Source of the DNA: Clostridia bacterium | Lineage (GTDB): Bacteria > Bacillota > Clostridia > Oscillospirales > Acutalibacteraceae | Assembly (NCBI GenBank): GCA_017625095.1 | Contig: JAGALQ010000044.1 | Location: 94,379-158,378, forward strand | DNA length: 64,000 bases | Direction: 5' to 3' | Part shown: positions 1 to 64,000 of the stretch, in pieces | Position numbering within the stretch: the first letter of the stretch is position 1 | Layout: every line of letters starts with the position of its first letter | Position numbers and translations under genes: made by a program | Notes under the pieces: model-generated | Told to the model about the DNA's origin: nothing | The model's input: the letters and a program-made list of their open reading frames with translations, nothing else | The model's database searches: none

Positions 1-1
1 C

Positions 2-721
2 AAGGCTATTGCCATTGCGCTTAAAGAATCGCCGAAAATGAACGCTCATCTTGAGTTTAACCGCCATCTTGTCAAGGGTACTCTCAAATGCTTTGATGAG
101 GTCCATTTTTCAATTCCCATGCAGCTTCCCAACGGCGAGATGATGACTATCAACTGTCACAATTTTGAGAACAAGACTCTTGATGAAATGACAGAATATA
201 TGATGGATGTCACACGCAGACTCAAAAACACAAACCTCACAGAAGCTATGTTCGAGGTTTCTATGGATAACACCATTACCGCACTCAAAAAGGGCAAAAT
301 CAAGACTGTTCTTTGCCGTCTTCTCGGCGCAAAACTCGGCAAGTACAGAGTAAAAACACTCAGCGGTAAAGCGAAGAAAGAATACCTCAGCATCCCTGAA
401 AAAGACAGAATCACAAAGAAGGATATTGAACAGGGTACAATCACCGTCAGTAACCTTGGCTCTGTTGACAGAGGCAGACACGGTCATTGCGCGATCCTTG
501 AAATCATTCCGCCTCAGACCTCTGTTATCGCTCTTTACGCTGCAACGGATAAGCCCGTTGTTGTTGTGAATGACAAGGGTGAAAAAGAGATTGCAATCCG
601 CACAATTCTTCCCATGACGATTCTGTTTGACCACCGTGCTTGCGAATACAGTGATTTGCTTGGTTTCATTAATAAGATTCAAGATATTTGTGATCATCCC
701 GAACAGATAATGGAGTGGTAA
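2..721 (+). CDS. 2-oxoacid dehydrogenase E2-like acyltransferase domain protein (5' truncated)
   Basis: The frame is open from base 2, so the gene begins outside the window; 239 residues are visible. They resemble the catalytic domain of E2 (dihydrolipoyl) acyltransferases: a VSNLGS segment, a PPQ segment, and a C-terminal FDHRACEYSD that aligns with the family's DHRxxDG active-site motif. The catalytic His is kept, but the Asp position is Glu (HRACE instead of HxxxD). No lipoyl domain or other complex subunit is visible; the next gene is a glycosyltransferase. It may be a stand-alone acyltransferase rather than a true dehydrogenase component. The family call is fairly secure, the reaction is not. 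Confidence 0.75.
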   Translation, partial: KAIAIALKESPKMNAHLEFNRHLVKGTLKCFDEVHFSIPMQLPNGEMMTINCHNFENKTLDEMTEYMMDVTRRLKNTNLTEAMFEVSMDNTITALKKGKIKTVLCRLLGAKLGKYRVKTLSGKAKKEYLSIPEKDRITKKDIEQGTITVSNLGSVDRGRHGHCAILEIIPPQTSVIALYAATDKPVVVVNDKGEKEIAIRTILPMTILFDHRACEYSDLLGFINKIQDICDHPEQIMEW

Positions 722-723
722 TT

Positions 724-1710
724 GTGCCCAAATACAGCGTAGTAGTTCCTGTATATAATGCCGAAAAATACCTTGAAGAGTGTGTGAATTCGGTCTTGTC
801 ACAGAGTATAGCGGATTTTGAGCTTATACTTGTCGATGACGGCTCAACTGACTCGAGCGGCAGTATATGTGACCGTTTTGCCTGTGCAGATGAGCGTGTC
901 AAGGTTATTCATCAGCCTAACAGCGGCCCTATTCCTGCAAGGTTCAACGGCGTAAAAAATGCTGCAGGTGACTATGTTCTTTCGTTGGACAGTGATGATT
1001 ACTGGTTTGGCAATTTGCTTGAAAAAGTTGATGAAGCAATCAACCGTTTTAAATGCGATATGCTTGTTTTCCGTCTGCTCAAAGGTGATGAGCCGTGCCA
1101 CGATTTTTTTGGCGGGGAGAAAGAGTCTGTGACTCAGAGTGAGTTCTTTCTGACCAGCCTGAAAGAGAGTGGAATGAACTGTGTCGTAATCAAAGCCTGT
1201 GCCCGCAGACTGTTTGAAAACGTTGATATATCAGAGGTTGTGAGTGTTCACCACGGTGAGGATCTGATTATTACAACAATGCTTGTGCGTAAGGCTGAAA
1301 AGATAAGCTATATACCGGATGTTCTTTATTTTTACCGTGAGAACGAGGAAAATATTTCGAGCAGAATCGACATAAATGTGCTTGATGAATATATGATCTC
1401 GCGTAATATTCTGTGGCGTGAGATTGAACGTCTCGGTTTTGATGATGATACAAGCCGCAGACTTTACCACACAGGTTTTCTCAGGCGCGTTGCTGACCTT
1501 GTACTGCAGATAAATCAGAGCAATGTTTCAAAGCAGGAAAAACTGAAACTTATCTCAGAACTCGCCAATCATAAGGAGTTTGTGCGTATTGCTGACAAAG
1601 CGGATTTATCGCAGTTCGGTAAGGCAAAGCAGATAAGGATCAGGTTATTACGCGCTCGCAGATACGGACTTCTCATTTTTCTGGATAGAATCAGGACGAA
1701 ACTGTTTTGA
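724..1710 (+). CDS. Family 2 glycosyltransferase
   Basis: This is a 328-residue GT-A fold glycosyltransferase, expected to transfer a sugar from a nucleotide donor to a surface glycan. It opens with the family 2 signature SVVVPVYN, then VDDGSTD near residues 38-43 (nucleotide binding) and the metal-binding DSDD at 89-92. I chose the GTG at 724 because GGAG at 712-715 lies 8 nt upstream; another in-frame GTG at 715 overlaps that site. The start is 2 nt after the upstream stop, so the two genes are probably co-translated. No transmembrane segment is evident. Donor and acceptor cannot be told from sequence. Confidence 0.88.
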   Translation: MPKYSVVVPVYNAEKYLEECVNSVLSQSIADFELILVDDGSTDSSGSICDRFACADERVKVIHQPNSGPIPARFNGVKNAAGDYVLSLDSDDYWFGNLLEKVDEAINRFKCDMLVFRLLKGDEPCHDFFGGEKESVTQSEFFLTSLKESGMNCVVIKACARRLFENVDISEVVSVHHGEDLIITTMLVRKAEKISYIPDVLYFYRENEENISSRIDINVLDEYMISRNILWREIERLGFDDDTSRRLYHTGFLRRVADLVLQINQSNVSKQEKLKLISELANHKEFVRIADKADLSQFGKAKQIRIRLLRARRYGLLIFLDRIRTKLF

Positions 1711-1752
1711 AGCGGCACAGCAAACGGATGTATGAGTCGAAATTTGTTAAAT

Positions 1753-1783
1753 TTTTTTTAATTCTAAATTAGAATTAAAAAAA
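1753..1783. promoter_or_regulatory. Perfect 14-bp AT-only-rich inverted repeat
   Basis: TTTTTTTAATTCTA (1753-1766) and its exact reverse complement (1770-1783) flank a 3-nt centre. It sits between the glycosyltransferase stop and the lipoprotein start. With only one G:C pair per arm it would be a weak hairpin, but the A-run/T-run arrangement could act as a bidirectional terminator or as an operator upstream of the lipoprotein gene. Confidence 0.5.
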
Positions 1784-1846
1784 CATAGTTATGATATACA
1801 ATGTTAAACAGCAAAATACCTAAATAATAAGAAGGGATGAACCACA

Positions 1847-2719
1847 ATGAATAAGTTCACAAAAATTGCAGCTCTCATTATGGCTCTTGTTCTTTGCCTT
1901 TCTTTCGCAGCTTGCGGCGGAAAAGAAGAACCCGAGACAACAGCACCTGTCGAGGAAACCACAGTTGACGTAATTGCTCCTGTTGAGGATGAAACAACAG
2001 CTGAAGCTACAGAGGCTGAAACAACAGTCGAAGAGACAACAGTCGAAGAAACAACAGTTGAAGAGACAACAGAAGCTGCTTCCACAATGCCCGAAGGCAA
2101 AGAAGCAATCGTAGAATACTTCAACACAGCAGTAAACAAGGTTAAGACAGACGCTAAGAGTGTTGAGCAGAAGCACGTAACAAACTACCTTGCAAATTCT
2201 CCCACACTTCCCAGCGCTATCGGCGGTATCTACAAGATGCTCGGCGAAGACAAGTGGCTTGACGGTATGCTCGTAGACAACAGCCAGGGTGCTGCTACAT
2301 ACACAGGCGCAGATATCGATGCTAAGTTCCCCGTAGAGGGCGAGTCATGGGCTTCCAAGCTCACAGCATCAGACGTTAAGTCTGCTGATATCAAAGAGGC
2401 AGACGGTGTTTACACAATCACAATCGTTACAAAGGCTGATGCAAAATCAGACTCCGTTAAGCACGGTGAAGGCCACAATGCAAAGGCATTCAACGTTGTT
2501 CTTCCCGGCGTTGTAAACGATAACATTCCCGGTATCGCAGCAAGCATGGTTGGTCTTTCAACAATGGGTTACCCCATGGGTAAGGTTGTCGTTAAGGTTG
2601 ACGCTGAAACAGGTAATGTCAAGTCAGCTGATTATGATATCCAGTGGACAATCAACTTCGATAAGATCGGTGCAGCTATCCCGCTCGGCACAAAGTCATC
2701 TTACGTCGTTACATTCTGA
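1847..2719 (+). CDS. Putative lipoprotein with Thr/Glu repeat linker
   Basis: This 290-residue protein has a lipoprotein signal peptide: K-rich n-region, hydrophobic stretch, and lipobox SFAAC with the lipidated Cys at residue 23. A flexible acidic Thr/Glu linker follows (about residues 28-75) containing repeated VEETT units, then a globular C-terminal domain I do not recognise. It should sit on the outer face of the cytoplasmic membrane. An AGGGATG ribosome site precedes the ATG and a strong terminator follows the stop, so it is probably monocistronic. Function unknown. Confidence 0.8.
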   Translation: MNKFTKIAALIMALVLCLSFAACGGKEEPETTAPVEETTVDVIAPVEDETTAEATEAETTVEETTVEETTVEETTEAASTMPEGKEAIVEYFNTAVNKVKTDAKSVEQKHVTNYLANSPTLPSAIGGIYKMLGEDKWLDGMLVDNSQGAATYTGADIDAKFPVEGESWASKLTASDVKSADIKEADGVYTITIVTKADAKSDSVKHGEGHNAKAFNVVLPGVVNDNIPGIAASMVGLSTMGYPMGKVVVKVDAETGNVKSADYDIQWTINFDKIGAAIPLGTKSSYVVTF

Positions 2720-2733
2720 TTATAAACTCAGTT

Positions 2734-2768
2734 TCCTGCTCTCTTTCGGGAGAGCAGGATTTTTTTTG
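2734..2768 (+). terminator. Rho-independent terminator after the lipoprotein gene
   Basis: A 10-bp stem TCCTGCTCTC / GAGAGCAGGA with a TTTCGG loop is followed by eight T residues. Confidence 0.93.
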
Positions 2769-2778
2769 TTTCACTTCT

Positions 2779-2790
2779 GAACATTTGTTC
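2779..2790. promoter_or_regulatory. Candidate LexA (SOS) box upstream of ligA
   Basis: GAACATTTGTTC matches the Firmicutes LexA pattern GAAC-N4-GTTC exactly. It lies 8 bp upstream of the predicted ligA -35 element, where bound repressor could hinder polymerase. Assignment rests on the match and position only. Confidence 0.5.
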
Positions 2791-2798
2791 TTTTGTTG

Positions 2799-2827
2799 TT
2801 GACTTATATTTTTATTTTTGATAAAAT
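2799..2827 (+). promoter_or_regulatory. Predicted sigma-A promoter of ligA
   Basis: TTGACT (2799-2804), a 17-bp spacer and TAAAAT (2822-2827) lie about 40 bp upstream of the ligA start. Similar TTGACT-17-TAAAAT promoters precede lon and the ThuA gene in this window. Confidence 0.75.
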
Positions 2828-2848
2828 ACAAAGATAGAGTTATACTAA

Positions 2849-5806
<2,958 letters not shown>

Positions 5807-5887
5807 AATGAATCAACACCTAAAAAATAATGTAGCTATCATAACACAAAACTGTGTTTTAATCAATATGTAAAGGAAGTGAGAACA

Positions 5888-7846
5888 GTGGATAAATTTG
5901 TGCTTCATTCAAAATATAAGCCTACCGGTGATCAGCCGCAGGCAATAAAGGCGCTTGTCGACGGCGTCAACAGCGGCTATGATGAACAGACATTGCTCGG
6001 TGTTACGGGTTCGGGTAAAACCTTCACGATGGCAAACGTCATCGCGCAGGTGAATAAGCCCACACTTGTTCTCGCTCACAACAAAACTCTTGCCGCACAG
6101 TTGTGCACCGAGTTCAAGGAATTTTTCCCTGAGAATGCCGTTGAATATTTTGTATCCTACTACGATTATTATCAGCCGGAAGCATATCTGCCCACAACCG
6201 ATACTTATATCGAAAAAGACTCTGCAGTCAACGATGAAATTGATAAGCTCCGCCATTCCGCAACCTGTGCTCTGGCTGAGCGACGCGATGTTATTATTGT
6301 CGCGAGTGTTTCGTGTATCTATACCCTGGGCAGCCCGTTTGATTACAAGAATATGCTCATATCTCTGCGCCCCGGTATGGAGAAAAGCCGCGAGGAGCTT
6401 ATCGAAAAGCTTGTCAGCATCCAGTATGAGCGCAACGATATAAACTTTATCCGTAATAAATTCCGTGTCAGAGGCGACGTTGTCGAAATCTTTCCTGCCT
6501 ATTCAACCGATACCGCAATCCGCGTTGAGTTTTTCGGCGATGAGATTGACCGTATAAGTGAAATCAACGTGCTCACGGGCGATGTTAAAGCTGTGCTGAC
6601 TCACGCTGCGATATATCCTGCATCTCACTATGTTATTCCGCAGGAAAAAATGGAAGAGGCAATCGGCAGAATCTTTGATGAAATGACTCAGGTCTATGCA
6701 AAGTTTGTTGAAGAGGGCAAGCTTCTTGAGGCACAGCGTATCAAACAGCGCACCGAATACGATATTGAAATGTTGCGTGAAACAGGCTTCTGCAAGGGCA
6801 TTGAAAACTATTCGCGTGTGCTATCGGGTATGCCGCCAGGATCTGTACCGTTTACTCTGCTCAATTATTTCCCCGATGATTTTCTGCTTTTTGTTGACGA
6901 ATCTCACGTCACTCTGCCGCAGGTCAGGGGAATGATAGGCGGCGACAGAGCACGAAAAGAAAACCTTGTCGGCTACGGCTTTCGTCTGCCTTCGGCTTTC
7001 GATAACCGTCCGTTGACTTTTGATGAGTTTTATGAGCGCACTGGTCAGAAGATTTTTGTCAGCGCAACTCCCGGTGAATTTGAGCGTGGCAAAAGCGCGC
7101 AGATTGCAGAGCAGCTTATCCGCCCGACAGGTCTGCTTGACCCTGAAATATCCGTGCGACCTACCGACGGTCAGATTGATGACCTGCTTGGTGAAATCAA
7201 TAAAAGAACGCAGAAGGGCGAGCGTGTGCTTGTCACAACTCTTACAAAAAAGATGGCTGAAAATCTGACTGATTACTTCAGTGATATGGGTGTCAATGTG
7301 CGTTATATGCACCACGATATCGATACAATTGAGCGTATGCAGCTTATCCGAGGTCTGCGTCTTGGCGAATTTGATGTGCTTGTCGGAATCAACCTACTGC
7401 GTGAGGGTCTTGATATACCCGAGGTGTCACTTGTTGCAATTCTTGATGCGGACAAAGAGGGCTTCCTGCGCAGTGAAACCTCACTTATTCAGACCATAGG
7501 CAGAGCCGCACGTAATTCAAACGGCGAGGTCATAATGTATGCTGACAGCGTAACTCCGTCAATGGAGCGTGCGCTTGAAGAAACTGCACGCCGACGCGAA
7601 AAGCAGATGGCATATAACGAGAAGCATGGCATTATTCCGCAGACAATTGTTAAGGATGTTTCTGATGTGCTTGAAATTACTGCCAAGTCCGACAGCGCAA
7701 AGAGTGATAAGCAGCTCAGCCGTGCAGAGCGCGAAATGCTTATAAAACAGCTTACAAATGAAATGAAAGCAGCTGCAAAGATACTTGAGTTTGAGCACGC
7801 TGCCTACCTTCGTGACAGAATAGAGAAGTTAAGACGAGGTAAATAA
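5888..7846 (+). CDS. uvrB: Excinuclease ABC subunit B (UvrB)
   Basis: UvrB is the damage-verifying helicase-like subunit of nucleotide excision repair, loaded by UvrA and cut-activated by UvrC. The 652-residue frame has Walker A GVTGSGKT (38-45), the beta-hairpin region [12 protein letters not shown] that clamps DNA, helicase motifs DESHVTLPQ and QTIGRAARN, and a C-terminal UVR helix hairpin that contacts UvrC. I prefer the GTG at 5888 because AAAGGAAG lies about 8 nt upstream; the in-frame GTG at 5879 overlaps that ribosome site. The stop directly abuts the uvrA ATG, so the two are one operon. Confidence 0.98.
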
Positions 7847-10669
7847 ATGAGAGAGAAAAAAATTACGGTAAAGGGTGCCAGAGCGCACAACCTTAAAAAT
7901 ATCGACGTTGAAATTCCGCGTGACAAGCTTGTTGTTTTCACGGGTCTTTCGGGCTCGGGCAAATCATCCCTTGCTTTTGATACGATCTATGCCGAGGGTC
8001 AGCGCCGCTATGTTGAGTCGCTGTCGAGCTATGCCAGACAGTTTCTCGGTCAGATGGAAAAGCCCGATGTTGATTATATTGAGGGTTTGTCTCCCGCAAT
8101 TTCAATTGACCAGAAAACAACGTCAAAAAATCCGCGCTCAACTGTCGGCACGGTAACTGAAATATATGATTATCTCCGTCTGCTGTGGGCACGTATCGGT
8201 GTGCCTCACTGTCCCGAATGCGGCAGAGAGATTAAAAAGCAGACTGTTGACGATATCGTCGGCAAGATTCTTGAAATGCCCGAGGGTACTAAAATTCAGA
8301 TTCTTGCACCCGTCGTCAGAGGTCAGAAGGGCGAGCACGTCAAGGTGTTTGAGTCGGCACGCAAGGGCGGTTATGTGCGCGCAAGGGTTGACGGCAATCT
8401 CTATGAGCTGACGGAAACAATCAAGCTCGAAAAAAATAAACGCCACGATATCGAAGTTATAGTTGACCGCCTTGTTGTCAAGGAATCAATCCGCTCCAGA
8501 CTTGCGGATTCTGTTGAAACAGCCTCTGCACTTGCGGAAGGTCTTGTGCTGTGCGATGTAATAGGCGGCGACGAGATTCTTTTTTCGCAGAATTATGCCT
8601 GCCCCGACCACGGCACGTGCATAGAAGAGCTTGAGCCGAGAATGTTTTCTTTTAACAATCCCTACGGTGCGTGTCCTACCTGCTCGGGTCTGGGCATCTT
8701 TATGAAAATTGATCCCGATATAATAATCCCCGACAGGTCACTTTCCGTAAACGGCGGTGCTATCAAAGCAAGCGGCTGGAGCATCAGCGACAGCGGCAGC
8801 ATTGCAAGAATGTATTTTGATGGCCTTGCCAAGCACTATAAGTTTTCGCTTGATACACCGATTGAGGAGCTGCCCAAAAGGATTATTGATATTCTTCTTT
8901 ACGGCACAAACGGTGAAAAAATAACGATGGAGCGCAACACCCAGTATATGACGGGCACTTACCGCTCCGATTTTGAAGGTGTCGTCAACAACCTTCAGCG
9001 CAGATATAACGAAACAAGTAGTGACCTTATGCGCGGCGAGGTTGAACAGTATATGTCGGAGCAGTCTTGCCCCGACTGCAAGGGCGCAAGACTCAAAAAA
9101 GAGGTGCTGTGCGTTACCGTAGGCGGCATCAATATTGATGAGTTTACTCAGCTTTCCGTTTCAAAGGAGCTTGAGTTTATCAATAATCTTCAGCTTTCAG
9201 AGCGCGATGCAAAAATCGCAAAGCTCATCCTGCGCGAAATCCGCGAAAGACTCAGCTTCCTTATCAGCGTCGGCCTTGAATATCTCACTCTTGCCCGCCC
9301 TGCAGGCACTCTTTCGGGCGGCGAAAGTCAGCGCATACGCCTTGCCACACAGATTGGCTCTTCGCTCACGGGTGTGCTGTATATTCTCGATGAGCCGAGC
9401 ATAGGTCTTCATCAGCGTGACAATTCGCGTCTTATCGAAACACTCAGACATCTTCGCGATATCGACAATACGCTTATAGTTGTTGAGCACGATGAAGAAA
9501 CGATTTTAAGTGCGGATTATGTTGTTGATGTCGGTCCCGGTCCGGGTATTCACGGCGGTCAGATTGTCTGCAGCGGTACTCCCGAAGAAATAATGCAGTG
9601 TGAAGAATCCGTTACGGGTCAGTACCTGAGCGGAAAGAAAAAAATTCCCGTCCCTGACAAGAGAAGGAAGGGGAACGGTAAGAAACTTAAAATCTGCGGC
9701 GCAAGGGAAAATAACCTCAAAAATATCAACGTAGAGATACCTCTGGGTACTCTCACCTGCGTAACGGGTGTTTCAGGCTCGGGTAAATCCTCACTTATCA
9801 ATGAAATTCTCAATAAAAAGCTTGCAGCCGAGCTCAACGGTGCGCGTCGATATGCAGGCAAGCACGATAAGATAACAGGTATCAATTACCTTGATAAGGT
9901 TATAAATATCGACCAGTCGCCAATCGGCAGAACGCCGCGCTCGAACCCTGCAACATATACAGGTGTGTTTACCGATATCCGTGACCTTTTTGCCGCAACA
10001 ACAGATTCAAAAATCAGAGGATATAAGCCTAACCGTTTTTCGTTTAACGTAAAAGGCGGCCGCTGTGAGGCGTGTCAGGGTGACGGTATTGTTAAAATTG
10101 AAATGAATTTTCTTGCCGATATCTATGTGCCCTGTGAGGTGTGTCACGGCGCGAGATATAACCGTGAAACCCTTGAGGTTAAATATGGCGGCAAGTCAAT
10201 TTACGACGTGCTTGAGATGACGGTTGAGGAGGGTATGAACTTCTTTTCCGCTGTGCCTAAGGTTAAGCGCAAACTCGAAACACTCTATAACGTCGGTCTC
10301 GGATATATCAAAATCGGTCAGCCTGCAACAACGCTTTCGGGCGGTGAGGCACAGCGTGTGAAGCTTGCAACCGAGCTTGCGCGTGTTGCAACGGGCAAGA
10401 CTATTTATATCCTTGACGAGCCTACAACGGGTCTGCATACCGCCGATGTACACAGACTTATAACCGTTTTACAGCAGCTTGTCGACAGCGGAAATACCGT
10501 GCTTGTTATCGAGCATAATCTTGACATTATAAAAACTGCCGACCACATAATCGACCTCGGACCCGAGGGCGGCGACAGGGGCGGCGAGATCGTTGCCTGC
10601 GGCACACCCGAAGAGGTTGCTGAGTGCGAAAAATCATATACAGGACAGTATCTCAAAAAAATGCTGTGA
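7847..10669 (+). CDS. uvrA: Excinuclease ABC subunit A (UvrA)
   Basis: UvrA is the ATPase that finds bulky DNA lesions and hands them to UvrB. The 940-residue protein carries two ABC modules: Walker [10 protein letters not shown] near the N-terminus and GVSGSGKSS near residue 640, with signatures LSGGESQRI and LSGGEAQRV. The second zinc module has two CxxC pairs (CEAC ... CEVC). The first module reads CPDHG, so one zinc ligand may be His (CxxH) instead of Cys. It begins on the base after the uvrB stop. Confidence 0.98.
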
Positions 10670-10672
10670 TAT

Positions 10673-10715
10673 AAAAAGGCTTGCAAAGGTGTTGAACCTC
10701 TGCAAGCCTTTAGTG
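10673..10715. terminator. Terminator between convergent uvrA and GxGYxYP-type gene
   Basis: AAAGGCTTGCA (10675-10685) pairs with TGCAAGCCTTT (10701-10711), with an extra AGGT/ACCT pairing inside. A T-run follows on the minus strand, so it best serves the minus gene; it may also stop uvrA transcripts. Confidence 0.8.
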
Positions 10716-10727
10716 TTATTATGTTTC

Positions 10728-12431
10728 TTATCTTTCGGGTTTGGCGTCCTTATGCGGTACGTTTTCTGCTACTGCTGCAATCAGCTCGTCTGCGGAGATT
10801 ACTTCGATATTGTCGCTGAGATTCTGTACAAAATATCTCAGGCTTGCAGGGCTGACTGTCCAGGGGTGTACGTTGATTACGGTGTAGCCGTTAATTGAGT
10901 TGATGTCAGCAGGGTAGGTGTTTATAACGTCTGCCTGCTGCTTAAGCCACTCCTGAGTTACCTGTGCCATATCACTGCTCGGGTGCCAGAGCGAGTAGCC
11001 CACGCTGATGAAAGGCTTGTCGTTTGCAAAGAATACTCTGCCGCGACCGCCGCCGTAGCCGTTGGTGTAGGGGTCCGGGTCAACCTGAAGAATACCGCCC
11101 TTAATGTTATCATATCTTGCAAAATACTCAAGCTTGTGTGCGTAAGAAGCAAATTCAAGCTCATTGTTGATTTCATCCAGCAGAGTCATTGTTGTAATTC
11201 CGCTCTTGAGCATTGTTGCGGCTGTGAGGTCAGAATAAACGCTCATCTCGCTCGGTGACATCATTGAAATTCTTGCGTAACCTGCACCCGAAGGTCCTGT
11301 AATAAATGAATCTTCAGGATTTTTGTTTGCCAGAGATTTCTTAACGGCTGTTGGGGAGAATTTATACATCTGCGGTGCAAAAGTCCATGTTACCGGTATA
11401 TCCATATCTTCATATGACTGCCATGTGTGGAATTCGCTGAATCCGTTTGAAATCCACTGTGCGTTGTCACCGTCACTGTATACGATTGCAACGTAGTGTT
11501 TTGTCGGGTCAAGTTCTGGCGATTCGACTTCCTGACCGAGTGAGCCGAGCTTCATCTTGTTGCAGGTCAGTATGCTCATATTGAAGCTGTGGTCAGAGGG
11601 GATTACGTAGTGACCAAAGCGTGAAGCACACTGTGTGAACTTAATCTCGTATTGGCACCATCCGAGAATCATAGAGCCTGTTTCAAGGTCGTTAAAAATC
11701 ATATCACGGAATGCTCTGCCTACGTAGTCGGCATCTTCGATATAGGTGATGAAAATTTTCTGCTGTACTGCAAGGTCACGCAGACCTGATGCATATGAGT
11801 AGAGGTGAACAAGACAGTCTTTACGGAAGAAATCCTTATGTTCCTCATAGAAGTCACGCTCGTGAGTGAAATCGAGCACTTTTGTTGAAAGATCGTGCTT
11901 CTTTTCCATACCGAGTGATTTCACTGTTTCTTCTGAAGAAACAGGTACTGCAAGCCAGCCGTAAACGGTTGCGTAGTTAAACGCAAGGTTCAACTGTGCG
12001 TGGGTGTCGCTGTCGGTGAAAAGAACATAGCCGTTATCTTTAATGTGAGAAGCAAAACGGGGCACAAGATTTTTAAGTGTCCAGTAATCGCCGTTTTCAT
12101 CGGTATAGGAAAGTGTACAGCCCTGATCTTTTAAATCCTGAAGCTCGGTCTTGGAATCTTGGCCGTAGTTGACAAAAATCGTAGCCTCTGTACGGCCGAC
12201 AAGGCCCTGGAGACACTGTATTGCCATACGCTCGTCTTTGGAGATCCTGCCTGATTCGACTACAATAATTTCGTCCGCGAGGGGAATATCGTCGAACTCA
12301 TTGATGACTGACTTAAGGTCAGCTTCGCTTTTTGGTTCGGGAATTATTCCGGGAATGAAAGAGGATATGCCGTTGGTTATGTACATAATAATCGCCAGCA
12401 TAAGTCCGATTGCGGATTTAATAGTTGCCAT
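10728..12431 (-). CDS. Exported GxGYxYP-domain putative glycoside hydrolase
   Basis: A 567-residue protein with a hydrophobic N-terminal segment (about residues 5-27) that should export or anchor it. The central VAIVYSDGDNAQW and SGAGYARIS segments match the GxGYxYP family, a proposed carbohydrate-active domain often near glycan-degradation genes. A later DPDPYTNGYGGGRGRVFF segment is Gly-rich. I start at the ATG at 12431, 10 nt after GGAG; a GTG three codons upstream is too close to that site. It has its own promoter and lies downstream of another exported protein. Enzyme activity is inferred from family naming only. Confidence 0.72.
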   Translation of the reverse strand: MATIKSAIGLMLAIIMYITNGISSFIPGIIPEPKSEADLKSVINEFDDIPLADEIIVVESGRISKDERMAIQCLQGLVGRTEATIFVNYGQDSKTELQDLKDQGCTLSYTDENGDYWTLKNLVPRFASHIKDNGYVLFTDSDTHAQLNLAFNYATVYGWLAVPVSSEETVKSLGMEKKHDLSTKVLDFTHERDFYEEHKDFFRKDCLVHLYSYASGLRDLAVQQKIFITYIEDADYVGRAFRDMIFNDLETGSMILGWCQYEIKFTQCASRFGHYVIPSDHSFNMSILTCNKMKLGSLGQEVESPELDPTKHYVAIVYSDGDNAQWISNGFSEFHTWQSYEDMDIPVTWTFAPQMYKFSPTAVKKSLANKNPEDSFITGPSGAGYARISMMSPSEMSVYSDLTAATMLKSGITTMTLLDEINNELEFASYAHKLEYFARYDNIKGGILQVDPDPYTNGYGGGRGRVFFANDKPFISVGYSLWHPSSDMAQVTQEWLKQQADVINTYPADINSINGYTVINVHPWTVSPASLRYFVQNLSDNIEVISADELIAAVAENVPHKDAKPER

Positions 12432-12462
12432 ATTTATCACACTCCGATAAGTTGATAATGTA

Positions 12463-12492
12463 ATTATAGCATAAAAGTTTCCTGTTTAGCAA
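12463..12492 (-). promoter_or_regulatory. Predicted promoter of the GxGYxYP-type gene
   Basis: Read on the minus strand: TTGCTA (12487-12492), 18-bp spacer, TATAAT (12463-12468). It lies just past the terminator of the upstream beta-propeller gene, so the two are probably transcribed separately. Confidence 0.65.
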
Positions 12493-12496
12493 TATA

Positions 12497-12528
12497 AAAA
12501 TCCGCTTGAGATTAATCAAGCGGATTTT
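12497..12528 (-). terminator. Terminator after the beta-propeller-like gene
   Basis: A 13-bp perfect stem AAAATCCGCTTGA / TCAAGCGGATTTT with a 6-nt loop runs into TTTTTATAT on the minus strand, 8 nt past the stop codon. Confidence 0.92.
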
Positions 12529-12536
12529 GTAATGCT

Positions 12537-14120
12537 TTATTTTGCGGAATCCTTAACAGAGATAAGACCGTTGAATACACCGACATAGAGTGTGTTGTTG
12601 GGGCCGATTGTGATCGGGCCATAGCTGTTGTTCCAGTTTCTGCCGATACCGGTGAATACCTTGAATACGGTTTCGCCTGTGTCAAAGTCAACAGCGGTGA
12701 GGTACCATGCAACCTTGTTTGCGGGAATGCCGTCGTCATCTGTATCCTCTGCGTCGTCATACTCTCTTGTGTAGAGGTAAACAAGACCGTTCTTTGTTGA
12801 AAGCTTGGGAACAACTGTGCAGGAAGCTTCCTGGCTCTCCCATGCAATGAACGCATCTGTGCAGTTTTCGTTAAGGTCGATTCTTACAACACCGGGTTCG
12901 CTTGTGGGATCTGTTACAAGGAAGCCTGAACCGGATTCGGAGTAGTTATTCTCAACGATGAATGAGCGGCCGTGAGCGATAAGGCTGTTTTCGCTTACGC
13001 TCTTGCCCTTTGTGAATACGGGAACCTCAGCGATGATGTCGCCGTTTTCACGGTCGTAGATGCAAACGTGAACCTGCTGGTCAGCGTTATCTGTGATAGC
13101 GACAACCTTCTTGATGCTGCCGTCTGCGCAGGGAACGTCAAGGAGTGTGGGAGTTGTGCCGCTGCCCTGGTTGATAGCACCGGGCTTGAGTGTTGTGCCG
13201 CGGTCGTAAGCTGTTCTCCATGTGTAGTAGGGAGTGCCGTCTTCTTTGATATCAAAACGGTACATTGCGTGGTCAGATACGATGTATACGCCGTCTTCTG
13301 CCATACCGAATGTGTTCTGGATTTCCTCACCCTTGCCTTCAAATGTAAGCTTTGTGAGGTAAACTTTGTCTGTGCCTTTTTCGATATAACCGACTTCACC
13401 GGGACGTGTTACAAACCAGATGTTGCCGTTGTAGTCAGGCATAGCGTCGGTTATGTATGATCCTTCGGGAAGGTAACTGCTTATATTGTATTCTTTCTCA
13501 ACCTTCCATTCGGGCTTTTCGCCGGATTCATCAACATAGTAAATCTGAATTACGTTCTCAGAGTTACCGATGATCGGCTTGTCACCTTCGTAAAGGTGGC
13601 AGTAAGCGCCGCCTGAAGTATCGCTTGAGATTGAAGCGAAGTCAAATCTCTTGATAGCTTCGATTGTTGAAGGACGCTGGGGAAGACGTGTTTCTGCGAG
13701 AATTTCAAGTGTATCGGGGTCGAGGAGGAGAAGGCGGAAGCCGACTACGTTACCGCTGATGCACATAATTCTGCCCTGGCTGTCGAACATACATGTTGCA
13801 ACAAGACCGCCGAAAACGTTAAGTGAGCGGCTCTTGACAACGGGGTTGACACCGAGAGGGCCCATGTTGTTGTAGCAGCCGGTGTTGTAGGAGTTACCGT
13901 GCATACCGTTTCTGCCCTCTTCTGCAAGGTAGGGGTTCTGAGGAACTACGATTTCATCCATCGGGTCTGCAACTGCAACTTCACCCATAAACGCAGGGCA
14001 TTTTTTTGCTGCAAGCGGCTGAGCGATTGCGCCGCCGGGGCTGAGGAACAGCATCAGGAATGCTGAAAGTGCAGAGAGAACCTTGATGAATACTTTTGAT
14101 GCAAAAATTGCTTCAAGCAT
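12537..14120 (-). CDS. Secreted beta-propeller-like protein of unknown function
   Basis: A 527-residue protein with an N-terminal signal peptide: a hydrophobic stretch (about residues 12-30) ending in GGAIAQP, a plausible signal peptidase site. The mature part repeats short beta-rich units with Asp/Gly turns (LLDPDTLEI, YDRENGDII, VDFDTGETV), as in PQQ- or WD-like propellers that read out stored values. No catalytic motif is recognised. The ATG at 14120 follows AAAGGAAA by 8 nt and sits about 33 nt past the predicted transcription start. Substrate unknown; the exported neighbour downstream suggests a surface role in glycan binding. Confidence 0.65.
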   Translation of the reverse strand: MLEAIFASKVFIKVLSALSAFLMLFLSPGGAIAQPLAAKKCPAFMGEVAVADPMDEIVVPQNPYLAEEGRNGMHGNSYNTGCYNNMGPLGVNPVVKSRSLNVFGGLVATCMFDSQGRIMCISGNVVGFRLLLLDPDTLEILAETRLPQRPSTIEAIKRFDFASISSDTSGGAYCHLYEGDKPIIGNSENVIQIYYVDESGEKPEWKVEKEYNISSYLPEGSYITDAMPDYNGNIWFVTRPGEVGYIEKGTDKVYLTKLTFEGKGEEIQNTFGMAEDGVYIVSDHAMYRFDIKEDGTPYYTWRTAYDRGTTLKPGAINQGSGTTPTLLDVPCADGSIKKVVAITDNADQQVHVCIYDRENGDIIAEVPVFTKGKSVSENSLIAHGRSFIVENNYSESGSGFLVTDPTSEPGVVRIDLNENCTDAFIAWESQEASCTVVPKLSTKNGLVYLYTREYDDAEDTDDDGIPANKVAWYLTAVDFDTGETVFKVFTGIGRNWNNSYGPITIGPNNTLYVGVFNGLISVKDSAK

Positions 14121-14159
14121 AATTTGTTTTCCTTTCTTGTTTTTAATAATCGTATAAGA

Positions 14160-14188
14160 ATTATAACACTCCGAAAGTTTCAAGTCAA
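14160..14188 (-). promoter_or_regulatory. Strong predicted promoter of the beta-propeller-like gene
   Basis: On the minus strand TTGACT (14183-14188), 17-bp spacer, TATAAT (14160-14165). Confidence 0.8.
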
Positions 14189-14221
14189 CCTATTATTTAT
14201 ATAATAAAACTGCTATAGTTA

Positions 14222-14250
14222 TTGACTTTGATGTTTAGGAATGATATTGT
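14222..14250 (+). promoter_or_regulatory. Predicted promoter of the Gfo/Idh/MocA gene
   Basis: TTGACT (14222-14227), 17-bp spacer, TATTGT (14245-14250). It is back to back with the promoter of the divergent beta-propeller gene. Confidence 0.6.
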
Positions 14251-14286
14251 TGTTTTAACCAAAACAAAAAACGGAGGTTTTCAACT

Positions 14287-15348
14287 ATGGCAAAATGGCG
14301 CGTTGGAATTATCGGTAACGGCGGAATCTGTAAAGGTGCTCACCTTGAGGAATATCTCAATGATGACAGAATAGAAGTCGTTGCACTTTGCGATATTATC
14401 GAGGAGAGGGCACAGTATCTTAAGGATAATTACTTCCCCGATGCTGATGTTTATACTGATTATAAAGAGCTTCTCAAGGATGAGAGCATTGATTCGGTAG
14501 ATATCTGTACACCCAACTATCTTCATTCGATTATTGCAGTTGCCGCTTTTGAGGCAGGCAAGCACGTCTTCTGCGAAAAGCCCGACGCTGTAAGTGTTGA
14601 GGAAGCACTGCGTATGGATGCCGCCGCTAAAAAGGCAGGCAAAACGCTTATGATTATGCGTAACAACCGTTTTGTTGCTCCTTCACAGTATGCAAAGAAG
14701 TATATTGATGCAGGCAAAATGGGCGAGATTTACTGCGGCCGTTGCGGCTGGCAGAGAAGACGCGGAATCCCCGGCAAGGGCGGCTGGTTTACAACCAAGG
14801 AGCAGTCAGGCGGCGGCCCGCTTATCGACCTTGGCGTTCACCTGATCGACCTTTCAATCTGGCTTATGGGTAATCCCACACCGGTTGCTGTTTCGGGCAA
14901 TACATACTGCAAGTTTGCTGATAACGATTCGAGCGACTCCGTCAACTCCGATTTCGGTGACAAAATGGCAGACGGCACATTTGACGTTGAGGACCTTGCA
15001 ATGGGTATGATCCGCTTTGATAACGGAGCAGTGCTCCAGATTGAGTTCAGCTGGGCATCTAACATCAAGCGCGAAAACCGCTTTGTTGAGCTTAGAGGTA
15101 CAAAGTCAGGTCTTGAGTGGCGCAACGGCGCACTCGAGATTTTCACCGAGGAAGACGGTCAGCTTCTCGATATTGCTCCCTCAAACATCAACGAAAAGCA
15201 CGGACATATGTACAACCTCCGTCATTTTTATGATGTTGTTATCGAGGGCGCAAAGCCCATCTTCGAGCCGCAGCAGGGTATTGATATGATCAAAATCCTC
15301 TGCGCAATCTATGAATCCGCAAAGACAGGCAAAGAGGTTGCTCTCTAA
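14287..15348 (+). CDS. Gfo/Idh/MocA-family NAD(P)-dependent oxidoreductase
   Basis: The 353-residue protein has an N-terminal Rossmann fold with GIIGNGGICKGAH (7-19), the family signature CEKP at 96-99, and a C-terminal beta-sheet substrate domain (GGGPLIDLGVHLIDL, with the conserved His/Asp pair). Members oxidise or reduce hydroxyls of sugars, inositols or their derivatives. ACGGAGG precedes the ATG. It stands alone, divergent from exported proteins of possible glycan function, so a sugar-derived substrate is likely but cannot be named. It differs clearly from the IolG-like protein at 51.4-52.4 kb. Confidence 0.88.
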   Translation: MAKWRVGIIGNGGICKGAHLEEYLNDDRIEVVALCDIIEERAQYLKDNYFPDADVYTDYKELLKDESIDSVDICTPNYLHSIIAVAAFEAGKHVFCEKPDAVSVEEALRMDAAAKKAGKTLMIMRNNRFVAPSQYAKKYIDAGKMGEIYCGRCGWQRRRGIPGKGGWFTTKEQSGGGPLIDLGVHLIDLSIWLMGNPTPVAVSGNTYCKFADNDSSDSVNSDFGDKMADGTFDVEDLAMGMIRFDNGAVLQIEFSWASNIKRENRFVELRGTKSGLEWRNGALEIFTEEDGQLLDIAPSNINEKHGHMYNLRHFYDVVIEGAKPIFEPQQGIDMIKILCAIYESAKTGKEVAL

Positions 15349-15354
15349 TATGCA

Positions 15355-15590
15355 ATAATGAATTGATTTATCAATTCAAATCATGTCGCGAAGAGACAAA
15401 TCATGGCGGTTACGCCAAATCATGCTTTAGCAAATCATTGATACGTAAATAATGTTACGGTTGCTTTCCTTGGTGTCTCAGACTTTTGAGTTATCAAAAA
15501 TATGATTTGCCTTACGGCATAATTTGATTTCTTACTAAATCATGATTTGCAAAATTAATTTTGCATGATTTGCGTTTTAATAACGCATTA
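15355..15590. repeat. Array of mini-hairpins with AAATCATG / CATGATTT linkers
   Basis: This non-coding stretch strings together very short palindromes: AATTGA/TCAATT (15361-15376), TGTC/GACA, GGCG/CGCC, GC-ttta-GC, then GCC/GGC, GCAAAAT/ATTTTGC and GCGTT/AACGC. They are separated by AAATCATG in the left half and its reverse complement CATGATTT in the right half, so the whole is a loose inverted repeat of about 235 bp. No reading frame is credible. It looks like a degenerate mobile or structured RNA element that I cannot name. Confidence 0.6.
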
Positions 15591-15597
15591 AAAAACA

Positions 15598-15642
15598 CAC
15601 CGCTGTATCGAAATTAATCGGTACAGCGGTATTTGTTTTTTT
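15598..15642 (+). terminator. Terminator-like hairpin at the left of repeat pair A
   Basis: CCGCTGTA (15600-15607) pairs with TACAGCGG (15622-15629), followed by a T-rich tract. A near copy sits at 16505-16547 beside repeat pair B, so it belongs to the repeated unit. Confidence 0.65.
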
Positions 15643-15779
15643 GCAATCCTCCGTCTTTTGCTTCGCAAAATCCACCTCCTTTCAAAAGGAGGTTATACCT
15701 AATTGACAGCGAAGTAAATTTCTTTATCAAAAGCTCCTTTTGAAAGGAGCTGTCGAGCGCAAGTGAGACTGAGGGTTGG
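15643..15779. repeat. Palindromic repeat pair A (subtype II minus, subtype I plus)
   Basis: Two two-hairpin repeats face each other across about 40 bp. The left one (15643-15692, minus orientation) is CCTCCTTTTGAAAGGAGG, then a TTTTGC/GCAAAA hairpin and GACGGAGG (subtype II). The right one (15733-15779) is GCTCCTTTTGAAAGGAGC, TGTC..., then GACTGAGGG (subtype I). The same architecture recurs at 16.5, 18.5, 45.2, 45.4 and 45.8 kb. Confidence 0.8.
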
Positions 15780-15830
15780 AAAAATAAAAAGAATTGATGT
15801 AGATAGTTTCGCAGCATATGATAAACTATA

Positions 15831-15859
15831 TTGACAAAAAATAATTTTAATGGTACCAT
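15831..15859 (+). promoter_or_regulatory. Predicted promoter of the GNAT gene
   Basis: TTGACA (15831-15836), 17-bp spacer, TACCAT (15854-15859). The -35 is perfect, the -10 weak. A candidate LexA box overlaps its downstream edge. Confidence 0.6.
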
Positions 15860-15875
15860 AGAACAAATGTTCTAT
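15858..15875. promoter_or_regulatory. Candidate LexA (SOS) box at the GNAT promoter
   Basis: ATAGAACA-AA-TGTTCTAT is a perfect 8-bp inverted repeat whose core GAACAAATGTTC (15861-15872) fits GAAC-N4-GTTC. It overlaps the predicted -10 and transcription start, a classic repressor position. Confidence 0.55.
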
Positions 15876-15892
15876 CGAATAGGAGAAATATT

Positions 15893-16471
15893 ATGTGTTG
15901 GAAGATCAAAGGTGTATACAAAGAATGTCCGAGATTTGAGAATGATGAATATTTAATAAGATGCGTTTCGTTAGATGACAGCAGTGATTTGTTAAAAGTA
16001 TATTCTGATAAAAAAGCTGTTGCATTATTCAACAGTGATAATTGCGGTGGTGATACTTTTTATTACACAACGGAAGAGAAGATGAAAGAAGTTATCGGTT
16101 ATTGGCAGTGGGAATATGCAAGAGAGGGCTTTGTACGCTGGTCAATTATTGATAAAGATAATAGCGAAGCAATAGGCACAATTGAAATTTTCAACAGAAA
16201 AGCTGAAGATTATTTTAATAACTGTGGATTGGTTAGATTGGATTTAAGAAGCGATTATGAAAACACTGACCGGATTATCAACATTCTTTCTTTGATAATC
16301 GATTTGATATATAAAATTTTTGGTTGCGACAAGATTGCCACTAAAGCTGTTGAAAAGGCAAGAGAAAGAATTGAAGCGTTGAAAAAGCTTGGCTTTATGC
16401 TGTCTGATAAAAATCTGATTGGACACAACGGAGAGATATTTTCGGATTATTATGTAATGATCAAAGAATAA
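15893..16471 (+). CDS. GNAT-family N-acetyltransferase
   Basis: This 192-residue protein resembles RimJ/RimL-type GNAT acetyltransferases, which move an acetyl group from acetyl-CoA to an amine. Supporting features are the N-terminal IRCVSLDDSSDLLKVYSD, the central WSIIDKDNSEAIGTIEIFN strands, and a late KAVEKARERIEALKKLGFM segment where CoA and the family's N..S..ALEKLGF motif would lie. GGAG precedes the ATG. The gene is AT-rich compared with its neighbours and sits among repeats, which suggests lateral acquisition. The promoter carries a candidate LexA box. Substrate unknown. Confidence 0.78.
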   Translation: MCWKIKGVYKECPRFENDEYLIRCVSLDDSSDLLKVYSDKKAVALFNSDNCGGDTFYYTTEEKMKEVIGYWQWEYAREGFVRWSIIDKDNSEAIGTIEIFNRKAEDYFNNCGLVRLDLRSDYENTDRIINILSLIIDLIYKIFGCDKIATKAVEKARERIEALKKLGFMLSDKNLIGHNGEIFSDYYVMIKE

Positions 16472-16504
16472 AGAATAAAGTATAAAGAATAAAGTATAAA
16501 CAAC

Positions 16505-16683
16505 ACTGCTGTATCGGGTTAATCGGTACAGCGGTGTTTGTTTTTTTGCAATCCTCCGTCTTTTACTTCGCAAAATCCACCTCCTTTCAAAAGGAGGTTA
16601 TGCTTTGATTTTATATCGCTGTAAACTGCTTTGTCAAAAGCTCCCTTTTAAGGGAGCTGTCACCGTAGGTGACTGAGGGTTGT
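16505..16683. repeat. Palindromic repeat pair B with adjoining hairpin
   Basis: A second copy of the unit at 15.6 kb: a terminator-like hairpin (16505-16547), a subtype II repeat in minus orientation (16548-16597), a spacer, then a subtype I repeat (16640-16683) reading GCTCCC ... GGGAGC, TGTCACC, GGTGACTGAGGG. The left hairpin has one T-G wobble absent from copy A. Short direct repeats of AATAAAG/TATAAAG (about 16468-16500) lie just upstream. Confidence 0.78.
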
Positions 16684-16894
16684 AAAACATAAAAGAAAAA
16701 ACTCACAAGAAATAACAGATGCCGTGACCTTGAACGGAGCAGGCTGACGGTGATGCTGTATAATAAACGTTCGAGCGGAGTTTAATCCGTCAGCCGTAGC
16801 GGAGTGCTTAAAATAAAAAGTTCTTTTGGTTACTTTTGTAACGAATGACAAAAGTGACTGCGGCTTTATGCTGCATATAAAATAAAGAGATCTT

Positions 16895-16998
16895 CCGTCA
16901 CGGCTTTGTCATCCTGAACGAAGTGAAGGATCTTACGTAGCTATGCTTTAAGATTCTTCGTTTACGCTCAGAATGACAACATTTTTACTTTGTTCTGA
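16895..16998. repeat. Direct repeat D1 (GTCATCCTGAACGAAG type)
   Basis: About 104 bp nearly identical to 18232-18337. Internally it is an imperfect inverted repeat: GTCATCCTGAACGAAGTGAA ... on the left and ...TTACGCTCAGAATGAC on the right, like a miniature inverted-repeat element. A related half-unit occurs at 46532-46561. Confidence 0.75.
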
Positions 16999-17094
16999 AA
17001 ATGAAACTGTTTTATGTTTTCACTATATTGTTGAAAAAAACTCTCTTAACGTGATATTGAAAGTTAATTTACTATGTGTCACAATATATTCAGG

Positions 17095-17106
17095 AAGTGC
17101 GCACTT
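17095..17106. promoter_or_regulatory. 12-bp palindrome, candidate autoregulatory operator
   Basis: AAGTGC/GCACTT is a perfect palindrome 26 bp upstream of the HTH regulator start codon. A related outer pair TTGAAAGT (17057-17064) / ACTTTCAA (17103-17110) overlaps it. Many HTH_3 regulators bind such sites to control themselves; that is inference here. Confidence 0.4.
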
Positions 17107-17132
17107 TCAATTTTTTAAGAAGAGGTTTTGTT

Positions 17133-18224
17133 ATGAAACTGAATATAGGTGAAAACATAAAAAGATTAAGGAAAGAAAGAGAAATTACACAAGAAGAATT
17201 TGCAGAGATTCTGGGTGTTTCCTGTCAGTCTGTGTCCAGATGGGAAAATGACAACTGTTATCCGGATATAGAATTAATACCTACCATAGCTGAATTCTTC
17301 GGTATTTCGGTTGACAGACTTATGGGGGTTGACGAAACAAAAGAAAAAGAAGTTGTAAACAGCTATCTTGAAGCTTTTCAAAAAGCAATAAGCATAGGCA
17401 ACATCGAAGAGTGTGTCATTATTGCACGTAAAGGTGTAAAAGAATTTCCGAACAATTACATTCTTCTTAACAAGCTGATGTATGCACTTTTTGGTTCCTG
17501 TGATGATGACGGCAACATTCCTGAATGGGAAGAAAATATGGCAAAGTATGATGCTGAGATAACGGCTTTGGGCGAAAGAATTATGAAGTACTGTCCCGAT
17601 ATCAATATCAGACTTGAAGCTGCATCGAGATTGGCATTCAATCATATTCTTCACGGCAGAAAAGAAATAGGCAAAAAAATATACGAAACCTTTCCGTCAA
17701 TGGAACTCAGCAAAGAGCGACAGATGTGGTGGGCATTGGAAAAGGATGAAAAATTACCTTTTCTAAGAGATACAATTAAGCAAAGCTACGAGTTTTTAAA
17801 GTCATTTATATGGCTTTTAGCCGATGCGGATGTTGTTGACGTCGAAACTGAATTAATTGCAATAAGTAAGATTTTTGAACTGGAAAAACTCATTCTTGAC
17901 GGTAATCGTCCGAAAAACAGTTGGGGTGATGTATGGCTTGATTTTGATATTGCAAAGAGGTATGCGCTTATGGGTGATACAGGTAATACCTTTAAGCACC
18001 TGCATTTAGCTGTTGATGAAGCAAAAGCTTTTGATAAATTTCCTGATGAGCAGAAATACAGTTCTGTTCTGGTTGGTGAGATAATTGAAAGAAAACTTGA
18101 TTTTGAAACTTCTGATACCCGACCTCTTTGTGAAATACTTCGTGACAAATGGTTGATTCACGATGAGCTTGATTGTATTCGTGATACGGATGAATTCAAA
18201 GAAATAATCAAAAATTTATCTTGA
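17133..18224 (+). CDS. XRE-family HTH regulator with TPR-like C-terminal region
   Basis: A 363-residue protein beginning with a Cro/C1-type helix-turn-helix (residues about 3-60: IGENIKRLRKEREITQEEFA ..., SCQSVSRWENDNCYPDIELI). The remainder is alpha-helical with repeat-like spacing, as in regulators whose C-terminal TPR-like repeats bind peptides or proteins. The ATG at 17133 follows AAGAAGAGG. It is alone, flanked on both sides by about 104-bp direct repeats, and AT-rich. A palindrome upstream could be its operator. Target genes are not evident. Confidence 0.82.
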   Translation: MKLNIGENIKRLRKEREITQEEFAEILGVSCQSVSRWENDNCYPDIELIPTIAEFFGISVDRLMGVDETKEKEVVNSYLEAFQKAISIGNIEECVIIARKGVKEFPNNYILLNKLMYALFGSCDDDGNIPEWEENMAKYDAEITALGERIMKYCPDINIRLEAASRLAFNHILHGRKEIGKKIYETFPSMELSKERQMWWALEKDEKLPFLRDTIKQSYEFLKSFIWLLADADVVDVETELIAISKIFELEKLILDGNRPKNSWGDVWLDFDIAKRYALMGDTGNTFKHLHLAVDEAKAFDKFPDEQKYSSVLVGEIIERKLDFETSDTRPLCEILRDKWLIHDELDCIRDTDEFKEIIKNLS

Positions 18225-18231
18225 CAATACT

Positions 18232-18337
18232 CTGTCACGGCTTTGTCATCCTGAACGAAGTGAAGGATCTTGTTTTGTTATGTTTTAAGATTCTTCGCTT
18301 ACGCTCAGAATGACAACATTTTTACATTGTTCTAAAA
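18232..18337. repeat. Direct repeat D2 (GTCATCCTGAACGAAG type)
   Basis: Near copy of 16895-16998 in the same orientation, beginning 8 bp after the HTH gene stop and extending through ACAACATTTTTAC. The two copies bracket the HTH gene. Confidence 0.75.
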
Positions 18338-18343
18338 ACACAC

Positions 18344-18402
18344 GGGCGGCTGGTTGCCGCCCTTACGTTTGAGATGGTATGGGCGACTACCGGTCGCCCG
18401 TA
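18344..18402. repeat. Two GC-rich hairpins in the gap before gpmI
   Basis: GGGCGGC-tggtt-GCCGCCC (18344-18362) and GGGCGAC-taccg-GTCGCCC (about 18382-18400) stand in AT-rich DNA. A relative, GGGCGGAT-att-ATCCGCCC, occurs at 38735-38753. They look like short intergenic repeats. Confidence 0.6.
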
Positions 18403-18469
18403 TTTATTACAATACTACGTCTTTGGAAAGAAGGTTATTTGTATATCGCTGTAAATTGCTTTGTCAAAA

Positions 18470-18512
18470 GCTCCTTTTGAAAGGAGCTGTCACCGCAGGT
18501 GACTGAGGATTG
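18470..18512 (+). repeat. Palindromic repeat copy C (subtype I)
   Basis: GCTCCTTTTGAAAGGAGC, then TGTCACC-gca-GGTGACTGAGG. Upstream it shares the spacer TATCGCTGTAAA...CTTTGTCAAAAG with copy B, while the subtype II half is degraded. Confidence 0.75.
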
Positions 18513-18515
18513 AAA

Positions 18516-18548
18516 AAACCGCCGTATCATATCGATACAGCGGTTTGG
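18516..18548 (-). terminator. Terminator of the pgk-tpiA-gpmI cluster
   Basis: On the minus strand CCGCTGTATC pairs with GATACGGCGG and is followed by TTTTTT, 17 bp past the gpmI stop. Confidence 0.85.
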
Positions 18549-18564
18549 TTATTGATTAAATATC

Positions 18565-20076
18565 TTATTTAATGAGTGAAGAACCTGTCATCTGTGAAGG
18601 CTGCTCAAGACCCATAATCTGAAGCATTGTGGGAGCGATATCGCAGAGCTTGCCGCCCTCTTTAAGCTCGCAGTCGTAGCCGACTACGCAGAAGGGGACA
18701 GGGAATGTTGTGTGAGCGGTGAAGGGTGAACCGTCATCCTCATACATCTTGTCTGCGTTACCGTGGTCAGCAGTGATAAGAGCTACGCCGCCCTTTGCCA
18801 TAACAGCGTCAACAACCTTGCCGACACACTCGTCAACAGCCTCAACAGCTGCAACTGCAGCGTCGAAAATACCTGTGTGACCGACCATATCGCAGTTAGC
18901 GAAGTTGAGCATAATGGCATCGTACTTGTCTTCTTCAACAGCTGCAACAACCTTGTCAGCTACGATGTATGCGCTCATTTCGGGCTGCATATCGTAGGTT
19001 GCAACGTTGGGAGAGTCTGTAAGGCTTCTGTCCTCACCCTCGTAAACGGTCTCTTCACCGCCGTTGAGGAAGAATGTGACGTGAGCATACTTTGTGTACT
19101 CTGCAATACGAAGCTGCTTCATACCTGCGTTGCTGATTACTTCACCGAGAGGCATTGTGATGCGCTCGGGCTTGTAAGCAACCTCAACGTTGGGCATTGT
19201 TTCGTCATACTGAGTCATACAGATGTAGCAAAGGTCAAGCATCTCATCGCGCTTGAAGCCGTCAAAATCAGCGTCAACAAATGCGCGTGTGATTTCTCTT
19301 GCTCTGTCGGGGCGGAAGTTGAAGAAAATAACGCTGTCGCCGCTCTTTACAGCTTCAGCCTTCTCGTTTACGCAGGGTACGATGAATTCGTCTGTTACGC
19401 CGTCAGCATAGGACTTTTCCATCATTTCCTTTGCACAGGAGAATTTGGGAGCATCAAGTGCTGTCATTGCACGGTATGCCTTCTCAACACGGTCCCATTT
19501 CTTCTCTCTGTCCATAACGTAGTATCTGCCCATTACGGAAGCGATTGTGCCGACACCGATTTCACCGCACTTCTTGTAAAGCTCAACAAGGAAATCCTTG
19601 CCGCTTGTGGGAGGAACGTCACGACCGTCCATAAAGCAGTGAACGTAAACCTTTTCAAGACCGTTGCGCTTTGCAAGCTCGAGAAGAGCGTAGAGGTGAG
19701 TATTGTGGCTGTGAACACCGCCGTCGGATACAAGACCCATAAGGTGGAGAGCAGAACCGTTCTTTTTGCAGTTTTCAACTGCCTTTGTGAATTCAGCGTT
19801 TGTGAAGAAATCACCGTCGGATATTGACTTGGAGATTCTTGTCAGCTCCTGATAAACAACACGGCCTGCACCGATGTTTGTGTGACCGACCTCGCTGTTA
19901 CCCATCTGACCGTCGGGAAGACCAACGTCAAGACCCGATGCACCGATGTATGTGAGGGGATAGTTTGCAAAAAGGCTGTCAAGATTGGGAGTCTTTGCGG
20001 AAACGATAGCGTTGCCGTAGTCGCTCGGATTCTTGCCGAAGCCGTCCATAATGCAAAGAAGAATAGGCTTTTTCAT
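18565..20076 (-). CDS. gpmI: 2,3-bisphosphoglycerate-independent phosphoglycerate mutase
   Basis: GpmI interconverts 3- and 2-phosphoglycerate in lower glycolysis using two metal ions and a phosphoserine. The 503-residue length is standard. Metal ligands Asp11 (MDGFG) and catalytic Ser61 (GNSEVGH) are present, as are the HCFMDGRDVPP and FNFRPDRAREITRAF substrate motifs and the C-terminal TADHGNAD metal site. It lies 27 bp downstream of tpiA on the same strand. Confidence 0.98.
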   Translation of the reverse strand: MKKPILLCIMDGFGKNPSDYGNAIVSAKTPNLDSLFANYPLTYIGASGLDVGLPDGQMGNSEVGHTNIGAGRVVYQELTRISKSISDGDFFTNAEFTKAVENCKKNGSALHLMGLVSDGGVHSHNTHLYALLELAKRNGLEKVYVHCFMDGRDVPPTSGKDFLVELYKKCGEIGVGTIASVMGRYYVMDREKKWDRVEKAYRAMTALDAPKFSCAKEMMEKSYADGVTDEFIVPCVNEKAEAVKSGDSVIFFNFRPDRAREITRAFVDADFDGFKRDEMLDLCYICMTQYDETMPNVEVAYKPERITMPLGEVISNAGMKQLRIAEYTKYAHVTFFLNGGEETVYEGEDRSLTDSPNVATYDMQPEMSAYIVADKVVAAVEEDKYDAIMLNFANCDMVGHTGIFDAAVAAVEAVDECVGKVVDAVMAKGGVALITADHGNADKMYEDDGSPFTAHTTFPVPFCVVGYDCELKEGGKLCDIAPTMLQIMGLEQPSQMTGSSLIK

Positions 20077-20103
20077 ATCATTAAACCTCGCAGTCAGTTG
20101 AAA

Positions 20104-20871
20104 TTATTTGCTTGCTGCCTTAACGATTGCTGCAAAATCCTCAGCCTTGAGTGATGCACCGCCGATGAGACCGCCGTCAACATCGTACTGAGCAAGAAGC
20201 TCGTCAGCGTTCTTTGCGTTCATGCTGCCGCCGTACTGAACAACAATCTTGTCTGCTGCAGCCTTGCCGTAGAGCTCACCGATGAGAGCGCGGATTGCAC
20301 CGTTTACCTCGTTAGCCTGCTCTGCAGTAGCTGTGAGACCTGTGCCGATTGCCCAAACGGGCTCGTAAGCGATGATGATGTTGTCAAGCTCAGCCTCTGT
20401 AACACCGAGAAGAGCAACCTTAGTCTGCATACGAACGATTTCCATTGTGATGTTCTGCTCGCGCTCTTCCTTGAGCTCGCCTACGCAAAGGATAACCTTG
20501 AGGCCGTTGTCAAGAGCAGCTCTTACGCGCTTCTGAACGGTAACGTCTGTCTCGCCGAAGTACTGTCTGCGCTCGCTGTGACCGATAACAACGTACTCAA
20601 CGCCGATAGCCTTGAGCATGGGAGCGGAAACTTCGCCTGTGAATGCGCCGCTCTCTGCCCAGTGGCAGTTTTCAGCACCGATTTTGATGTTGGAGCCCTT
20701 TGCTGCTTCCATAGCTGCGAAGAGGTCGATATAGGGAACACAAGCAACAACGTCGCAATCTGCATCTGCAACGAGGGGCTTGATCTCGTTGATGAGAGCT
20801 GTTGCCTCAGCAGGAGTCTTATTCATTTTCCAGTTACCAGCGATAACTACTTTACGGAGATTCTTGTCCAT
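20104..20871 (-). CDS. tpiA: Triosephosphate isomerase
   Basis: TpiA interconverts dihydroxyacetone phosphate and glyceraldehyde 3-phosphate. The 255-residue TIM barrel has the catalytic Lys15 in GNWKMNK, His in VIGHSERR, the catalytic Glu in AYEPVWAIGTG, and the phosphate-binding YGGSM and GLIGGASL loops. AAAGGATG precedes the start. It sits between pgk and gpmI; a stable hairpin separates it from pgk and may adjust relative expression. Confidence 0.98.
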   Translation of the reverse strand: MDKNLRKVVIAGNWKMNKTPAEATALINEIKPLVADADCDVVACVPYIDLFAAMEAAKGSNIKIGAENCHWAESGAFTGEVSAPMLKAIGVEYVVIGHSERRQYFGETDVTVQKRVRAALDNGLKVILCVGELKEEREQNITMEIVRMQTKVALLGVTEAELDNIIIAYEPVWAIGTGLTATAEQANEVNGAIRALIGELYGKAAADKIVVQYGGSMNAKNADELLAQYDVDGGLIGGASLKAEDFAAIVKAASK

Positions 20872-20910
20872 TTTATAAACATCCTTTCAAAAAATTTAAT
20901 CAATATAACA

Positions 20911-20940
20911 TTGCCCGTGTACGTTGATATACACGGGCAA
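20911..20940 (-). terminator. Stable hairpin between pgk and tpiA
   Basis: TTGCCCGTGTA (20911-20921) pairs perfectly with TACACGGGCAA (20930-20940) 11 bp past the pgk stop. No T-run follows, so it may be an mRNA processing or stabilising element or a leaky terminator rather than a full stop. Confidence 0.55.
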
Positions 20941-20951
20941 ACGATGGTTAA

Positions 20952-22145
20952 TTATTTCTCGTTGAGAGCTGCAATGCCGGGAAGCTCTTTGCCTTCCATA
21001 TACTCGAGAGAAGCGCCGCCGCCTGTGGAGATGTGGCTCATCTTGTCAGCGAAGCCGAGCTTCTGAACAGCTGCTGCGCTGTCGCCGCCGCCGATGATGG
21101 AGATTGAGCCGGACTCTGCAACTGCGTTAGCAACTGCAACTGTACCTGCTGCGAAGTTCTCCCACTCGGAAACACCCATCGGGCCGTTCCAGATAACTGT
21201 GCCTGCACCCTTGATAGCGTTTGCGAACATTTCCTGAGTTCTGGGGCCGATGTCAAGACCCATCCAGCCTTCGGGGATATCGTCTGAATCAACGATCATT
21301 GCCTCTGTATCGGGAGCGTATTCCTTACCGACCTTGTTGTCTACGGGGATGAGGAAGTTAACGCCCTTTTCCTTAGCCTTAGCCATCATCTCGCCTGCAA
21401 GTTCAACCTTGTCAGCTTCAAGAAGTGATGTGCCGATGTTGTGGCCGAGGTACTTCATGAATGTGTATGCCATACCGCCGCCGACGATAAGTGTGTCAAC
21501 CTTGTCAAGAAGGTTTGTGATAACACCGATCTTGTCGGAAACCTTAGCGCCGCCGAGGATTGCAACGAAGGGACGCTGCGGATTCTCAAGAGCACCGCCG
21601 ATGAAGGAGATTTCCTTCTGGATGAGGTAGCCGCAGACAGCGGGGATGTAGTCTGCTACACCTGTTGTGGAGGAGTGAGCTCTGTGAGCTGAACCGAAAG
21701 CATCGTTTACGAAGATGTCAGCAAGAGAAGCAAATGCCTTGCTGAGTTCGGGATCGTTCTTTGTTTCGCCCTTCTCATAACGTACGTTTTCAAGAAGCAT
21801 AACGTCGCCGTCGTTGAGAGAAGCTGCAAGTGCCTGTGCGCTCTCGCCGACAACGTCAGTTGCCATCTTTACTTCCTTGCCGAGGAGCTCGGAAAGACGT
21901 GCTGCTACGGGAGCAAGTGAAAACTCGGGAACAACTTCACCCTTGGGTCTGCCGAGGTGAGAGCAAAGGATAACCTTTGCGTTGTTGTCAAGAAGATACT
22001 TGATTGTGGGGAGAGATGATACGATTCTCTTGTCACTTGTGATAACGCCGTCCTTAAGCGGAACGTTGAAATCGCAACGTACAAGAACTCTTTTGCCGCT
22101 GACCTGAATGTCTTCAACGGTCTTTTTGTTAAGTGCACTGCTCAT
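20952..22145 (-). CDS. pgk: Phosphoglycerate kinase
   Basis: Pgk makes ATP from 1,3-bisphosphoglycerate and ADP. The 397-residue protein has N-domain substrate residues ([30 protein letters not shown]) and the C-domain nucleotide site ([32 protein letters not shown]). It leads the minus-strand glycolysis cluster and is divergent from serC. A gap (glyceraldehyde-3-phosphate dehydrogenase) gene, often adjacent to pgk, is not in the window. Confidence 0.98.
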
Positions 22146-22222
22146 TGTTACTGGACATCCTTTCTGATGTATATATTACTTATTTTGTTGATGAAATTTA
22201 GGGCGGAAGTTTCGCCTGTAAT

Positions 22223-22251
22223 ATTCTATACCAAAATTAAATTATTTTCAA
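22223..22251 (-). promoter_or_regulatory. Predicted promoter of pgk-tpiA-gpmI
   Basis: On the minus strand TTGAAA (22246-22251), 17-bp spacer, TAGAAT (22223-22228), about 75 bp upstream of pgk. Confidence 0.6.
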
Positions 22252-22334
22252 CATATAATTGTTGCAGTTTTTCGGGCGATAATTACAGCTTTTTGTTGAA
22301 TTTGCCAAGATTTTCATTTTACAAAAATTATTCC

Positions 22335-22364
22335 TTGACATTGACAAAATTGAGTGCATATAAT
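22335..22364 (+). promoter_or_regulatory. Predicted promoter of serC-serA
   Basis: TTGACA (22335-22340), 18-bp spacer, TATAAT (22359-22364): consensus hexamers. The start site would be near 22371. Confidence 0.8.
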
Positions 22365-22405
22365 AGTTCGTATATAAATTGACCCATTATCAGGAGGTTT
22401 ATTCA

Positions 22406-23488
22406 ATGGCAAGAGTTTATAATTTTTCAGCGGGTCCGTCAATGCTTCCGGAATCCGTTCTCAACAGAGCTGCAGCAGAAATGCTCGACTATAAGGGCAG
22501 CGGTCAGTCCGTAATGGAAATGTCCCATCGCTCAAAGGTCTTTATGCAGATTGCTTCAGAAACAGAAGCTCTTTTCCGCGAGGTTCTGGGTGTGCCGGAT
22601 AACTACAAAGTCCTCTTCCTCCAGGGCGGCGCATCAACTCAGTTCGCAGCAATTCCCCTCAACTTTATGAACGGCAACAAGAAGGCTGATTATGTTCTCA
22701 CAGGTCAGTTTGCAACAAAGGCTTACAAAGAGGCCTGCAAGTACGGCGACGTACGCGTGGTTGCAAGCTCAAAAGAGGACACATTCTCATATATCCCCAA
22801 GCTTGAAAAATCAGATTTCGATCCCGAAGCTGACTACGTATATGTCTGCTTCAACAACACCATCTTCGGCACAACCTACAAGTACATCCCCGACACAGGC
22901 GATGTTCCGCTTATTGCCGACGTTTCATCCTGCTTCCTTTCAGAGCCTATGGATGTTACAAAATTCGGTCTTATCTACGGCGGCGCACAGAAGAATATCG
23001 GTCCTGCAGGTCTGACAGTTGTTATCGTTCGTGAGGATCTTCTCGGCAATGCAAGAGATTACACTCCCGCAATGCTCAACTATAAGGAGATGGCTGACAA
23101 CGATTCAATGTACAACACACCTCCCTGCTACTCAATCTACATCTGCAAGCTTGTTCTTGAGTGGATCAAGAGCATCGGCGGTCTCGAGGCTATGAAGGAG
23201 CGCAATGCTGCAAAGGCAAAGCTTCTTTACGACTTCCTTGATTCAAGCAAGCTCTTCAAGAACGGTGTCAATAAAGAAGACCGTTCAATGATGAACGTAA
23301 CATTCGTTACAGGCAGCGATGAGCTCGATGCAAAGTTTGTCAAAGAGGCAACTGAGGCAGGTCTTGTCAACCTCAAGGGTCACCGCTCTGTCGGCGGTAT
23401 GCGTGCTTCCATCTACAATGCAATGCCCTATGAGGGTGTTGAGAAGCTCGTAGAGTTTATGGCACAGTTCGAAAAAGATAACGCATAA
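22406..23488 (+). CDS. serC: Phosphoserine aminotransferase
   Basis: SerC converts 3-phosphohydroxypyruvate and glutamate to phosphoserine and 2-oxoglutarate, the second step of serine synthesis. The 360-residue frame begins with the family's NFSAGPSMLP and has the PLP-binding Lys196 in YGGAQKNIGPAG; ADVSSCFLSEP and HRSVGGMRASIYNA are conserved substrate and cofactor contacts. The ATG at 22406 follows AGGAGG by 8 nt. serA starts 12 bp downstream, so the two steps are co-transcribed. Confidence 0.97.
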   Translation: MARVYNFSAGPSMLPESVLNRAAAEMLDYKGSGQSVMEMSHRSKVFMQIASETEALFREVLGVPDNYKVLFLQGGASTQFAAIPLNFMNGNKKADYVLTGQFATKAYKEACKYGDVRVVASSKEDTFSYIPKLEKSDFDPEADYVYVCFNNTIFGTTYKYIPDTGDVPLIADVSSCFLSEPMDVTKFGLIYGGAQKNIGPAGLTVVIVREDLLGNARDYTPAMLNYKEMADNDSMYNTPPCYSIYICKLVLEWIKSIGGLEAMKERNAAKAKLLYDFLDSSKLFKNGVNKEDRSMMNVTFVTGSDELDAKFVKEATEAGLVNLKGHRSVGGMRASIYNAMPYEGVEKLVEFMAQFEKDNA

Positions 23489-23500
23489 AAGGTGATTAAA

Positions 23501-24637
23501 ATGTATAATATTCTTACTCTCAACAAAATCGCAGCCTGTGGCACAGACAGACTCGGTGACAACTATAAGGTCGCTGACGATGTTCAGGCACCCGATGCGA
23601 TAATGGTACGCTCCGCAGCAATGCACGATATGGAGTTTGATGCAAACACAGTTGCTGTTGCACGTGCTGGCGCAGGTGTAAACAACATTCCGCTTGATAA
23701 GTGCACAGAAAAGGGTATCGTTGTTTTTAACACACCCGGTGCTAACGCAAACGCAGTTAAAGAGCTTGTTCTCTGCGGTCTTTTCCTCTCTTCCAGAAGA
23801 ATTCCCGCAGCTATTGACTGGTGCAAGACTCTCAAGGGCGAGGGTGCAAACGTTTCCAAGCTCGTAGAAAAAGGCAAGTCACAGTTTGTCGGCCCCGAAA
23901 TTATGGGCAAGACTCTCGGCGTTATCGGTCTCGGCGCAATCGGTGCAAAGGTTGCTAACGCAGCAGTTGCACTCGGTATGGATGTTGTCGGTTACGATGC
24001 ATTCCTCAGCGATGCAGCAGCAGCTGCTCTCGCATCAGAGGTTAAGGTTGTTTCAAGCCTTGACGAGGTTTATGCAGCATCCGATTATGTTTCGCTCCAC
24101 CTTCCCTGCAACGACAGCACAAGAGGTATGATCAACGCTGATACATTCTCAAAGATGAAGGACAGCGTACGTATCCTCAACTTCGCACGCGGTGAGCTTG
24201 TTGATAACGCAGCTGTTATTGATGCACTCGCAAGCGGTAAGTGTGCAGCTTACGTTACAGATTTCCCGACTGATGAGCAGATTGGTGTTGACGGTGTTGT
24301 TGCAATGCCTCACCTCGGTGCTTCAACTCCCGAGTCAGAGGATAACTGTGCTGTTATGGCAGCAGATGAAATCAAGGCTTACCTTGAAAAGGGTGAGATC
24401 GTAAATTCTGTCAACGTGCCTGCAATGCGCCTTGCAGCTCCTGCAGGTAAGCGTGTCTGCGTAATCCACGCAGAGTCTGCTTTTGCTGATGTTGTTGCCG
24501 CTATGGAGGGCAGCACGGCAAACGTAAACACAGCTTCACGCAAGGGCGTTTCTTACACTGTTGCCGATATGACAGGCGACTGTGCAGATAAGCTCGCTGA
24601 TGTTGATGGTGTCTACAGAGTCAGAGTTATCGGTTGA
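23501..24637 (+). CDS. serA: D-3-phosphoglycerate dehydrogenase
   Basis: SerA oxidises 3-phosphoglycerate with NAD+, the first step of serine synthesis. The 378-residue enzyme has the D-2-hydroxyacid dehydrogenase Rossmann motif GVIGLGAIG, catalytic Arg in LNFARGELVDN and catalytic His in MPHLGASTPESEDN. The short C-terminal ~65 residues look like a small ACT-type domain for serine feedback. The ATG at 23501 follows AAAGGTGA. Its pairing with serC next to lower-glycolysis genes fits a 3-phosphoglycerate branch point. Confidence 0.96.
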   Translation: MYNILTLNKIAACGTDRLGDNYKVADDVQAPDAIMVRSAAMHDMEFDANTVAVARAGAGVNNIPLDKCTEKGIVVFNTPGANANAVKELVLCGLFLSSRRIPAAIDWCKTLKGEGANVSKLVEKGKSQFVGPEIMGKTLGVIGLGAIGAKVANAAVALGMDVVGYDAFLSDAAAAALASEVKVVSSLDEVYAASDYVSLHLPCNDSTRGMINADTFSKMKDSVRILNFARGELVDNAAVIDALASGKCAAYVTDFPTDEQIGVDGVVAMPHLGASTPESEDNCAVMAADEIKAYLEKGEIVNSVNVPAMRLAAPAGKRVCVIHAESAFADVVAAMEGSTANVNTASRKGVSYTVADMTGDCADKLADVDGVYRVRVIG

Positions 24638-24657
24638 ATCTGATATTGTAATCTATA

Positions 24658-24704
24658 AAAAGCAACTCCTGTGGCAGGGTCAAACCGCCGCAGGAGTTTT
24701 TGCT
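24658..24704 (+). terminator. Terminator of serC-serA
   Basis: AACTCCTGTGGC (24664-24675) pairs with GCCGCAGGAGTT (24687-24698) with one G-T pair, then TTTTTGCTT. It also abuts the end of the convergent lipoprotein gene. Confidence 0.88.
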
Positions 24705-26260
24705 TATTCACTTTCTGATATTGATCCGAATACGTTACCGCCGTTTTTTACAACAAATTCGTCAGTTAGTTCCACAGAGCCTTCGTTATTGTCATCAGGC
24801 TTATCTTTTGGGATTCTGTCGGGATGTTCAGGCGGAGTCATATCGTCAGGCTTTTCCGGTGGTTCAAAGCCTTCAGACGGTTCTTCAGGTGGCTTGAATC
24901 CTTGCGGATGCGTTTCGCCTTCAGGCATTGGAGGTTGATTTCCTTCGATCATTTCAGGCGGTGTCATACCTTCGGGCATCTGCGGTCTGCCGAACATATT
25001 TCCGCTTTGTCCTGCAAGTTGAATTCCGTTGCTGAAAAGTGTATATGTACCTTCCTTTAATTCGGGGCTGCTGAAAATCAGAACAGAGTATGAGTTGACG
25101 GGAGTTTCTTCAAAAACAGTTTTTTCGTTCTGATCTTTAAGTATAACGGTTTCATTGCCCGTCTGTTTTTGTGCAAAGTTAAATACTGCGTAATTCTGTC
25201 CGCCATCTGCAAATCTGTCGATCATATGACCGCTTGCAATAACCGTTCCGCCGTTTATGTGAATACCCATATCCGAATCAATGCCTGCATCGGCACTGTC
25301 TGAACAAGCATAGGCCTTAACTGTTCCGCCGTTGATTACAAGCCAACCGTTTGAATCGATACCGTCACCTTCACCGGTTGTGCCTGTAACCTCAATTGTC
25401 AGCTTGCCGCCGTTTATCGTTGTTACGGAAACACCGTCTTCGTTGGTATTGATTCCGTCATTGCCCGATTTTATGTTGATGTTGCCGCTATTGACAGTCA
25501 GGTGCATTTCACTGTCCATACCTTCATTTTCGGCATTTATGTTAAGCACACCTGTGCCTTGTTTACCGCCGCTGACGTTCATAGTCATCTTTGAGTAAAA
25601 AGCACCATCGTATTTGTGAAGTTTCTCTGCATCCTCTACCTCGGTATTGTCATCGTTGAGTACAACGGTTTCGGGTTTGTAAATTCGTTCAACGTAAGAG
25701 CCGTTTACCGTGTTGACCGTGCCGTCTTCGATAATAACGTTTGCACCGGCGGCAGACGTATCTACATCCTTTGTTGCTTCTTCGCCTGCGCATTCATAAA
25801 CGTTATAGAAAATAACTGCAGGAGCAACCGAGCAGGATATTTCGGCACCGTTTAGAATCAGTGTAACAGTTGCTTCAGGATTGTTTTTTGCGTCTTCGCC
25901 AAGGTCAACGGCAATCTGACCTTTTGTCAATGTGCCGCTTAAGACATATGTACCTGCCTTGGTGATATGTACAACCGTGTGTTCCGAGGCTTCTTCAGCA
26001 GAATGTGCATCTTTTTCAGAGCCTTCACCGTAGGTGAAATCCTTGCCGGATTCATAGTAGATAATATCATTTGCGGTATATACCGCATCAGCAGGGTTGT
26101 TGCTGACGGTGGTGTTGTCGGTGGTAATACCACTGTCACTCAGCACAATTTCGGTTGCGCCGACCGGTATACTGCTGCTTGTGTCAACAGGCGGCTTACT
26201 GCATGCTGTAAAAGACAGTAGAATAACAAGTGCCATTACTGTTGCCTTGAATGCTTTCAT
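24704..26260 (-). CDS. Cthe_2159-like carbohydrate-binding lipoprotein
   Basis: A 518-residue lipoprotein: signal peptide with lipobox SFTAC and lipidated Cys20, then a right-handed beta-helix-like domain rich in NGG/SGN turns (KSGNDGINTNEDG, TINGGKLTIEV, GDGIDSNGWLVINGGT, DSDMGIHINGGT). This matches the Cthe_2159 family, whose founding member binds cellulose and acidic sugars and resembles polysaccharide lyases. A Pro/Glu-rich stretch (about residues 425-485) follows, possibly spanning cell wall, before a short C-terminal tail. AGGAAAGGATG precedes the start. A sugar-binding role is likely; enzyme activity is unproven. Confidence 0.82.
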   Translation of the reverse strand: MKAFKATVMALVILLSFTACSKPPVDTSSSIPVGATEIVLSDSGITTDNTTVSNNPADAVYTANDIIYYESGKDFTYGEGSEKDAHSAEEASEHTVVHITKAGTYVLSGTLTKGQIAVDLGEDAKNNPEATVTLILNGAEISCSVAPAVIFYNVYECAGEEATKDVDTSAAGANVIIEDGTVNTVNGSYVERIYKPETVVLNDDNTEVEDAEKLHKYDGAFYSKMTMNVSGGKQGTGVLNINAENEGMDSEMHLTVNSGNINIKSGNDGINTNEDGVSVTTINGGKLTIEVTGTTGEGDGIDSNGWLVINGGTVKAYACSDSADAGIDSDMGIHINGGTVIASGHMIDRFADGGQNYAVFNFAQKQTGNETVILKDQNEKTVFEETPVNSYSVLIFSSPELKEGTYTLFSNGIQLAGQSGNMFGRPQMPEGMTPPEMIEGNQPPMPEGETHPQGFKPPEEPSEGFEPPEKPDDMTPPEHPDRIPKDKPDDNNEGSVELTDEFVVKNGGNVFGSISESE

Positions 26261-26384
26261 ATAATCATCCTTTCCTGATGTTCGTTTAAATGATATCTGA
26301 ATACTTTTATACTTTTTTGAACTTTTTGTAAAAAGGTATACTGCAAAATATGTTATTTCTGTGTCAGTTTTGTTTCAGATTATA

Positions 26385-26417
26385 AAAAGCTCCTTGTTAC
26401 CGTAACAAGGAGCTTTT
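26385..26417 (-). terminator. Terminator of the second HTH regulator gene
   Basis: AAAAGCTCCTTGTTAC pairs perfectly with GTAACAAGGAGCTTTT, with a T-run on the minus strand. Confidence 0.92.
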
Positions 26418-26423
26418 GGTGGC

Positions 26424-27200
26424 TTAATTCTCTTTCATTCTTTTTATCTGTTTTCTGAAATAGTCCGAATAAACGTCGTTGAAATTCGGGTGATTCATAA
26501 TCTTTAACAGCTCAAGTGCCTTTTCGGTTTCAGCTATTGCCTCATCGGTTTCATTGTTTGCCTCGTAGCATTCCGCGAGCTTCCACATCATCTGAAGCAG
26601 GTTTTCAAACGAAATCCACTTTTGTTTTTCGGCTGCATTTCTCTTCGGTTCACCATCTAGAAGGAATGCAATTTCCGTAAGTTTTGTGAAATAGATTTCG
26701 GGAATCTGCTCTATTGCATTCTCTGCGCTTTTAAGATCACCTTTCTTTTTGTAAGCGTAGGCAAGAAATCTGAAAGCATCATACTTGACCTCACTGTCAA
26801 GTGTTCTCTCAACAAGCCTTGATGCAATTTCAATCGTTTCGTCAGGGTCGGTTACAACATAGAGAATATTATTGAGAATAATGTCGTTTTCGGGATATGT
26901 TTTAAGCCCTTCTTCGAGTATGGCTCTGCTTTTTTCAGGATCACTTTCGCGATATTTGTAAGCCTCATAGGTGATTATTTCGATTGCTTCTTCTTTTCCC
27001 GCAAGGCTGAAGTCGAAAAGCTCATCCATTGAAACTCCGAAATAGTTCGCCAGTATCGGTGCAAGCGTTATGTCGGGCAGAGCGATGTTGTTTTCCCATT
27101 TGCTTACTGCCTGAAAAGAGATGCCTATTGCGTTTGCCAGCTGTTCCTGTGTTATTCCTCTCGCTTTTCTCAACTGTTTGATTTTATTTCCGATGTTCAT
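26424..27200 (-). CDS. XRE-family HTH regulator with TPR-like C-terminal region
   Basis: A 258-residue protein with a Cro/C1-type HTH at residues about 3-58 (IGNKIKQLRKARGITQEQLA, FQAVSKWENNIALPDITLAP), then helical repeats with TPR-like spacing (EEGLKTYPENDIILNN, RFLAYAYKKKGDLKSAENAI). The layout parallels the regulator at 17.1 kb, but the protein is shorter and its DNA is not repeat-flanked. The ATG at 27200 follows GGTGA. A small inverted repeat lies between its -35 and -10, suggesting autoregulation. Confidence 0.83.
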   Translation of the reverse strand: MNIGNKIKQLRKARGITQEQLANAIGISFQAVSKWENNIALPDITLAPILANYFGVSMDELFDFSLAGKEEAIEIITYEAYKYRESDPEKSRAILEEGLKTYPENDIILNNILYVVTDPDETIEIASRLVERTLDSEVKYDAFRFLAYAYKKKGDLKSAENAIEQIPEIYFTKLTEIAFLLDGEPKRNAAEKQKWISFENLLQMMWKLAECYEANNETDEAIAETEKALELLKIMNHPNFNDVYSDYFRKQIKRMKEN

Positions 27201-27231
27201 TGTTTTTTCACCGCCGTGTTTTGATACCTGA

Positions 27232-27260
27232 ACTATAACACAGGTTCTGTGCTTAAACAA
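27232..27260 (-). promoter_or_regulatory. Promoter with internal CACAG/CTGTG operator
   Basis: On the minus strand TTGTTT (27255-27260), 17-bp spacer, TATAGT (27232-27237). The spacer contains CACAG-GTT-CTGTG (27239-27251), a perfect 5-bp inverted repeat placed where a repressor would block polymerase. Confidence 0.55.
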
Positions 27261-27354
27261 TAACATATAAAGTGACGTTTTTCAACTGCAGGTTGAATGG
27301 CGCGAAACATTAAACCGCCGATATGCAACTAATATCGGCGGTTTTGATATGTCA

Positions 27355-28200
27355 TTATACAATTTCAAGAGAATTTTCGGTTTCTTTTATCTCAAAAAAT
27401 GCAGGTCTTTCATCAGGCTGACCGTTTGGTCTGTGAAGTGAGAGCATAAGCTTACCTTCAAGGCTTGTGAAAATCATTCCGTGTCCGCCGTCTTTATCAA
27501 AAAGCGTGGGCAGATGTGACCATTTGCCGCTTATTTTGCCGTTGTCGGATGCCGCAACGCACTGCAGATACCCGTTGAAGCAGGTAGACCATATCATAAG
27601 CAGCTTGCCGTCAACTTTTCTGTAAAGGAACGGTCCGTCTGTAACGTTGTGGTCTTTTTCGGTAGCTTCACGCTTGAGAAAAGAGCTTGCCTTAAAAATC
27701 TCAACAGGCTCGGTTACGGCTTCCTTGAGGTCGGAAGAGAGCTGAATATAGTTTATTGTGCCGTCGAGAATCTGTGTGTGCTCGTGACAAAATACGCAGT
27801 AGGGGATACCGTCTTCAATATAGAGTGTGCCGTCAAGGCATTCCCAAGCGTCGGGTGTTATTGCCTTGCCTGTAAGCGGCACGAATTTTCCTTCGGGACT
27901 GTCGCTGACGAGAATGTATGTGCCTCTGAGTCCGTTTTCTTTGGTGAACGTCACAAGCATATAGAATCTGTCGCCGAAGCTGTGCACTTCGGGTGCCCAG
28001 TTGACACCGCGGTTGAGACCGTGCTTGTTGCTGTCAAAAACCTCAATCGGGTCAGACCAGTTTTCAAGGTCAGTACCGATGTATACGTCAACACCGCCTA
28101 CACCATAGCCGAAGCTTTTGGCTCTTGTGCCGTACATATAATACTTGCCGTCGTGCACAAGTATGAAAGGGTCACGGATGTGGATATCGCAATTCTTCAT
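27355..28200 (-). CDS. GH43-like five-bladed beta-propeller glycosidase
   Basis: A 281-residue intracellular protein resembling glycoside hydrolase family 43: N-terminal IRDPFILVHDGKYYMYGT with the likely general-base Asp, a central VNWAPEVHSFGDRFYM, and repeated blade strands. Family members remove arabinose, xylose or related residues. I start at the ATG at 28200 because AGGGAGAA lies 7 nt upstream; the upstream stop is 2 nt away, so it is coupled to the IolB-like gene. No signal peptide, so the substrate is probably imported oligosaccharide. Confidence 0.8.
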   Translation of the reverse strand: MKNCDIHIRDPFILVHDGKYYMYGTRAKSFGYGVGGVDVYIGTDLENWSDPIEVFDSNKHGLNRGVNWAPEVHSFGDRFYMLVTFTKENGLRGTYILVSDSPEGKFVPLTGKAITPDAWECLDGTLYIEDGIPYCVFCHEHTQILDGTINYIQLSSDLKEAVTEPVEIFKASSFLKREATEKDHNVTDGPFLYRKVDGKLLMIWSTCFNGYLQCVAASDNGKISGKWSHLPTLFDKDGGHGMIFTSLEGKLMLSLHRPNGQPDERPAFFEIKETENSLEIV

Positions 28201-28202
28201 TG

Positions 28203-28976
28203 TCAGTTCTCCCTTGTCAGCCATTCGTGCTCGGGTGCATAGAATCTTGTTGTCTTATACCATGGGTCATTTTCAAGGTGACGGATCATCCATACGTAGC
28301 ACATTTCATAGCCGGGTGCAACAACCTGCTGGTGGTCGTTACCGTCAGTTATGCAAGCAACAGAGCCGTGTATGCTCTTGAATACGTTGTCACCTATAAA
28401 GCAGGCACCAAAGCCCTGCGGCTTATCGAATTGATAATAGTAAACTTCGGGCTGCGGATGATGGTGGGGAGGGTAACTTGACCATTTGCCCGGCTGATTG
28501 AATACTTCGCCGAGCACCATGTTTGAGTAAGGTGCGTTGTCATAATCGAAAAGTGTTGAACAGATTCTGTGACCTGTGCCGCCCCATTGACCTTTGCCGA
28601 ACTCCTGATAAAGGCACATATCGGGTGTGTAGAAAACAGGCTCAAAATCACGTTCGTTATCTGTCTGCTGAATAAGTATTTCCGTACCCTCTGACGCTGT
28701 AATGCTTACCTTTGTGTTTCTCGGTACGTGAAGGCAGTAGGGTGTCTTCTCAAACGGATCGCGGCGTGACATTTTTTCTGTTCTGCCGTTCCATGATATT
28801 GCTGCGTTGCCTCTCTGAATCAGAAAGGCGGTTTCGCATTCGACGTCAAGTATTTCAAAAGTTTCGTTTTCTTTGAATCTCTTAACTATGATAGTCATAA
28901 GCATTTCTGCATTTTTGCCGCCCATTTCGCAAAGGGTGAGTATACCGTCGCTGTTAAATTCAGGGTAATCGAACAT
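28203..28976 (-). CDS. IolB-like 5-deoxy-glucuronate isomerase family protein
   Basis: A 257-residue two-cupin protein of the KduI/IolB family. The metal-binding HHHPQPE (171-177) in a SYPPHHHPQPEVYYYQF context is the IolB hallmark; a later His in DGNDHQQVVAPGYEMCYVW fits the second metal ligand set. IolB isomerises 5-deoxy-glucuronate in inositol breakdown. The start at 28976 is set by the promoter just upstream; any start further upstream would precede transcription. It is about 20 kb from iolGDE and is paired with a GH43-like gene, so a different uronate-like substrate is possible. Confidence 0.82.
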   Translation of the reverse strand: MFDYPEFNSDGILTLCEMGGKNAEMLMTIIVKRFKENETFEILDVECETAFLIQRGNAAISWNGRTEKMSRRDPFEKTPYCLHVPRNTKVSITASEGTEILIQQTDNERDFEPVFYTPDMCLYQEFGKGQWGGTGHRICSTLFDYDNAPYSNMVLGEVFNQPGKWSSYPPHHHPQPEVYYYQFDKPQGFGACFIGDNVFKSIHGSVACITDGNDHQQVVAPGYEMCYVWMIRHLENDPWYKTTRFYAPEHEWLTREN

Positions 28977-29016
28977 TGTTATCAGATCCTTAAATGTATT
29001 TTGGTTTCCGCTTTTT

Positions 29017-29045
29017 AGTATAATATCATATCTTTTGCAAGTCAA
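29017..29045 (-). promoter_or_regulatory. Promoter of the IolB-like / GH43-like operon
   Basis: On the minus strand TTGACT (29040-29045), 17-bp spacer, TATACT (29017-29022). Confidence 0.8.
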
Positions 29046-29060
29046 TAGACTGAAACTCAC

Positions 29061-29089
29061 TTGAATTTCTTTTTTTCTTTTGGTAGAAT
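29061..29089 (+). promoter_or_regulatory. Promoter of the divergent GH43-like gene
   Basis: TTGAAT (29061-29066), 17-bp spacer, TAGAAT (29084-29089). Its -35 is 15 bp from that of the opposite promoter. Confidence 0.72.
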
Positions 29090-29122
29090 CTGAGTTAACA
29101 ACAAATTCTGGAGAGTGAAAAG

Positions 29123-30046
29123 ATGCCGTATCTGTTTACACATTTCAAAGAAAAAGTTACTCCGGACGGTGAGCAGGTTTATTTTGCTGTCAGTAAAGAC
29201 GGTCTGAACTGGGAGAAAGTCAATAACGGTGAGCCTGTGCTGACGAGCACTCTGGGCACCTGCGGCTGCCGCGATATTGAGATAGTACGTCTGCATACAG
29301 GCGGTTTTGTGATACTTACAACCGATCTTTGCATTGCCAACATAATGGACGAAAACTATTGGGTCGACTGGAAAAAGGTCAACAGTACGGGCAGCAAATG
29401 TCTCTCGCTGTGGAGAACAGATGATCTTGTTAACTTCTCGGAGCAAGAGCTTGTATATTTCGGCAGGGATGATTTCGGCTGTCTGTGGGCACCTGAGATT
29501 TTCTTTGATGAGGAGAATGATGAATATCTCATTCATTGGGGCTCAACCGTTGCAGAGGATAATTTCACCCATATGTCAATCTACTGCTGTACTACCAAAG
29601 ATTTCAGAACTTTTTCCGAGCCGAAGCTTTACTTTACCAAGGATAACGAAATCCTTGATTCTCACATTGTAAAAGCTGACGGCAAATACCATCTTTTCTA
29701 CAAGAATTCGGACAAACCGCCAATGAATATGCACGCAGTTTCGGATAATCTTTACGGTCCGTTTGAACACGATGAAAGCTTTGAAAAGCTTATGTCAACC
29801 CTTGTGTCACCCGGCTCGTATGAAGCACCGACAACTCTTACGCTTCCCGATGGCAGATGGTGTCTGCTGATTGACTTCTTCGGCTGTGAAAAATCCAAAA
29901 TGGGTTACGTGCCGTTTGTTGCATCAAAGCCCGGTGCAAATGATTTTCAGCGTTGCGATGAGCTGTTTAATTTCCCCTACGGTTTTAAGCACGGCGGTGT
30001 TATCGAGATAACGGATGACGAGTACAACCGTCTGAAAAATATATAA
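29123..30046 (+). CDS. GH43-like beta-propeller glycosidase
   Basis: A 307-residue protein with five-bladed propeller features of the GH43/GH32 clan: repeated SLWRTDDLVNFSEQELVYF and CTTKDFRTFSEPKLYF strand pairs, a central CLWAPEIFFDEENDEYLIHW with the likely active-site acid, and LDSHIVKADGKYHLFYK. No signal peptide, so it acts inside the cell. A GGAGAG site precedes the ATG. It is divergent from the IolB-like/GH43-like operon and shares a compact promoter region with it, suggesting a common regulator and related substrates. Confidence 0.8.
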   Translation: MPYLFTHFKEKVTPDGEQVYFAVSKDGLNWEKVNNGEPVLTSTLGTCGCRDIEIVRLHTGGFVILTTDLCIANIMDENYWVDWKKVNSTGSKCLSLWRTDDLVNFSEQELVYFGRDDFGCLWAPEIFFDEENDEYLIHWGSTVAEDNFTHMSIYCCTTKDFRTFSEPKLYFTKDNEILDSHIVKADGKYHLFYKNSDKPPMNMHAVSDNLYGPFEHDESFEKLMSTLVSPGSYEAPTTLTLPDGRWCLLIDFFGCEKSKMGYVPFVASKPGANDFQRCDELFNFPYGFKHGGVIEITDDEYNRLKNI

Positions 30047-30077
30047 TCTGTCACAAATAATTTTGTTTGAGAATTAA

Positions 30078-30117
30078 AAGGAGTCTGATACACTTGTGCG
30101 TGTTCAGACTCTTTTTT
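30078..30117 (+). terminator. Terminator after the GH43-like gene
   Basis: GAGTCTGA plus ACAC pairs with GTGT plus TCAGACTC, followed by TTTTTT. The rest of the 30.05-30.41 kb gap holds no credible gene, only the lon promoter. Confidence 0.88.
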
Positions 30118-30321
30118 GATCGTGCGTAAAGATGATTACTTTACACTCAAGTTGCAACACGGGTTTCAGAACTTTGATGTAATTTGAATAATTCAGCAGA
30201 ATCAAGCTTCTCAGCTGTTTCTTTCCCAAATAGTTAAATTTTAAAAAGCACAATATCCTGTAAATGGTAAATACTTTACATATGCTCTGAGCGTTGTAAA
30301 AAACTGTTCCATTTATTACAG

Positions 30322-30350
30322 TTGACTTAAAAAAAGCTTTATGTTAAAAT
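30322..30350 (+). promoter_or_regulatory. Predicted promoter of lon-engB-lysA
   Basis: TTGACT (30322-30327), 17-bp spacer, TAAAAT (30345-30350), about 60 bp before the lon start. No HrcA (CIRCE) or CtsR-like box was seen. Confidence 0.75.
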
Positions 30351-30409
30351 AACAAGCTATTAGAAGCTTTGCGCGTAAGTATGTGCAAACGAAAGGAAAC
30401 AAAGAGAAA

Positions 30410-32815
30410 ATGGCAAGAGATTTAATTTTACGTTCAATACCAACAGTCGCCATCAGAGGCATGGCTGTGTTTCCTGATATGCAGCTGCATTTTGAGGTCA
30501 GCCGCAAACAGTCTATCTCGGCTCTCAAGGCTGCAATGGCAGGCAACCGAGAGGTTTTTCTCGTTATGCAGCGTGACCTGCGTACAGAGCAGCCGACACA
30601 GTCGAATGAGTTTTATCCGATGGGTGTCATCTGTGACGTTCAGCAGATTCTCAGCGCACCCGGCAGCGAAAACCTCCGTGTTGCGGTTGAGGGTATAAGC
30701 CGAGGCAGCGTTGTCGAAATCCAGAAGACAAGCCCCCATCTTGTGGCGCTTGTACAGCAGCGTACAACCACACGTATCAAAGCCGAGGATAAGGACTATG
30801 CTCAGGCGCTGGTCCGTGTCTGTAAGGATGATTTTCAGGATTATTCCGATTTCGTCCCAAGTATGCCGACTGATTTTGTTCTCGATGTGCTCGCTCAGGA
30901 AGATCCCGGTATGCTTGCCGACTTCATAGCAAGCAACACCGCAATTGACCCTGCCAAGAAGCAGATTGTTTTAGCCGAGCTTAATCCGCTTCGCAGAATG
31001 GAAAAACTCTGTGCAATTCTGCGCAGTGAAACCGAAATCCTCCGCATTGAAGAGGGCATTCAGGACAAGGTGCAGGAGCAGATTGACCGCAATCAGCGCG
31101 AATACTATCTTCGAGAGCAGCTCAGGGCAATTTCCGTTGAGCTTGACGGTGAAGAGGCTGATGAGGCTGAAATTTTCCGTGAGCAGATCAATGCGCTAAA
31201 TATCAGCGATGAAGTACGAAAGAAGCTTCTTCAGGAATGTTCACGTTTTGACAAAACAACAAAATCCTCACCCGAGGCAATGGTTATACGCACTTATCTT
31301 GAAACCTGCATTGCTCTTCCGTGGGGAGTTTATACAGAGGATTCACTCGATCTGACAAAGGCACGTAAGGTGCTTGATGACGATCATTACGGTCTTGAAA
31401 AGGTCAAGAACAGAATGATTGAAATGCTTGCCGTGCGCAAGCTTTCGCCCGATATCAAGGGACAGATCATCTGTTTTGTCGGACCTCCCGGTGTTGGTAA
31501 AACTTCTGTTGCCCGCTCTGTAGCACGTGCAATGGGCAGAAAATATGCACGTATTTCACTTGGTGGCGTCAGGGACGAGGCTGAAATCAGAGGTCACAGA
31601 AAAACCTATATCGGTGCAATGCCCGGCAGAATCATAAACGCAATCACCCAGGCAGGCAGCTGCAATCCGCTTCTCCTGCTTGATGAAATAGATAAGCTCG
31701 GTGCAGACTATAAGGGCGATCCCTCATCTGCGCTTCTTGAAGTGCTTGACGGTGAGCAGAACGATACCTTCCGCGACCATTATGTCGAGCTTCCGTTTGA
31801 TCTGAGCAAGGTGCTGTTTGTTACAACGGCAAACGACCGTGACAGCATTCCTCAGCCTCTGCTTGACAGAATGGAGATTATTGAACTTGGCAGTTATACC
31901 GCACAGGAAAAATTCTGCATCGCAAAGAAGCATCTTCTTCCCAAACAGGCAAAGCGCCACGGTCTTAACGGTCGTTTACTGCGTGTAACCGATGCCGCAC
32001 TTCGCGAAATTATCGACGGATATACCCGTGAAGCAGGTGTGCGAAAGCTTGAAAGAGAGCTTGCATCTGTCTGCCGTAAGGGTGCCGTTGCAGTTGCTCA
32101 GGGCGCAAAAAGCTTCAGTGTAAAGCCTGCTGACCTTGAAACAATCCTCGGCGCACGCAAATACCGCAAAGAAGATAAATATGTCAAAGACGAAATCGGT
32201 GTTGCAAGAGGTCTTGCGTGGACTGCTGTCGGCGGTGAGATGCTTGATGTTGAAGCTGCCGTGCTTGACGGTACGGGCAAGCTTGAGCTTACAGGCTCAC
32301 TCGGCGACGTTATGAAGGAGTCGGCACACGCGGCTGTCAGCTTCATCCGCAGCCGTGCCGCACAGCTCGGTATTGAAACCGATTTCTATAAAACAAAGGA
32401 TATTCACCTGCATTTTCCCGAGGGCGCAGTGCCTAAGGACGGACCTTCCGCAGGTATAACAATCACAACCGCTCTTGTGTCTGCGCTTACGGGAATACCC
32501 GTAAAGTCAAGCGTTGCAATGACAGGTGAAGTAACTCTGCGCGGCAGGGTGCTTCCTATCGGCGGACTTAAAGAGAAGACAATGGCTGCTTATATCGCAG
32601 GTGCAAAGCAGGTTATTATTCCTCAACGCAACGTATCCGACCTTGATGAGGTTGAGAGTGTTGTTAAGGAAAATATTGAATTTGTACCCGTCAGCGACGT
32701 TATGAAGGTGCTTGAAACGGCGCTTGTCAGAATGCCGGGCGGTGAAGTTACGCGCAAGAAGGTAAAAGCTCCCGTTGAGGATAAGAGTGTTGCGGTGCGC
32801 GATTTTGTACAGTGA
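30410..32815 (+). CDS. lon: ATP-dependent protease Lon
   Basis: Lon degrades damaged and regulatory proteins in the cytoplasm. The 801-residue protein has the N-terminal substrate-binding LAN domain ([19 protein letters not shown]), the AAA+ module with Walker [10 protein letters not shown] and Walker [10 protein letters not shown], and the C-terminal S16 protease domain with catalytic Ser in PKDGPSAGI and Lys in [10 protein letters not shown]. The ATG at 30410 gives a standard N-terminus. engB follows 14 bp after the stop, the order known from Bacillus. Confidence 0.98.
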
Positions 32816-32829
32816 TGAGGTGAGCCGAT

Positions 32830-33408
32830 ATGAATTACAACAAAGTTCAGTTTGAGGCTGCTTTCGGCACATTAAAACAGCTGCCGAAATCAGATAAGGC
32901 AGAGATTGCTTTTGCAGGCCGTTCAAATGTCGGCAAATCCTCTCTGCTCAATAAATTATTCAACCGTAAGTCGCTTGCCCGTGTCAGCTCCGTTCCGGGC
33001 AAAACAATCACCGTCAATTTCTATTCTGTCGGTGATGCAAGGCTTGTTGATCTTCCCGGCTACGGCTATGCAAAGGCTGCTCCGGGCGAAAAACGCCGTT
33101 GGGCAGAGCTTATGGAAGGTTACTTCAAAACAGAGCGTGACATTCGTCTTGTTGTTCAGCTTATTGATATGCGTCATAAGCCGACTGCGGATGATATGAC
33201 AATGCTTGCATTCCTGCGTGAAATGGGTTATCCGTTTATCATTGCGCTTACAAAGTGCGATAAGCTCAACAAAACCCAGTTCAACGCAAGGCTTGAGGCT
33301 CTTGAAACAGAGCTTGCGGACTATAAAGATATTGCAAAAATACCTTGCTCATCCGTCAAGGGTGACGGTGTTGAGGCTGTCAAAGCCGAAATTGAGAAGG
33401 TATGTTGA
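32830..33408 (+). CDS. engB: Ribosome biogenesis GTPase EngB/YsxC
   Basis: A 192-residue TRAFAC GTPase that assists 50S subunit assembly. All G motifs are visible: G1 GRSNVGKSS, G2 around the PGKT loop, G3 DLPGYG, G4 TKCDK and G5 SS(V)K. A GAGGTGAG site precedes the ATG. It is placed between lon and lysA on one transcript. Confidence 0.97.
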   Translation: MNYNKVQFEAAFGTLKQLPKSDKAEIAFAGRSNVGKSSLLNKLFNRKSLARVSSVPGKTITVNFYSVGDARLVDLPGYGYAKAAPGEKRRWAELMEGYFKTERDIRLVVQLIDMRHKPTADDMTMLAFLREMGYPFIIALTKCDKLNKTQFNARLEALETELADYKDIAKIPCSSVKGDGVEAVKAEIEKVC

Positions 33409-33423
33409 GGTAAGGTGAAAGAT

Positions 33424-34722
33424 ATGTTTGTTTCAGATTGTTTATCGGTTAACGAAAAAGGACATCTTGCAATCGGCGGTATAGATACCGTCGAACTTGC
33501 TGCTCAGTACGGCACACCGTGTTATGTTGTCGATGAGGATCAGATAAGGGCAAACTGCCGCGCATATGTCAGATCTATTGAAGAGAATTACGGCGGCAAC
33601 GGTATTGCCATCTATGCTTCAAAGGCTTTCAACTGCAAGGCTATGTGCCGCATTGTCAATGAAGAGAAGATGGGTCTCGATGTTGTTTCTGGCGGTGAGC
33701 TTTATACTGCTCTCAAGGCGGGTTTCCCTGCAGAAAAAATCTACTTCCACGGCAATAACAAAACACTCCCCGAGCTTGAGGAGGCTGTCAGTGCAGGTGT
33801 CGGCAGAATTATGGTCGACAATATGTATGAGCTTGAAAACCTGAGCAGAATAGCCAGATCAAGCGGCAAGAGCGTAGGTGTTATTCTCAGAATAAAGCCG
33901 GGCATTGATGCCCACACTCACTCTTTTATAATGACAGGTCAGATTGACAGCAAGTTTGGTTTTGCCCTCGAAACAGGTGAGGCGATGGAAGGCGTAAAGG
34001 CCGCAATCGCTGCCGATAATATTAATTTCAAGGGCATTCACTGCCATATCGGTTCGCAGATTTTTGATGTTGAGCCGTTTGAGCGCGCAGCCGAGGTTAT
34101 GGTTGGCTTTATGGCTGAAATCAAGGCTCAGACAGGTGTTGAGGTTGCAGAGCTTGATCTTGGCGGCGGCTTCGGCATCAAGTATTCGAGCGATGATAAT
34201 CCGCTTGAGTATTCCGAATATATGGCAAAGGTCGCAACCGTGCTCAAGGCAGAGTGTGTAAAGCGCGGTGTTGCTCAGCCGTTTATCATAATCGAGCCGG
34301 GTCGCTCTGTTGCAGGCAGTGCAGGTATAACTCTCTATACCGTCGGTGCTGTCAAGAGCATACCCGATATCAGAACCTATGTTTCAATCGATGGCGGTAT
34401 GGGTGACAACCCGAGATATATTCTCTATCAGTCAACCTATGAGCTTGTCTGCGCAAACAAGGCAGATAAGCCTAAGGATTTCAAGATAACTCTTGCAGGC
34501 AGATGCTGTGAGAGCGGCGACCTTATTCAGGAGGATGCACTTGTTCAGCAGGTTGAGCCGGGCGATATTATGGCTGTGCTTTCAACCGGTGCGTATAACT
34601 ATTCAATGTCATCAAACTACAACCGTATTCCCAAGCCTCCCGTTGTTATGGTAAGCGGCGGTCAGTCAAGAGTTGTTGTAAGACGCGAAACTTATGAAGA
34701 CGTAATTTCCAAGGATATCTGA
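33424..34722 (+). CDS. lysA: Diaminopimelate decarboxylase
   Basis: LysA decarboxylates meso-diaminopimelate to lysine, a PLP reaction. The 432-residue enzyme shows PLP-binding Lys in IYASKAFNCKA, the HCHIGSQI and ELDLGGGFGI phosphate and cofactor loops, EPGRSVAG, and the C-terminal active-site GRCCESGDLI. AAGGTG sits 6 nt before the ATG at 33424; an in-frame GTG three codons upstream overlaps that site. Nearby genes give no other lysine step, but presence of DAP fits a Gram-positive DAP-type wall. Confidence 0.97.
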   Translation: MFVSDCLSVNEKGHLAIGGIDTVELAAQYGTPCYVVDEDQIRANCRAYVRSIEENYGGNGIAIYASKAFNCKAMCRIVNEEKMGLDVVSGGELYTALKAGFPAEKIYFHGNNKTLPELEEAVSAGVGRIMVDNMYELENLSRIARSSGKSVGVILRIKPGIDAHTHSFIMTGQIDSKFGFALETGEAMEGVKAAIAADNINFKGIHCHIGSQIFDVEPFERAAEVMVGFMAEIKAQTGVEVAELDLGGGFGIKYSSDDNPLEYSEYMAKVATVLKAECVKRGVAQPFIIIEPGRSVAGSAGITLYTVGAVKSIPDIRTYVSIDGGMGDNPRYILYQSTYELVCANKADKPKDFKITLAGRCCESGDLIQEDALVQQVEPGDIMAVLSTGAYNYSMSSNYNRIPKPPVVMVSGGQSRVVVRRETYEDVISKDI

Positions 34723-34755
34723 TTTATCGGTTTAAGGTTGTGAAAGGGGATTCTT

Positions 34756-36825
34756 ATGCGTGAATTTCTGATGGCAATTTTTATGCTCATTTCGTCTTGC
34801 TTCAGCAATCTTTTTACACAGATTGAGAGGCTGCCGGAAAACAAGTACAACAGCAATATCAGTTTTAATTGCATAACCGCAGAAGAAAACGAAATCAGCG
34901 AAAAGGAAAAGCAACTTTGCAGAAGCTGGTTTGATGAAAAACTGCTTCTTCGTTCAGGTTCTCAAGATCTTCCGTACGATCTTAAGGTCGGCGGAAAATC
35001 TCTTGTTAAAAACATAAATGATTGGGATGTTTTTGTAGGAGCCGAAAGTGATGAGGGCACTGTTTATAAAGGCGGCAAAACCTCTTACATAACGCTTAAC
35101 CACAAATTAAGCGACCTTGAGGCAACTGTTGAAGCCACAATTTACGAAAAAAACGCAACTTGTGAGTGGACGGTCAGCGTCAGAAACAGCGGCGGTTCGG
35201 ATTCGCCCGTCATAAGCGATTTTTATGCTGCAAATACAGCTTTCGCTATTGAAGAGGCTCAGCTGTATTACTCTATGGGAAGCTGTGATAATCCCTACGA
35301 TTTTGCTATGATGCAAAGGTGTCTTTCGCTGATTCCTTCCGTATTTGTAAGCGATGACGGCAGATCAACCGATATTAACCTGCCTTATTTTAATATCAGC
35401 GGCAAAAACGGCGGCATCGTGCTCGGCATCGGTTGGACGGGGCTTTGGCGTACTGATCTTTCTGCATTCGGCGGTGATGTCTTTGTTAAGGCAAAACAGG
35501 AGAATTTCAAGGCATATCTTCTGCCCGGTGAAGAGGTGCGTTCGCCTCTTGTCTCGGTCAGCTTTTATGACGGTGACAATCCTCTGAAAGGCTTTAACAG
35601 CTTCAGAAGCTGGGTCAGCAACTGCGTATACCCTGAAAATATTCCCGATACGATGACTATGCTTGAGTTTTCAGGTCCGATGCATACACAGACCGCGGCG
35701 GAGCTTTTTGCTGCTGCAGATGGTTACGGTGAGGAAATATACGGCAAAATTGACTGCTTCTGGATGGATGCAGGCTGGTATAAGTATAACGAAGGCTGGC
35801 ACGATTCTGTCGGTAACTGGGTTTCCAATCCCGACCGTTTCCCCAACGGAATAGTTGAGGTTGCTGATTATGCTGCATCAAAGGGTTGCGGACTTGTTCT
35901 CTGGTTTGAGCCTGAGCGTGTTTGCCGAAATTCGCTGTTCCACACCAAGGGTGCGGAAAACGAAAGATGGTTGATAGAGCTTGATGATGAAGATAACCTG
36001 ATGTGGAATCTTGCAGAGGACGGAGCACGAGACTACCTTACAGACTATATTTCAACCTTCCTCAAAGAAAACAAGGTTACCGTTTACCGACAGGATTTCA
36101 ATTTTTCGCCTGACGTTTATTGGGAATATGCTGATAAAGCGTATTACGGCGGCAGAAAGGGCATAACGGAAAACCACTACGTGACAAACCTCTATGCATA
36201 CCTTGACGGTTTAACTGCTAATGTTGAAGGGCTTATAATAGATAACTGCGCTTCGGGCGGCAGAAGGCTTGACCTTGAAATGGCTCGTCGCAGTGTGCCT
36301 GTGTGGCGAAGTGACTATAACTGCAACCCTCACGAGAATATACTTGAGGCAACTCAGTCTCATACGTACGGCATATCGTTCTGGCTGCCGCTTTCAGGCA
36401 CTGTTTTTTACAGCGAGTCCGAGTATGCTGCACGTTCAAGCATAATGCCGCTCGGTCTTGAAACCTTTGGTACCGTTCATGGCGAGCATTACGGAGAATA
36501 TATTGAACAGCGTTCAATGATGAACGGATATTATTATCCGCTTTCTTCGGGCGGATATTATTCCGATAGAATGCTTGCAATGCAGTATTCTTCTTACGAT
36601 GCAGACAGCGGTATGGCACTGGTTTATAAGCGTGCCGATGTTGTGAATGGCGAATATACCGTAAAGCTCAACGGACTTGTTCCTGATGCTGTTTACAGTG
36701 TATACGATTACGATTCACCCGAAAATGTGTTTGAAATGACCGGCGAAGAGCTTATGAAAAAAGGTATAAAACTCGCCCTTCCCGAAGGCGAAAAAGCTTT
36801 CATAATTATGTTTTCTGCAAAATAA
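34756..36825 (+). CDS. GH36-like alpha-galactosidase
   Basis: A 689-residue glycoside hydrolase of family 36 type: N-terminal beta-sandwich, (beta/alpha)8 barrel, C-terminal beta domain. The nucleophile is likely Asp447 in YRQDFN; the acid/base is likely Asp520 in VWRSDYN after the DNCASGGRRLDLE substrate loop; WMDAGWY and WFEPERV are further family motifs. The N-terminus (MREFLMAIFMLISSCFS) is hydrophobic with Cys15 in ISSC, so it may be a lipoprotein or membrane-tethered. It follows lysA by 33 bp. Alpha-galactosidase is the best guess; related specificities are possible. Confidence 0.83.
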   Translation: MREFLMAIFMLISSCFSNLFTQIERLPENKYNSNISFNCITAEENEISEKEKQLCRSWFDEKLLLRSGSQDLPYDLKVGGKSLVKNINDWDVFVGAESDEGTVYKGGKTSYITLNHKLSDLEATVEATIYEKNATCEWTVSVRNSGGSDSPVISDFYAANTAFAIEEAQLYYSMGSCDNPYDFAMMQRCLSLIPSVFVSDDGRSTDINLPYFNISGKNGGIVLGIGWTGLWRTDLSAFGGDVFVKAKQENFKAYLLPGEEVRSPLVSVSFYDGDNPLKGFNSFRSWVSNCVYPENIPDTMTMLEFSGPMHTQTAAELFAAADGYGEEIYGKIDCFWMDAGWYKYNEGWHDSVGNWVSNPDRFPNGIVEVADYAASKGCGLVLWFEPERVCRNSLFHTKGAENERWLIELDDEDNLMWNLAEDGARDYLTDYISTFLKENKVTVYRQDFNFSPDVYWEYADKAYYGGRKGITENHYVTNLYAYLDGLTANVEGLIIDNCASGGRRLDLEMARRSVPVWRSDYNCNPHENILEATQSHTYGISFWLPLSGTVFYSESEYAARSSIMPLGLETFGTVHGEHYGEYIEQRSMMNGYYYPLSSGGYYSDRMLAMQYSSYDADSGMALVYKRADVVNGEYTVKLNGLVPDAVYSVYDYDSPENVFEMTGEELMKKGIKLALPEGEKAFIIMFSAK

Positions 36826-36841
36826 TATATCATTACACATG

Positions 36842-36880
36842 AAAAAGGCTGTCTCATTCTGCTTATGAGACAGCCTTTTG
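36842..36880. terminator. Bidirectional terminator between GH36 and methyltransferase genes
   Basis: AAAAGGCTGTCTCAT (36843-36857) pairs perfectly with ATGAGACAGCCTTTT (36865-36879) between convergent genes. Confidence 0.92.
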
Positions 36881-36897
36881 GCATATTTAATTGGAGA

Positions 36898-37686
36898 TTA
36901 TAGCTTTCTCGCCTTGATAACCATTGATAACGGAAAATGCTTTGCTTTGAAATCAGCGTAATAACCTGAACTGAAGTCAGCTGATTTTTCAAGAACGGTT
37001 TCGCTTGTTTCTTCAATAACTTTTTCAACAGCAAAACCTGCATCAGCAAGGGTGTTTATGTATGTTGAAAGTTTTCGGTTTTGCAGAGTAAGAGGGTTGC
37101 CGTATTTCTCGAAAGTGTAATAATCTTCTTCAAGATAGTTGCCGCTGAATAATATACGTTCTTCGGTTGCGACGGTTCTGTTACCGCCCGAAATAGCAAC
37201 GCTCTCCAAATCAACACAATGCAGAAGTGGGTGGTCCCAAGAGAAAATATACGTGCCGCCTCGTTTCAGATAAGACGCAGCATTTTTTATTGTTTTCTCA
37301 AGGTCTGTAGTCCAACCGATTGCATAGATTGAATAAACAACATCAAAATAGTTCTGCGGAATATTCGTGTTATCTTCCATAGGCTGATGAAAGAGTGTAC
37401 AGGAATATCCGTTTTCTCCGAGCAATTTCTTTGCAGCTTTAAGTTGTTCTTCAGAAATATCAAGACCGAAAAGCTCTTTTGCACCGTGTTCAGCACACCA
37501 TTTGAGCGAATGACCGCTGCCGCAGCCCATTTCAAAAACAGCTTTGCCGTTAAGGTCAGGGAAAAGGTGCAGTTCATCCTCTGTCGGAATTGAACAACCG
37601 AGTATAGGCAAAGCAGTAACACCGAAGAAATCTTCAGCTAATGCATTCCAACTGTTTTCATTTTGTTTTAATATTTCAGTTTTCAT
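36898..37686 (-). CDS. Class I SAM-dependent methyltransferase
   Basis: A 262-residue methyltransferase with motif I VFEMGCGSGHS for AdoMet, an acidic residue in LFGLDISEEQL, motif IV FDVVYSIYAIGW and post-motif LKRGGTYIFSWDHPLL. The substrate is unknown. Its ATG overlaps the stop of the upstream alpha/alpha-toroid gene (37683-37686), a sign of coupled translation. Confidence 0.85.
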   Translation of the reverse strand: MKTEILKQNENSWNALAEDFFGVTALPILGCSIPTEDELHLFPDLNGKAVFEMGCGSGHSLKWCAEHGAKELFGLDISEEQLKAAKKLLGENGYSCTLFHQPMEDNTNIPQNYFDVVYSIYAIGWTTDLEKTIKNAASYLKRGGTYIFSWDHPLLHCVDLESVAISGGNRTVATEERILFSGNYLEEDYYTFEKYGNPLTLQNRKLSTYINTLADAGFAVEKVIEETSETVLEKSADFSSGYYADFKAKHFPLSMVIKARKL

Positions 37687-38579
37687 ATCTGTACCTCATT
37701 AAAAAGAAGCTTTTCAATAGTAATGCGAGGACGCCACCAAGCTCTTGCTTTTTCAAATTCGGGATACGGTGTATACCATTTCCAAGTAATATCAAAGCCA
37801 CCGTCTTCCATTTGCAGTTTGCCTAAAACATCTTTTTCCGCAGCAATGAACGGTTCGATTTCAGGTGTGATAAATTCCGAATATGTACCGCCGAAAAAGT
37901 CAGACGGCATTGGTACATAATCAACACCGTATTTTTCAATATCCTTGCATATGGAATTATCAATAGCGTTACACAACAAATCTTTGAAATGTTCCAAATC
38001 AATTATATCCTTAATGCTGTTTGATTTCAAAAGCTCATATGTAAGCAGAAAACATTTCAATGAATCGCCGCTGATTTCTTCGGATGTTTCAAGGTGTTCA
38101 AATCCCTCTTTTATGATTTCTTCATAAAGTGATGTACGATTACCGTAGCAAACCATAAACGCCGCCAAGGATATTGACGGATTAAAGCCGCTGATACCGT
38201 CGCCTTTTTTCTCCCACCAGATTGCGTGCGGATAATCATTATTACTGTCTATAGCAAACAACCAACGTTTTTTATCTTCATCAAAAGAATCGTGAGATTC
38301 CAAATATCTGACTATTCCTTTTACAATTTCAGAATCTCTGTCAAGTGCATTGACACGGTAAAGAGTGATTATGGCATCATTTGTTGCAATGGGAGATGAA
38401 TTAGGATTGAAAAAGTCAGGCTCAAGAGCATTACCGAAACCGCCGTCGGCATTTTGAAATTTTATAAGCTCATCAATAACGTTTTGCTTTGATTCGTTTT
38501 CAAAGAAGTATTTGTAGACAGCTAATTCAAGAGGTCGTGCATTTTGTAAAATGAATTTGATTGCTGAGTTTTTGTTCAT
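37683..38579 (-). CDS. Prenyltransferase/squalene cyclase-like alpha/alpha-toroid protein
   Basis: A 298-residue protein with repeats of the terpenoid cyclase/prenyltransferase toroid type: FQNADGGFGN near the N-terminus and LQMEDGGFDITW near the C-terminus, matching the QxxDGGW-like QW repeat. I start at 38579, 8 nt after GAGG. A catalytic DxDD cyclase motif was not seen, so a terpene cyclase call is not supported; such repeats also occur in proteins of unknown function. Overlap with the methyltransferase suggests the two act together. Confidence 0.65.
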   Translation of the reverse strand: MNKNSAIKFILQNARPLELAVYKYFFENESKQNVIDELIKFQNADGGFGNALEPDFFNPNSSPIATNDAIITLYRVNALDRDSEIVKGIVRYLESHDSFDEDKKRWLFAIDSNNDYPHAIWWEKKGDGISGFNPSISLAAFMVCYGNRTSLYEEIIKEGFEHLETSEEISGDSLKCFLLTYELLKSNSIKDIIDLEHFKDLLCNAIDNSICKDIEKYGVDYVPMPSDFFGGTYSEFITPEIEPFIAAEKDVLGKLQMEDGGFDITWKWYTPYPEFEKARAWWRPRITIEKLLFNEVQI

Positions 38580-38616
38580 AGTTTCATCCTCAAATTTCAT
38601 CAATGTATAATAGTAC

Positions 38617-38693
38617 CGTAGGGAAGGGTCTTGACCCTTCCGCAAGGTTTGTTGTAACTTTGCGGAACGCTCAAGAGCGTTCCCTACATTTGC
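38617..38693. repeat. GTAGGGAA...CCCTAC palindromic repeat
   Basis: GTAGGGAAGGGTCttGACCCTTCCGC is followed by TTTGCGGAACGCTCaaGAGCGTTCCCTAC: two hairpins arranged head to head. It sits upstream of the toroid protein start. A second short repeat GGGCGGAT-att-ATCCGCCC follows at 38735-38753. Confidence 0.75.
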
Positions 38694-38773
38694 TCTCAGT
38701 AAAAACGATATGAATTTCGCAATCTATAAAGTAGGGGCGGATATTATCCGCCCGCTATCTTTTGTGCTTTATT

Positions 38774-39283
38774 TCACCACTCGTATTTTGTCAGCTTGCC
38801 TTCGCATAATAATTCGGGGTAATCCCATTGCCTGAGCACCTCATAAACGCCGATTGCAGCCGAGTTTGACAGGTTAAGGCTTCTTGCTGCAGAATCGTTT
38901 ATCATCGGTATTCTGACGCATTTTTCGGCGTTTTCTTTAAGTAATTCCTCAGGCAGTCCCTTTGTTTCTTTTCCGAAAACAAGATATGTGTTGTCGGGGT
39001 AGGAGACATCGGTGTGTCTGTGTGTTGCCTTTGTTGAAAAATAAAAGAAGTTGCCGTCTTTATTTTTTTCAAAAAAGTCTGCCGTATCCTTGTAGTATGT
39101 AATATCGAGCAGGTGCCAGTAATCGAGCCCGGCACGCTTTAATTTTTTGTCGTCAACCCTGAATCCCATCGGCTCAACAAGGTGAAGCTTTGCGCCCGTA
39201 GCGGCGCAGGTGCGTGCAATATTGCCTGTGTTCTGCGGAATTTCAGGCTCAATCAGCACTATGTTAAGTGTACGTTTACTCAT
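38774..39283 (-). CDS. trmL: tRNA (cytidine/uridine-2'-O)-methyltransferase TrmL
   Basis: A 169-residue SPOUT methyltransferase that adds a 2'-O-methyl group to the wobble base of certain leucine tRNAs. Signatures are LIEPEIPQNTGNIART at the N-terminus, LVFGKETKGLPEELL and the C-terminal knot IPMINDSAARSLNLSNSAAIGVYE. The start at 39283 overlaps the end of the kinase gene by 8 bp and follows AAGGAGC, so the two are co-translated. Confidence 0.95.
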   Translation of the reverse strand: MSKRTLNIVLIEPEIPQNTGNIARTCAATGAKLHLVEPMGFRVDDKKLKRAGLDYWHLLDITYYKDTADFFEKNKDGNFFYFSTKATHRHTDVSYPDNTYLVFGKETKGLPEELLKENAEKCVRIPMINDSAARSLNLSNSAAIGVYEVLRQWDYPELLCEGKLTKYEW

Positions 39284-40124
39284 AAATTCCAAGCTCCTTG
39301 ATAAGTGAGGGGAGTTCACCCTCAAACGCTACGCCGTAGCGTACGTCGGGTGTGTATTTAAGTGTGCGTTCAATGCAGCCGCAGGTGAATTTTGTGGCAA
39401 TTTCAGCCGCTTTTGTAAGGCTTTTGCCGCACATAAGTGCACCGCAAAGTGAGCTTGCAAAAACGTCTCCCGTGCCGTGATAAACACCGTCAAGTCTGGG
39501 CATCATAACATAGTCAATTGTGCCGTTGTCCCAGCAGGCACAGCCGAGGTTTTCACTGTCAAAACAAACACCCGTGAGAACTATTTTTTTCGGACCGAGT
39601 GCAGACAGCTTAACAAGCATATTTTCCACATATTCCTTGGTGTACGGGCCTTTTCTGTATTCCTCGCCCGTCATAAATGCGGCCTCGGTGAAGTTGGGCA
39701 CAATGATGTCCGCAAGTGAGCACAGCTCAGCCATTTTTTTGGCGAAATCCATATTGAAAAGTGCATACATTTTTCCGTGGTCAGCCATTGCGGGGTCGCA
39801 GATAAAAAAGTTATCTTCAGTCTTGAAATCATTTACGATTTTTTTGACAATTTCGATCTGCTCAAACGAGCCGAGATAGCCTGTATATATCGCATCAAAG
39901 CCGATTTCAAGGCTTTTCCAGTGCTGTGCCATAGGCAGCATATCGTCTGTCAGATCACGCCACGTGTAGCCTGTGAAACCGCCTGTGTGAGTTGAAAGCA
40001 CAGCCGTCGGCATAACGGTTGTTTCAATCCCGCAGGCAGAGATTACAGGCAGTGCAACCGTAAGCGAGCATTTGCCGAAACCCGATATATCGTGTATTGC
40101 GAGAGCACGGTTTATTCTATCCAT
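39276..40124 (-). CDS. pdxY: Pyridoxamine kinase
   Basis: A 282-residue ribokinase-fold enzyme that phosphorylates pyridoxal/pyridoxamine in vitamin B6 salvage. Family features include HDISGFGKCSLTVALP at the N-terminus, PTAVLSTHTGGF, and the anion-hole region DGVYHGTGDVFASSLCGAL with the catalytic Asp in GTGD. A strong promoter lies upstream. Because PdxY and related PdxK types share these motifs, the vitamer preference is uncertain. Confidence 0.9.
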   Translation of the reverse strand: MDRINRALAIHDISGFGKCSLTVALPVISACGIETTVMPTAVLSTHTGGFTGYTWRDLTDDMLPMAQHWKSLEIGFDAIYTGYLGSFEQIEIVKKIVNDFKTEDNFFICDPAMADHGKMYALFNMDFAKKMAELCSLADIIVPNFTEAAFMTGEEYRKGPYTKEYVENMLVKLSALGPKKIVLTGVCFDSENLGCACWDNGTIDYVMMPRLDGVYHGTGDVFASSLCGALMCGKSLTKAAEIATKFTCGCIERTLKYTPDVRYGVAFEGELPSLIKELGIYE

Positions 40125-40158
40125 TTTAAACCACCGTCTGTTAAAAAATTACCAAAAC

Positions 40159-40188
40159 ATTATATCACAAAAGCCACAGCAATATCAA
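40159..40188 (-). promoter_or_regulatory. Predicted promoter of pdxY-trmL
   Basis: On the minus strand TTGATA (40183-40188), 18-bp spacer, TATAAT (40159-40164). Confidence 0.7.
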
Positions 40189-40269
40189 CTGTTTCTTCCA
40201 TTAACTTCAGCCGATTTTAATGCTCTTAGCGGCAAGAATAATAACAACTTGATTTTGTGAGGTGATAAT

Positions 40270-40443
40270 GTGAAATCAACAGCGTCAAAGGTTGCTTTAG
40301 GTATGGCTGTCGGCGGTGCCGCTGCGGCTATCGGTTCAGCGATGATGACTCCGTCAATGCGAAAGCAGACCAGAAAAAATATGACTAAAGCAATGAAAAC
40401 TTTCGGAAAAATGATGGATAGCTTGCAGTGTATGATGAAATAA
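40270..40443 (+). CDS. Small hypothetical protein with hydrophobic N-terminus
   Basis: A 57-residue frame starting at GTG 40270, with AGGTGA 5 nt upstream. The first half is small-residue and hydrophobic (VALGMAVGGAAAAIGSAMM) and could be a membrane segment; the second half is basic and Met-rich (MRKQTRKNMTKAMKTFGKMM). A GC-rich hairpin follows 40 bp later. The composition recalls small stress or spore-associated membrane proteins, but I cannot assign a family. Codon use and the ribosome site make it a plausible gene. Confidence 0.6.
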   Translation: MKSTASKVALGMAVGGAAAAIGSAMMTPSMRKQTRKNMTKAMKTFGKMMDSLQCMMK

Positions 40444-40481
40444 CTTTAAAAATGTCGGAAACTGTGCTATTATTTATTCAG

Positions 40482-40500
40482 CAGCGGCCAAAAGCCGCTG
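40482..40500 (+). terminator. Hairpin between the small gene and the deacetylase gene
   Basis: CAGCGGC-caaaa-GCCGCTG. There is no T-run, so termination may be partial. Confidence 0.45.
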
Positions 40501-40525
40501 AACATAAAACGGAGGATTAAAGTCA

Positions 40526-41557
40526 ATGAAAAAAGCGGTTTCAGCTTTATTTTGTGTTACTGTTTTAGCTCTTGCGGCAATAGTTATCGTTAAGAACAAA
40601 AGTGAGATTCCCGATGCATCGGAAACCACAGCGCAGGAGCAGGTCGATATCCGTCAGACGGTTACCGTCGCTCCTTCTTCGGTGCAGACTCAGGTCGACC
40701 AAACCTCTTCAAGACCTCAGAGTAATTATAAAAATCCCGATTTTAAGTCGGAGAATATTACCGGTGCGTACTCTGCATCGGCAGGCACTTATACAGGCTA
40801 TCAACCGCTTGCTCCCGTCGAATTCAGCGTGAATGATCCGTCAAATACAAGAGGTCTTTCAACTGCTGTCAGAAACCACGGCTTCGGAGTTGCCAAGGAT
40901 TCGAAACCGCATCAGATAAGCGTCGATTCGCAGAACTACTTTGACAGCAAATCGTTCAATGCGATAACCTATGATGCAAAATCAGCCGAAAAGGTGCTCT
41001 ATCTCACTTTCGATTGCGGCTATGAAAACGGCCATACCTTTGATGTTCTTGACACGCTTAAAGAAAAGAATGTCAGTGCGGCGTTTTTCTGTACGCTTGA
41101 CCATATCAAGGCTGAGCCCGAGCTTATTGCGCGGATGATAAAAGAGGGGCATATTGTAGGCAATCATTCAACAAAACACCCCAACTTCAGTAAAATCGAC
41201 CGAACAAGAATGGCGGATGAAATTCAGACTGTGGAGAATCATCTGCGCTGTGAATTCGGTTATTCTTCGCCTTATTTCCGCTTTCCTGAGGGTGCTTATA
41301 CCGACAGCGCGCTTGACCTTGTGCAGTCGCTCGGATACAAGAGTGTTTTCTGGTCTCTTGCCTATGCCGATTGGGACACATCTGCTCAGAAGGGTGCCGA
41401 TTACGCATATCAGAAGGTTACCTCCAGACTTCATCCCGGTGCGATAATTCTGCTTCATTCCGTGTCTGCAGACAATGCTGCGGCACTCGGAGATATCATT
41501 GATTATGCTTTGTCACAAGGATATGTTTTCAAACCGCTTACAGCTTTACCGCAGTAA
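40526..41557 (+). CDS. PdaA-like polysaccharide deacetylase
   Basis: A 343-residue exported protein with a signal anchor (residues about 4-23), a Thr/Gln-rich linker, then a NodB-type deacetylase domain. The catalytic LTFDCGYENG has the base Asp in TFD, and GNHSTKHPNF supplies the metal-binding His pair; YFRFPEGAY and the late LLHSVS fit motifs 3 and 5. TFDxGYENG is typical of PdaA, which deacetylates N-acetylmuramic acid during muramic-lactam formation in spore cortex. ACGGAGG precedes the start. A spore role is likely if the organism sporulates; other wall roles are possible. Confidence 0.86.
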   Translation: MKKAVSALFCVTVLALAAIVIVKNKSEIPDASETTAQEQVDIRQTVTVAPSSVQTQVDQTSSRPQSNYKNPDFKSENITGAYSASAGTYTGYQPLAPVEFSVNDPSNTRGLSTAVRNHGFGVAKDSKPHQISVDSQNYFDSKSFNAITYDAKSAEKVLYLTFDCGYENGHTFDVLDTLKEKNVSAAFFCTLDHIKAEPELIARMIKEGHIVGNHSTKHPNFSKIDRTRMADEIQTVENHLRCEFGYSSPYFRFPEGAYTDSALDLVQSLGYKSVFWSLAYADWDTSAQKGADYAYQKVTSRLHPGAIILLHSVSADNAAALGDIIDYALSQGYVFKPLTALPQ

Positions 41558-41606
41558 CAGAGAGGCAGGTCGTAAGACTTGCCTTTTGTTTTGTTGCATA
41601 TTTTTG

Positions 41607-41635
41607 TTGACTTATATAAAAAAATGAAGTAAAAT
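41607..41635 (+). promoter_or_regulatory. Predicted promoter of the ThuA / CBM9 / kinase operon
   Basis: TTGACT (41607-41612), 17-bp spacer, TAAAAT (41630-41635), 34 bp before the ATG. Confidence 0.75.
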
Positions 41636-41669
41636 AAATAAGAATATATGCAAAAGTTGGTGAATTCTT

Positions 41670-42389
41670 ATGATAAACGTAGTAGTATATAATGAATATG
41701 TACATGAGCTTGAGGACGAGAGCATTGCCGCCGTATATCCCAAGGGTATACAGGGCTGCATTGCAGATTTCCTGGGCGCAAACGACGATATCAGTGTCAA
41801 AACAGTAACTCTCGGTACGGTTGGAGAAATCACAAAAGAGCTTCTCGAAGGAACCGATGTTCTTATCTGGTGGGGCCACTGTGCGCACGAAAAAGTACCC
41901 GATGAGATTTCTGAGTTGGTTTACAATCAGGTAATGTGCGGCATGGGTTTTATCGCTCTTCATTCGGCTCATTTCTCTAAGCCTTTCCGCAGACTTATGG
42001 GCACAACCTGCTCTCTCTGCTGGCGTGATGCTGACAGAGAGCGTGTATGGAACATTATGCCATCACACCCGATTGCTCAGGGCATAGGCGATTATTTTGA
42101 AATTCCCGCAGAAGAAATGTACGGTGAGCGTTTCGATATTCCCACACCTGATGAGCTTATTTTCCTCGGTTGGTTCAGAGGCGGCGAGGTCTTCCGTTCA
42201 GGCTGCTGCTGGAACAAGGGCCTTGGCAAGGTTTTCTATTTCCAGCCCGGTCACGAGAGCAACCCCACATACTATATCCCTGAAGTGCAGCGTATAATTA
42301 CCAATGCTGTGCGTTGGGCTGCTCCGATATACCGTCAGCCCTCGATTGAATGTCCTTGTGTTCCTTCTCTTGAGGAGAATTTTACCTGA
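41670..42389 (+). CDS. ThuA-family glutamine amidotransferase-like protein
   Basis: A 239-residue protein of the ThuA family, named for trehalose utilisation in rhizobia and related in fold to class I glutamine amidotransferases. Supporting stretches are VLIWWGHCAHEKV, GFIALHSAHFSKPF with a His at the nucleophile-elbow position in place of Cys, and VFYFQPGHESNPTY near the C-terminus. Members are usually linked to sugar conversion rather than amidotransfer. It heads an operon with a CBM9-like protein and a kinase. Confidence 0.85.
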   Translation: MINVVVYNEYVHELEDESIAAVYPKGIQGCIADFLGANDDISVKTVTLGTVGEITKELLEGTDVLIWWGHCAHEKVPDEISELVYNQVMCGMGFIALHSAHFSKPFRRLMGTTCSLCWRDADRERVWNIMPSHPIAQGIGDYFEIPAEEMYGERFDIPTPDELIFLGWFRGGEVFRSGCCWNKGLGKVFYFQPGHESNPTYYIPEVQRIITNAVRWAAPIYRQPSIECPCVPSLEENFT

Positions 42390-42440
42390 AAAAAACGTTA
42401 ATCTGAAAAACTCTTGTTTTTTCGGAGAGTATAGGGGATA

Positions 42441-43055
42441 ATGAGTATGAAAAAAATCAATGTGTTTGAAACGCGTGCAGTTGCTTCATTTTCTCCTATT
42501 ACGGAGCTTGAATACCATTTGTGGTGCGATGAATATCCGTGCTTTATTGCCTGCAGAGCAGGGTTATACGCTGTGAAAAATGAAGGTATCTTTGTTCGTT
42601 TTGAAGCGGATGAACCCTGTCCCAGAGCTGTTTTTGAGAATCGTGACGATCCTGTCTGTAACGACAGCTGCGTGGAATTTTTCTTTCAACCGTTTTCTGA
42701 TGATGAACGGTATGTCAACTTTGAGGTTAATCCCAAGGGTGCGCTTTTATGCGCTGTCGGCAAAGACAGATTTGACAGGGTGCTTCTCAGTGAGCTGAGC
42801 AACTGTAATCCCGTTGCACGTGCGCAGATTAATTCAGACGGCTGGAATGCAGAATTGTTTATTCCGGAACAGCTTATCAGCGATGTGTTCGGTAAAAACT
42901 TCAGCGTTGCGGATGCTGAATACATAAGAGCCAATTTTTATAAGTGCGGTGACATGACCGAGCAGCCTCACTATGCCTCGCTTTTTCCTGTGGAAACATC
43001 AACGCCTGATTTCCATAGGTCGGAGTATTTTCAAAAAATATTTTTCAATAATTAA
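42441..43055 (+). CDS. CBM9-like carbohydrate-binding family protein
   Basis: A 204-residue cytoplasmic protein resembling carbohydrate-binding module family 9-like domains (DOMON-type beta sandwich). The tell-tale stretch is VCNDSCVEFFFQPFSDDERY followed by VNFEVNPKGALL, then WNAELFIPEQLI. No signal peptide. The start is 51 bp after the ThuA stop and follows AGGGGAT; the second ATG (42447) is also possible. It may sense or hold a sugar for the neighbouring enzymes. Ligand unknown. Confidence 0.75.
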   Translation: MSMKKINVFETRAVASFSPITELEYHLWCDEYPCFIACRAGLYAVKNEGIFVRFEADEPCPRAVFENRDDPVCNDSCVEFFFQPFSDDERYVNFEVNPKGALLCAVGKDRFDRVLLSELSNCNPVARAQINSDGWNAELFIPEQLISDVFGKNFSVADAEYIRANFYKCGDMTEQPHYASLFPVETSTPDFHRSEYFQKIFFNN

Positions 43056-43069
43056 GGGGACTTTCAATT

Positions 43070-44188
43070 ATGATTACAAACCTTTTTGACATCGAAGAGA
43101 TAAAAGCCAATTATAAATTCAAGGGCGAATACTACGATTTCAAGACTCTCAATCAGGGCCATATAAACAACACGTATCTTCTCCTTTTCGATTATGACGG
43201 CACGGAAAAGTGCTATATTCTTCAGCAAATCAATACGGCTGTTTTCAAGGATCCTGACGTTCTTATGAAAAATTACGTCGACGTTACGGAATTTGTGCGC
43301 AACAAGGTTATTCAGGCAGGCGGCAATCCCAAGAGAGAGTCGATAAAGGTTTACAAAACAGTAGACGGAAAACCCTATTATCTCGATAAAAACGGCAGAT
43401 ACTGGCGTGTAATCAACTATATCATCAACACGGTCAGTTATGATTTCCCCGACAATCCCGATATTTGTCGCAGAACAGGTAAAACCTTCGGTAATTTCCA
43501 GAAATTACTGGCTGATTATCCTGCTGAAACACTTGCCGAAACAATACCCAATTTCCATAATACAGTATCACGATATGCCGATTTTGAGGCTGCTGTAAAG
43601 GCTGATAAGGTAGGCAGGGCTGCAAGCGTTCAGAAGGAAATTGAATTTGTAATCAACAGAAAAAAAGATTGTTCTGTGCTGCTTGACCTTATGGAAAAGG
43701 GCGAGCTTCCCGTACGTGTAACTCATAACGATACAAAACTCAATAACGTTCTTTTTGATAAGAAGACAGGCGAGGGCATATGTGTGGTCGACCTTGATAC
43801 GGTTATGCCCGGTCTTTCACTTTACGATTTCGGCGACAGCCTTCGTTTTGCAGGCAACACAGCTGATGAGGACGAAAAAGATCTTTCAAAAGTAAAGTTC
43901 AATATGGATTTCTACCGTGCATACACAGAAGGTTACCTCTCCGCCGCAGGTGACAGCCTGAATGAGACAGAGGTTTATTATCTTCCCTTCTCGTGTAAGC
44001 TTATGACTCTTGAGTGCGGTATACGTTTCCTTACCGATTACCTCAATGGTGACGTTTATTTCCGTATAAGCCGTCCCGAGCATAATCTTGATCGTTGCAG
44101 AACACAGCTCAAGCTTGTTGAGGAGATTGAGAATCTTTACCTCGAAATGCTTGCTGCAACACAGTCAATCTATACAAACCTCAAATAA
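43070..44188 (+). CDS. Aminoglycoside phosphotransferase-fold sugar kinase (NahK-like)
   Basis: A 372-residue kinase of the APH/choline-kinase fold. The catalytic loop is THNDTKLNNVLFD (catalytic Asp and metal Asn) and the metal-binding segment is VVDLDTVMPG. The layout resembles N-acetylhexosamine 1-kinase NahK, which phosphorylates GlcNAc/GalNAc at C1. It starts 14 bp after the CBM9-like gene in the ThuA operon, so an intracellular sugar substrate is likely. Substrate assignment is inference. Confidence 0.8.
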   Translation: MITNLFDIEEIKANYKFKGEYYDFKTLNQGHINNTYLLLFDYDGTEKCYILQQINTAVFKDPDVLMKNYVDVTEFVRNKVIQAGGNPKRESIKVYKTVDGKPYYLDKNGRYWRVINYIINTVSYDFPDNPDICRRTGKTFGNFQKLLADYPAETLAETIPNFHNTVSRYADFEAAVKADKVGRAASVQKEIEFVINRKKDCSVLLDLMEKGELPVRVTHNDTKLNNVLFDKKTGEGICVVDLDTVMPGLSLYDFGDSLRFAGNTADEDEKDLSKVKFNMDFYRAYTEGYLSAAGDSLNETEVYYLPFSCKLMTLECGIRFLTDYLNGDVYFRISRPEHNLDRCRTQLKLVEEIENLYLEMLAATQSIYTNLK

Positions 44189-44380
44189 ATACGAAAATTC
44201 AGTATCTTATTATAAGATCTGATGGATATGCAGAGCCGTACAGTAATTCGGAGTCAGTTTAAAACATGTTTCGGAAATAACGGCTCTCCCGCATAAGCTC
44301 TCAGGATCGGCGGCTTCTTGTTTGTTTGAATAAGGTATGTAATATTATATTATATCAAAGAAAAACAGTTTGAATATCGT

Positions 44381-44416
44381 AGCAGCATACTTTAGCAGTG
44401 TGCTGCTTTTTCTTTA
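44381..44416 (+). terminator. Terminator downstream of the ThuA operon
   Basis: AGCAGCATAC pairs with GTGTGCTGCT (one G-T pair), followed by TTTTTCTTT. Confidence 0.75.
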
Positions 44417-44460
44417 TCTTTTAAGCAAAGGCAACTTTGTGGTTCATTGTGTATAATTGT

Positions 44461-44500
44461 GTCAATCAAAAACAAACAGCCGCACGAGAGCGACTGTTTG
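44461..44500 (-). terminator. Terminator downstream of rubrerythrin
   Basis: CAAACAG (44473-44479) pairs with CTGTTTG (44494-44500), with further CGC/GCG pairing, and a T-rich tract on the minus strand. Confidence 0.6.
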
Positions 44501-44586
44501 AAAAAGTAATGCGGTGACCAAATGCAGTGCAGACTTTCAGACCATTATAAGATCTGTGTAAACTGCCGATTTAACTGCAGCTGTTA

Positions 44587-45126
44587 TCAGTAGTTCTCGG
44601 GCTTTATCTGGAAGTAAGCTTTAGCGTGTGAGCAAACGGGGCAGATTTCGGGTGCACCCTTGCCGATGAAGATGTGTCCGCAGTTTCTGCACTGCCAGAT
44701 TGTGTCGCCGTCACGGCTGAAAACAAGCCCATCGTTAATGTTTTCTATCAGCTTTCTGTAGCGTTCTTCGTGCTCTTTTTCGATTTTTGCTACGTGTTCA
44801 AACAGAAAGGCAATCTGGTCAAATCCTTCATCCTTTGCGGTCTGTGCAAACCCTGCGTACATATCGGTCCATTCGTAGTTTTCTCCCGCAGCCGCATCGC
44901 CGAGGTTGCTCAGTGTTTCGGGCATCTTGCCGCCGTTAATCAGCTTGAACCATATCTCGGCGTGCTCTTTTTCATTGTTTGCCGTTTCTTCAAAAATAGC
45001 CGCAATCTGTTCAAATCCGTTTTCTCTTGCCTTTGCCGCATAGTATAAATACTTTGTGTGTGCCTGACTTTCGCCTGCAAAAGCCGCAAGCAGATTGTTC
45101 ATCGTTTTTGAATCCTTGAGTTCCAT
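44587..45126 (-). CDS. rbr: Rubrerythrin
   Basis: A 179-residue non-heme iron peroxidase that detoxifies hydrogen peroxide in anaerobes. The ferritin-like four-helix bundle supplies diiron ligands in [21 protein letters not shown] and [14 protein letters not shown]. The C-terminal rubredoxin-like domain has CRNCGH and CPVCSH, the four-Cys iron site that passes electrons in. AAGGAGAAG precedes the start. The organism is therefore likely an anaerobe exposed to occasional oxygen. Confidence 0.96.
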
Positions 45127-45218
45127 TTCACTTCTCCTTTTCGTTTTGGTTAAGGTTAGTATATGTTTTGTTTGCTTTATATATTCATATGTATTTTATC
45201 AGGTGATAATGGTTATTG

Positions 45219-45269
45219 TCTCTCCCTCAGTCAGCTTTGCTGACAGCTCCCTCGTCAGAGGGAGCTTGG
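45219..45269 (-). repeat. Palindromic repeat L (subtype I, minus orientation)
   Basis: On the minus strand GCTCCCTCTGACGAGGGAGC is followed by TGTCAGC-aaa-GCTGACTGAGGG. It lies between rubrerythrin and the DUF559 gene. It is almost identical to repeat R (45758-45806). Confidence 0.88.
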
Positions 45270-45310
45270 ACAGATTAACAGTGATATATGATTGGTGGCT
45301 ATGATTTGAC

Positions 45311-45339
45311 TTGAAAAATTTTTGCTAAAATGATATATT
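45311..45339 (+). promoter_or_regulatory. Predicted promoter of the DUF559 gene between repeats L and M
   Basis: TTGAAA (45311-45316), 17-bp spacer, TATATT (45334-45339). A transcript would start near 45346 and include repeat M in its leader. Confidence 0.55.
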
Positions 45340-45357
45340 TAAGATGCACTAAACAAA

Positions 45358-45411
45358 CCTCCCTCTGATGAGGGAGGTGGCAAAACCGAAGGTTTTGACG
45401 GAGGGAGAGAA
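45358..45411 (+). repeat. Palindromic repeat M (subtype II) supplying the DUF559 ribosome site
   Basis: CCTCCCTCTGATGAGGGAGG, then CAAAACC-gaa-GGTTTTG and ACGGAGGGAGAG. The last GGAGGGAGA serves as the ribosome-binding site of the DUF559 ATG at 45413. Same architecture as the left halves of pairs A and B. Confidence 0.88.
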
Positions 45412-45412
45412 A

Positions 45413-45832
45413 ATGAAAGATTATAATAAATCCAACATCCCTCTGGCTAAAGCATTGAGAAAGAATATGACTCCATGGGAAAGAAAACTGTGGTATCAAT
45501 TTCTGCGTAGTTATCCTGTAAGATTTCAGCGACAAAAAGCGATAGGCGATTATATAGTTGATTTTTACTGTGCCAAAGCTCGTTTAGTTATCGAACTCGA
45601 CGGCGGCGGTCATTATACAGCGGAACAATCACAAAAAGATAAGTTTCGTACCAATGAATTGGAAAGTATGAATTTAAAAGTAATAAGAATTTGCAATTTG
45701 GATATTGACCGTAATTTCAACGGTGTATGTGAATACATAGATTTATACGTTAAGAAATCTCTCCCTCAGTCAGCTTCGCTGACAGCTCCCTCATCAGAGG
45801 GAGCCGGGATAAAAAAATTCAAGGAGAAATAA
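45413..45832 (+). CDS. DUF559 (Vsr-like, PD-(D/E)XK) endonuclease domain protein
   Basis: A 139-residue protein of the DUF559 family, related to very-short-patch-repair endonucleases. The N-terminal LRKNMTPWERKLWYQFLR and central FQRQKAIGDYIVDFYC lead to VIELDGGGHYT, where the acidic residues and the later KVIRI strand fit the nuclease core. It is bracketed by repeats M and R. The ribosome site is part of repeat M, and the C-terminal tail KKSLPQSASLTAPSSEGAG is encoded by repeat R. AT-rich relative to neighbours. Nuclease activity is inferred; a role in moving or processing the repeats is speculative. Confidence 0.88.
   Translation: MKDYNKSNIPLAKALRKNMTPWERKLWYQFLRSYPVRFQRQKAIGDYIVDFYCAKARLVIELDGGGHYTAEQSQKDKFRTNELESMNLKVIRICNLDIDRNFNGVCEYIDLYVKKSLPQSASLTAPSSEGAGIKKFKEK
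45758..45806 (-). repeat. Palindromic repeat R (subtype I, minus orientation) inside the DUF559 gene end
   Basis: On the minus strand GCTCCCTCTGATGAGGGAGC then TGTCAGC-gaa-GCTGACTGAGGG. It differs from repeat L at only a couple of positions and is translated as the C-terminal tail of the DUF559 protein. Confidence 0.88.
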
Positions 45833-45834
45833 CA

Positions 45835-46521
45835 ATGGGTAAGATTGTGGCAATAGGTGGCGGCAGCTTTGAATACGGTGAAATCTGGACTATGATTGAG
45901 CATATCTGTTCACTTTGCGATAAGGAGCATCCGAAGATGCTCTTCCTGCCGACTGCAAGCTTTGATTCTCACGATGATACACAAGTATTTATTGACGCGT
46001 TTGCAAAGTACGGCTGTACGGGCGAGGGGCTTTATCTTACCGATGAAAGCCTGACCTATGATGAAATCAGAGAGAAGATTCTCTCAAGTGATATTGTTTA
46101 TGTCGACGGCGGCAACCTCAAATTCCTTATGGATACCTGGAATAAAACAGGCGCAACCGAAATCTTCCGTGAAGCTTATGAGAAGGGGATTATCCTTTCT
46201 GGCTTAAGCTCGGGCGCAATGTGCTGGTTCGATATGGGCTGGGACGATTGCCTCGAGGGCGGCGAGTTTGCTTTTATCGACTGCGTAGGTCTTTTGCCTT
46301 ACTGTAACTGTCCTCACTTTGAGTCCGAGTATTGGCACCGTTTCAAGGACGAAATCAAAAAGCTTAACGGCCCCGACGGAATGGGTATTGATAACGATGT
46401 CTGTGTCAGCTTTGTTGACGGTGAAATCAAGGTAATTAAACACGAGCAGGAAAAATCAGCCTTTCTCTACCGCAAAGCAAATAACTTCGAAGAAGAGGAT
46501 ATGGCTCAGATATACGGTTAA
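45835..46521 (+). CDS. Peptidase E-like (S51) protein
   Basis: A 228-residue protein of the S51 / type 1 glutamine amidotransferase-like fold. The nucleophile is likely the Ser of SGLSSGAMCWF, with VYVDGGNLKFLMDTW upstream and a late His in YCNCPHFESEYWH as candidate triad member. Peptidase E cleaves Asp-X dipeptides; other members have unknown substrates. AAGGAG lies inside the 3' end of the DUF559 gene, whose stop is 2 bp upstream, so the two may be co-translated. Confidence 0.85.
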   Translation: MGKIVAIGGGSFEYGEIWTMIEHICSLCDKEHPKMLFLPTASFDSHDDTQVFIDAFAKYGCTGEGLYLTDESLTYDEIREKILSSDIVYVDGGNLKFLMDTWNKTGATEIFREAYEKGIILSGLSSGAMCWFDMGWDDCLEGGEFAFIDCVGLLPYCNCPHFESEYWHRFKDEIKKLNGPDGMGIDNDVCVSFVDGEIKVIKHEQEKSAFLYRKANNFEEEDMAQIYG

Positions 46522-46531
46522 TAAATCAGCT

Positions 46532-46561
46532 CTGTCATTCTGAGGCGCAGCCGAAGAATCT
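46532..46561 (+). repeat. Half-unit of the GTCATTCTGA repeat
   Basis: GTCATTCTGAGGCGCAGCCG followed by AAGAATCTT resembles one arm of the direct repeats at 16.9 and 18.2 kb. It lies in the gap after the peptidase E-like gene. Confidence 0.6.
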
Positions 46562-46571
46562 TAATGAAAAT

Positions 46572-46605
46572 AAGAGCGGTCATCACAGCTGTGATGATCG
46601 CTCTT
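46572..46605. terminator. Bidirectional terminator between peptidase E-like and manA genes
   Basis: AAGAGCG and inner TCATCACAG pair with CTGTGATGA and CGCTCTT, with T/A tracts on both sides. Confidence 0.9.
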
Positions 46606-46651
46606 TTCTCGTTTTATACCTTTTGATTTGTCTATCAAATTTATTTAGGTA

Positions 46652-47746
46652 TTATAATGCCGGCGGCATACACTCGAGCACTTCAAGTGTTTCGTTTGCT
46701 TCTATTACGTAGTCAACTGTTTTTGCAGGCTCAAACAGGCAGTCGCCTGCTTTTACTTCGAGCACCTTGCCGTCTGCCTTGAATACGCCGCTGCCTTTGG
46801 TTATCGCAATACAGCAGGCTCTGCCGCTGTTTTTACGCTCATAGGCTTTTTCAACGGTGATTCTGTTGAGTGCAAAGCAGGTTGTGTCGCGGTAGGTGAT
46901 AAGGCTCTCTTTTCTGAATCCGTCGCCCTCTTCTGTCACTGTTGAAGTTAGCGCGTATCTGTTGAGAAGCTCTTCTTTTGTTACGTCTTCATAAGTGAAG
47001 CACTCAAACATCTTCTCAAAGCCGAGACCCATATGGCAGAGGTGGTCGGGCATAAGGTTGCCGCGCATATCGCACTTTTCAACGCTGATTGTGTAGTCGG
47101 TCGGCTCCTGTACCTCAAGCAGCATACAGCCCGAGCCTATTGCGTGGGGAGTGCCGCCCGTAATCAGGTATACGTCACCGGGCTTAACAATAATCTTGTG
47201 CATATATTCCTGCATTGTCGCCATATCCTGCTTGTCAAACAGCTCTTTCCATTTTTCAGCGGTTACAGGCTTTTTGAAGCCGAGCAGAATGTAAGGCTCT
47301 TCACCGTCAATAACACGGCTGTCGAGAATGTACCAAGATTCGGTCTTGCCGTAGTCGGAGTTGAAAAGGCGTTTTGCCGCATCCTTTGTCGGGTGCACCT
47401 GAATCGGCAGACGTTCTGCAGAGTCAAGGAATTTTGTCAGCACACCGAAATTAACACCGAATTTTTCTATATGCTTTTCGCCGAGATATGTTTCGGGGTC
47501 GGAGTCTATCAGGTCTTTGAGATAAAGCTCGCTGCCGTCTTCTGTCTCGATTTTGCTCAAACCCTCTTTTTCGGGCTTGTCAGCTCTGTCGGGGTTGTCT
47601 GCAACAACAACGCTTGCCAGCCAGTCCTCGGGGAAGTTGCCGTCTTCACCGTTGCCGTAAGCGTATCCTCTCATCTTGTCTATCAGTTTACCGCCGTAGT
47701 AGAGTCGCCACACGCGGTTTTCTTTCATCTTGAGCGGAAATATCAT
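46652..47746 (-). CDS. manA: Class I mannose-6-phosphate isomerase-like protein
   Basis: A 364-residue zinc-dependent cupin isomerase interconverting mannose 6-phosphate and fructose 6-phosphate. Metal and substrate motifs are visible: LPIQVHPTKDAAKRLFNSDYGKTE in parts (HP and the KTE segment) and TPHAIGSGCMLLEVQEPTD. The C-terminal cupin half ends with AGDCLFEPAKTVDYVIE. The start overlaps the upstream PHP gene by 4 bp. The neighbouring inositol genes suggest polyol or sugar catabolism, but the isomerase itself is a general enzyme. Confidence 0.9.
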   Translation of the reverse strand: MIFPLKMKENRVWRLYYGGKLIDKMRGYAYGNGEDGNFPEDWLASVVVADNPDRADKPEKEGLSKIETEDGSELYLKDLIDSDPETYLGEKHIEKFGVNFGVLTKFLDSAERLPIQVHPTKDAAKRLFNSDYGKTESWYILDSRVIDGEEPYILLGFKKPVTAEKWKELFDKQDMATMQEYMHKIIVKPGDVYLITGGTPHAIGSGCMLLEVQEPTDYTISVEKCDMRGNLMPDHLCHMGLGFEKMFECFTYEDVTKEELLNRYALTSTVTEEGDGFRKESLITYRDTTCFALNRITVEKAYERKNSGRACCIAITKGSGVFKADGKVLEVKAGDCLFEPAKTVDYVIEANETLEVLECMPPAL

Positions 47747-48426
47747 CTGATTATACCTCCGGGCAGTTTGAGTTTGTATTTCTGTGCCCTTATCATCTGC
47801 ACAAGCTGCTTTTCATCTGTCGGTCGCTCCTCAAAATAAACGCCGCCGGGTGTTGAGCGGAAAGGCTCGTGGTTGTCTGTGCCAGAAAGCATCATCCTGC
47901 CGTGAAGCTTTGCCCATTCGTAAGCTATGCTGTTGCGTGAGTTGTGGCTTGCGTTGCCGTTGTATACCTCAATTCCGTCAAGGAGGTATGGGTTAACAAT
48001 TTGCATACCGTTGCGGAAGGGATGAGCCTGGAAGAGAAGTATATCTTCATACTCATTTATAACCTTTCTGAAATGCTCTACGCCTGTTTCGGTTATATCG
48101 GGGTGATCGAGGTAAAACTGTTTGTCTGTGCCGAATACAAGATAATCGTTTTCGTCGTCTTTGAAACGGATTTCAACGCCCTTGAGTACGGTGAAATCGT
48201 CGGTTTCGCATTCTTTTGCAAGCTCGTAGCCGAGCCACTGACCGTTTACTCTGCCTTCCCAGTCAAGCTGACCGTAGCGTCTGTCATCGCCGAATGGCTT
48301 GAAATGGTCGGTTATGATAATTCCGTCATAGCCGTTACGTCTGTAGTATTCAACCATTTCCTTTGCGGGTATTTCACCGCAGGTGCTTGATTCGGCAGTG
48401 TGAACATGTGTGTCGAAAAGAAACAT
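47743..48426 (-). CDS. PHP-domain metal-dependent phosphoesterase
   Basis: A 227-residue PHP protein. Metal ligands appear in DTHVHTAES near the N-terminus, IITDHFKP, LFQAHPFRNG and SGTDNHEP. PHP proteins hydrolyse phosphate esters such as histidinol phosphate or nucleotides; lack of histidine genes nearby argues against HisK. It overlaps manA by 4 bp, so the two are translationally coupled. AAAGG precedes its start. Confidence 0.88.
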   Translation of the reverse strand: MFLFDTHVHTAESSTCGEIPAKEMVEYYRRNGYDGIIITDHFKPFGDDRRYGQLDWEGRVNGQWLGYELAKECETDDFTVLKGVEIRFKDDENDYLVFGTDKQFYLDHPDITETGVEHFRKVINEYEDILLFQAHPFRNGMQIVNPYLLDGIEVYNGNASHNSRNSIAYEWAKLHGRMMLSGTDNHEPFRSTPGGVYFEERPTDEKQLVQMIRAQKYKLKLPGGIIR

Positions 48427-48473
48427 TGTTTTTTCAACCTTTCATAATCAGGGATGAATCAAAAAATAAAAAC

Positions 48474-48602
48474 ATCGAGAAATCCGATGAGATGCTGCGT
48501 TATTTGCTCCGAAGGAGTACATAGGGTACTTCGAGTGGGCAAAAACGCAGCAAATACACAGTTAATTTAATTCATTGTGTATGTTCTCGCGGATTTGTCG
48601 AT
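48474..48602. other. Three-way-junction element downstream of iolE
   Basis: An outer 13-bp stem (ATCGAGAAATCCG, 48474-48486, with CGGATTTGTCGAT, 48590-48602; one mismatch) encloses two inner hairpins: TGCTGCGTT / AACGCAGCA (48493-48501 / 48544-48552) and ATACACA / TGTGTAT (48554-48560 / 48576-48582). On the minus strand a U-rich tract follows, so it may also terminate the iolGDE transcript. It could be a miniature mobile element. Confidence 0.6.
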
Positions 48603-48608
48603 AGTTTT

Positions 48609-49502
48609 TTATAAGCCTGTTTTTTCAGAAATATATTTTCTTGCAATGCAAGCATACTCGTACGGGTTAGCCTTTGCAGGATCCTGCTCAGCCTCAACAA
48701 CAACCCAACCTTCGTAGTCTGCCTGAGCAAGAATATCAAATACGGGTGTGAAGTCAAAGTCACCGTCGCCGGGTACTGTGAATGAGCCTGCACGAACTGC
48801 ATCAAGGAAGCTGTAGTCCTTTGCCTTTGCGTCGTCAATAACGCTCTGACGGATGCTCTTGAGGTGAACGTGCTTAACTCTGTTTACGTACTTTTTGAGA
48901 ACACCGATTGCGTCCTCACCGGAGAATGAAAGGTGACCGGTATCGTAAAGAAGGTAAACAAGGTCAGGGTCAGTGATTTCCATAAGCTTGTCAATTTCAG
49001 CCTCTGTCTGAACACCTGTGCCCATGTGATGATGCACTGTGAAATACATACCCTTTTCTTTTGCAAGGCGACCCATCTCGTTGAAGCCTTTTGCAATAAG
49101 CTCCCACTGCTCGTCTGTGTATACGGGCTTCTCACCGAAAATGCTGACAGGCTTGCCCTGAATGCTGTTGCCCTGTTCGGATGCGCCGATTACCTTTGCA
49201 CCGAGAGCGTGAAGAAAATCTCTGTGCTTGATGAAAGCTTCGATTGTTGCCTCATAGCCTTCGGAGAGAAGGAGAGAGGAGAACCAGGCGTTACAGATGC
49301 GAAGACCTCTTACGTCAAGCTTGTGCTTGAGCGTTTCAACGTCCTTGGGGTACTTGTTGCCGATTTCGCTGCCCTTGAAGCCGCTGAGTGCCATTTCACT
49401 GATGCACTGCTCAAATGTGTTTTCCGCACCGAGGTCGGGCAGGTCGTCATTTGTCCATGCGATAGGGGCAATAGCCAGTGATACTTTATCTTTGTTAAGC
49501 AT
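48609..49502 (-). CDS. iolE: Myo-inosose-2 dehydratase
   Basis: IolE removes water from 2-keto-myo-inositol to give 3D-trihydroxycyclohexane-1,2-dione. The 297-residue TIM barrel has [13 protein letters not shown] at the N-terminus, [21 protein letters not shown] and [12 protein letters not shown], matching the metal and substrate sites of IolE within the xylose isomerase-like superfamily. It is the last gene of iolG-iolD-iolE, 18 bp after iolD. Confidence 0.95.
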
Positions 49503-49520
49503 TTTGCATTATCCTTTCAA

Positions 49521-51374
49521 TCAGTATTCTCTTGCCTTGGCAATGTTTTCAGCCATATCTTCGTAAGCTGCCTGAACTCTCTCACTTGTGGAAACCTCAG
49601 CCACACCTACGCGCCACCAGCTGTCATAGCCGTGGCTCATGCTGCCGTGTGCAACCTTGATGTCGATAAGTGTTGAAACAGTCTGCTTCTTTGAATCTTC
49701 AATAGCTTCGATAAGCTCATCGATGTTTGTTGCGGTGTATGTTTTACAGCCGTAGCCTGCAGCACATTTTGCAAAATCAATCGGTACGATATCGCCGTCA
49801 AGTAAGCCTGTGAGGGGATTACGTGCCTGGAAACGTGTGCCGAATGTGTCTGTGCCCTGAGCATTCTGCAGGTTTTCGATACAGCCCCACCCGGTGTTGT
49901 CAAAGAGCATTACGTTGATTTTGATGCCCTCCTGAATGGCTGTGTAAAGCTCACTGTGGAGCATAAGAAAGCTGCCGTCACCGACCATTGCATAAATTTC
50001 TCTTTCGGGTGCTGCAAGCTTTGCGCCTACTGCGCCGCAGATTTCATAACCCATACAGGAAAAGCCGTATTCCATATGGTAGGTCTTGGGCTGAGTGCAT
50101 CTCCAGAGTCTCTGCATACAGCCGGGAAGGCTGCCTGATGAGCCGAGTGCGATTGCATCGGGAGCGATGCGCTTGTTGATTTCGCCGAGTGCTCTCGTCT
50201 GTGAAAGTCCCTCGGGAAGCTCACGGTTGTAGCAGGCGTCCATCTCTTCAACATAAGCGTTCTTAGCTTCGGCGATTTCATCTGCCCAACCGCTGCGGTA
50301 ATACTTCTGCGAAAGCGCAGAAGAAAGGTCGAGCAATGCCATCTTAGCATCAGCAATGATTGAAACAGCGTCCATCTTGAATGCGTCAAATGAGCTGACG
50401 TTGATGCTGAGTATCTTTACGTCGGGATTCTGGAATCCCCATTTTGAACATGTTGTGAAGTCGGTGAGTCTTGTGCCGACTGCAATGATAAGGTCAGCCT
50501 GGTTTGCAATTACGTTTGCAGCCTCACCGCCGGTAACGCCGATGCCTCCGAGGTTGAGCGGACAATCCCACGGAATCTGTCCCTTACCGGCCTGTGTTTC
50601 GCCTATCGGAATGTTGAAGCGCTCTGCAAAGTACTGTGCAGCCTGCCAGGCACCCGAATAGGTGACACCGCCGCCGACAATCATAAGCGGCTTCTTTGCG
50701 TTGTCGATAAGCTCTGCCGCAGCGTCAATCTCTCTGCGTGTTGCAGGTCTTCGGTCGAGATACCACACTCTTCTCTGGAAGAAGTAATCGGGATAATCGT
50801 ATGCTTCACCCTCAACGTCCTGAGGCATAGCAAGGCAAACCGCGCCTGTTTCTGCCCAGTCTGTGAGTACGCGCATTGCGTTAAGGCAAGCAGTCATAAG
50901 CTGCTCGGGACGCTCGATTCTGTCCCAGTATTTACAAACAGCCTTGAAAGCGTCGTTAGCTGTTGTGGCGTAGCTTGTGGGCTGCTCAATCTGCTGAAGT
51001 ACGGGGTCAGGTTGACGGCAGGCGAAAGTATCGCCGGGCAGTACAAGCAAGGGAATGCGGTTGGCTGTTGCCGTACCGCAGGCTGTAACCATATTGAGCG
51101 CACCGGGGCCGATTGATGATGTGCAGGCGATAATCTGTCTTCTGTCGCTCTGCTTCGCAAATGCAATTGCGGCGTGAGCCATACCCTGCTCATTGTGGCC
51201 CTGGTAGTATCTCAGGTCGTGACCGCCCTGCTCAAGTGCCTGGCCGATGCCTACAACACAGCCGTGGCCGAAAATTCCGAATATGCCCTTGACAAACTTT
51301 GTTTCCTCACCGTCAAAGCTGACGTACTGGTTATCGAGGAATTTGACAAGAGCCTGTGCCATTGTCAGTTTCAT
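49521..51374 (-). CDS. iolD: 3D-(3,5/4)-trihydroxycyclohexane-1,2-dione acylhydrolase
   Basis: IolD is a thiamine diphosphate enzyme that opens the cyclic dione to 5-deoxy-glucuronate. The 617-residue protein has the ThDP N-domain Glu region ([19 protein letters not shown]), a middle Rossmann-like domain, and the C-domain cofactor motif beginning [17 protein letters not shown] and ending [10 protein letters not shown]. It lies 26 bp after iolG. Its product is the substrate of IolB, which is encoded about 20 kb away in this window. Confidence 0.96.
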
Positions 51375-51400
51375 AATCAGATCAATCCTTTATCGGTTAA

Positions 51401-52414
51401 TTAATAGATTTCGGAAACTTTAACGGGTCTGCCTTCTGCAACACTCTTCTTAGCTGCAAGTGCAACTACGATTGCCGCGAGACCGTCGTCAACGTTTGCG
51501 GGAACTTCCTTATCGTTGAGAACTGCGTCAACGAACTGAAGCATCTCATCGCGGAATGACTGCATATAGCGCTCAAGGAAGAAGTAGAGCGGCTTTTCGC
51601 CTGTGCAGCCGTTTTCGTCCATAAGAACAACGTTTGAGGGTGTGTCATTTGATGCGCATGCTGCACCCTTGCTGCCGAATACTTCAACTCTCTGATCGTA
51701 GCCGTAAGCAGCACGGCGGCAGTTATCGATAACGCCGATTGCGCCGTTTTCAAACTTGAGTGAGATTACAGCTGTGTCAACGTCGCCTGCTTCACCGATT
51801 GCGGGGTCAACAAGGCATGTTGCGTTTGCATAAACCTCTGTGATGGGACTGCCTGCCATAAAGCGTGCCATATCAAAATCGTGGATTGTCATATCAACAA
51901 ACATACCGCCGGAAACTGCAGCATACTCTGCTGAGGGCGGTTCGGGGTCGCGTGATGTGATCTTGATAACCTCAACGTCGCCGACCTTGCCGTCGTTGAT
52001 CATTTTGCGGATTGTTGAGAAGTTGTGGTCGAAGCGGCGGTTGAAACCGACCTGAAGCTTGACACCTGTCTCTTTTACCGTATCGATAACAGCCTGAACC
52101 TTTTCGGGTGTAAGGTCAACGGGCTTCTCGCAGAATACGTGCTTGCCTGCCTTTGCAGCTGCAATAGCAATGTCAGCGTGAGTATCTGTTGAGGAGCAGA
52201 CGAGAACAGCGTCGATATCCTTATCTTCGAGCATATCTACATAGCTGTCGTAAATTTTTTCAATGCCGAGCTCGTTACACAGAGCAGGGAGATGATCCTT
52301 GTAAACGTCTGTGATACCGAGAACTTTTGCTGTGGGAACGTTGTAGCAGATTGACTGAGCGTGGAGCTTGCCGATTCTGCCTGCGCCGATGATGCCGATG
52401 TTGAGTTTTTTCAT
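51401..52414 (-). CDS. iolG: Inositol 2-dehydrogenase
   Basis: IolG oxidises myo-inositol to 2-keto-myo-inositol with NAD+. The 337-residue Gfo/Idh/MocA protein has GIIGAGRIGKLHA, CEKPVDLT and the VDMTIHDFDMARFM metal-free active-site region with the conserved Asp/His. Its identity rests on the sequence plus position as first gene of iolG-iolD-iolE. CGGAGG precedes the ATG. A -10-like TATAAT lies about 40 bp upstream on the minus strand. Confidence 0.93.
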   Translation of the reverse strand: MKKLNIGIIGAGRIGKLHAQSICYNVPTAKVLGITDVYKDHLPALCNELGIEKIYDSYVDMLEDKDIDAVLVCSSTDTHADIAIAAAKAGKHVFCEKPVDLTPEKVQAVIDTVKETGVKLQVGFNRRFDHNFSTIRKMINDGKVGDVEVIKITSRDPEPPSAEYAAVSGGMFVDMTIHDFDMARFMAGSPITEVYANATCLVDPAIGEAGDVDTAVISLKFENGAIGVIDNCRRAAYGYDQRVEVFGSKGAACASNDTPSNVVLMDENGCTGEKPLYFFLERYMQSFRDEMLQFVDAVLNDKEVPANVDDGLAAIVVALAAKKSVAEGRPVKVSEIY

Positions 52415-52453
52415 TTTTATAACCTCCGTTGGAGCTGAATTTTTATCACAAGA

Positions 52454-52505
52454 ATTATAGCACTATATTTTAAAAAAATCTACAAAATCAACAAATATTT
52501 TAAAA
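52454..52505. promoter_or_regulatory. iolG -10 element and paired AT-rich direct repeats
   Basis: TATAAT on the minus strand (52454-52459) may be the iolG -10; no good -35 is seen. ATATTTTAAAA occurs at 52465-52475 and 52495-52505, exactly 30 bp apart, in the region shared with the divergent miaB promoter. Candidate operator for an inositol regulator. Confidence 0.4.
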
Positions 52506-52513
52506 TAATTTAC

Positions 52514-52542
52514 TTGCAAAATAAAGTATTACAGTGTATAAT
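52514..52542 (+). promoter_or_regulatory. Predicted promoter of miaB
   Basis: TTGCAA (52514-52519), 17-bp spacer, TATAAT (52537-52542). The transcript would start near 52549, which rules out any start codon before that point. Confidence 0.78.
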
Positions 52543-52587
52543 AAAGAAATTAAAATAGGGCTTTATGTCCATTTTGGAGGTAACACT

Positions 52588-54006
52588 TTGATTCAGTCAG
52601 AATTGCGCCGTTTTGATGTGCCTTTTGAGCAGATTTCAAAACAGCGTGAATATGTTGCGTTGGCAAAGACTGTGCTTGAATCGAGAATGTGCGGCAAATC
52701 CGCCAAGGCATATGTGCACACATTCGGCTGTCAGGGCAACGTGTCCGACAGTGAGCGACTCAAGGGTTGGCTTTCACAGATAGGCTACAGCTTTACCGAC
52801 GATATAGAAAGCGCAGACCTCGTGCTTTATAACACCTGCGCTGTGCGAGAGCATGCACATGACCGTGTCTTTGGCAATGTCGGTGCTCTCAAACCGATAA
52901 AAGAGAAGAATCCGGATATGATAATTGTCCTGTGCGGCTGTATGATGCAGCAGGAGCACGTGTGGCAGAAAATCAGAAAGAGCTACCCTTATGTAAACCT
53001 TGTTTTCGGCACACACTCACACCACCGTCTGCCCGAGCTCCTTTACAATGTGCTCCGCGGCGGCAAGCGTGTTTTCGACGTTTTTGAAACGGAAGGCTTT
53101 ATTGCCGAGGGTATGCCTGTTCACCGTGACGGCACATTCAAAGGCTGGCTGCCGATAATGTACGGCTGCAACAATTTCTGCAGCTACTGCATCGTGCCAT
53201 ATGTCAGAGGCAGAGAGCGCAGCAGAAAGAGCAGCGATGTGCTTGCAGAGGCAAGGGAGCTTATAGCTGCCGGCTGCAAGGATATTACGCTTCTCGGTCA
53301 GAATGTAAATTCTTACAACCGCGGCAGTGATGAGATGAGCTTTGCGCAGCTTCTCAGGGAGATAAACGCAATCGAGGGTGATTTCAGAATCCGCTTTATG
53401 ACTTCACATCCGAAGGATTGTACGTTTGAGCTTCTTGACGCAATGGCTGAGTGCGAAAAGGTCAGCAAGCATCTTCATCTTCCCTGTCAGAGCGGTAATG
53501 ACCGTGTGCTGGGGGAAATGAACAGGGGATATACAAGAGAAAAGTATCTTTCACTTGTCAGCTATGCCCGCAAGGTTATGCCCGATATCAGTCTCACGAG
53601 CGATATTATCGTCGGCTTTCCGGGCGAAACGTATGAGGAGTTTAAGGATACCGTATCTCTTATCGAAGAGGTCGGCTTCACATCACTCTTCACCTTCATT
53701 TACTCGCCGCGTGAGGGTACAAAGGCTTCACGTATGCCCGATCCGGTAAGCCGTGAAGAAAAGGGCAGGTGGTTCCGTGAGCTGACTCAGGCTCAGGAAA
53801 AAATCGCCTCGAAGCGCTGCAGTAATATGATAGGCAGAACCTACCGTGTGCTTGCAGAGGAATTTAACGGCGGTATGCTTTCCGGCAGAACGGACGGCAG
53901 CGTTATGATTGACTTCCCCGGTGATGAATCGCTTGTCGGTTCATTCTGTCAGGTCAGAGTCACTTCGGCACGCAACTGGACACTGTCGGGCGAATTAATC
54001 GGATAA
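52588..54006 (+). CDS. miaB: tRNA-2-methylthio-N6-dimethylallyladenosine synthase MiaB
   Basis: MiaB adds a methylthio group to i6A37 in tRNAs, using radical SAM chemistry and two iron-sulfur clusters. The 472-residue protein has the N-terminal cluster Cys in TFGCQGN, NTCAVRE and LCGCMMQ, the radical SAM CNNFCSYC motif, and a C-terminal TRAM-type domain. The start is TTG at 52588, placed 7 nt after GGAGG and downstream of the predicted transcription start. The gene leads miaB-ylbF-mutS-mutL-miaA, and miaA makes its substrate. Confidence 0.95.
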   Translation: MIQSELRRFDVPFEQISKQREYVALAKTVLESRMCGKSAKAYVHTFGCQGNVSDSERLKGWLSQIGYSFTDDIESADLVLYNTCAVREHAHDRVFGNVGALKPIKEKNPDMIIVLCGCMMQQEHVWQKIRKSYPYVNLVFGTHSHHRLPELLYNVLRGGKRVFDVFETEGFIAEGMPVHRDGTFKGWLPIMYGCNNFCSYCIVPYVRGRERSRKSSDVLAEARELIAAGCKDITLLGQNVNSYNRGSDEMSFAQLLREINAIEGDFRIRFMTSHPKDCTFELLDAMAECEKVSKHLHLPCQSGNDRVLGEMNRGYTREKYLSLVSYARKVMPDISLTSDIIVGFPGETYEEFKDTVSLIEEVGFTSLFTFIYSPREGTKASRMPDPVSREEKGRWFRELTQAQEKIASKRCSNMIGRTYRVLAEEFNGGMLSGRTDGSVMIDFPGDESLVGSFCQVRVTSARNWTLSGELIG

Positions 54007-54060
54007 AACCCAAGAGGGATTTTATAGAAAACAATATTTCAGTTTAGGAGACTAAGAAAA

Positions 54061-54474
54061 ATGGAAATCATCAAACTTACAAGAGAACTCGGTAAAGCAA
54101 TCCAGGCAGACGAAAGATATGCAAAGTTCGTCGCAGCCAGAGAGACAAACGAGAAGGATGACGAGCTCAACGAGCTTATCGGCAAAATGCAGCTTATCCA
54201 TATGAGCTATCAGCACGAGGCATCAAAGGAAGATGCAAACGAGCAGAAGCTTACAGCATACGAAGAGGAGTTCATGGAGATTCGTGAGAAGATCATGAGC
54301 AACCAGAATATGATCAACTACGAAAAGGCAAGAATGGATATCGATGAGATGATGAACTACATCGTTGCTATCCTTACAGAGTGCATCAAGGGAGAAGATC
54401 CCGAAACATGCGAGCCTCCTCAGGAGCACAGCTGCAGCGGCAACTGCTCTTCCTGCGGCAGCGACTGTCACTAA
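54061..54474 (+). CDS. YlbF/YmcA-family protein with Cys-rich C-terminal tail
   Basis: A 137-residue helical protein of the YlbF/YmcA (RicA/RicF) family, placed between miaB and mutS as ymcA is in Bacillus. There the Ric proteins form a complex with YaaT that aids RNase Y and developmental regulation and carries iron-sulfur clusters. The helical core spans about residues 1-115. The tail CEPPQEHSCSGNCSSCGSDCH has six Cys and two His, apt for a metal cluster. GGAG precedes the start. Function here is inferred from family and position. Confidence 0.85.
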   Translation: MEIIKLTRELGKAIQADERYAKFVAARETNEKDDELNELIGKMQLIHMSYQHEASKEDANEQKLTAYEEEFMEIREKIMSNQNMINYEKARMDIDEMMNYIVAILTECIKGEDPETCEPPQEHSCSGNCSSCGSDCH

Positions 54475-54549
54475 GTGTTGATCCCTTTATCGGATTTAAG
54501 TGTATGTGCCTTGCTGTTGCTTTCTTCGCATATTTTCACCGTAATGCTC

Positions 54550-54570
54550 GGTAATACACAAAGTATTACC
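54550..54570. repeat. Hairpin in the ylbF-mutS gap
   Basis: GGTAATAC-acaaa-GTATTACC is an 8-bp perfect stem. The 54.47-54.71 kb gap holds no gene; a TATAAT at 54668-54673 could be a mutS -10 though no -35 is clear. Confidence 0.5.
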
Positions 54571-54706
54571 TGCGCTTACGTTTTCAATCTGCTTTGAAAT
54601 CAATCAGCAAATCACACACACCAATCCGAACAGTGATCATAGAAATAAAACAAACACGATTTTACTTTATAATTTCTGTTAATTTACTTTTTGCGGAGGC
54701 GTGCAA

Positions 54707-57325
54707 ATGGCTGAGTTATCACCGATGATGAGGCAATACCTCGAAATCAAAAAGAATTATCCCGACACAATTCTTATGTTCCGTCTGGGTGATTTTTACG
54801 AGATGTTTTTTGAGGATGCCAAAACTGTTTCAAGAGAGCTGGAGTTAGTTCTTACAGGACGTGACTGCGGCCTTGAGGAGCGTGCACCGATGTGCGGTGT
54901 GCCCTTCCACAGTGTTGACAGTTATCTTGCACGTCTTATTGCAAAAGGCTATAAGGTCGCCATCTGCGAGCAGATGGAAGACCCTGCAACGGCAAAGGGC
55001 ATTGTCAGACGAGATGTTGTCCGTATTGTCACACCCGGCACGGTTATCGAGAGCAATATGCTCGACGAAACAAAGAACAACTTCCTCTGCAGCATATTCT
55101 GCCGTGACGGTGCGGCAGGTGTCTGCTTTGCCGATGTTTCAACCGGTGCGATGCATCTGACAGATATTGACGGCAAGATGCTTGAAAGCAGGATTATCAA
55201 CGAGCTTGCACGTTTTATGCCCAGCGAAATCATCCTCAACCGTGAAGCATCCGCACTCAAGGCGGTCAGAGCTTTTATAACCGATAAATGCTCCGCTCTG
55301 ACAGAAACTTTCGATGAGGATTACTGCCTTCTCAATGAAGCAAGTGCCGCAATATGCTCACAGTTTTCGTGCAACACACCCGATGAAATTGCTCACGGTA
55401 TCAGTGCACAGGGCATAATGTGTGCAGGCATATCAATCAAATATCTCCGCGAGGTGCAGCGTACTGACCTTGCGAATATCCGCTCACTCGACTATTACAG
55501 CGAGAGCGGCTTTATGAAGCTTGACCTTGCGGCAAGACGCAGTCTTGAGCTTACCAGAACAATGCGCTCAAACGATAAGCGCGGCTCACTTCTCTGGACT
55601 CTTGACAAAACCTGTACTGCAATGGGTAAGCGCGAAATCAGGGAGTGGCTTGACAGGCCGCTCACAAACCCCGCAAAAATTATCGGCAGACACAATGCTG
55701 TCGATGAACTCACACAGGACGCTATGCTCTGCGGCAACATAGCCGCTTCACTTACGGGCATCAACGATATTGAGCGTCTTATCACCCGTATTTCCTACGG
55801 CACTGCAAATGCAAAGGAGCTTCGTGCCCTCAGTGCCGCAATCGACAGACTGCCCGATGTAAAGGCAAATCTTGAAAACTGCCGCTCAGCTCTGCTGGCG
55901 GAAGTCCGTTCGGGCATTGATACACTCGACGATGTTTCAACGCTTATCAATGCCGCAATTGTCGATGAGCCTCCCTTCACCGTGCGTGAGGGCGATATGA
56001 TCAGGGACGGCTTCAACACAGAGCTTGATGAGCTCCGTGCCATTGTCAATGACGGCAAGGGCTATCTTGCAGGCATTCAGCAGCGTGAGCAGGACAGAAC
56101 GGGTATCAAAAAGCTTAAAATCGGCTACAACCGCGTGTTCGGTTACTATATAGAGGTTTCAAACTCCTTCAAGGAGCTTGTGCCTGAGGACTATATCCGC
56201 AAGCAGACTCTTGCAAACTGCGAGCGCTACATAACACAGGAGCTCAAGGAGCTTGAGGCAAAGGTGCTTGGTGCTCAGGGCAGAATTGTTCAGCTTGAGT
56301 ATGAGATTTTTTCACAGGTGCGCAACAAGACTGCTGATCAGCTCGGCAGAATACAGCGCACTGCAAACGCCGTTGCAAGGCTTGATGTTCTTCGTTCGTT
56401 TGCAGCTTCTGCACTTGAAAACGGATATGTCAGACCTGAAATCACAGATTCATCAACCCTTAAAATTACGGACGGCAGACATCCCGTTGTCGAGAAGATG
56501 CTCGGCGGTATGCCGTTTGTGCCCAACGATACAATGCTTGACTGCGATGATAACCGCTGTGCTATCATCACAGGCCCCAATATGGCAGGTAAATCAACCT
56601 ATATGCGCCAGATTGCGATTATCGTAATTATGGCTCAGGCAGGCTCTTTCGTGCCTGCAAGAAGTGCCGTTATCCCGATTGTTGACAGCGTTTTCACCCG
56701 TGTAGGTGCATCCGATGATCTTTCGGGCGGCCAGTCAACCTTTATGGTTGAAATGAGCGAGGTTGCCTCAATCCTCAAAAATGCAACTTCAAAGAGCCTT
56801 ATCATCTTTGATGAAATAGGCAGAGGTACTTCCACTTATGACGGTATGAGTATTGCAAGAGCCGTACTTGAGTATGCCGCAGACAAGAAAAAACTCGGCG
56901 CAAAAACTCTGTTTGCAACGCACTATCACGAGCTCACCGAGCTTGAAAATACCGTAAGCGGTGTCAAAAACTATAACATCTCCGTCAAAAAACGCGGCGA
57001 TGATATCACTTTCCTGCGCCGTATTGTCAGAGGCTGTGCCGACGGCAGCTACGGTATTGATGTTGCCAAGCTTGCAGGTGTGCCCGACAGCGTTGTTAAG
57101 CGTGCCCGTCAGGTGCTCGGTCAGCTTGAATCGGACGAGCCCAGAGCAACGTCAGCTCCCAACTTCTTCAGCTCGGTTGACGATAACGATATGCAGATGT
57201 CATTTGCCTCAAATGCAGGCAGTGAAATCGTCGACGAGTTAAAGACTCTTGATATCAATACGCTCACACCCATTGAAGCGATGAGCGTGCTCTATAAATT
57301 TGTACAGAAAGCCAAAGAATCCTGA
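54707..57325 (+). CDS. mutS: DNA mismatch repair protein MutS
   Basis: MutS recognises mismatches and small loops. The 872-residue protein has the mismatch-reading Phe-x-Glu in GDFYEMF near residue 37, the connector, lever and clamp domains, and the ABC ATPase with Walker A GPNMAGKST, DLSGGQSTFMVEM signature and DEIGRGTSTYDG. The ATG at 54707 follows GGAGG by 7-8 nt; an in-frame GTG at 54701 is too close to that site. mutL follows 19 bp after the stop. Confidence 0.98.
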   Translation: MAELSPMMRQYLEIKKNYPDTILMFRLGDFYEMFFEDAKTVSRELELVLTGRDCGLEERAPMCGVPFHSVDSYLARLIAKGYKVAICEQMEDPATAKGIVRRDVVRIVTPGTVIESNMLDETKNNFLCSIFCRDGAAGVCFADVSTGAMHLTDIDGKMLESRIINELARFMPSEIILNREASALKAVRAFITDKCSALTETFDEDYCLLNEASAAICSQFSCNTPDEIAHGISAQGIMCAGISIKYLREVQRTDLANIRSLDYYSESGFMKLDLAARRSLELTRTMRSNDKRGSLLWTLDKTCTAMGKREIREWLDRPLTNPAKIIGRHNAVDELTQDAMLCGNIAASLTGINDIERLITRISYGTANAKELRALSAAIDRLPDVKANLENCRSALLAEVRSGIDTLDDVSTLINAAIVDEPPFTVREGDMIRDGFNTELDELRAIVNDGKGYLAGIQQREQDRTGIKKLKIGYNRVFGYYIEVSNSFKELVPEDYIRKQTLANCERYITQELKELEAKVLGAQGRIVQLEYEIFSQVRNKTADQLGRIQRTANAVARLDVLRSFAASALENGYVRPEITDSSTLKITDGRHPVVEKMLGGMPFVPNDTMLDCDDNRCAIITGPNMAGKSTYMRQIAIIVIMAQAGSFVPARSAVIPIVDSVFTRVGASDDLSGGQSTFMVEMSEVASILKNATSKSLIIFDEIGRGTSTYDGMSIARAVLEYAADKKKLGAKTLFATHYHELTELENTVSGVKNYNISVKKRGDDITFLRRIVRGCADGSYGIDVAKLAGVPDSVVKRARQVLGQLESDEPRATSAPNFFSSVDDNDMQMSFASNAGSEIVDELKTLDINTLTPIEAMSVLYKFVQKAKES

Positions 57326-57344
57326 ATGAAAAGCGGTGAAATCA

Positions 57345-59267
57345 ATGCCTAAAATCAATGTGTTGCCAAGAGAAATATATGAGCTTATTGCGGCAGGCGA
57401 GGTTGTCGAAAGACCTTCTTCTGCTGTCAAAGAGCTGCTTGAAAACTCTGTTGATGCAGGCGCTGATTCCATCACACTTGAAATTCAGGCAGGCGGAATA
57501 AAATATATCCGCATCACCGATAACGGTTGCGGTATTGCGCGTGATGATGTGGAGAATGCGTTCACAGGTCACGCAACAAGCAAAATTTCCGTTTCCGATG
57601 ACCTTGACTGTGTTGCAACCCTCGGTTTCCGAGGTGAAGCGCTTGCTTCAATTGCAGCTGTCAGCCGTGTTGAGATGTTCACTCGCACGGCAGAGGAGGA
57701 GACCGGTACTCACGCCGTTGTCGAGGGCGGCAGGTTTATCAGTATGGATGATGCAGGCTGTCCCGTCGGTACAACAATCGTTGTGCGTGATATTTTCTAC
57801 AATGTGCCTGCAAGAATGAAATTCCTTAAAAAAGATGTTACCGAGGCAAATTCCGTCGCAGCTGTTGCGGACAGACTTGCTGTTTCTCATCCGCATATTG
57901 CCGTACGCTTTATCCGTGACGGTAAGCAGACACTCTGCTCTTCGGGTGACGGTAAACTTATCAGCGCCGTATATGCCGTTTACGGCAAGGAGTTTGCCGA
58001 CAGTCTGATTCCCGTCAGCGGCTCAAACTCAACCGTAAAGGTTGACGGTTATATCTCAAAGCCGCTTGCCGCAAGGGCAAACCGCAATATGCAACTTTTT
58101 TATGTCAACGGCAGAATGGTACGCACAAAGACAGCCTGCGCCGCACTTGAGGAGGCTTTCAAAGGCTCGATAATGGTCGGCAAATTCCCGTCCTGCGTGC
58201 TCAATCTTACAATGCCTTTCAATTTCGTTGATGTCAACGTTCATCCTGCTAAAACAGAGGTGCGCTTCGCCAACGAAAAAGAGGTTTTCTCCGCCGTTTA
58301 TTACGCAGTTAAAACAGCACTTGAGCAGGGTGATAAGGCTCCCTCTCAGGATGTTTCAAAAATAATAAACCAGCGTGTGCAAAAACAGTATTTTGCTGCT
58401 GTTGAACCTGCAAAGCAGATTCGTTTTCAGCAGCCTGCTACTGTGCCCGAACCGGTGGCTGCCCCGGTTGTCAGACAACCTGAAGTCAGACCTGAACCTG
58501 CCGTTTATACCAAAGCGGTTGAATCGTTTTCTCAGCCGTTGCATGTTGAATCTTCAAGTGAAAAATACACCGCAGTACAGGAATCCGAACCTGATCTGAT
58601 AAGCGGTTTCTCTGCTCCCGTAAAGATTCAGCAGCCTGAAGCTGCGGCTCGACCTGAGCCTGCCGCTGAAGAAAAGATAATTCTTACAGAAGAAGAAACA
58701 CCGCAGGTGAGAGCAATAGGTGAAGTTTTCTCAACCTACATTCTTGTCGAATACGGCAACGAAATGATTCTTATCGACAAGCACGCCGCGCACGAGCGGA
58801 TTATTTATGAGCAGCTCAAGGCACAGAATAAAAAAATCGCCTCACAGATGCTTATCAGCCCGATTGCCGTGCACCTGAGCCGTGAGGAATATGCCGCCGT
58901 TATTGCAAACACAGATCTTCTTGCCGATTCGGGTTTCACGGTTGAAGATTTCGGCGACGGCACGGTGATTGTCAGCGAATATCCCGTTATCCTTGAGGGT
59001 GCGGATATTTCTGCTCAGCTTACCGAAATTGCAGGCTATCTTGCCGCAAACAGCCGTGAGGTCACGACCGAAAAGCTTGATTGGATTTTCCATTCTGCCG
59101 CATGCCGTGCCGCGGTAAAAGCAGGCGATACGACAACTCTTTACGAGATGCAGCAGTTTGCCGAAAAAGTTCTTTCCATGCCGGATATCCGCTACTGCCC
59201 ACACGGCAGACCTGTTATCGCAAAGCTTACGCGCCGTGAGCTTGAGCGGCTTTTCGGCAGAGTGTGA
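57345..59267 (+). CDS. mutL: DNA mismatch repair endonuclease MutL
   Basis: MutL links mismatch recognition to strand removal. The 640-residue protein has the GHKL ATPase (ELLENSVDAGADS, ITDNGCGI, GFRGEALASI), a Pro/Glu/Gln-rich linker (about 350-450), and the C-terminal dimer domain. The latter contains DKHAAHERIIYE, which fits the endonuclease DQHA(x)2E(x)4E motif with Lys for Gln, plus CPHGRP, so strand nicking is likely. The ATG at 57345 follows AGCGGTGA. Confidence 0.97.
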   Translation: MPKINVLPREIYELIAAGEVVERPSSAVKELLENSVDAGADSITLEIQAGGIKYIRITDNGCGIARDDVENAFTGHATSKISVSDDLDCVATLGFRGEALASIAAVSRVEMFTRTAEEETGTHAVVEGGRFISMDDAGCPVGTTIVVRDIFYNVPARMKFLKKDVTEANSVAAVADRLAVSHPHIAVRFIRDGKQTLCSSGDGKLISAVYAVYGKEFADSLIPVSGSNSTVKVDGYISKPLAARANRNMQLFYVNGRMVRTKTACAALEEAFKGSIMVGKFPSCVLNLTMPFNFVDVNVHPAKTEVRFANEKEVFSAVYYAVKTALEQGDKAPSQDVSKIINQRVQKQYFAAVEPAKQIRFQQPATVPEPVAAPVVRQPEVRPEPAVYTKAVESFSQPLHVESSSEKYTAVQESEPDLISGFSAPVKIQQPEAAARPEPAAEEKIILTEEETPQVRAIGEVFSTYILVEYGNEMILIDKHAAHERIIYEQLKAQNKKIASQMLISPIAVHLSREEYAAVIANTDLLADSGFTVEDFGDGTVIVSEYPVILEGADISAQLTEIAGYLAANSREVTTEKLDWIFHSAACRAAVKAGDTTTLYEMQQFAEKVLSMPDIRYCPHGRPVIAKLTRRELERLFGRV

Positions 59268-59278
59268 GGGCGTAGACT

Positions 59279-60265
59279 ATGAATAAAAAAATTCCGCTTA
59301 TCGTTGTTGCGGGTCCGACCGCGTCGGGCAAAACTTCGCTGGGTGTTGAGCTTGCAAAAAGGCTCAAAGGCGAGGTTGTTTCCGCAGATTCGATGCAGAT
59401 ATATAAAGGCATGGATATCGCATCCGCAATGCCTACCGAAGAAGAGATGCAGGGTGTGCCGCACCATATGCTGTCTTTTCTGTCGCAGGGTGAGCGTTAC
59501 AGTGTTGCCGCTTACTGTGAGCAGGCAAACAGATGCATTTCCGATATTGTTTCAAGGGGCAGACAGCCCATAATTGTAGGCGGTACGGGGCTTTATATCT
59601 CTTCACTCGTCGATAATATTGAATTCACGCAGGAGGCAACCGACCTTGAGCTGCGTGAAAAACTTAATAAAAGGCTTGAGACCGAGGGTGCTGCAGCTTT
59701 GCTTGAAGAGCTTCGCGTTGTTGACCCCGAAAGCGCCGCAAGGCTTCATGAAAACGACACCAAACGTATTCTGCGTGCGCTCGAGCTTTATTATCAGACA
59801 GGTGTCACGATAACCGAGCAGACAAGACTTTCGCGTCTCAACGGTTCTCCTTATAATCCTCTTATAATCGGTCTTAATGCTCACGAGCGTGAGTATCTTT
59901 ATGAGCGGATTAACAGACGCGTAAGCATAATGGCGGAGAACGGACTTGTAGATGAAGCAAGGCGCTGCCTTGATGAAAACAAGGCGACAGCCGCACAGGC
60001 GATAGGCCATAAGGAACTTATGCCTTATTTCAGAGGTGAGATGACCCTGTATGAAGCACTGGATAATCTGCGTATGCAGACCAGACGTTATGCAAAGCGC
60101 CAACTCACGTGGCTTCGCAGAGATGATCGTGTAAACTGGATATTTATCGATGAGTATGCCGATTTCGGCTCACTTGCCGATTATGCACACAGCTTGTGTG
60201 AAAAATTTCTGGAAGAAGGAGGACAAATGAATTGCCACCCAAAAAAGGTAAAAGAATTAATCTGA
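59279..60265 (+). CDS. miaA: tRNA dimethylallyltransferase MiaA
   Basis: MiaA attaches a dimethylallyl group to A37 of tRNAs reading UNN codons, producing the substrate for MiaB. The 328-residue protein has the P-loop GPTASGKTS, the substrate Asp in SADSMQIYKGMDI, GGTGLYISSL, and RRYAKRQLTWLR. It begins 11 bp after mutL. Its last 34 bases overlap the next gene, which starts at an out-of-frame TTG. Confidence 0.97.
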   Translation: MNKKIPLIVVAGPTASGKTSLGVELAKRLKGEVVSADSMQIYKGMDIASAMPTEEEMQGVPHHMLSFLSQGERYSVAAYCEQANRCISDIVSRGRQPIIVGGTGLYISSLVDNIEFTQEATDLELREKLNKRLETEGAAALLEELRVVDPESAARLHENDTKRILRALELYYQTGVTITEQTRLSRLNGSPYNPLIIGLNAHEREYLYERINRRVSIMAENGLVDEARRCLDENKATAAQAIGHKELMPYFRGEMTLYEALDNLRMQTRRYAKRQLTWLRRDDRVNWIFIDEYADFGSLADYAHSLCEKFLEEGGQMNCHPKKVKELI

Positions 60266-61575
60266 ACATCGATGCGGTAGTAAAAGCGAGAGGCTTTTAT
60301 GCAGATAACAAAACGCTTGTGTGGCGTGTTGCAACAATTCTTGTTGCGCTGTTTTTCATATTCTACATTGCTTTTCAGTTTTATATCACCGGTATTGATA
60401 AAGTGAAAACGGTTACCGTAACAGAGCAGACCGTTAATAACAGCATTTTTACTCAGGGATTTTTTATCCGTGAAGAACAGTATATCGAAAATTCCGCTAC
60501 AGGCACTGTTGTTCCCGTTGCCGAAGACGGCAGAAAAGTTTCAAACGGAAATACCGTTGCCATTGCTTTCGGCAGTGATGACGATGCAGCAACGTATACA
60601 CGATTGAAAAATCTTCGTTCAGAGCTTGTAAGTTACGGAAAGCTGCGTGCCGTTTCGCCCTCATCCGCCATTGATACCAAAACAATGGATTCCCAGATTA
60701 GCGCATCTATTTCCGAACTGATGGACGGTGTGCTTGCGGGTGAACTTGATACCCTGAATGACAGCTTTACACATATCCGCGACAACATTATCAAAAAACA
60801 GCTTCTTCTTGGCAAAGAGGTAAAGTTTGATGAAATAATCACCGGATTGCAAAAAGAAATTACAAGACTTGAAAATGAAAAGATTTCATACAGTGAGATT
60901 GTTGCTGACGGTTCAGGATACTATATCAACAATGTTGATGGATATGAAGATATCTATGATTACTCTCACGTGAAGGATATTACAGCAGAGAATGCAATCA
61001 AACTTCTCAGTTGTGACCCTAAACCTGTTCCCGGAAATATTATGGGCAAGCTCGTTACCGGCTTTAAATGGTATATTATATGTGCTCTTGATATAGAGCA
61101 GATATCCAACCTTACCGTTGGCAGAAACATAACGGTTGATTTCCCTTATGCGGCAACGAATATGCTTGGCGCAAAGGTTGCTGCCGTTAACGTTTCCGGT
61201 GCTGAAAAAGCCGCTGTTGTGCTGGAATGTACGGTTATGGACGAAGAACTTGCAAATATGCGTCTTGAAGATATTGAACTGATTTTCGATACGGTCAAGG
61301 GCTTTAAAATTCCCAGTGAAGCAGTTCGTGAAGAGGACGGTGTCAAGGGTGTGTATATTCTTCGTTCTTCTCTTGTATCGTTTAAAAAGATCAATATAGT
61401 CTGGGCTGATGAAGAATACGTCCTCAGTGCAGATCCCGTACAGCCGGATACATCAAAGATGACTGATGCGGAAAAGGAAGCGGCTCTTGCGGCACTTTCT
61501 AAAAATCAGATAAGGCAGTACGATCAAATAATAGTGAAGGGAAAGAATTTGTATGACGGAAAAACAATTGCTTGA
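60232..61575 (+). CDS. HlyD-like membrane adaptor protein
   Basis: A 447-residue protein with one N-terminal transmembrane segment (about residues 31-53) and an extracytoplasmic region with HlyD/RND-adaptor-like features: a TQGFFIREEQYI hairpin, a coiled-coil stretch around residues 120-220, and beta-barrel-like strands. The start is TTG at 60232, 9 nt after GGAGGA, overlapping miaA by 34 bp. It comes before yggS-sepF-divIVA, so a cell-envelope or division-linked function is possible. Exact function unknown. Confidence 0.68.
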   Translation: MPPKKGKRINLNIDAVVKARGFYADNKTLVWRVATILVALFFIFYIAFQFYITGIDKVKTVTVTEQTVNNSIFTQGFFIREEQYIENSATGTVVPVAEDGRKVSNGNTVAIAFGSDDDAATYTRLKNLRSELVSYGKLRAVSPSSAIDTKTMDSQISASISELMDGVLAGELDTLNDSFTHIRDNIIKKQLLLGKEVKFDEIITGLQKEITRLENEKISYSEIVADGSGYYINNVDGYEDIYDYSHVKDITAENAIKLLSCDPKPVPGNIMGKLVTGFKWYIICALDIEQISNLTVGRNITVDFPYAATNMLGAKVAAVNVSGAEKAAVVLECTVMDEELANMRLEDIELIFDTVKGFKIPSEAVREEDGVKGVYILRSSLVSFKKINIVWADEEYVLSADPVQPDTSKMTDAEKEAALAALSKNQIRQYDQIIVKGKNLYDGKTIA

Positions 61576-62275
61576 TGCTCAGCGTTTTTCTGATATCGAG
61601 CATAATCTCAGCGTTATACGTGAGCGCGTTGCCCAAGCGGCTGTCAAAAGCGGCAGAAAGCCCGAAGATGTCACGCTGATGGCTGTCACCAAAACAGTTG
61701 CTCCCGAATATATCAATCACGCAATACGTTGCGGCGTTGATCTTATCGGAGAAAACAAGGTTCAGGAATACCTCGGTAAAAAACCTGATTTGTTGCCGTG
61801 TGAAGCTCACCTTATCGGTCATCTGCAGACAAATAAAGTCAGACAGATAGTCGGAGAAGTCAGCATGATACAGTCTGTTGACAGTGTGCGCCTTGCCAAC
61901 GAAATCGCAAAACGCTCTCTGGCGGCAGGTATAACAACCGATATACTGGCGGAAATCAACGTCGGCGGTGAAGATTCAAAAAGCGGAATTGAGTGGGAAA
62001 AAGCTGAAGAAACCCTCGCTCAGCTTGCTGAAATTGAAGGCATTAAGCTATGCGGTCTTATGGCAATACCGCCTGTTTGCGAAAATAGTGAAGATGCGCG
62101 TGCCTTTTTTTTAAAAATGAACCGTTTGTTTGTTGACATTCGCGATAAAAAATTAGATAATACAGATATACGTGTACTGTCGATGGGTATGTCATCGGAT
62201 TATTACGAAGCTATACTCGAAGGTTCCACGCTTGTACGTGTCGGTTCGTCCGTTTTCGGCAAGCGTATTTACTGA
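61553..62275 (+). CDS. yggS: YggS-family PLP homeostasis protein
   Basis: A 240-residue alanine-racemase-fold protein that binds pyridoxal 5'-phosphate without clear catalysis and helps B6 balance. The PLP Lys is in MAVTKTV, followed by GENKVQEYL, HLIGHLQTNKV and LSMGMSSDYYEAI. It overlaps the upstream gene by 23 bp. Firmicutes often place it beside sepF and divIVA, as here. Confidence 0.95.
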   Translation: MTEKQLLDAQRFSDIEHNLSVIRERVAQAAVKSGRKPEDVTLMAVTKTVAPEYINHAIRCGVDLIGENKVQEYLGKKPDLLPCEAHLIGHLQTNKVRQIVGEVSMIQSVDSVRLANEIAKRSLAAGITTDILAEINVGGEDSKSGIEWEKAEETLAQLAEIEGIKLCGLMAIPPVCENSEDARAFFLKMNRLFVDIRDKKLDNTDIRVLSMGMSSDYYEAILEGSTLVRVGSSVFGKRIY

Positions 62276-62301
62276 TAAATTTATATTTGGAGGATTTTGT
62301 T

Positions 62302-62910
62302 ATGAATATCAAGGATTCTGTAGGCAAGTATCTCAGTTACAGCGAAGGCGACTATTACGACGACGCTGACAGCATGGATTATGATTACGATGAAGAACAG
62401 GACGAACAGTATGAAGAGGCTGCTCCCGAAAAGCCTGCACGTGCATCCAAAAAGAACTTTTTTGATTCTATTCTTTCACGTGCTACCAAAGGTTCATCAA
62501 AGCGTCAGCGAGAGGTCGAATATGACGATGACGATTATGGATACGGCTACGATGACGATGGCTACTATGAGCAGCCTGCACAGAAAAGTTCAGACAACGT
62601 GGTTGATTTCAGTTCCAAATCAAGAAACGGCAATGCAAAGGTGATTCTCGCAAAGCCCTCAATGTTTGATATCGAAACAGCAAGAGACATTGCACGACAT
62701 ATCAATCAGCAGCGTCTTGTTCTCCTTAATATGGAGCAGGTCGGTGACAGTGATGTTCGCAGAATGATAGACTTCCTCAGCGGTGTTGTGTTTGCAAATA
62801 ACGGAAAAATCAGCTGCATCTCCAATAAGACATTTGTTATGCTTCCGCATAATTACGATTTTTCCGGTGACATACTCGAAAATATCAAAAACGGCTATTA
62901 CAGTATCTAA
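62302..62910 (+). CDS. sepF: Cell division protein SepF
   Basis: SepF anchors and aligns FtsZ at the division site. The 202-residue protein begins with an amphipathic-looking helix (MNIKDSVGKYLSY), an acidic Tyr/Asp-rich linker (about 25-90), and the conserved core KVILAKPSMFDIETARDIARHI and RRMIDFLSGVVFANNGKISCISNKTFVM. The ATG at 62302 follows GGAGG. divIVA follows 14 bp after the stop; yggT and ylmH, commonly between them, are absent. Confidence 0.95.
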   Translation: MNIKDSVGKYLSYSEGDYYDDADSMDYDYDEEQDEQYEEAAPEKPARASKKNFFDSILSRATKGSSKRQREVEYDDDDYGYGYDDDGYYEQPAQKSSDNVVDFSSKSRNGNAKVILAKPSMFDIETARDIARHINQQRLVLLNMEQVGDSDVRRMIDFLSGVVFANNGKISCISNKTFVMLPHNYDFSGDILENIKNGYYSI

Positions 62911-62924
62911 GGAGGAAATAAAAA

Positions 62925-64000
62925 ATGACACCTGCAGAAATCAGAGCTCACAATTTTCCCTCAGGAGGCAGAGGTACATACCGCTCAATAGATGTTGACG
63001 AATTTATCGGAGAAATAGCCACAGCTTTAGAGGGTATAAATCAGGAAAAGAACGATTATATCAAACGCATCAATGCTCTTACCGAACAAGTGGAAACATA
63101 CCGTAAAGAAGAGAATAACATCAGCGCAGCTCTTCTTACAGCTCAGAAGATGTCAGCTACAATCACAGCTGAGGCTGAAACAGCAGCAAAGGCAGCTGTT
63201 GATTCCGCAACTGCTCAGGCTGATGAGATTCTCAGCGATGCCAAGGCAAAGTCTGAGGCGATGGTAAGCGAAGCTGACGCATATTCAAAAACTACGGTTG
63301 ATTCAGCAAACGCTCAGGCTGAAAAGACTCTTTCCGATGCCAATGCAGCTGCTTCCGAGCAGATTGCAAAGGCTGATGCCGCTGCAAGAGACAGAATGCT
63401 CAAAGCTGACAGTTATTATAACGAAAAGATTGCCGCTGCAGAAAGAAAAGCAGCAGAGCTTATTTCTGCAACTGAGCAGCGTGTTGCTGCCGAAAAGGCA
63501 AAGGCTGCTGCCGAGCAGGCTGAGCAGCAGAAGCTTATTGATATGCTCAAAGTTGAAGCTAACGATTTCCGTTCAGCACTTCTTATGACTTATGCCGAGC
63601 ATATTGAGCTTATCAAAAAAATTCCCGAAATTGCAGCGGAGGAAGTTGCCGCTATGACCGCAGCAGCTCCGGTTGCAGAACCCGCAACCAAAGAGGTTGA
63701 AGACGAAGAAGAGTACGAAGAAGTCGAAGACGATGAAGAGTACGAAGAAATCGAAGACGATGAAGAGTACGAAGAAATCGAAGACGATGAAGAGTACGAA
63801 GAAGTCGAAGACGAAGAAGAGTACGAAGAAGTCGAAGACGAAGAAGAGTACGAAGAAATCGAAGACGACGAAGAGTACGAAGAAATCGAAGACGACGAAG
63901 AGTACGAAGAAATCGAAGACGACGAAGAGTACGAAGAAATCGAAGACGACGAAGAGTACGAAGAAATCGAAGACGATGAAGAGTACGAAGAAATCGAAGA
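62925..64000 (+). CDS. divIVA: DivIVA-domain protein with acidic tandem-repeat tail (3' truncated)
   Basis: About 358 residues are visible before the window ends. The N-terminus (MTPAEIRAHNFPSGGRGTYR) is the DivIVA membrane-curvature-binding segment, followed by DVDEFIGEIATALEGI and a long Ala/Glu/Lys coiled coil (about 40-230). From about residue 257 a 10-residue acidic unit EDDEEYEEIE repeats at least 11 times (63.70-64.00 kb) and runs off the edge. DivIVA recruits polar and septal proteins; such a tail is unusual. AGGAGG precedes the start. Confidence 0.93.
   Translation, partial: MTPAEIRAHNFPSGGRGTYRSIDVDEFIGEIATALEGINQEKNDYIKRINALTEQVETYRKEENNISAALLTAQKMSATITAEAETAAKAAVDSATAQADEILSDAKAKSEAMVSEADAYSKTTVDSANAQAEKTLSDANAAASEQIAKADAAARDRMLKADSYYNEKIAAAERKAAELISATEQRVAAEKAKAAAEQAEQQKLIDMLKVEANDFRSALLMTYAEHIELIKKIPEIAAEEVAAMTAAAPVAEPATKEVEDEEEYEEVEDDEEYEEIEDDEEYEEIEDDEEYEEVEDEEEYEEVEDEEEYEEIEDDEEYEEIEDDEEYEEIEDDEEYEEIEDDEEYEEIEDDEEYEEIE
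63702..64000 (+). repeat. 30-bp in-frame tandem repeat in divIVA
   Basis: At least 11 copies of a 30-bp unit built on GAAGAGTACGAAGAA, differing mainly at GAT/GAC, GAA/GAC and ATC/GTC positions. The right end is cut by the window. Confidence 0.95.

Follow-up and report, generated by a model that had tools for sequence, protein, structure and literature searches.

A DUF559 nuclease gene set among two-hairpin palindromic repeats: a candidate REPIN-like mobile system in Clostridia

RAYT (TnpA-REP) is a Y1 HUH transposase that occurs with REP and REPIN sequences as one gene flanked by the repeat units, and the BIMEs of E. coli are built of alternating Y and Z REPs. REPINs are described, in the excerpted text of PMC3116915, as short palindromic units whose inverted doublets form the repeated unit. 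We analyzed a 64,000-nucleotide stretch of a Clostridia bacterium contig (the window), in which a gene for a DUF559 nuclease lies among palindromic repeats. The system is like REP and REPIN-RAYT in its palindromic units, inverted doublets, single unit-flanked gene and genome-specific repeat type. However, its units are two-hairpin structures that come in subtypes I and II, and the gene module is itself multi-copy in some genomes. The gene adjoining the repeats was not a Y1 HUH gene, and the linked enzyme is a DUF559 protein with a predicted PD-(D/E)XK/EDxHD fold. The parallel with RAYT-maintained REP sequences drawn in the initial annotation therefore stands for the layout and fails for the enzyme, and because the enzyme differs the system is REPIN-RAYT-like in layout and not a member. 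As in BIMEs, two unit subtypes alternate in orientation, but the sequence and the enzyme are different.

Each unit has two hairpins: the first stem-loop (for example CTCCCTC-TGAY-GAGGGAG) is followed by the sequence TGKC, and the second by GACKGAGG. The main differences between types I and II are at the closing base of stem 1 and at the base after GAC. Pattern matching confirmed the positions of the three units, L, M and R, that had been proposed to surround the gene (Table 1). L and R were 92% identical over 52 nt, and the 31-nt core common to them occurred twice in 64 kb and never in 100 shuffles. The terminus of M (...GGAGGGAGAG) lies immediately 5' of the start codon. Because M ends just before this ATG, its GGAGGGAG 3' end supplies the gene with a ribosome-binding-site-like stretch (GGAGG), as had been suggested. 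The in-frame reading of R as the C-terminal tail of the protein was likewise confirmed, and residues 121-133 of the structure model had pLDDT values mostly below 50. The gene-less pairs at 15.6 and 16.5 kb had been taken for the same pair as L and M; they share its architecture, but their stems belong to the CTCCTTTTGAAAGGAG and CTCCCTTTTAAGGGAG subtypes and differ from the CTCCCTCTGAYGAGGGAG subtype of the window gene's own units.

Table 1. Repeat units and the nuclease gene in the window
Feature	Position in the window	Strand	Basis and remarks
Gene-less inverted pair (II minus, I plus), CTCCTTTTGAAAGGAG subtype	15647..15775		strict pattern
Gene-less inverted pair (II minus, I plus), mixed subtype	16552..16679		strict pattern
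Lone unit I	18470..18509	+	strict pattern
Unit L, type I, two-hairpin repeat	45219..45270; strict pattern 45224-45265	-	pattern match; also in relative G005
L-M spacer	45271..45357	+	promoter-like stretch TTGACT ... ATATTT, judged by eye; spacer common to G005
Unit M, type II, left end of module	45358..45410; strict pattern 45358-45405	+	pattern; pairwise alignment ends
DUF559 (PF04480) nuclease gene, 139 aa	45413..45832	+	Pfam profile, fold match, structure model
Unit R, type I	45757..45809; strict pattern 45763-45804/5	-	module's right end ~45805

The source genome contains four full-length DUF559 genes plus a partial match. As judged by eye, all four full-length genes lie amid two-hairpin repeats, each with its own stem, and the CTCCTTTTGAAAGGAG subtype of the gene-less pair flanks one of the others (L001). 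The strict pattern found 43 units in this genome (22 + 21) and its reversed control none. On contigs C15, C17, C20, C25, C28, C38, C42 and C50, the distance from many units to a contig end is at most a few hundred bases. The assembly breaks at units, so their copy number is probably underestimated.

The window protein is a member of DUF559 (E 1.3e-27; 96.2 bits against a curated cut-off of 20.6). Profile searches matched it to 3hrl, a structural genomics entry from Neisseria (E 2e-28), and to the catalytic domain of the Vsr-like homing endonuclease I-Bth0305I (3r3p, E 3.6e-5); the other matches, at E 0.08 and weaker, were not meaningful. In a Foldseek search with a structure model (pLDDT 84), 3hrl and 3r3p gave TM-scores of 0.82 and 0.81 by target length, and Vsr (1cw0) was a weak fold match, far below both. 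The model thus has a PD-(D/E)XK/EDxHD-like nuclease fold; the initial annotation had called the enzyme PD-(D/E)XK-like. D50, E61 and D63 are invariant and H67 is nearly invariant in the family alignment, and these four are likely candidates for active-site residues. The closest enzyme kin is the EDxHD/Vsr-like group. Besides 3hrl, I-Bth0305I is the closest solved catalytic domain; unlike that enzyme, the DUF559 protein has no DNA-binding extension, and its gene has palindromic repeat ends and unrelated insertion surroundings. The excerpt of PMC9403480 terms a cyanobacterial DUF559 gene an EDxHD homing endonuclease. A profile comparison of 2005 placed YcjD, the DUF559 protein of E. coli, together with Vsr (PMC1189080, as excerpted), which likens the window protein to Vsr-type nucleases; unlike Vsr-type repair nucleases and YcjD, it has a setting of repeats.

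The proposed association of repeat and nuclease extends well beyond the window. We applied a structural unit detector to the best 80 of 572 confirmed DUF559 relatives in the genome collection, chosen regardless of repeats, and in 73 of the 80 loci it found one unit or more at a distance of up to about 200-250 bp. Within 200 bp of these genes there were 119 units in 35.5 kb (3.35 per kb). The 143 kb at 500-1500 bp contained 7 units and the 202 kb beyond contained 12, which gives 0.05-0.06 per kb and a local enrichment of 57- to 68-fold. The commonest layout, II(+) gene I(-), was seen at 28 of the 80 loci. A second set from genus and class searches, 51 of 55 loci after four partial or odd matches were left out, had a unit within 260 bp in 40 cases (2.87 versus 0.19 per kb). 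In the other 11 loci of this set, inspection by eye showed repeats of the two-hairpin kind, or very similar ones, on one side of the gene or both.

The repeats were also commoner in genomes with a DUF559 gene, as the initial annotation would have it. A small DUF559 gene, matched at E 1e-10 or better, was present in 42 of 291 genomes of the class, the source genome included. At least one unit was found by pattern in 39 of these 42 genomes, compared with 17 of the 249 without such a gene (p 2e-31, relatedness uncorrected). Since one module brings its own two units, higher thresholds were also applied. At least three units occurred in 27/42 versus 9/249 genomes, at least five in 23/42 versus 8/249 (p 3e-16, relatedness uncorrected), and at least ten in 14/42 versus 6/249. 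Of the three DUF559 genomes with no pattern match (G208, G272 and G160), the first two were inspected, and both showed diverged repeats by eye beside the gene (L187 and L198, respectively). Conversely, the 17 unit-bearing genomes with no small DUF559 gene included G207 (154 units), G061 (43) and G244 (28). Repeats can therefore survive the loss of the gene or exist independently of it, provided that it was not missed.

The ends of the module were mapped at 27 of 46 group-A-like loci (the window included), those with both ends recognizable, by 336 pairwise alignments with 3.4-kb surroundings. Left alignment ends fell 0-4 nt outside the hairpin of M in 250 alignments, and right ends fell 0-5 nt outside the hairpin of R, also in 250; only 20 of the 336 ran more than 60 nt past an end. 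AAG preceded M, a C(T/G)(A/T)GG-like sequence followed R, and inspection of 26 module ends showed no visible target-site duplication. Several genomes carry more than one module, each copy with a DUF559 frame: G342 has three, 92-94.5% alike, and G330 (91%), G329 (91%) and G307 (82%) have two each. Within these pairs the homology begins, on the left, 1-5 nt beyond the hairpin, and on the right it extends past the unit in some pairs. With copies 82-94.5% alike, no very recent jump was caught. At a separate locus (L013, 3001-4287), the DUF559 frame continues through the repeat into a downstream frame that resembles RibF (riboflavin kinase/FAD synthetase) by eye; here the module seems to have created an in-frame fusion naturally.

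The window site was filled in one relative (G005) and insert-free in four (G001, G002, G006 and G007), where the intergenic DNA was too diverged to fix the exact junction. G003 had other DNA there, and the other four members of the genus gave no two-sided match to the site among the matches listed. The E. coli gene ycjD, well covered in 3362 of 5426 genomes, was dropped as a clean test of empty and filled sites, since both ycjD-less strains examined (L322 and L324) carry an opposite-strand efflux operon between sapF and fabI. This is in line with the available part of PMC12817139, by which the interval carries either ycjD or the efflux operon. The repeat downstream of ycjD occurred at a median of only 4 places per genome having any.

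As with REPINs, inverted doublets of palindromic units were found as a repeated element, both in the window pairs and in G249. From a longer match list in the latter genome, 20 doublets of 113-119 bp (CACCTCATC...GATGAGGTG) were chosen, and their flanks were unrelated. These doublets (L238-L257) often lie within degenerate heptamer-like arrays (CTAATCA, CTATTCG ... CTACGTT). The second hairpin of unit I varied with compensation among them. Across 30 unit-I sequences from many loci, stem 2 was paired in 90.9% of cells, compared with 76.4% in shuffles and 13-45% when slid. Double changes occurred in 24 cells against 7.6 in shuffles, while the count of pairs changed on both sides and the further pair types (two of the five measures) were not above shuffles.

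A search by joined flanks for empty doublet sites in genus g27 was followed by alignment of 6 of 8 sites. At these six the neighbors mostly carry other repeats and are not clean empty sites. At three (L251, L239 and L243), another species has, at the same position and equally oriented, a doublet of a different subtype or half of such a doublet, which could reflect either exchange in place or renewed insertion. Doublet-free sites were seen for L251 in G303 and for L254 in G061 and G026, but their flanks had diverged too far for the junction to be placed exactly. At another locus of this genus (L171), synteny ends right after the upstream gene and no empty site was found.

The type of nuclease is matched by the type of repeat. 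The 80 proteins were sorted by the motif near residue 20 into groups A (TPWE, 44), B (TKEE, 16) and C (TPQE, 15), with 5 others. Stems were read by inspection at loci with detected units. The loop was TGAY at 35 of 40 group A loci, TGTG(T/C)AA at all 15 of group B and CGRG at 12 of 13 of group C. Part of this match is linkage, because a repeat and a gene that are linked co-diverge even if the enzyme ignores the repeat. For this reason the stem types were also counted genome-wide in 43 genomes (15 A, 15 B and 13 C), each gene's own pair included; reversed controls gave 0. Type A repeats were found in 15/15 A genomes (305 copies), 2/15 B (2) and 2/13 C (18). Type B repeats were found in 10/15 A genomes (64 copies), 15/15 B (128) and 6/13 C (17), and type C repeats in 0/15 A genomes, 4/15 B (14 copies) and 11/13 C (34). 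Fisher p values for types A, B and C were 3e-8, 0.003 and 1e-5, uncorrected for kinship. Judging from the spacing, some off-type genomes also carry modules of the second group; an example is G342, which belongs to group C and has three modules of type B.

Loci from other phyla, intended as controls, comprised 12 of the 25 plasmid matches listed (41 records in all) and both phage matches. By eye, GC-rich palindromes lay on one or both sides of the gene in most of them. Inverted similarity between the two flanks exceeded the 95% point of the controls (29) in 9 of the 14, and in 7 it was also above the highest score of any control (46); at L308, L309, L311, L319 and L321 it was not above the 95% point. 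The DUF559 gene lies between sufB and sufC in Sphingomonas (L314) and, with a long inverted repeat, between paaD and paaZ in Deinococcus (L316), and both operons are insert-free in relatives. The Azospirillum record contains the flanking repeat at 35 places and the Sinorhizobium record at 10, but that of Synechocystis has a single copy. This small sample suggests a broader rule that links DUF559 genes with repeats. In Azospirillum lipoferum 4B (NC_016623.1, 254982-256510), a gene for a GIY-YIG nuclease occupies the sufB-sufC interval, which is perhaps a hot spot for nuclease genes. In a Pseudanabaena plasmid (L320, 1882-6282), a very long gene that adjoins brxC of a BREX cluster contains an in-frame DUF559 domain, and palindromic repeats flank this domain on either side.

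Taken together, the observations support the module structure, the mobility and the matching of enzyme to repeat, and it seems fairly probable that the window element belongs to a mobile system of REPIN-like kind whose enzyme is a homing-type nuclease. The module is small, about 450 bp (45358-45805), with a unit II, the DUF559 gene and an inverted unit I, and lies beside unit L; it would be an autonomous copy of the element, and units would also travel gene-less as inverted doublets of about 115-130 bp. The nuclease may recognize the stem-loop of its own repeat type and cut at the folded unit, perhaps on single-stranded or cruciform DNA, for which single-strand exposure at replication is a possible occasion. 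Host repair would then copy a module or doublet into the break, or swap one doublet for another, as in homing. Enzymes of this nuclease fold hydrolyze DNA and, unlike HUH or DDE enzymes, are not expected to join ends, so in this scheme the joining would be left to host recombination. Cutting or spreading of the repeats by the nuclease is what we infer from the correlation between the two.

Several observations stand against this reading. A hydrolytic nuclease with no joining activity cannot alone explain insertion at unrelated sites. Units in 17 of 249 genomes lacking a small DUF559 gene, one of them with 154, point against strict dependence on the gene, and the type B repeats of 10/15 A and 6/13 C genomes against clean type matching. 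The lack of target-site duplication at the 26 ends and of a very recent jump, and the g27 orthologous sites that mostly hold other repeats, also count against it.

The alternative that survives best, which we nevertheless regard as unlikely, makes the DUF559 gene a passenger and the repeats the ends of a miniature element moved by another transposase. The module does have inverted repeat ends and gene-less short derivatives, as MITEs and IS elements do, and its units persist in genomes with no DUF559 gene. Unlike those elements, however, it contains no recognized transposase and shows no target-site duplication. Y1-type transposases were present in 9 of 15 genomes chosen for units or DUF559, but a search for Y1_Tnp (IS200/RAYT) found none in the other six, which hold 17 (G249), 111 (G285), 154 (G207), 43 (G061), 31 (G229) and 47 (G114) units; dependence of the units on such enzymes is thus disfavored. 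A passenger gene is also difficult to reconcile with the genome-wide prediction of repeat type by enzyme group and with the other inverted repeats around DUF559 genes of some other phyla.

It is less probable still, and quite improbable in our view, that the enzyme is a Vsr-like repair nuclease that acts on repeat hairpins or mismatches for genome upkeep and is kept close for regulation, with the repeats not moving. The weak fold match to Vsr would agree with such a role, as would Caulobacter VsrA, a Vsr-like DUF559 protein that triggers a DNA damage response once methylation is lost (PMC12907096, in its excerpted text). Sharp module ends in unrelated surroundings, several modules per genome and insertion into conserved operons argue for movement instead. 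Coincidence, in which the repeats are abundant terminator-like sequences that share intergenic hot spots with DUF559 genes or meet them by chance, draws on the intergenic location of the units and on the many repeat kinds gathered at g27 intergenic sites, but the 57- to 68-fold local enrichment and the genome-level association lie so far from chance that we reject it as highly improbable.

This REPIN-like system may be one case of something wider. We raise it tentatively, as an idea somewhat less likely to be right than wrong, that DUF559 nucleases of several phyla serve a broad class of selfish palindromic repeats that arose apart from REP-RAYT. Each nuclease lineage would carry its own family of hairpin repeats and homogenize it through cutting and repair of the homing type, and the gene-less offspring would include many of the abundant GC-rich palindromes of bacterial genomes. 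The open-licence literature searched, some of it available as excerpts, contained no report of a DUF559-repeat link that we could find, which is weak evidence of novelty. Overall, the findings point to a little-noticed kind of mobile DNA. If this is true, a role would emerge for DUF559, a family of unknown function in many bacteria, and an enzyme for a large class of palindromic repeats so far unexplained; REP-like elements would then have two separate origins, with unrelated chemistry. Should the enzyme prove to drive the repeats, the system would merit a class of its own.
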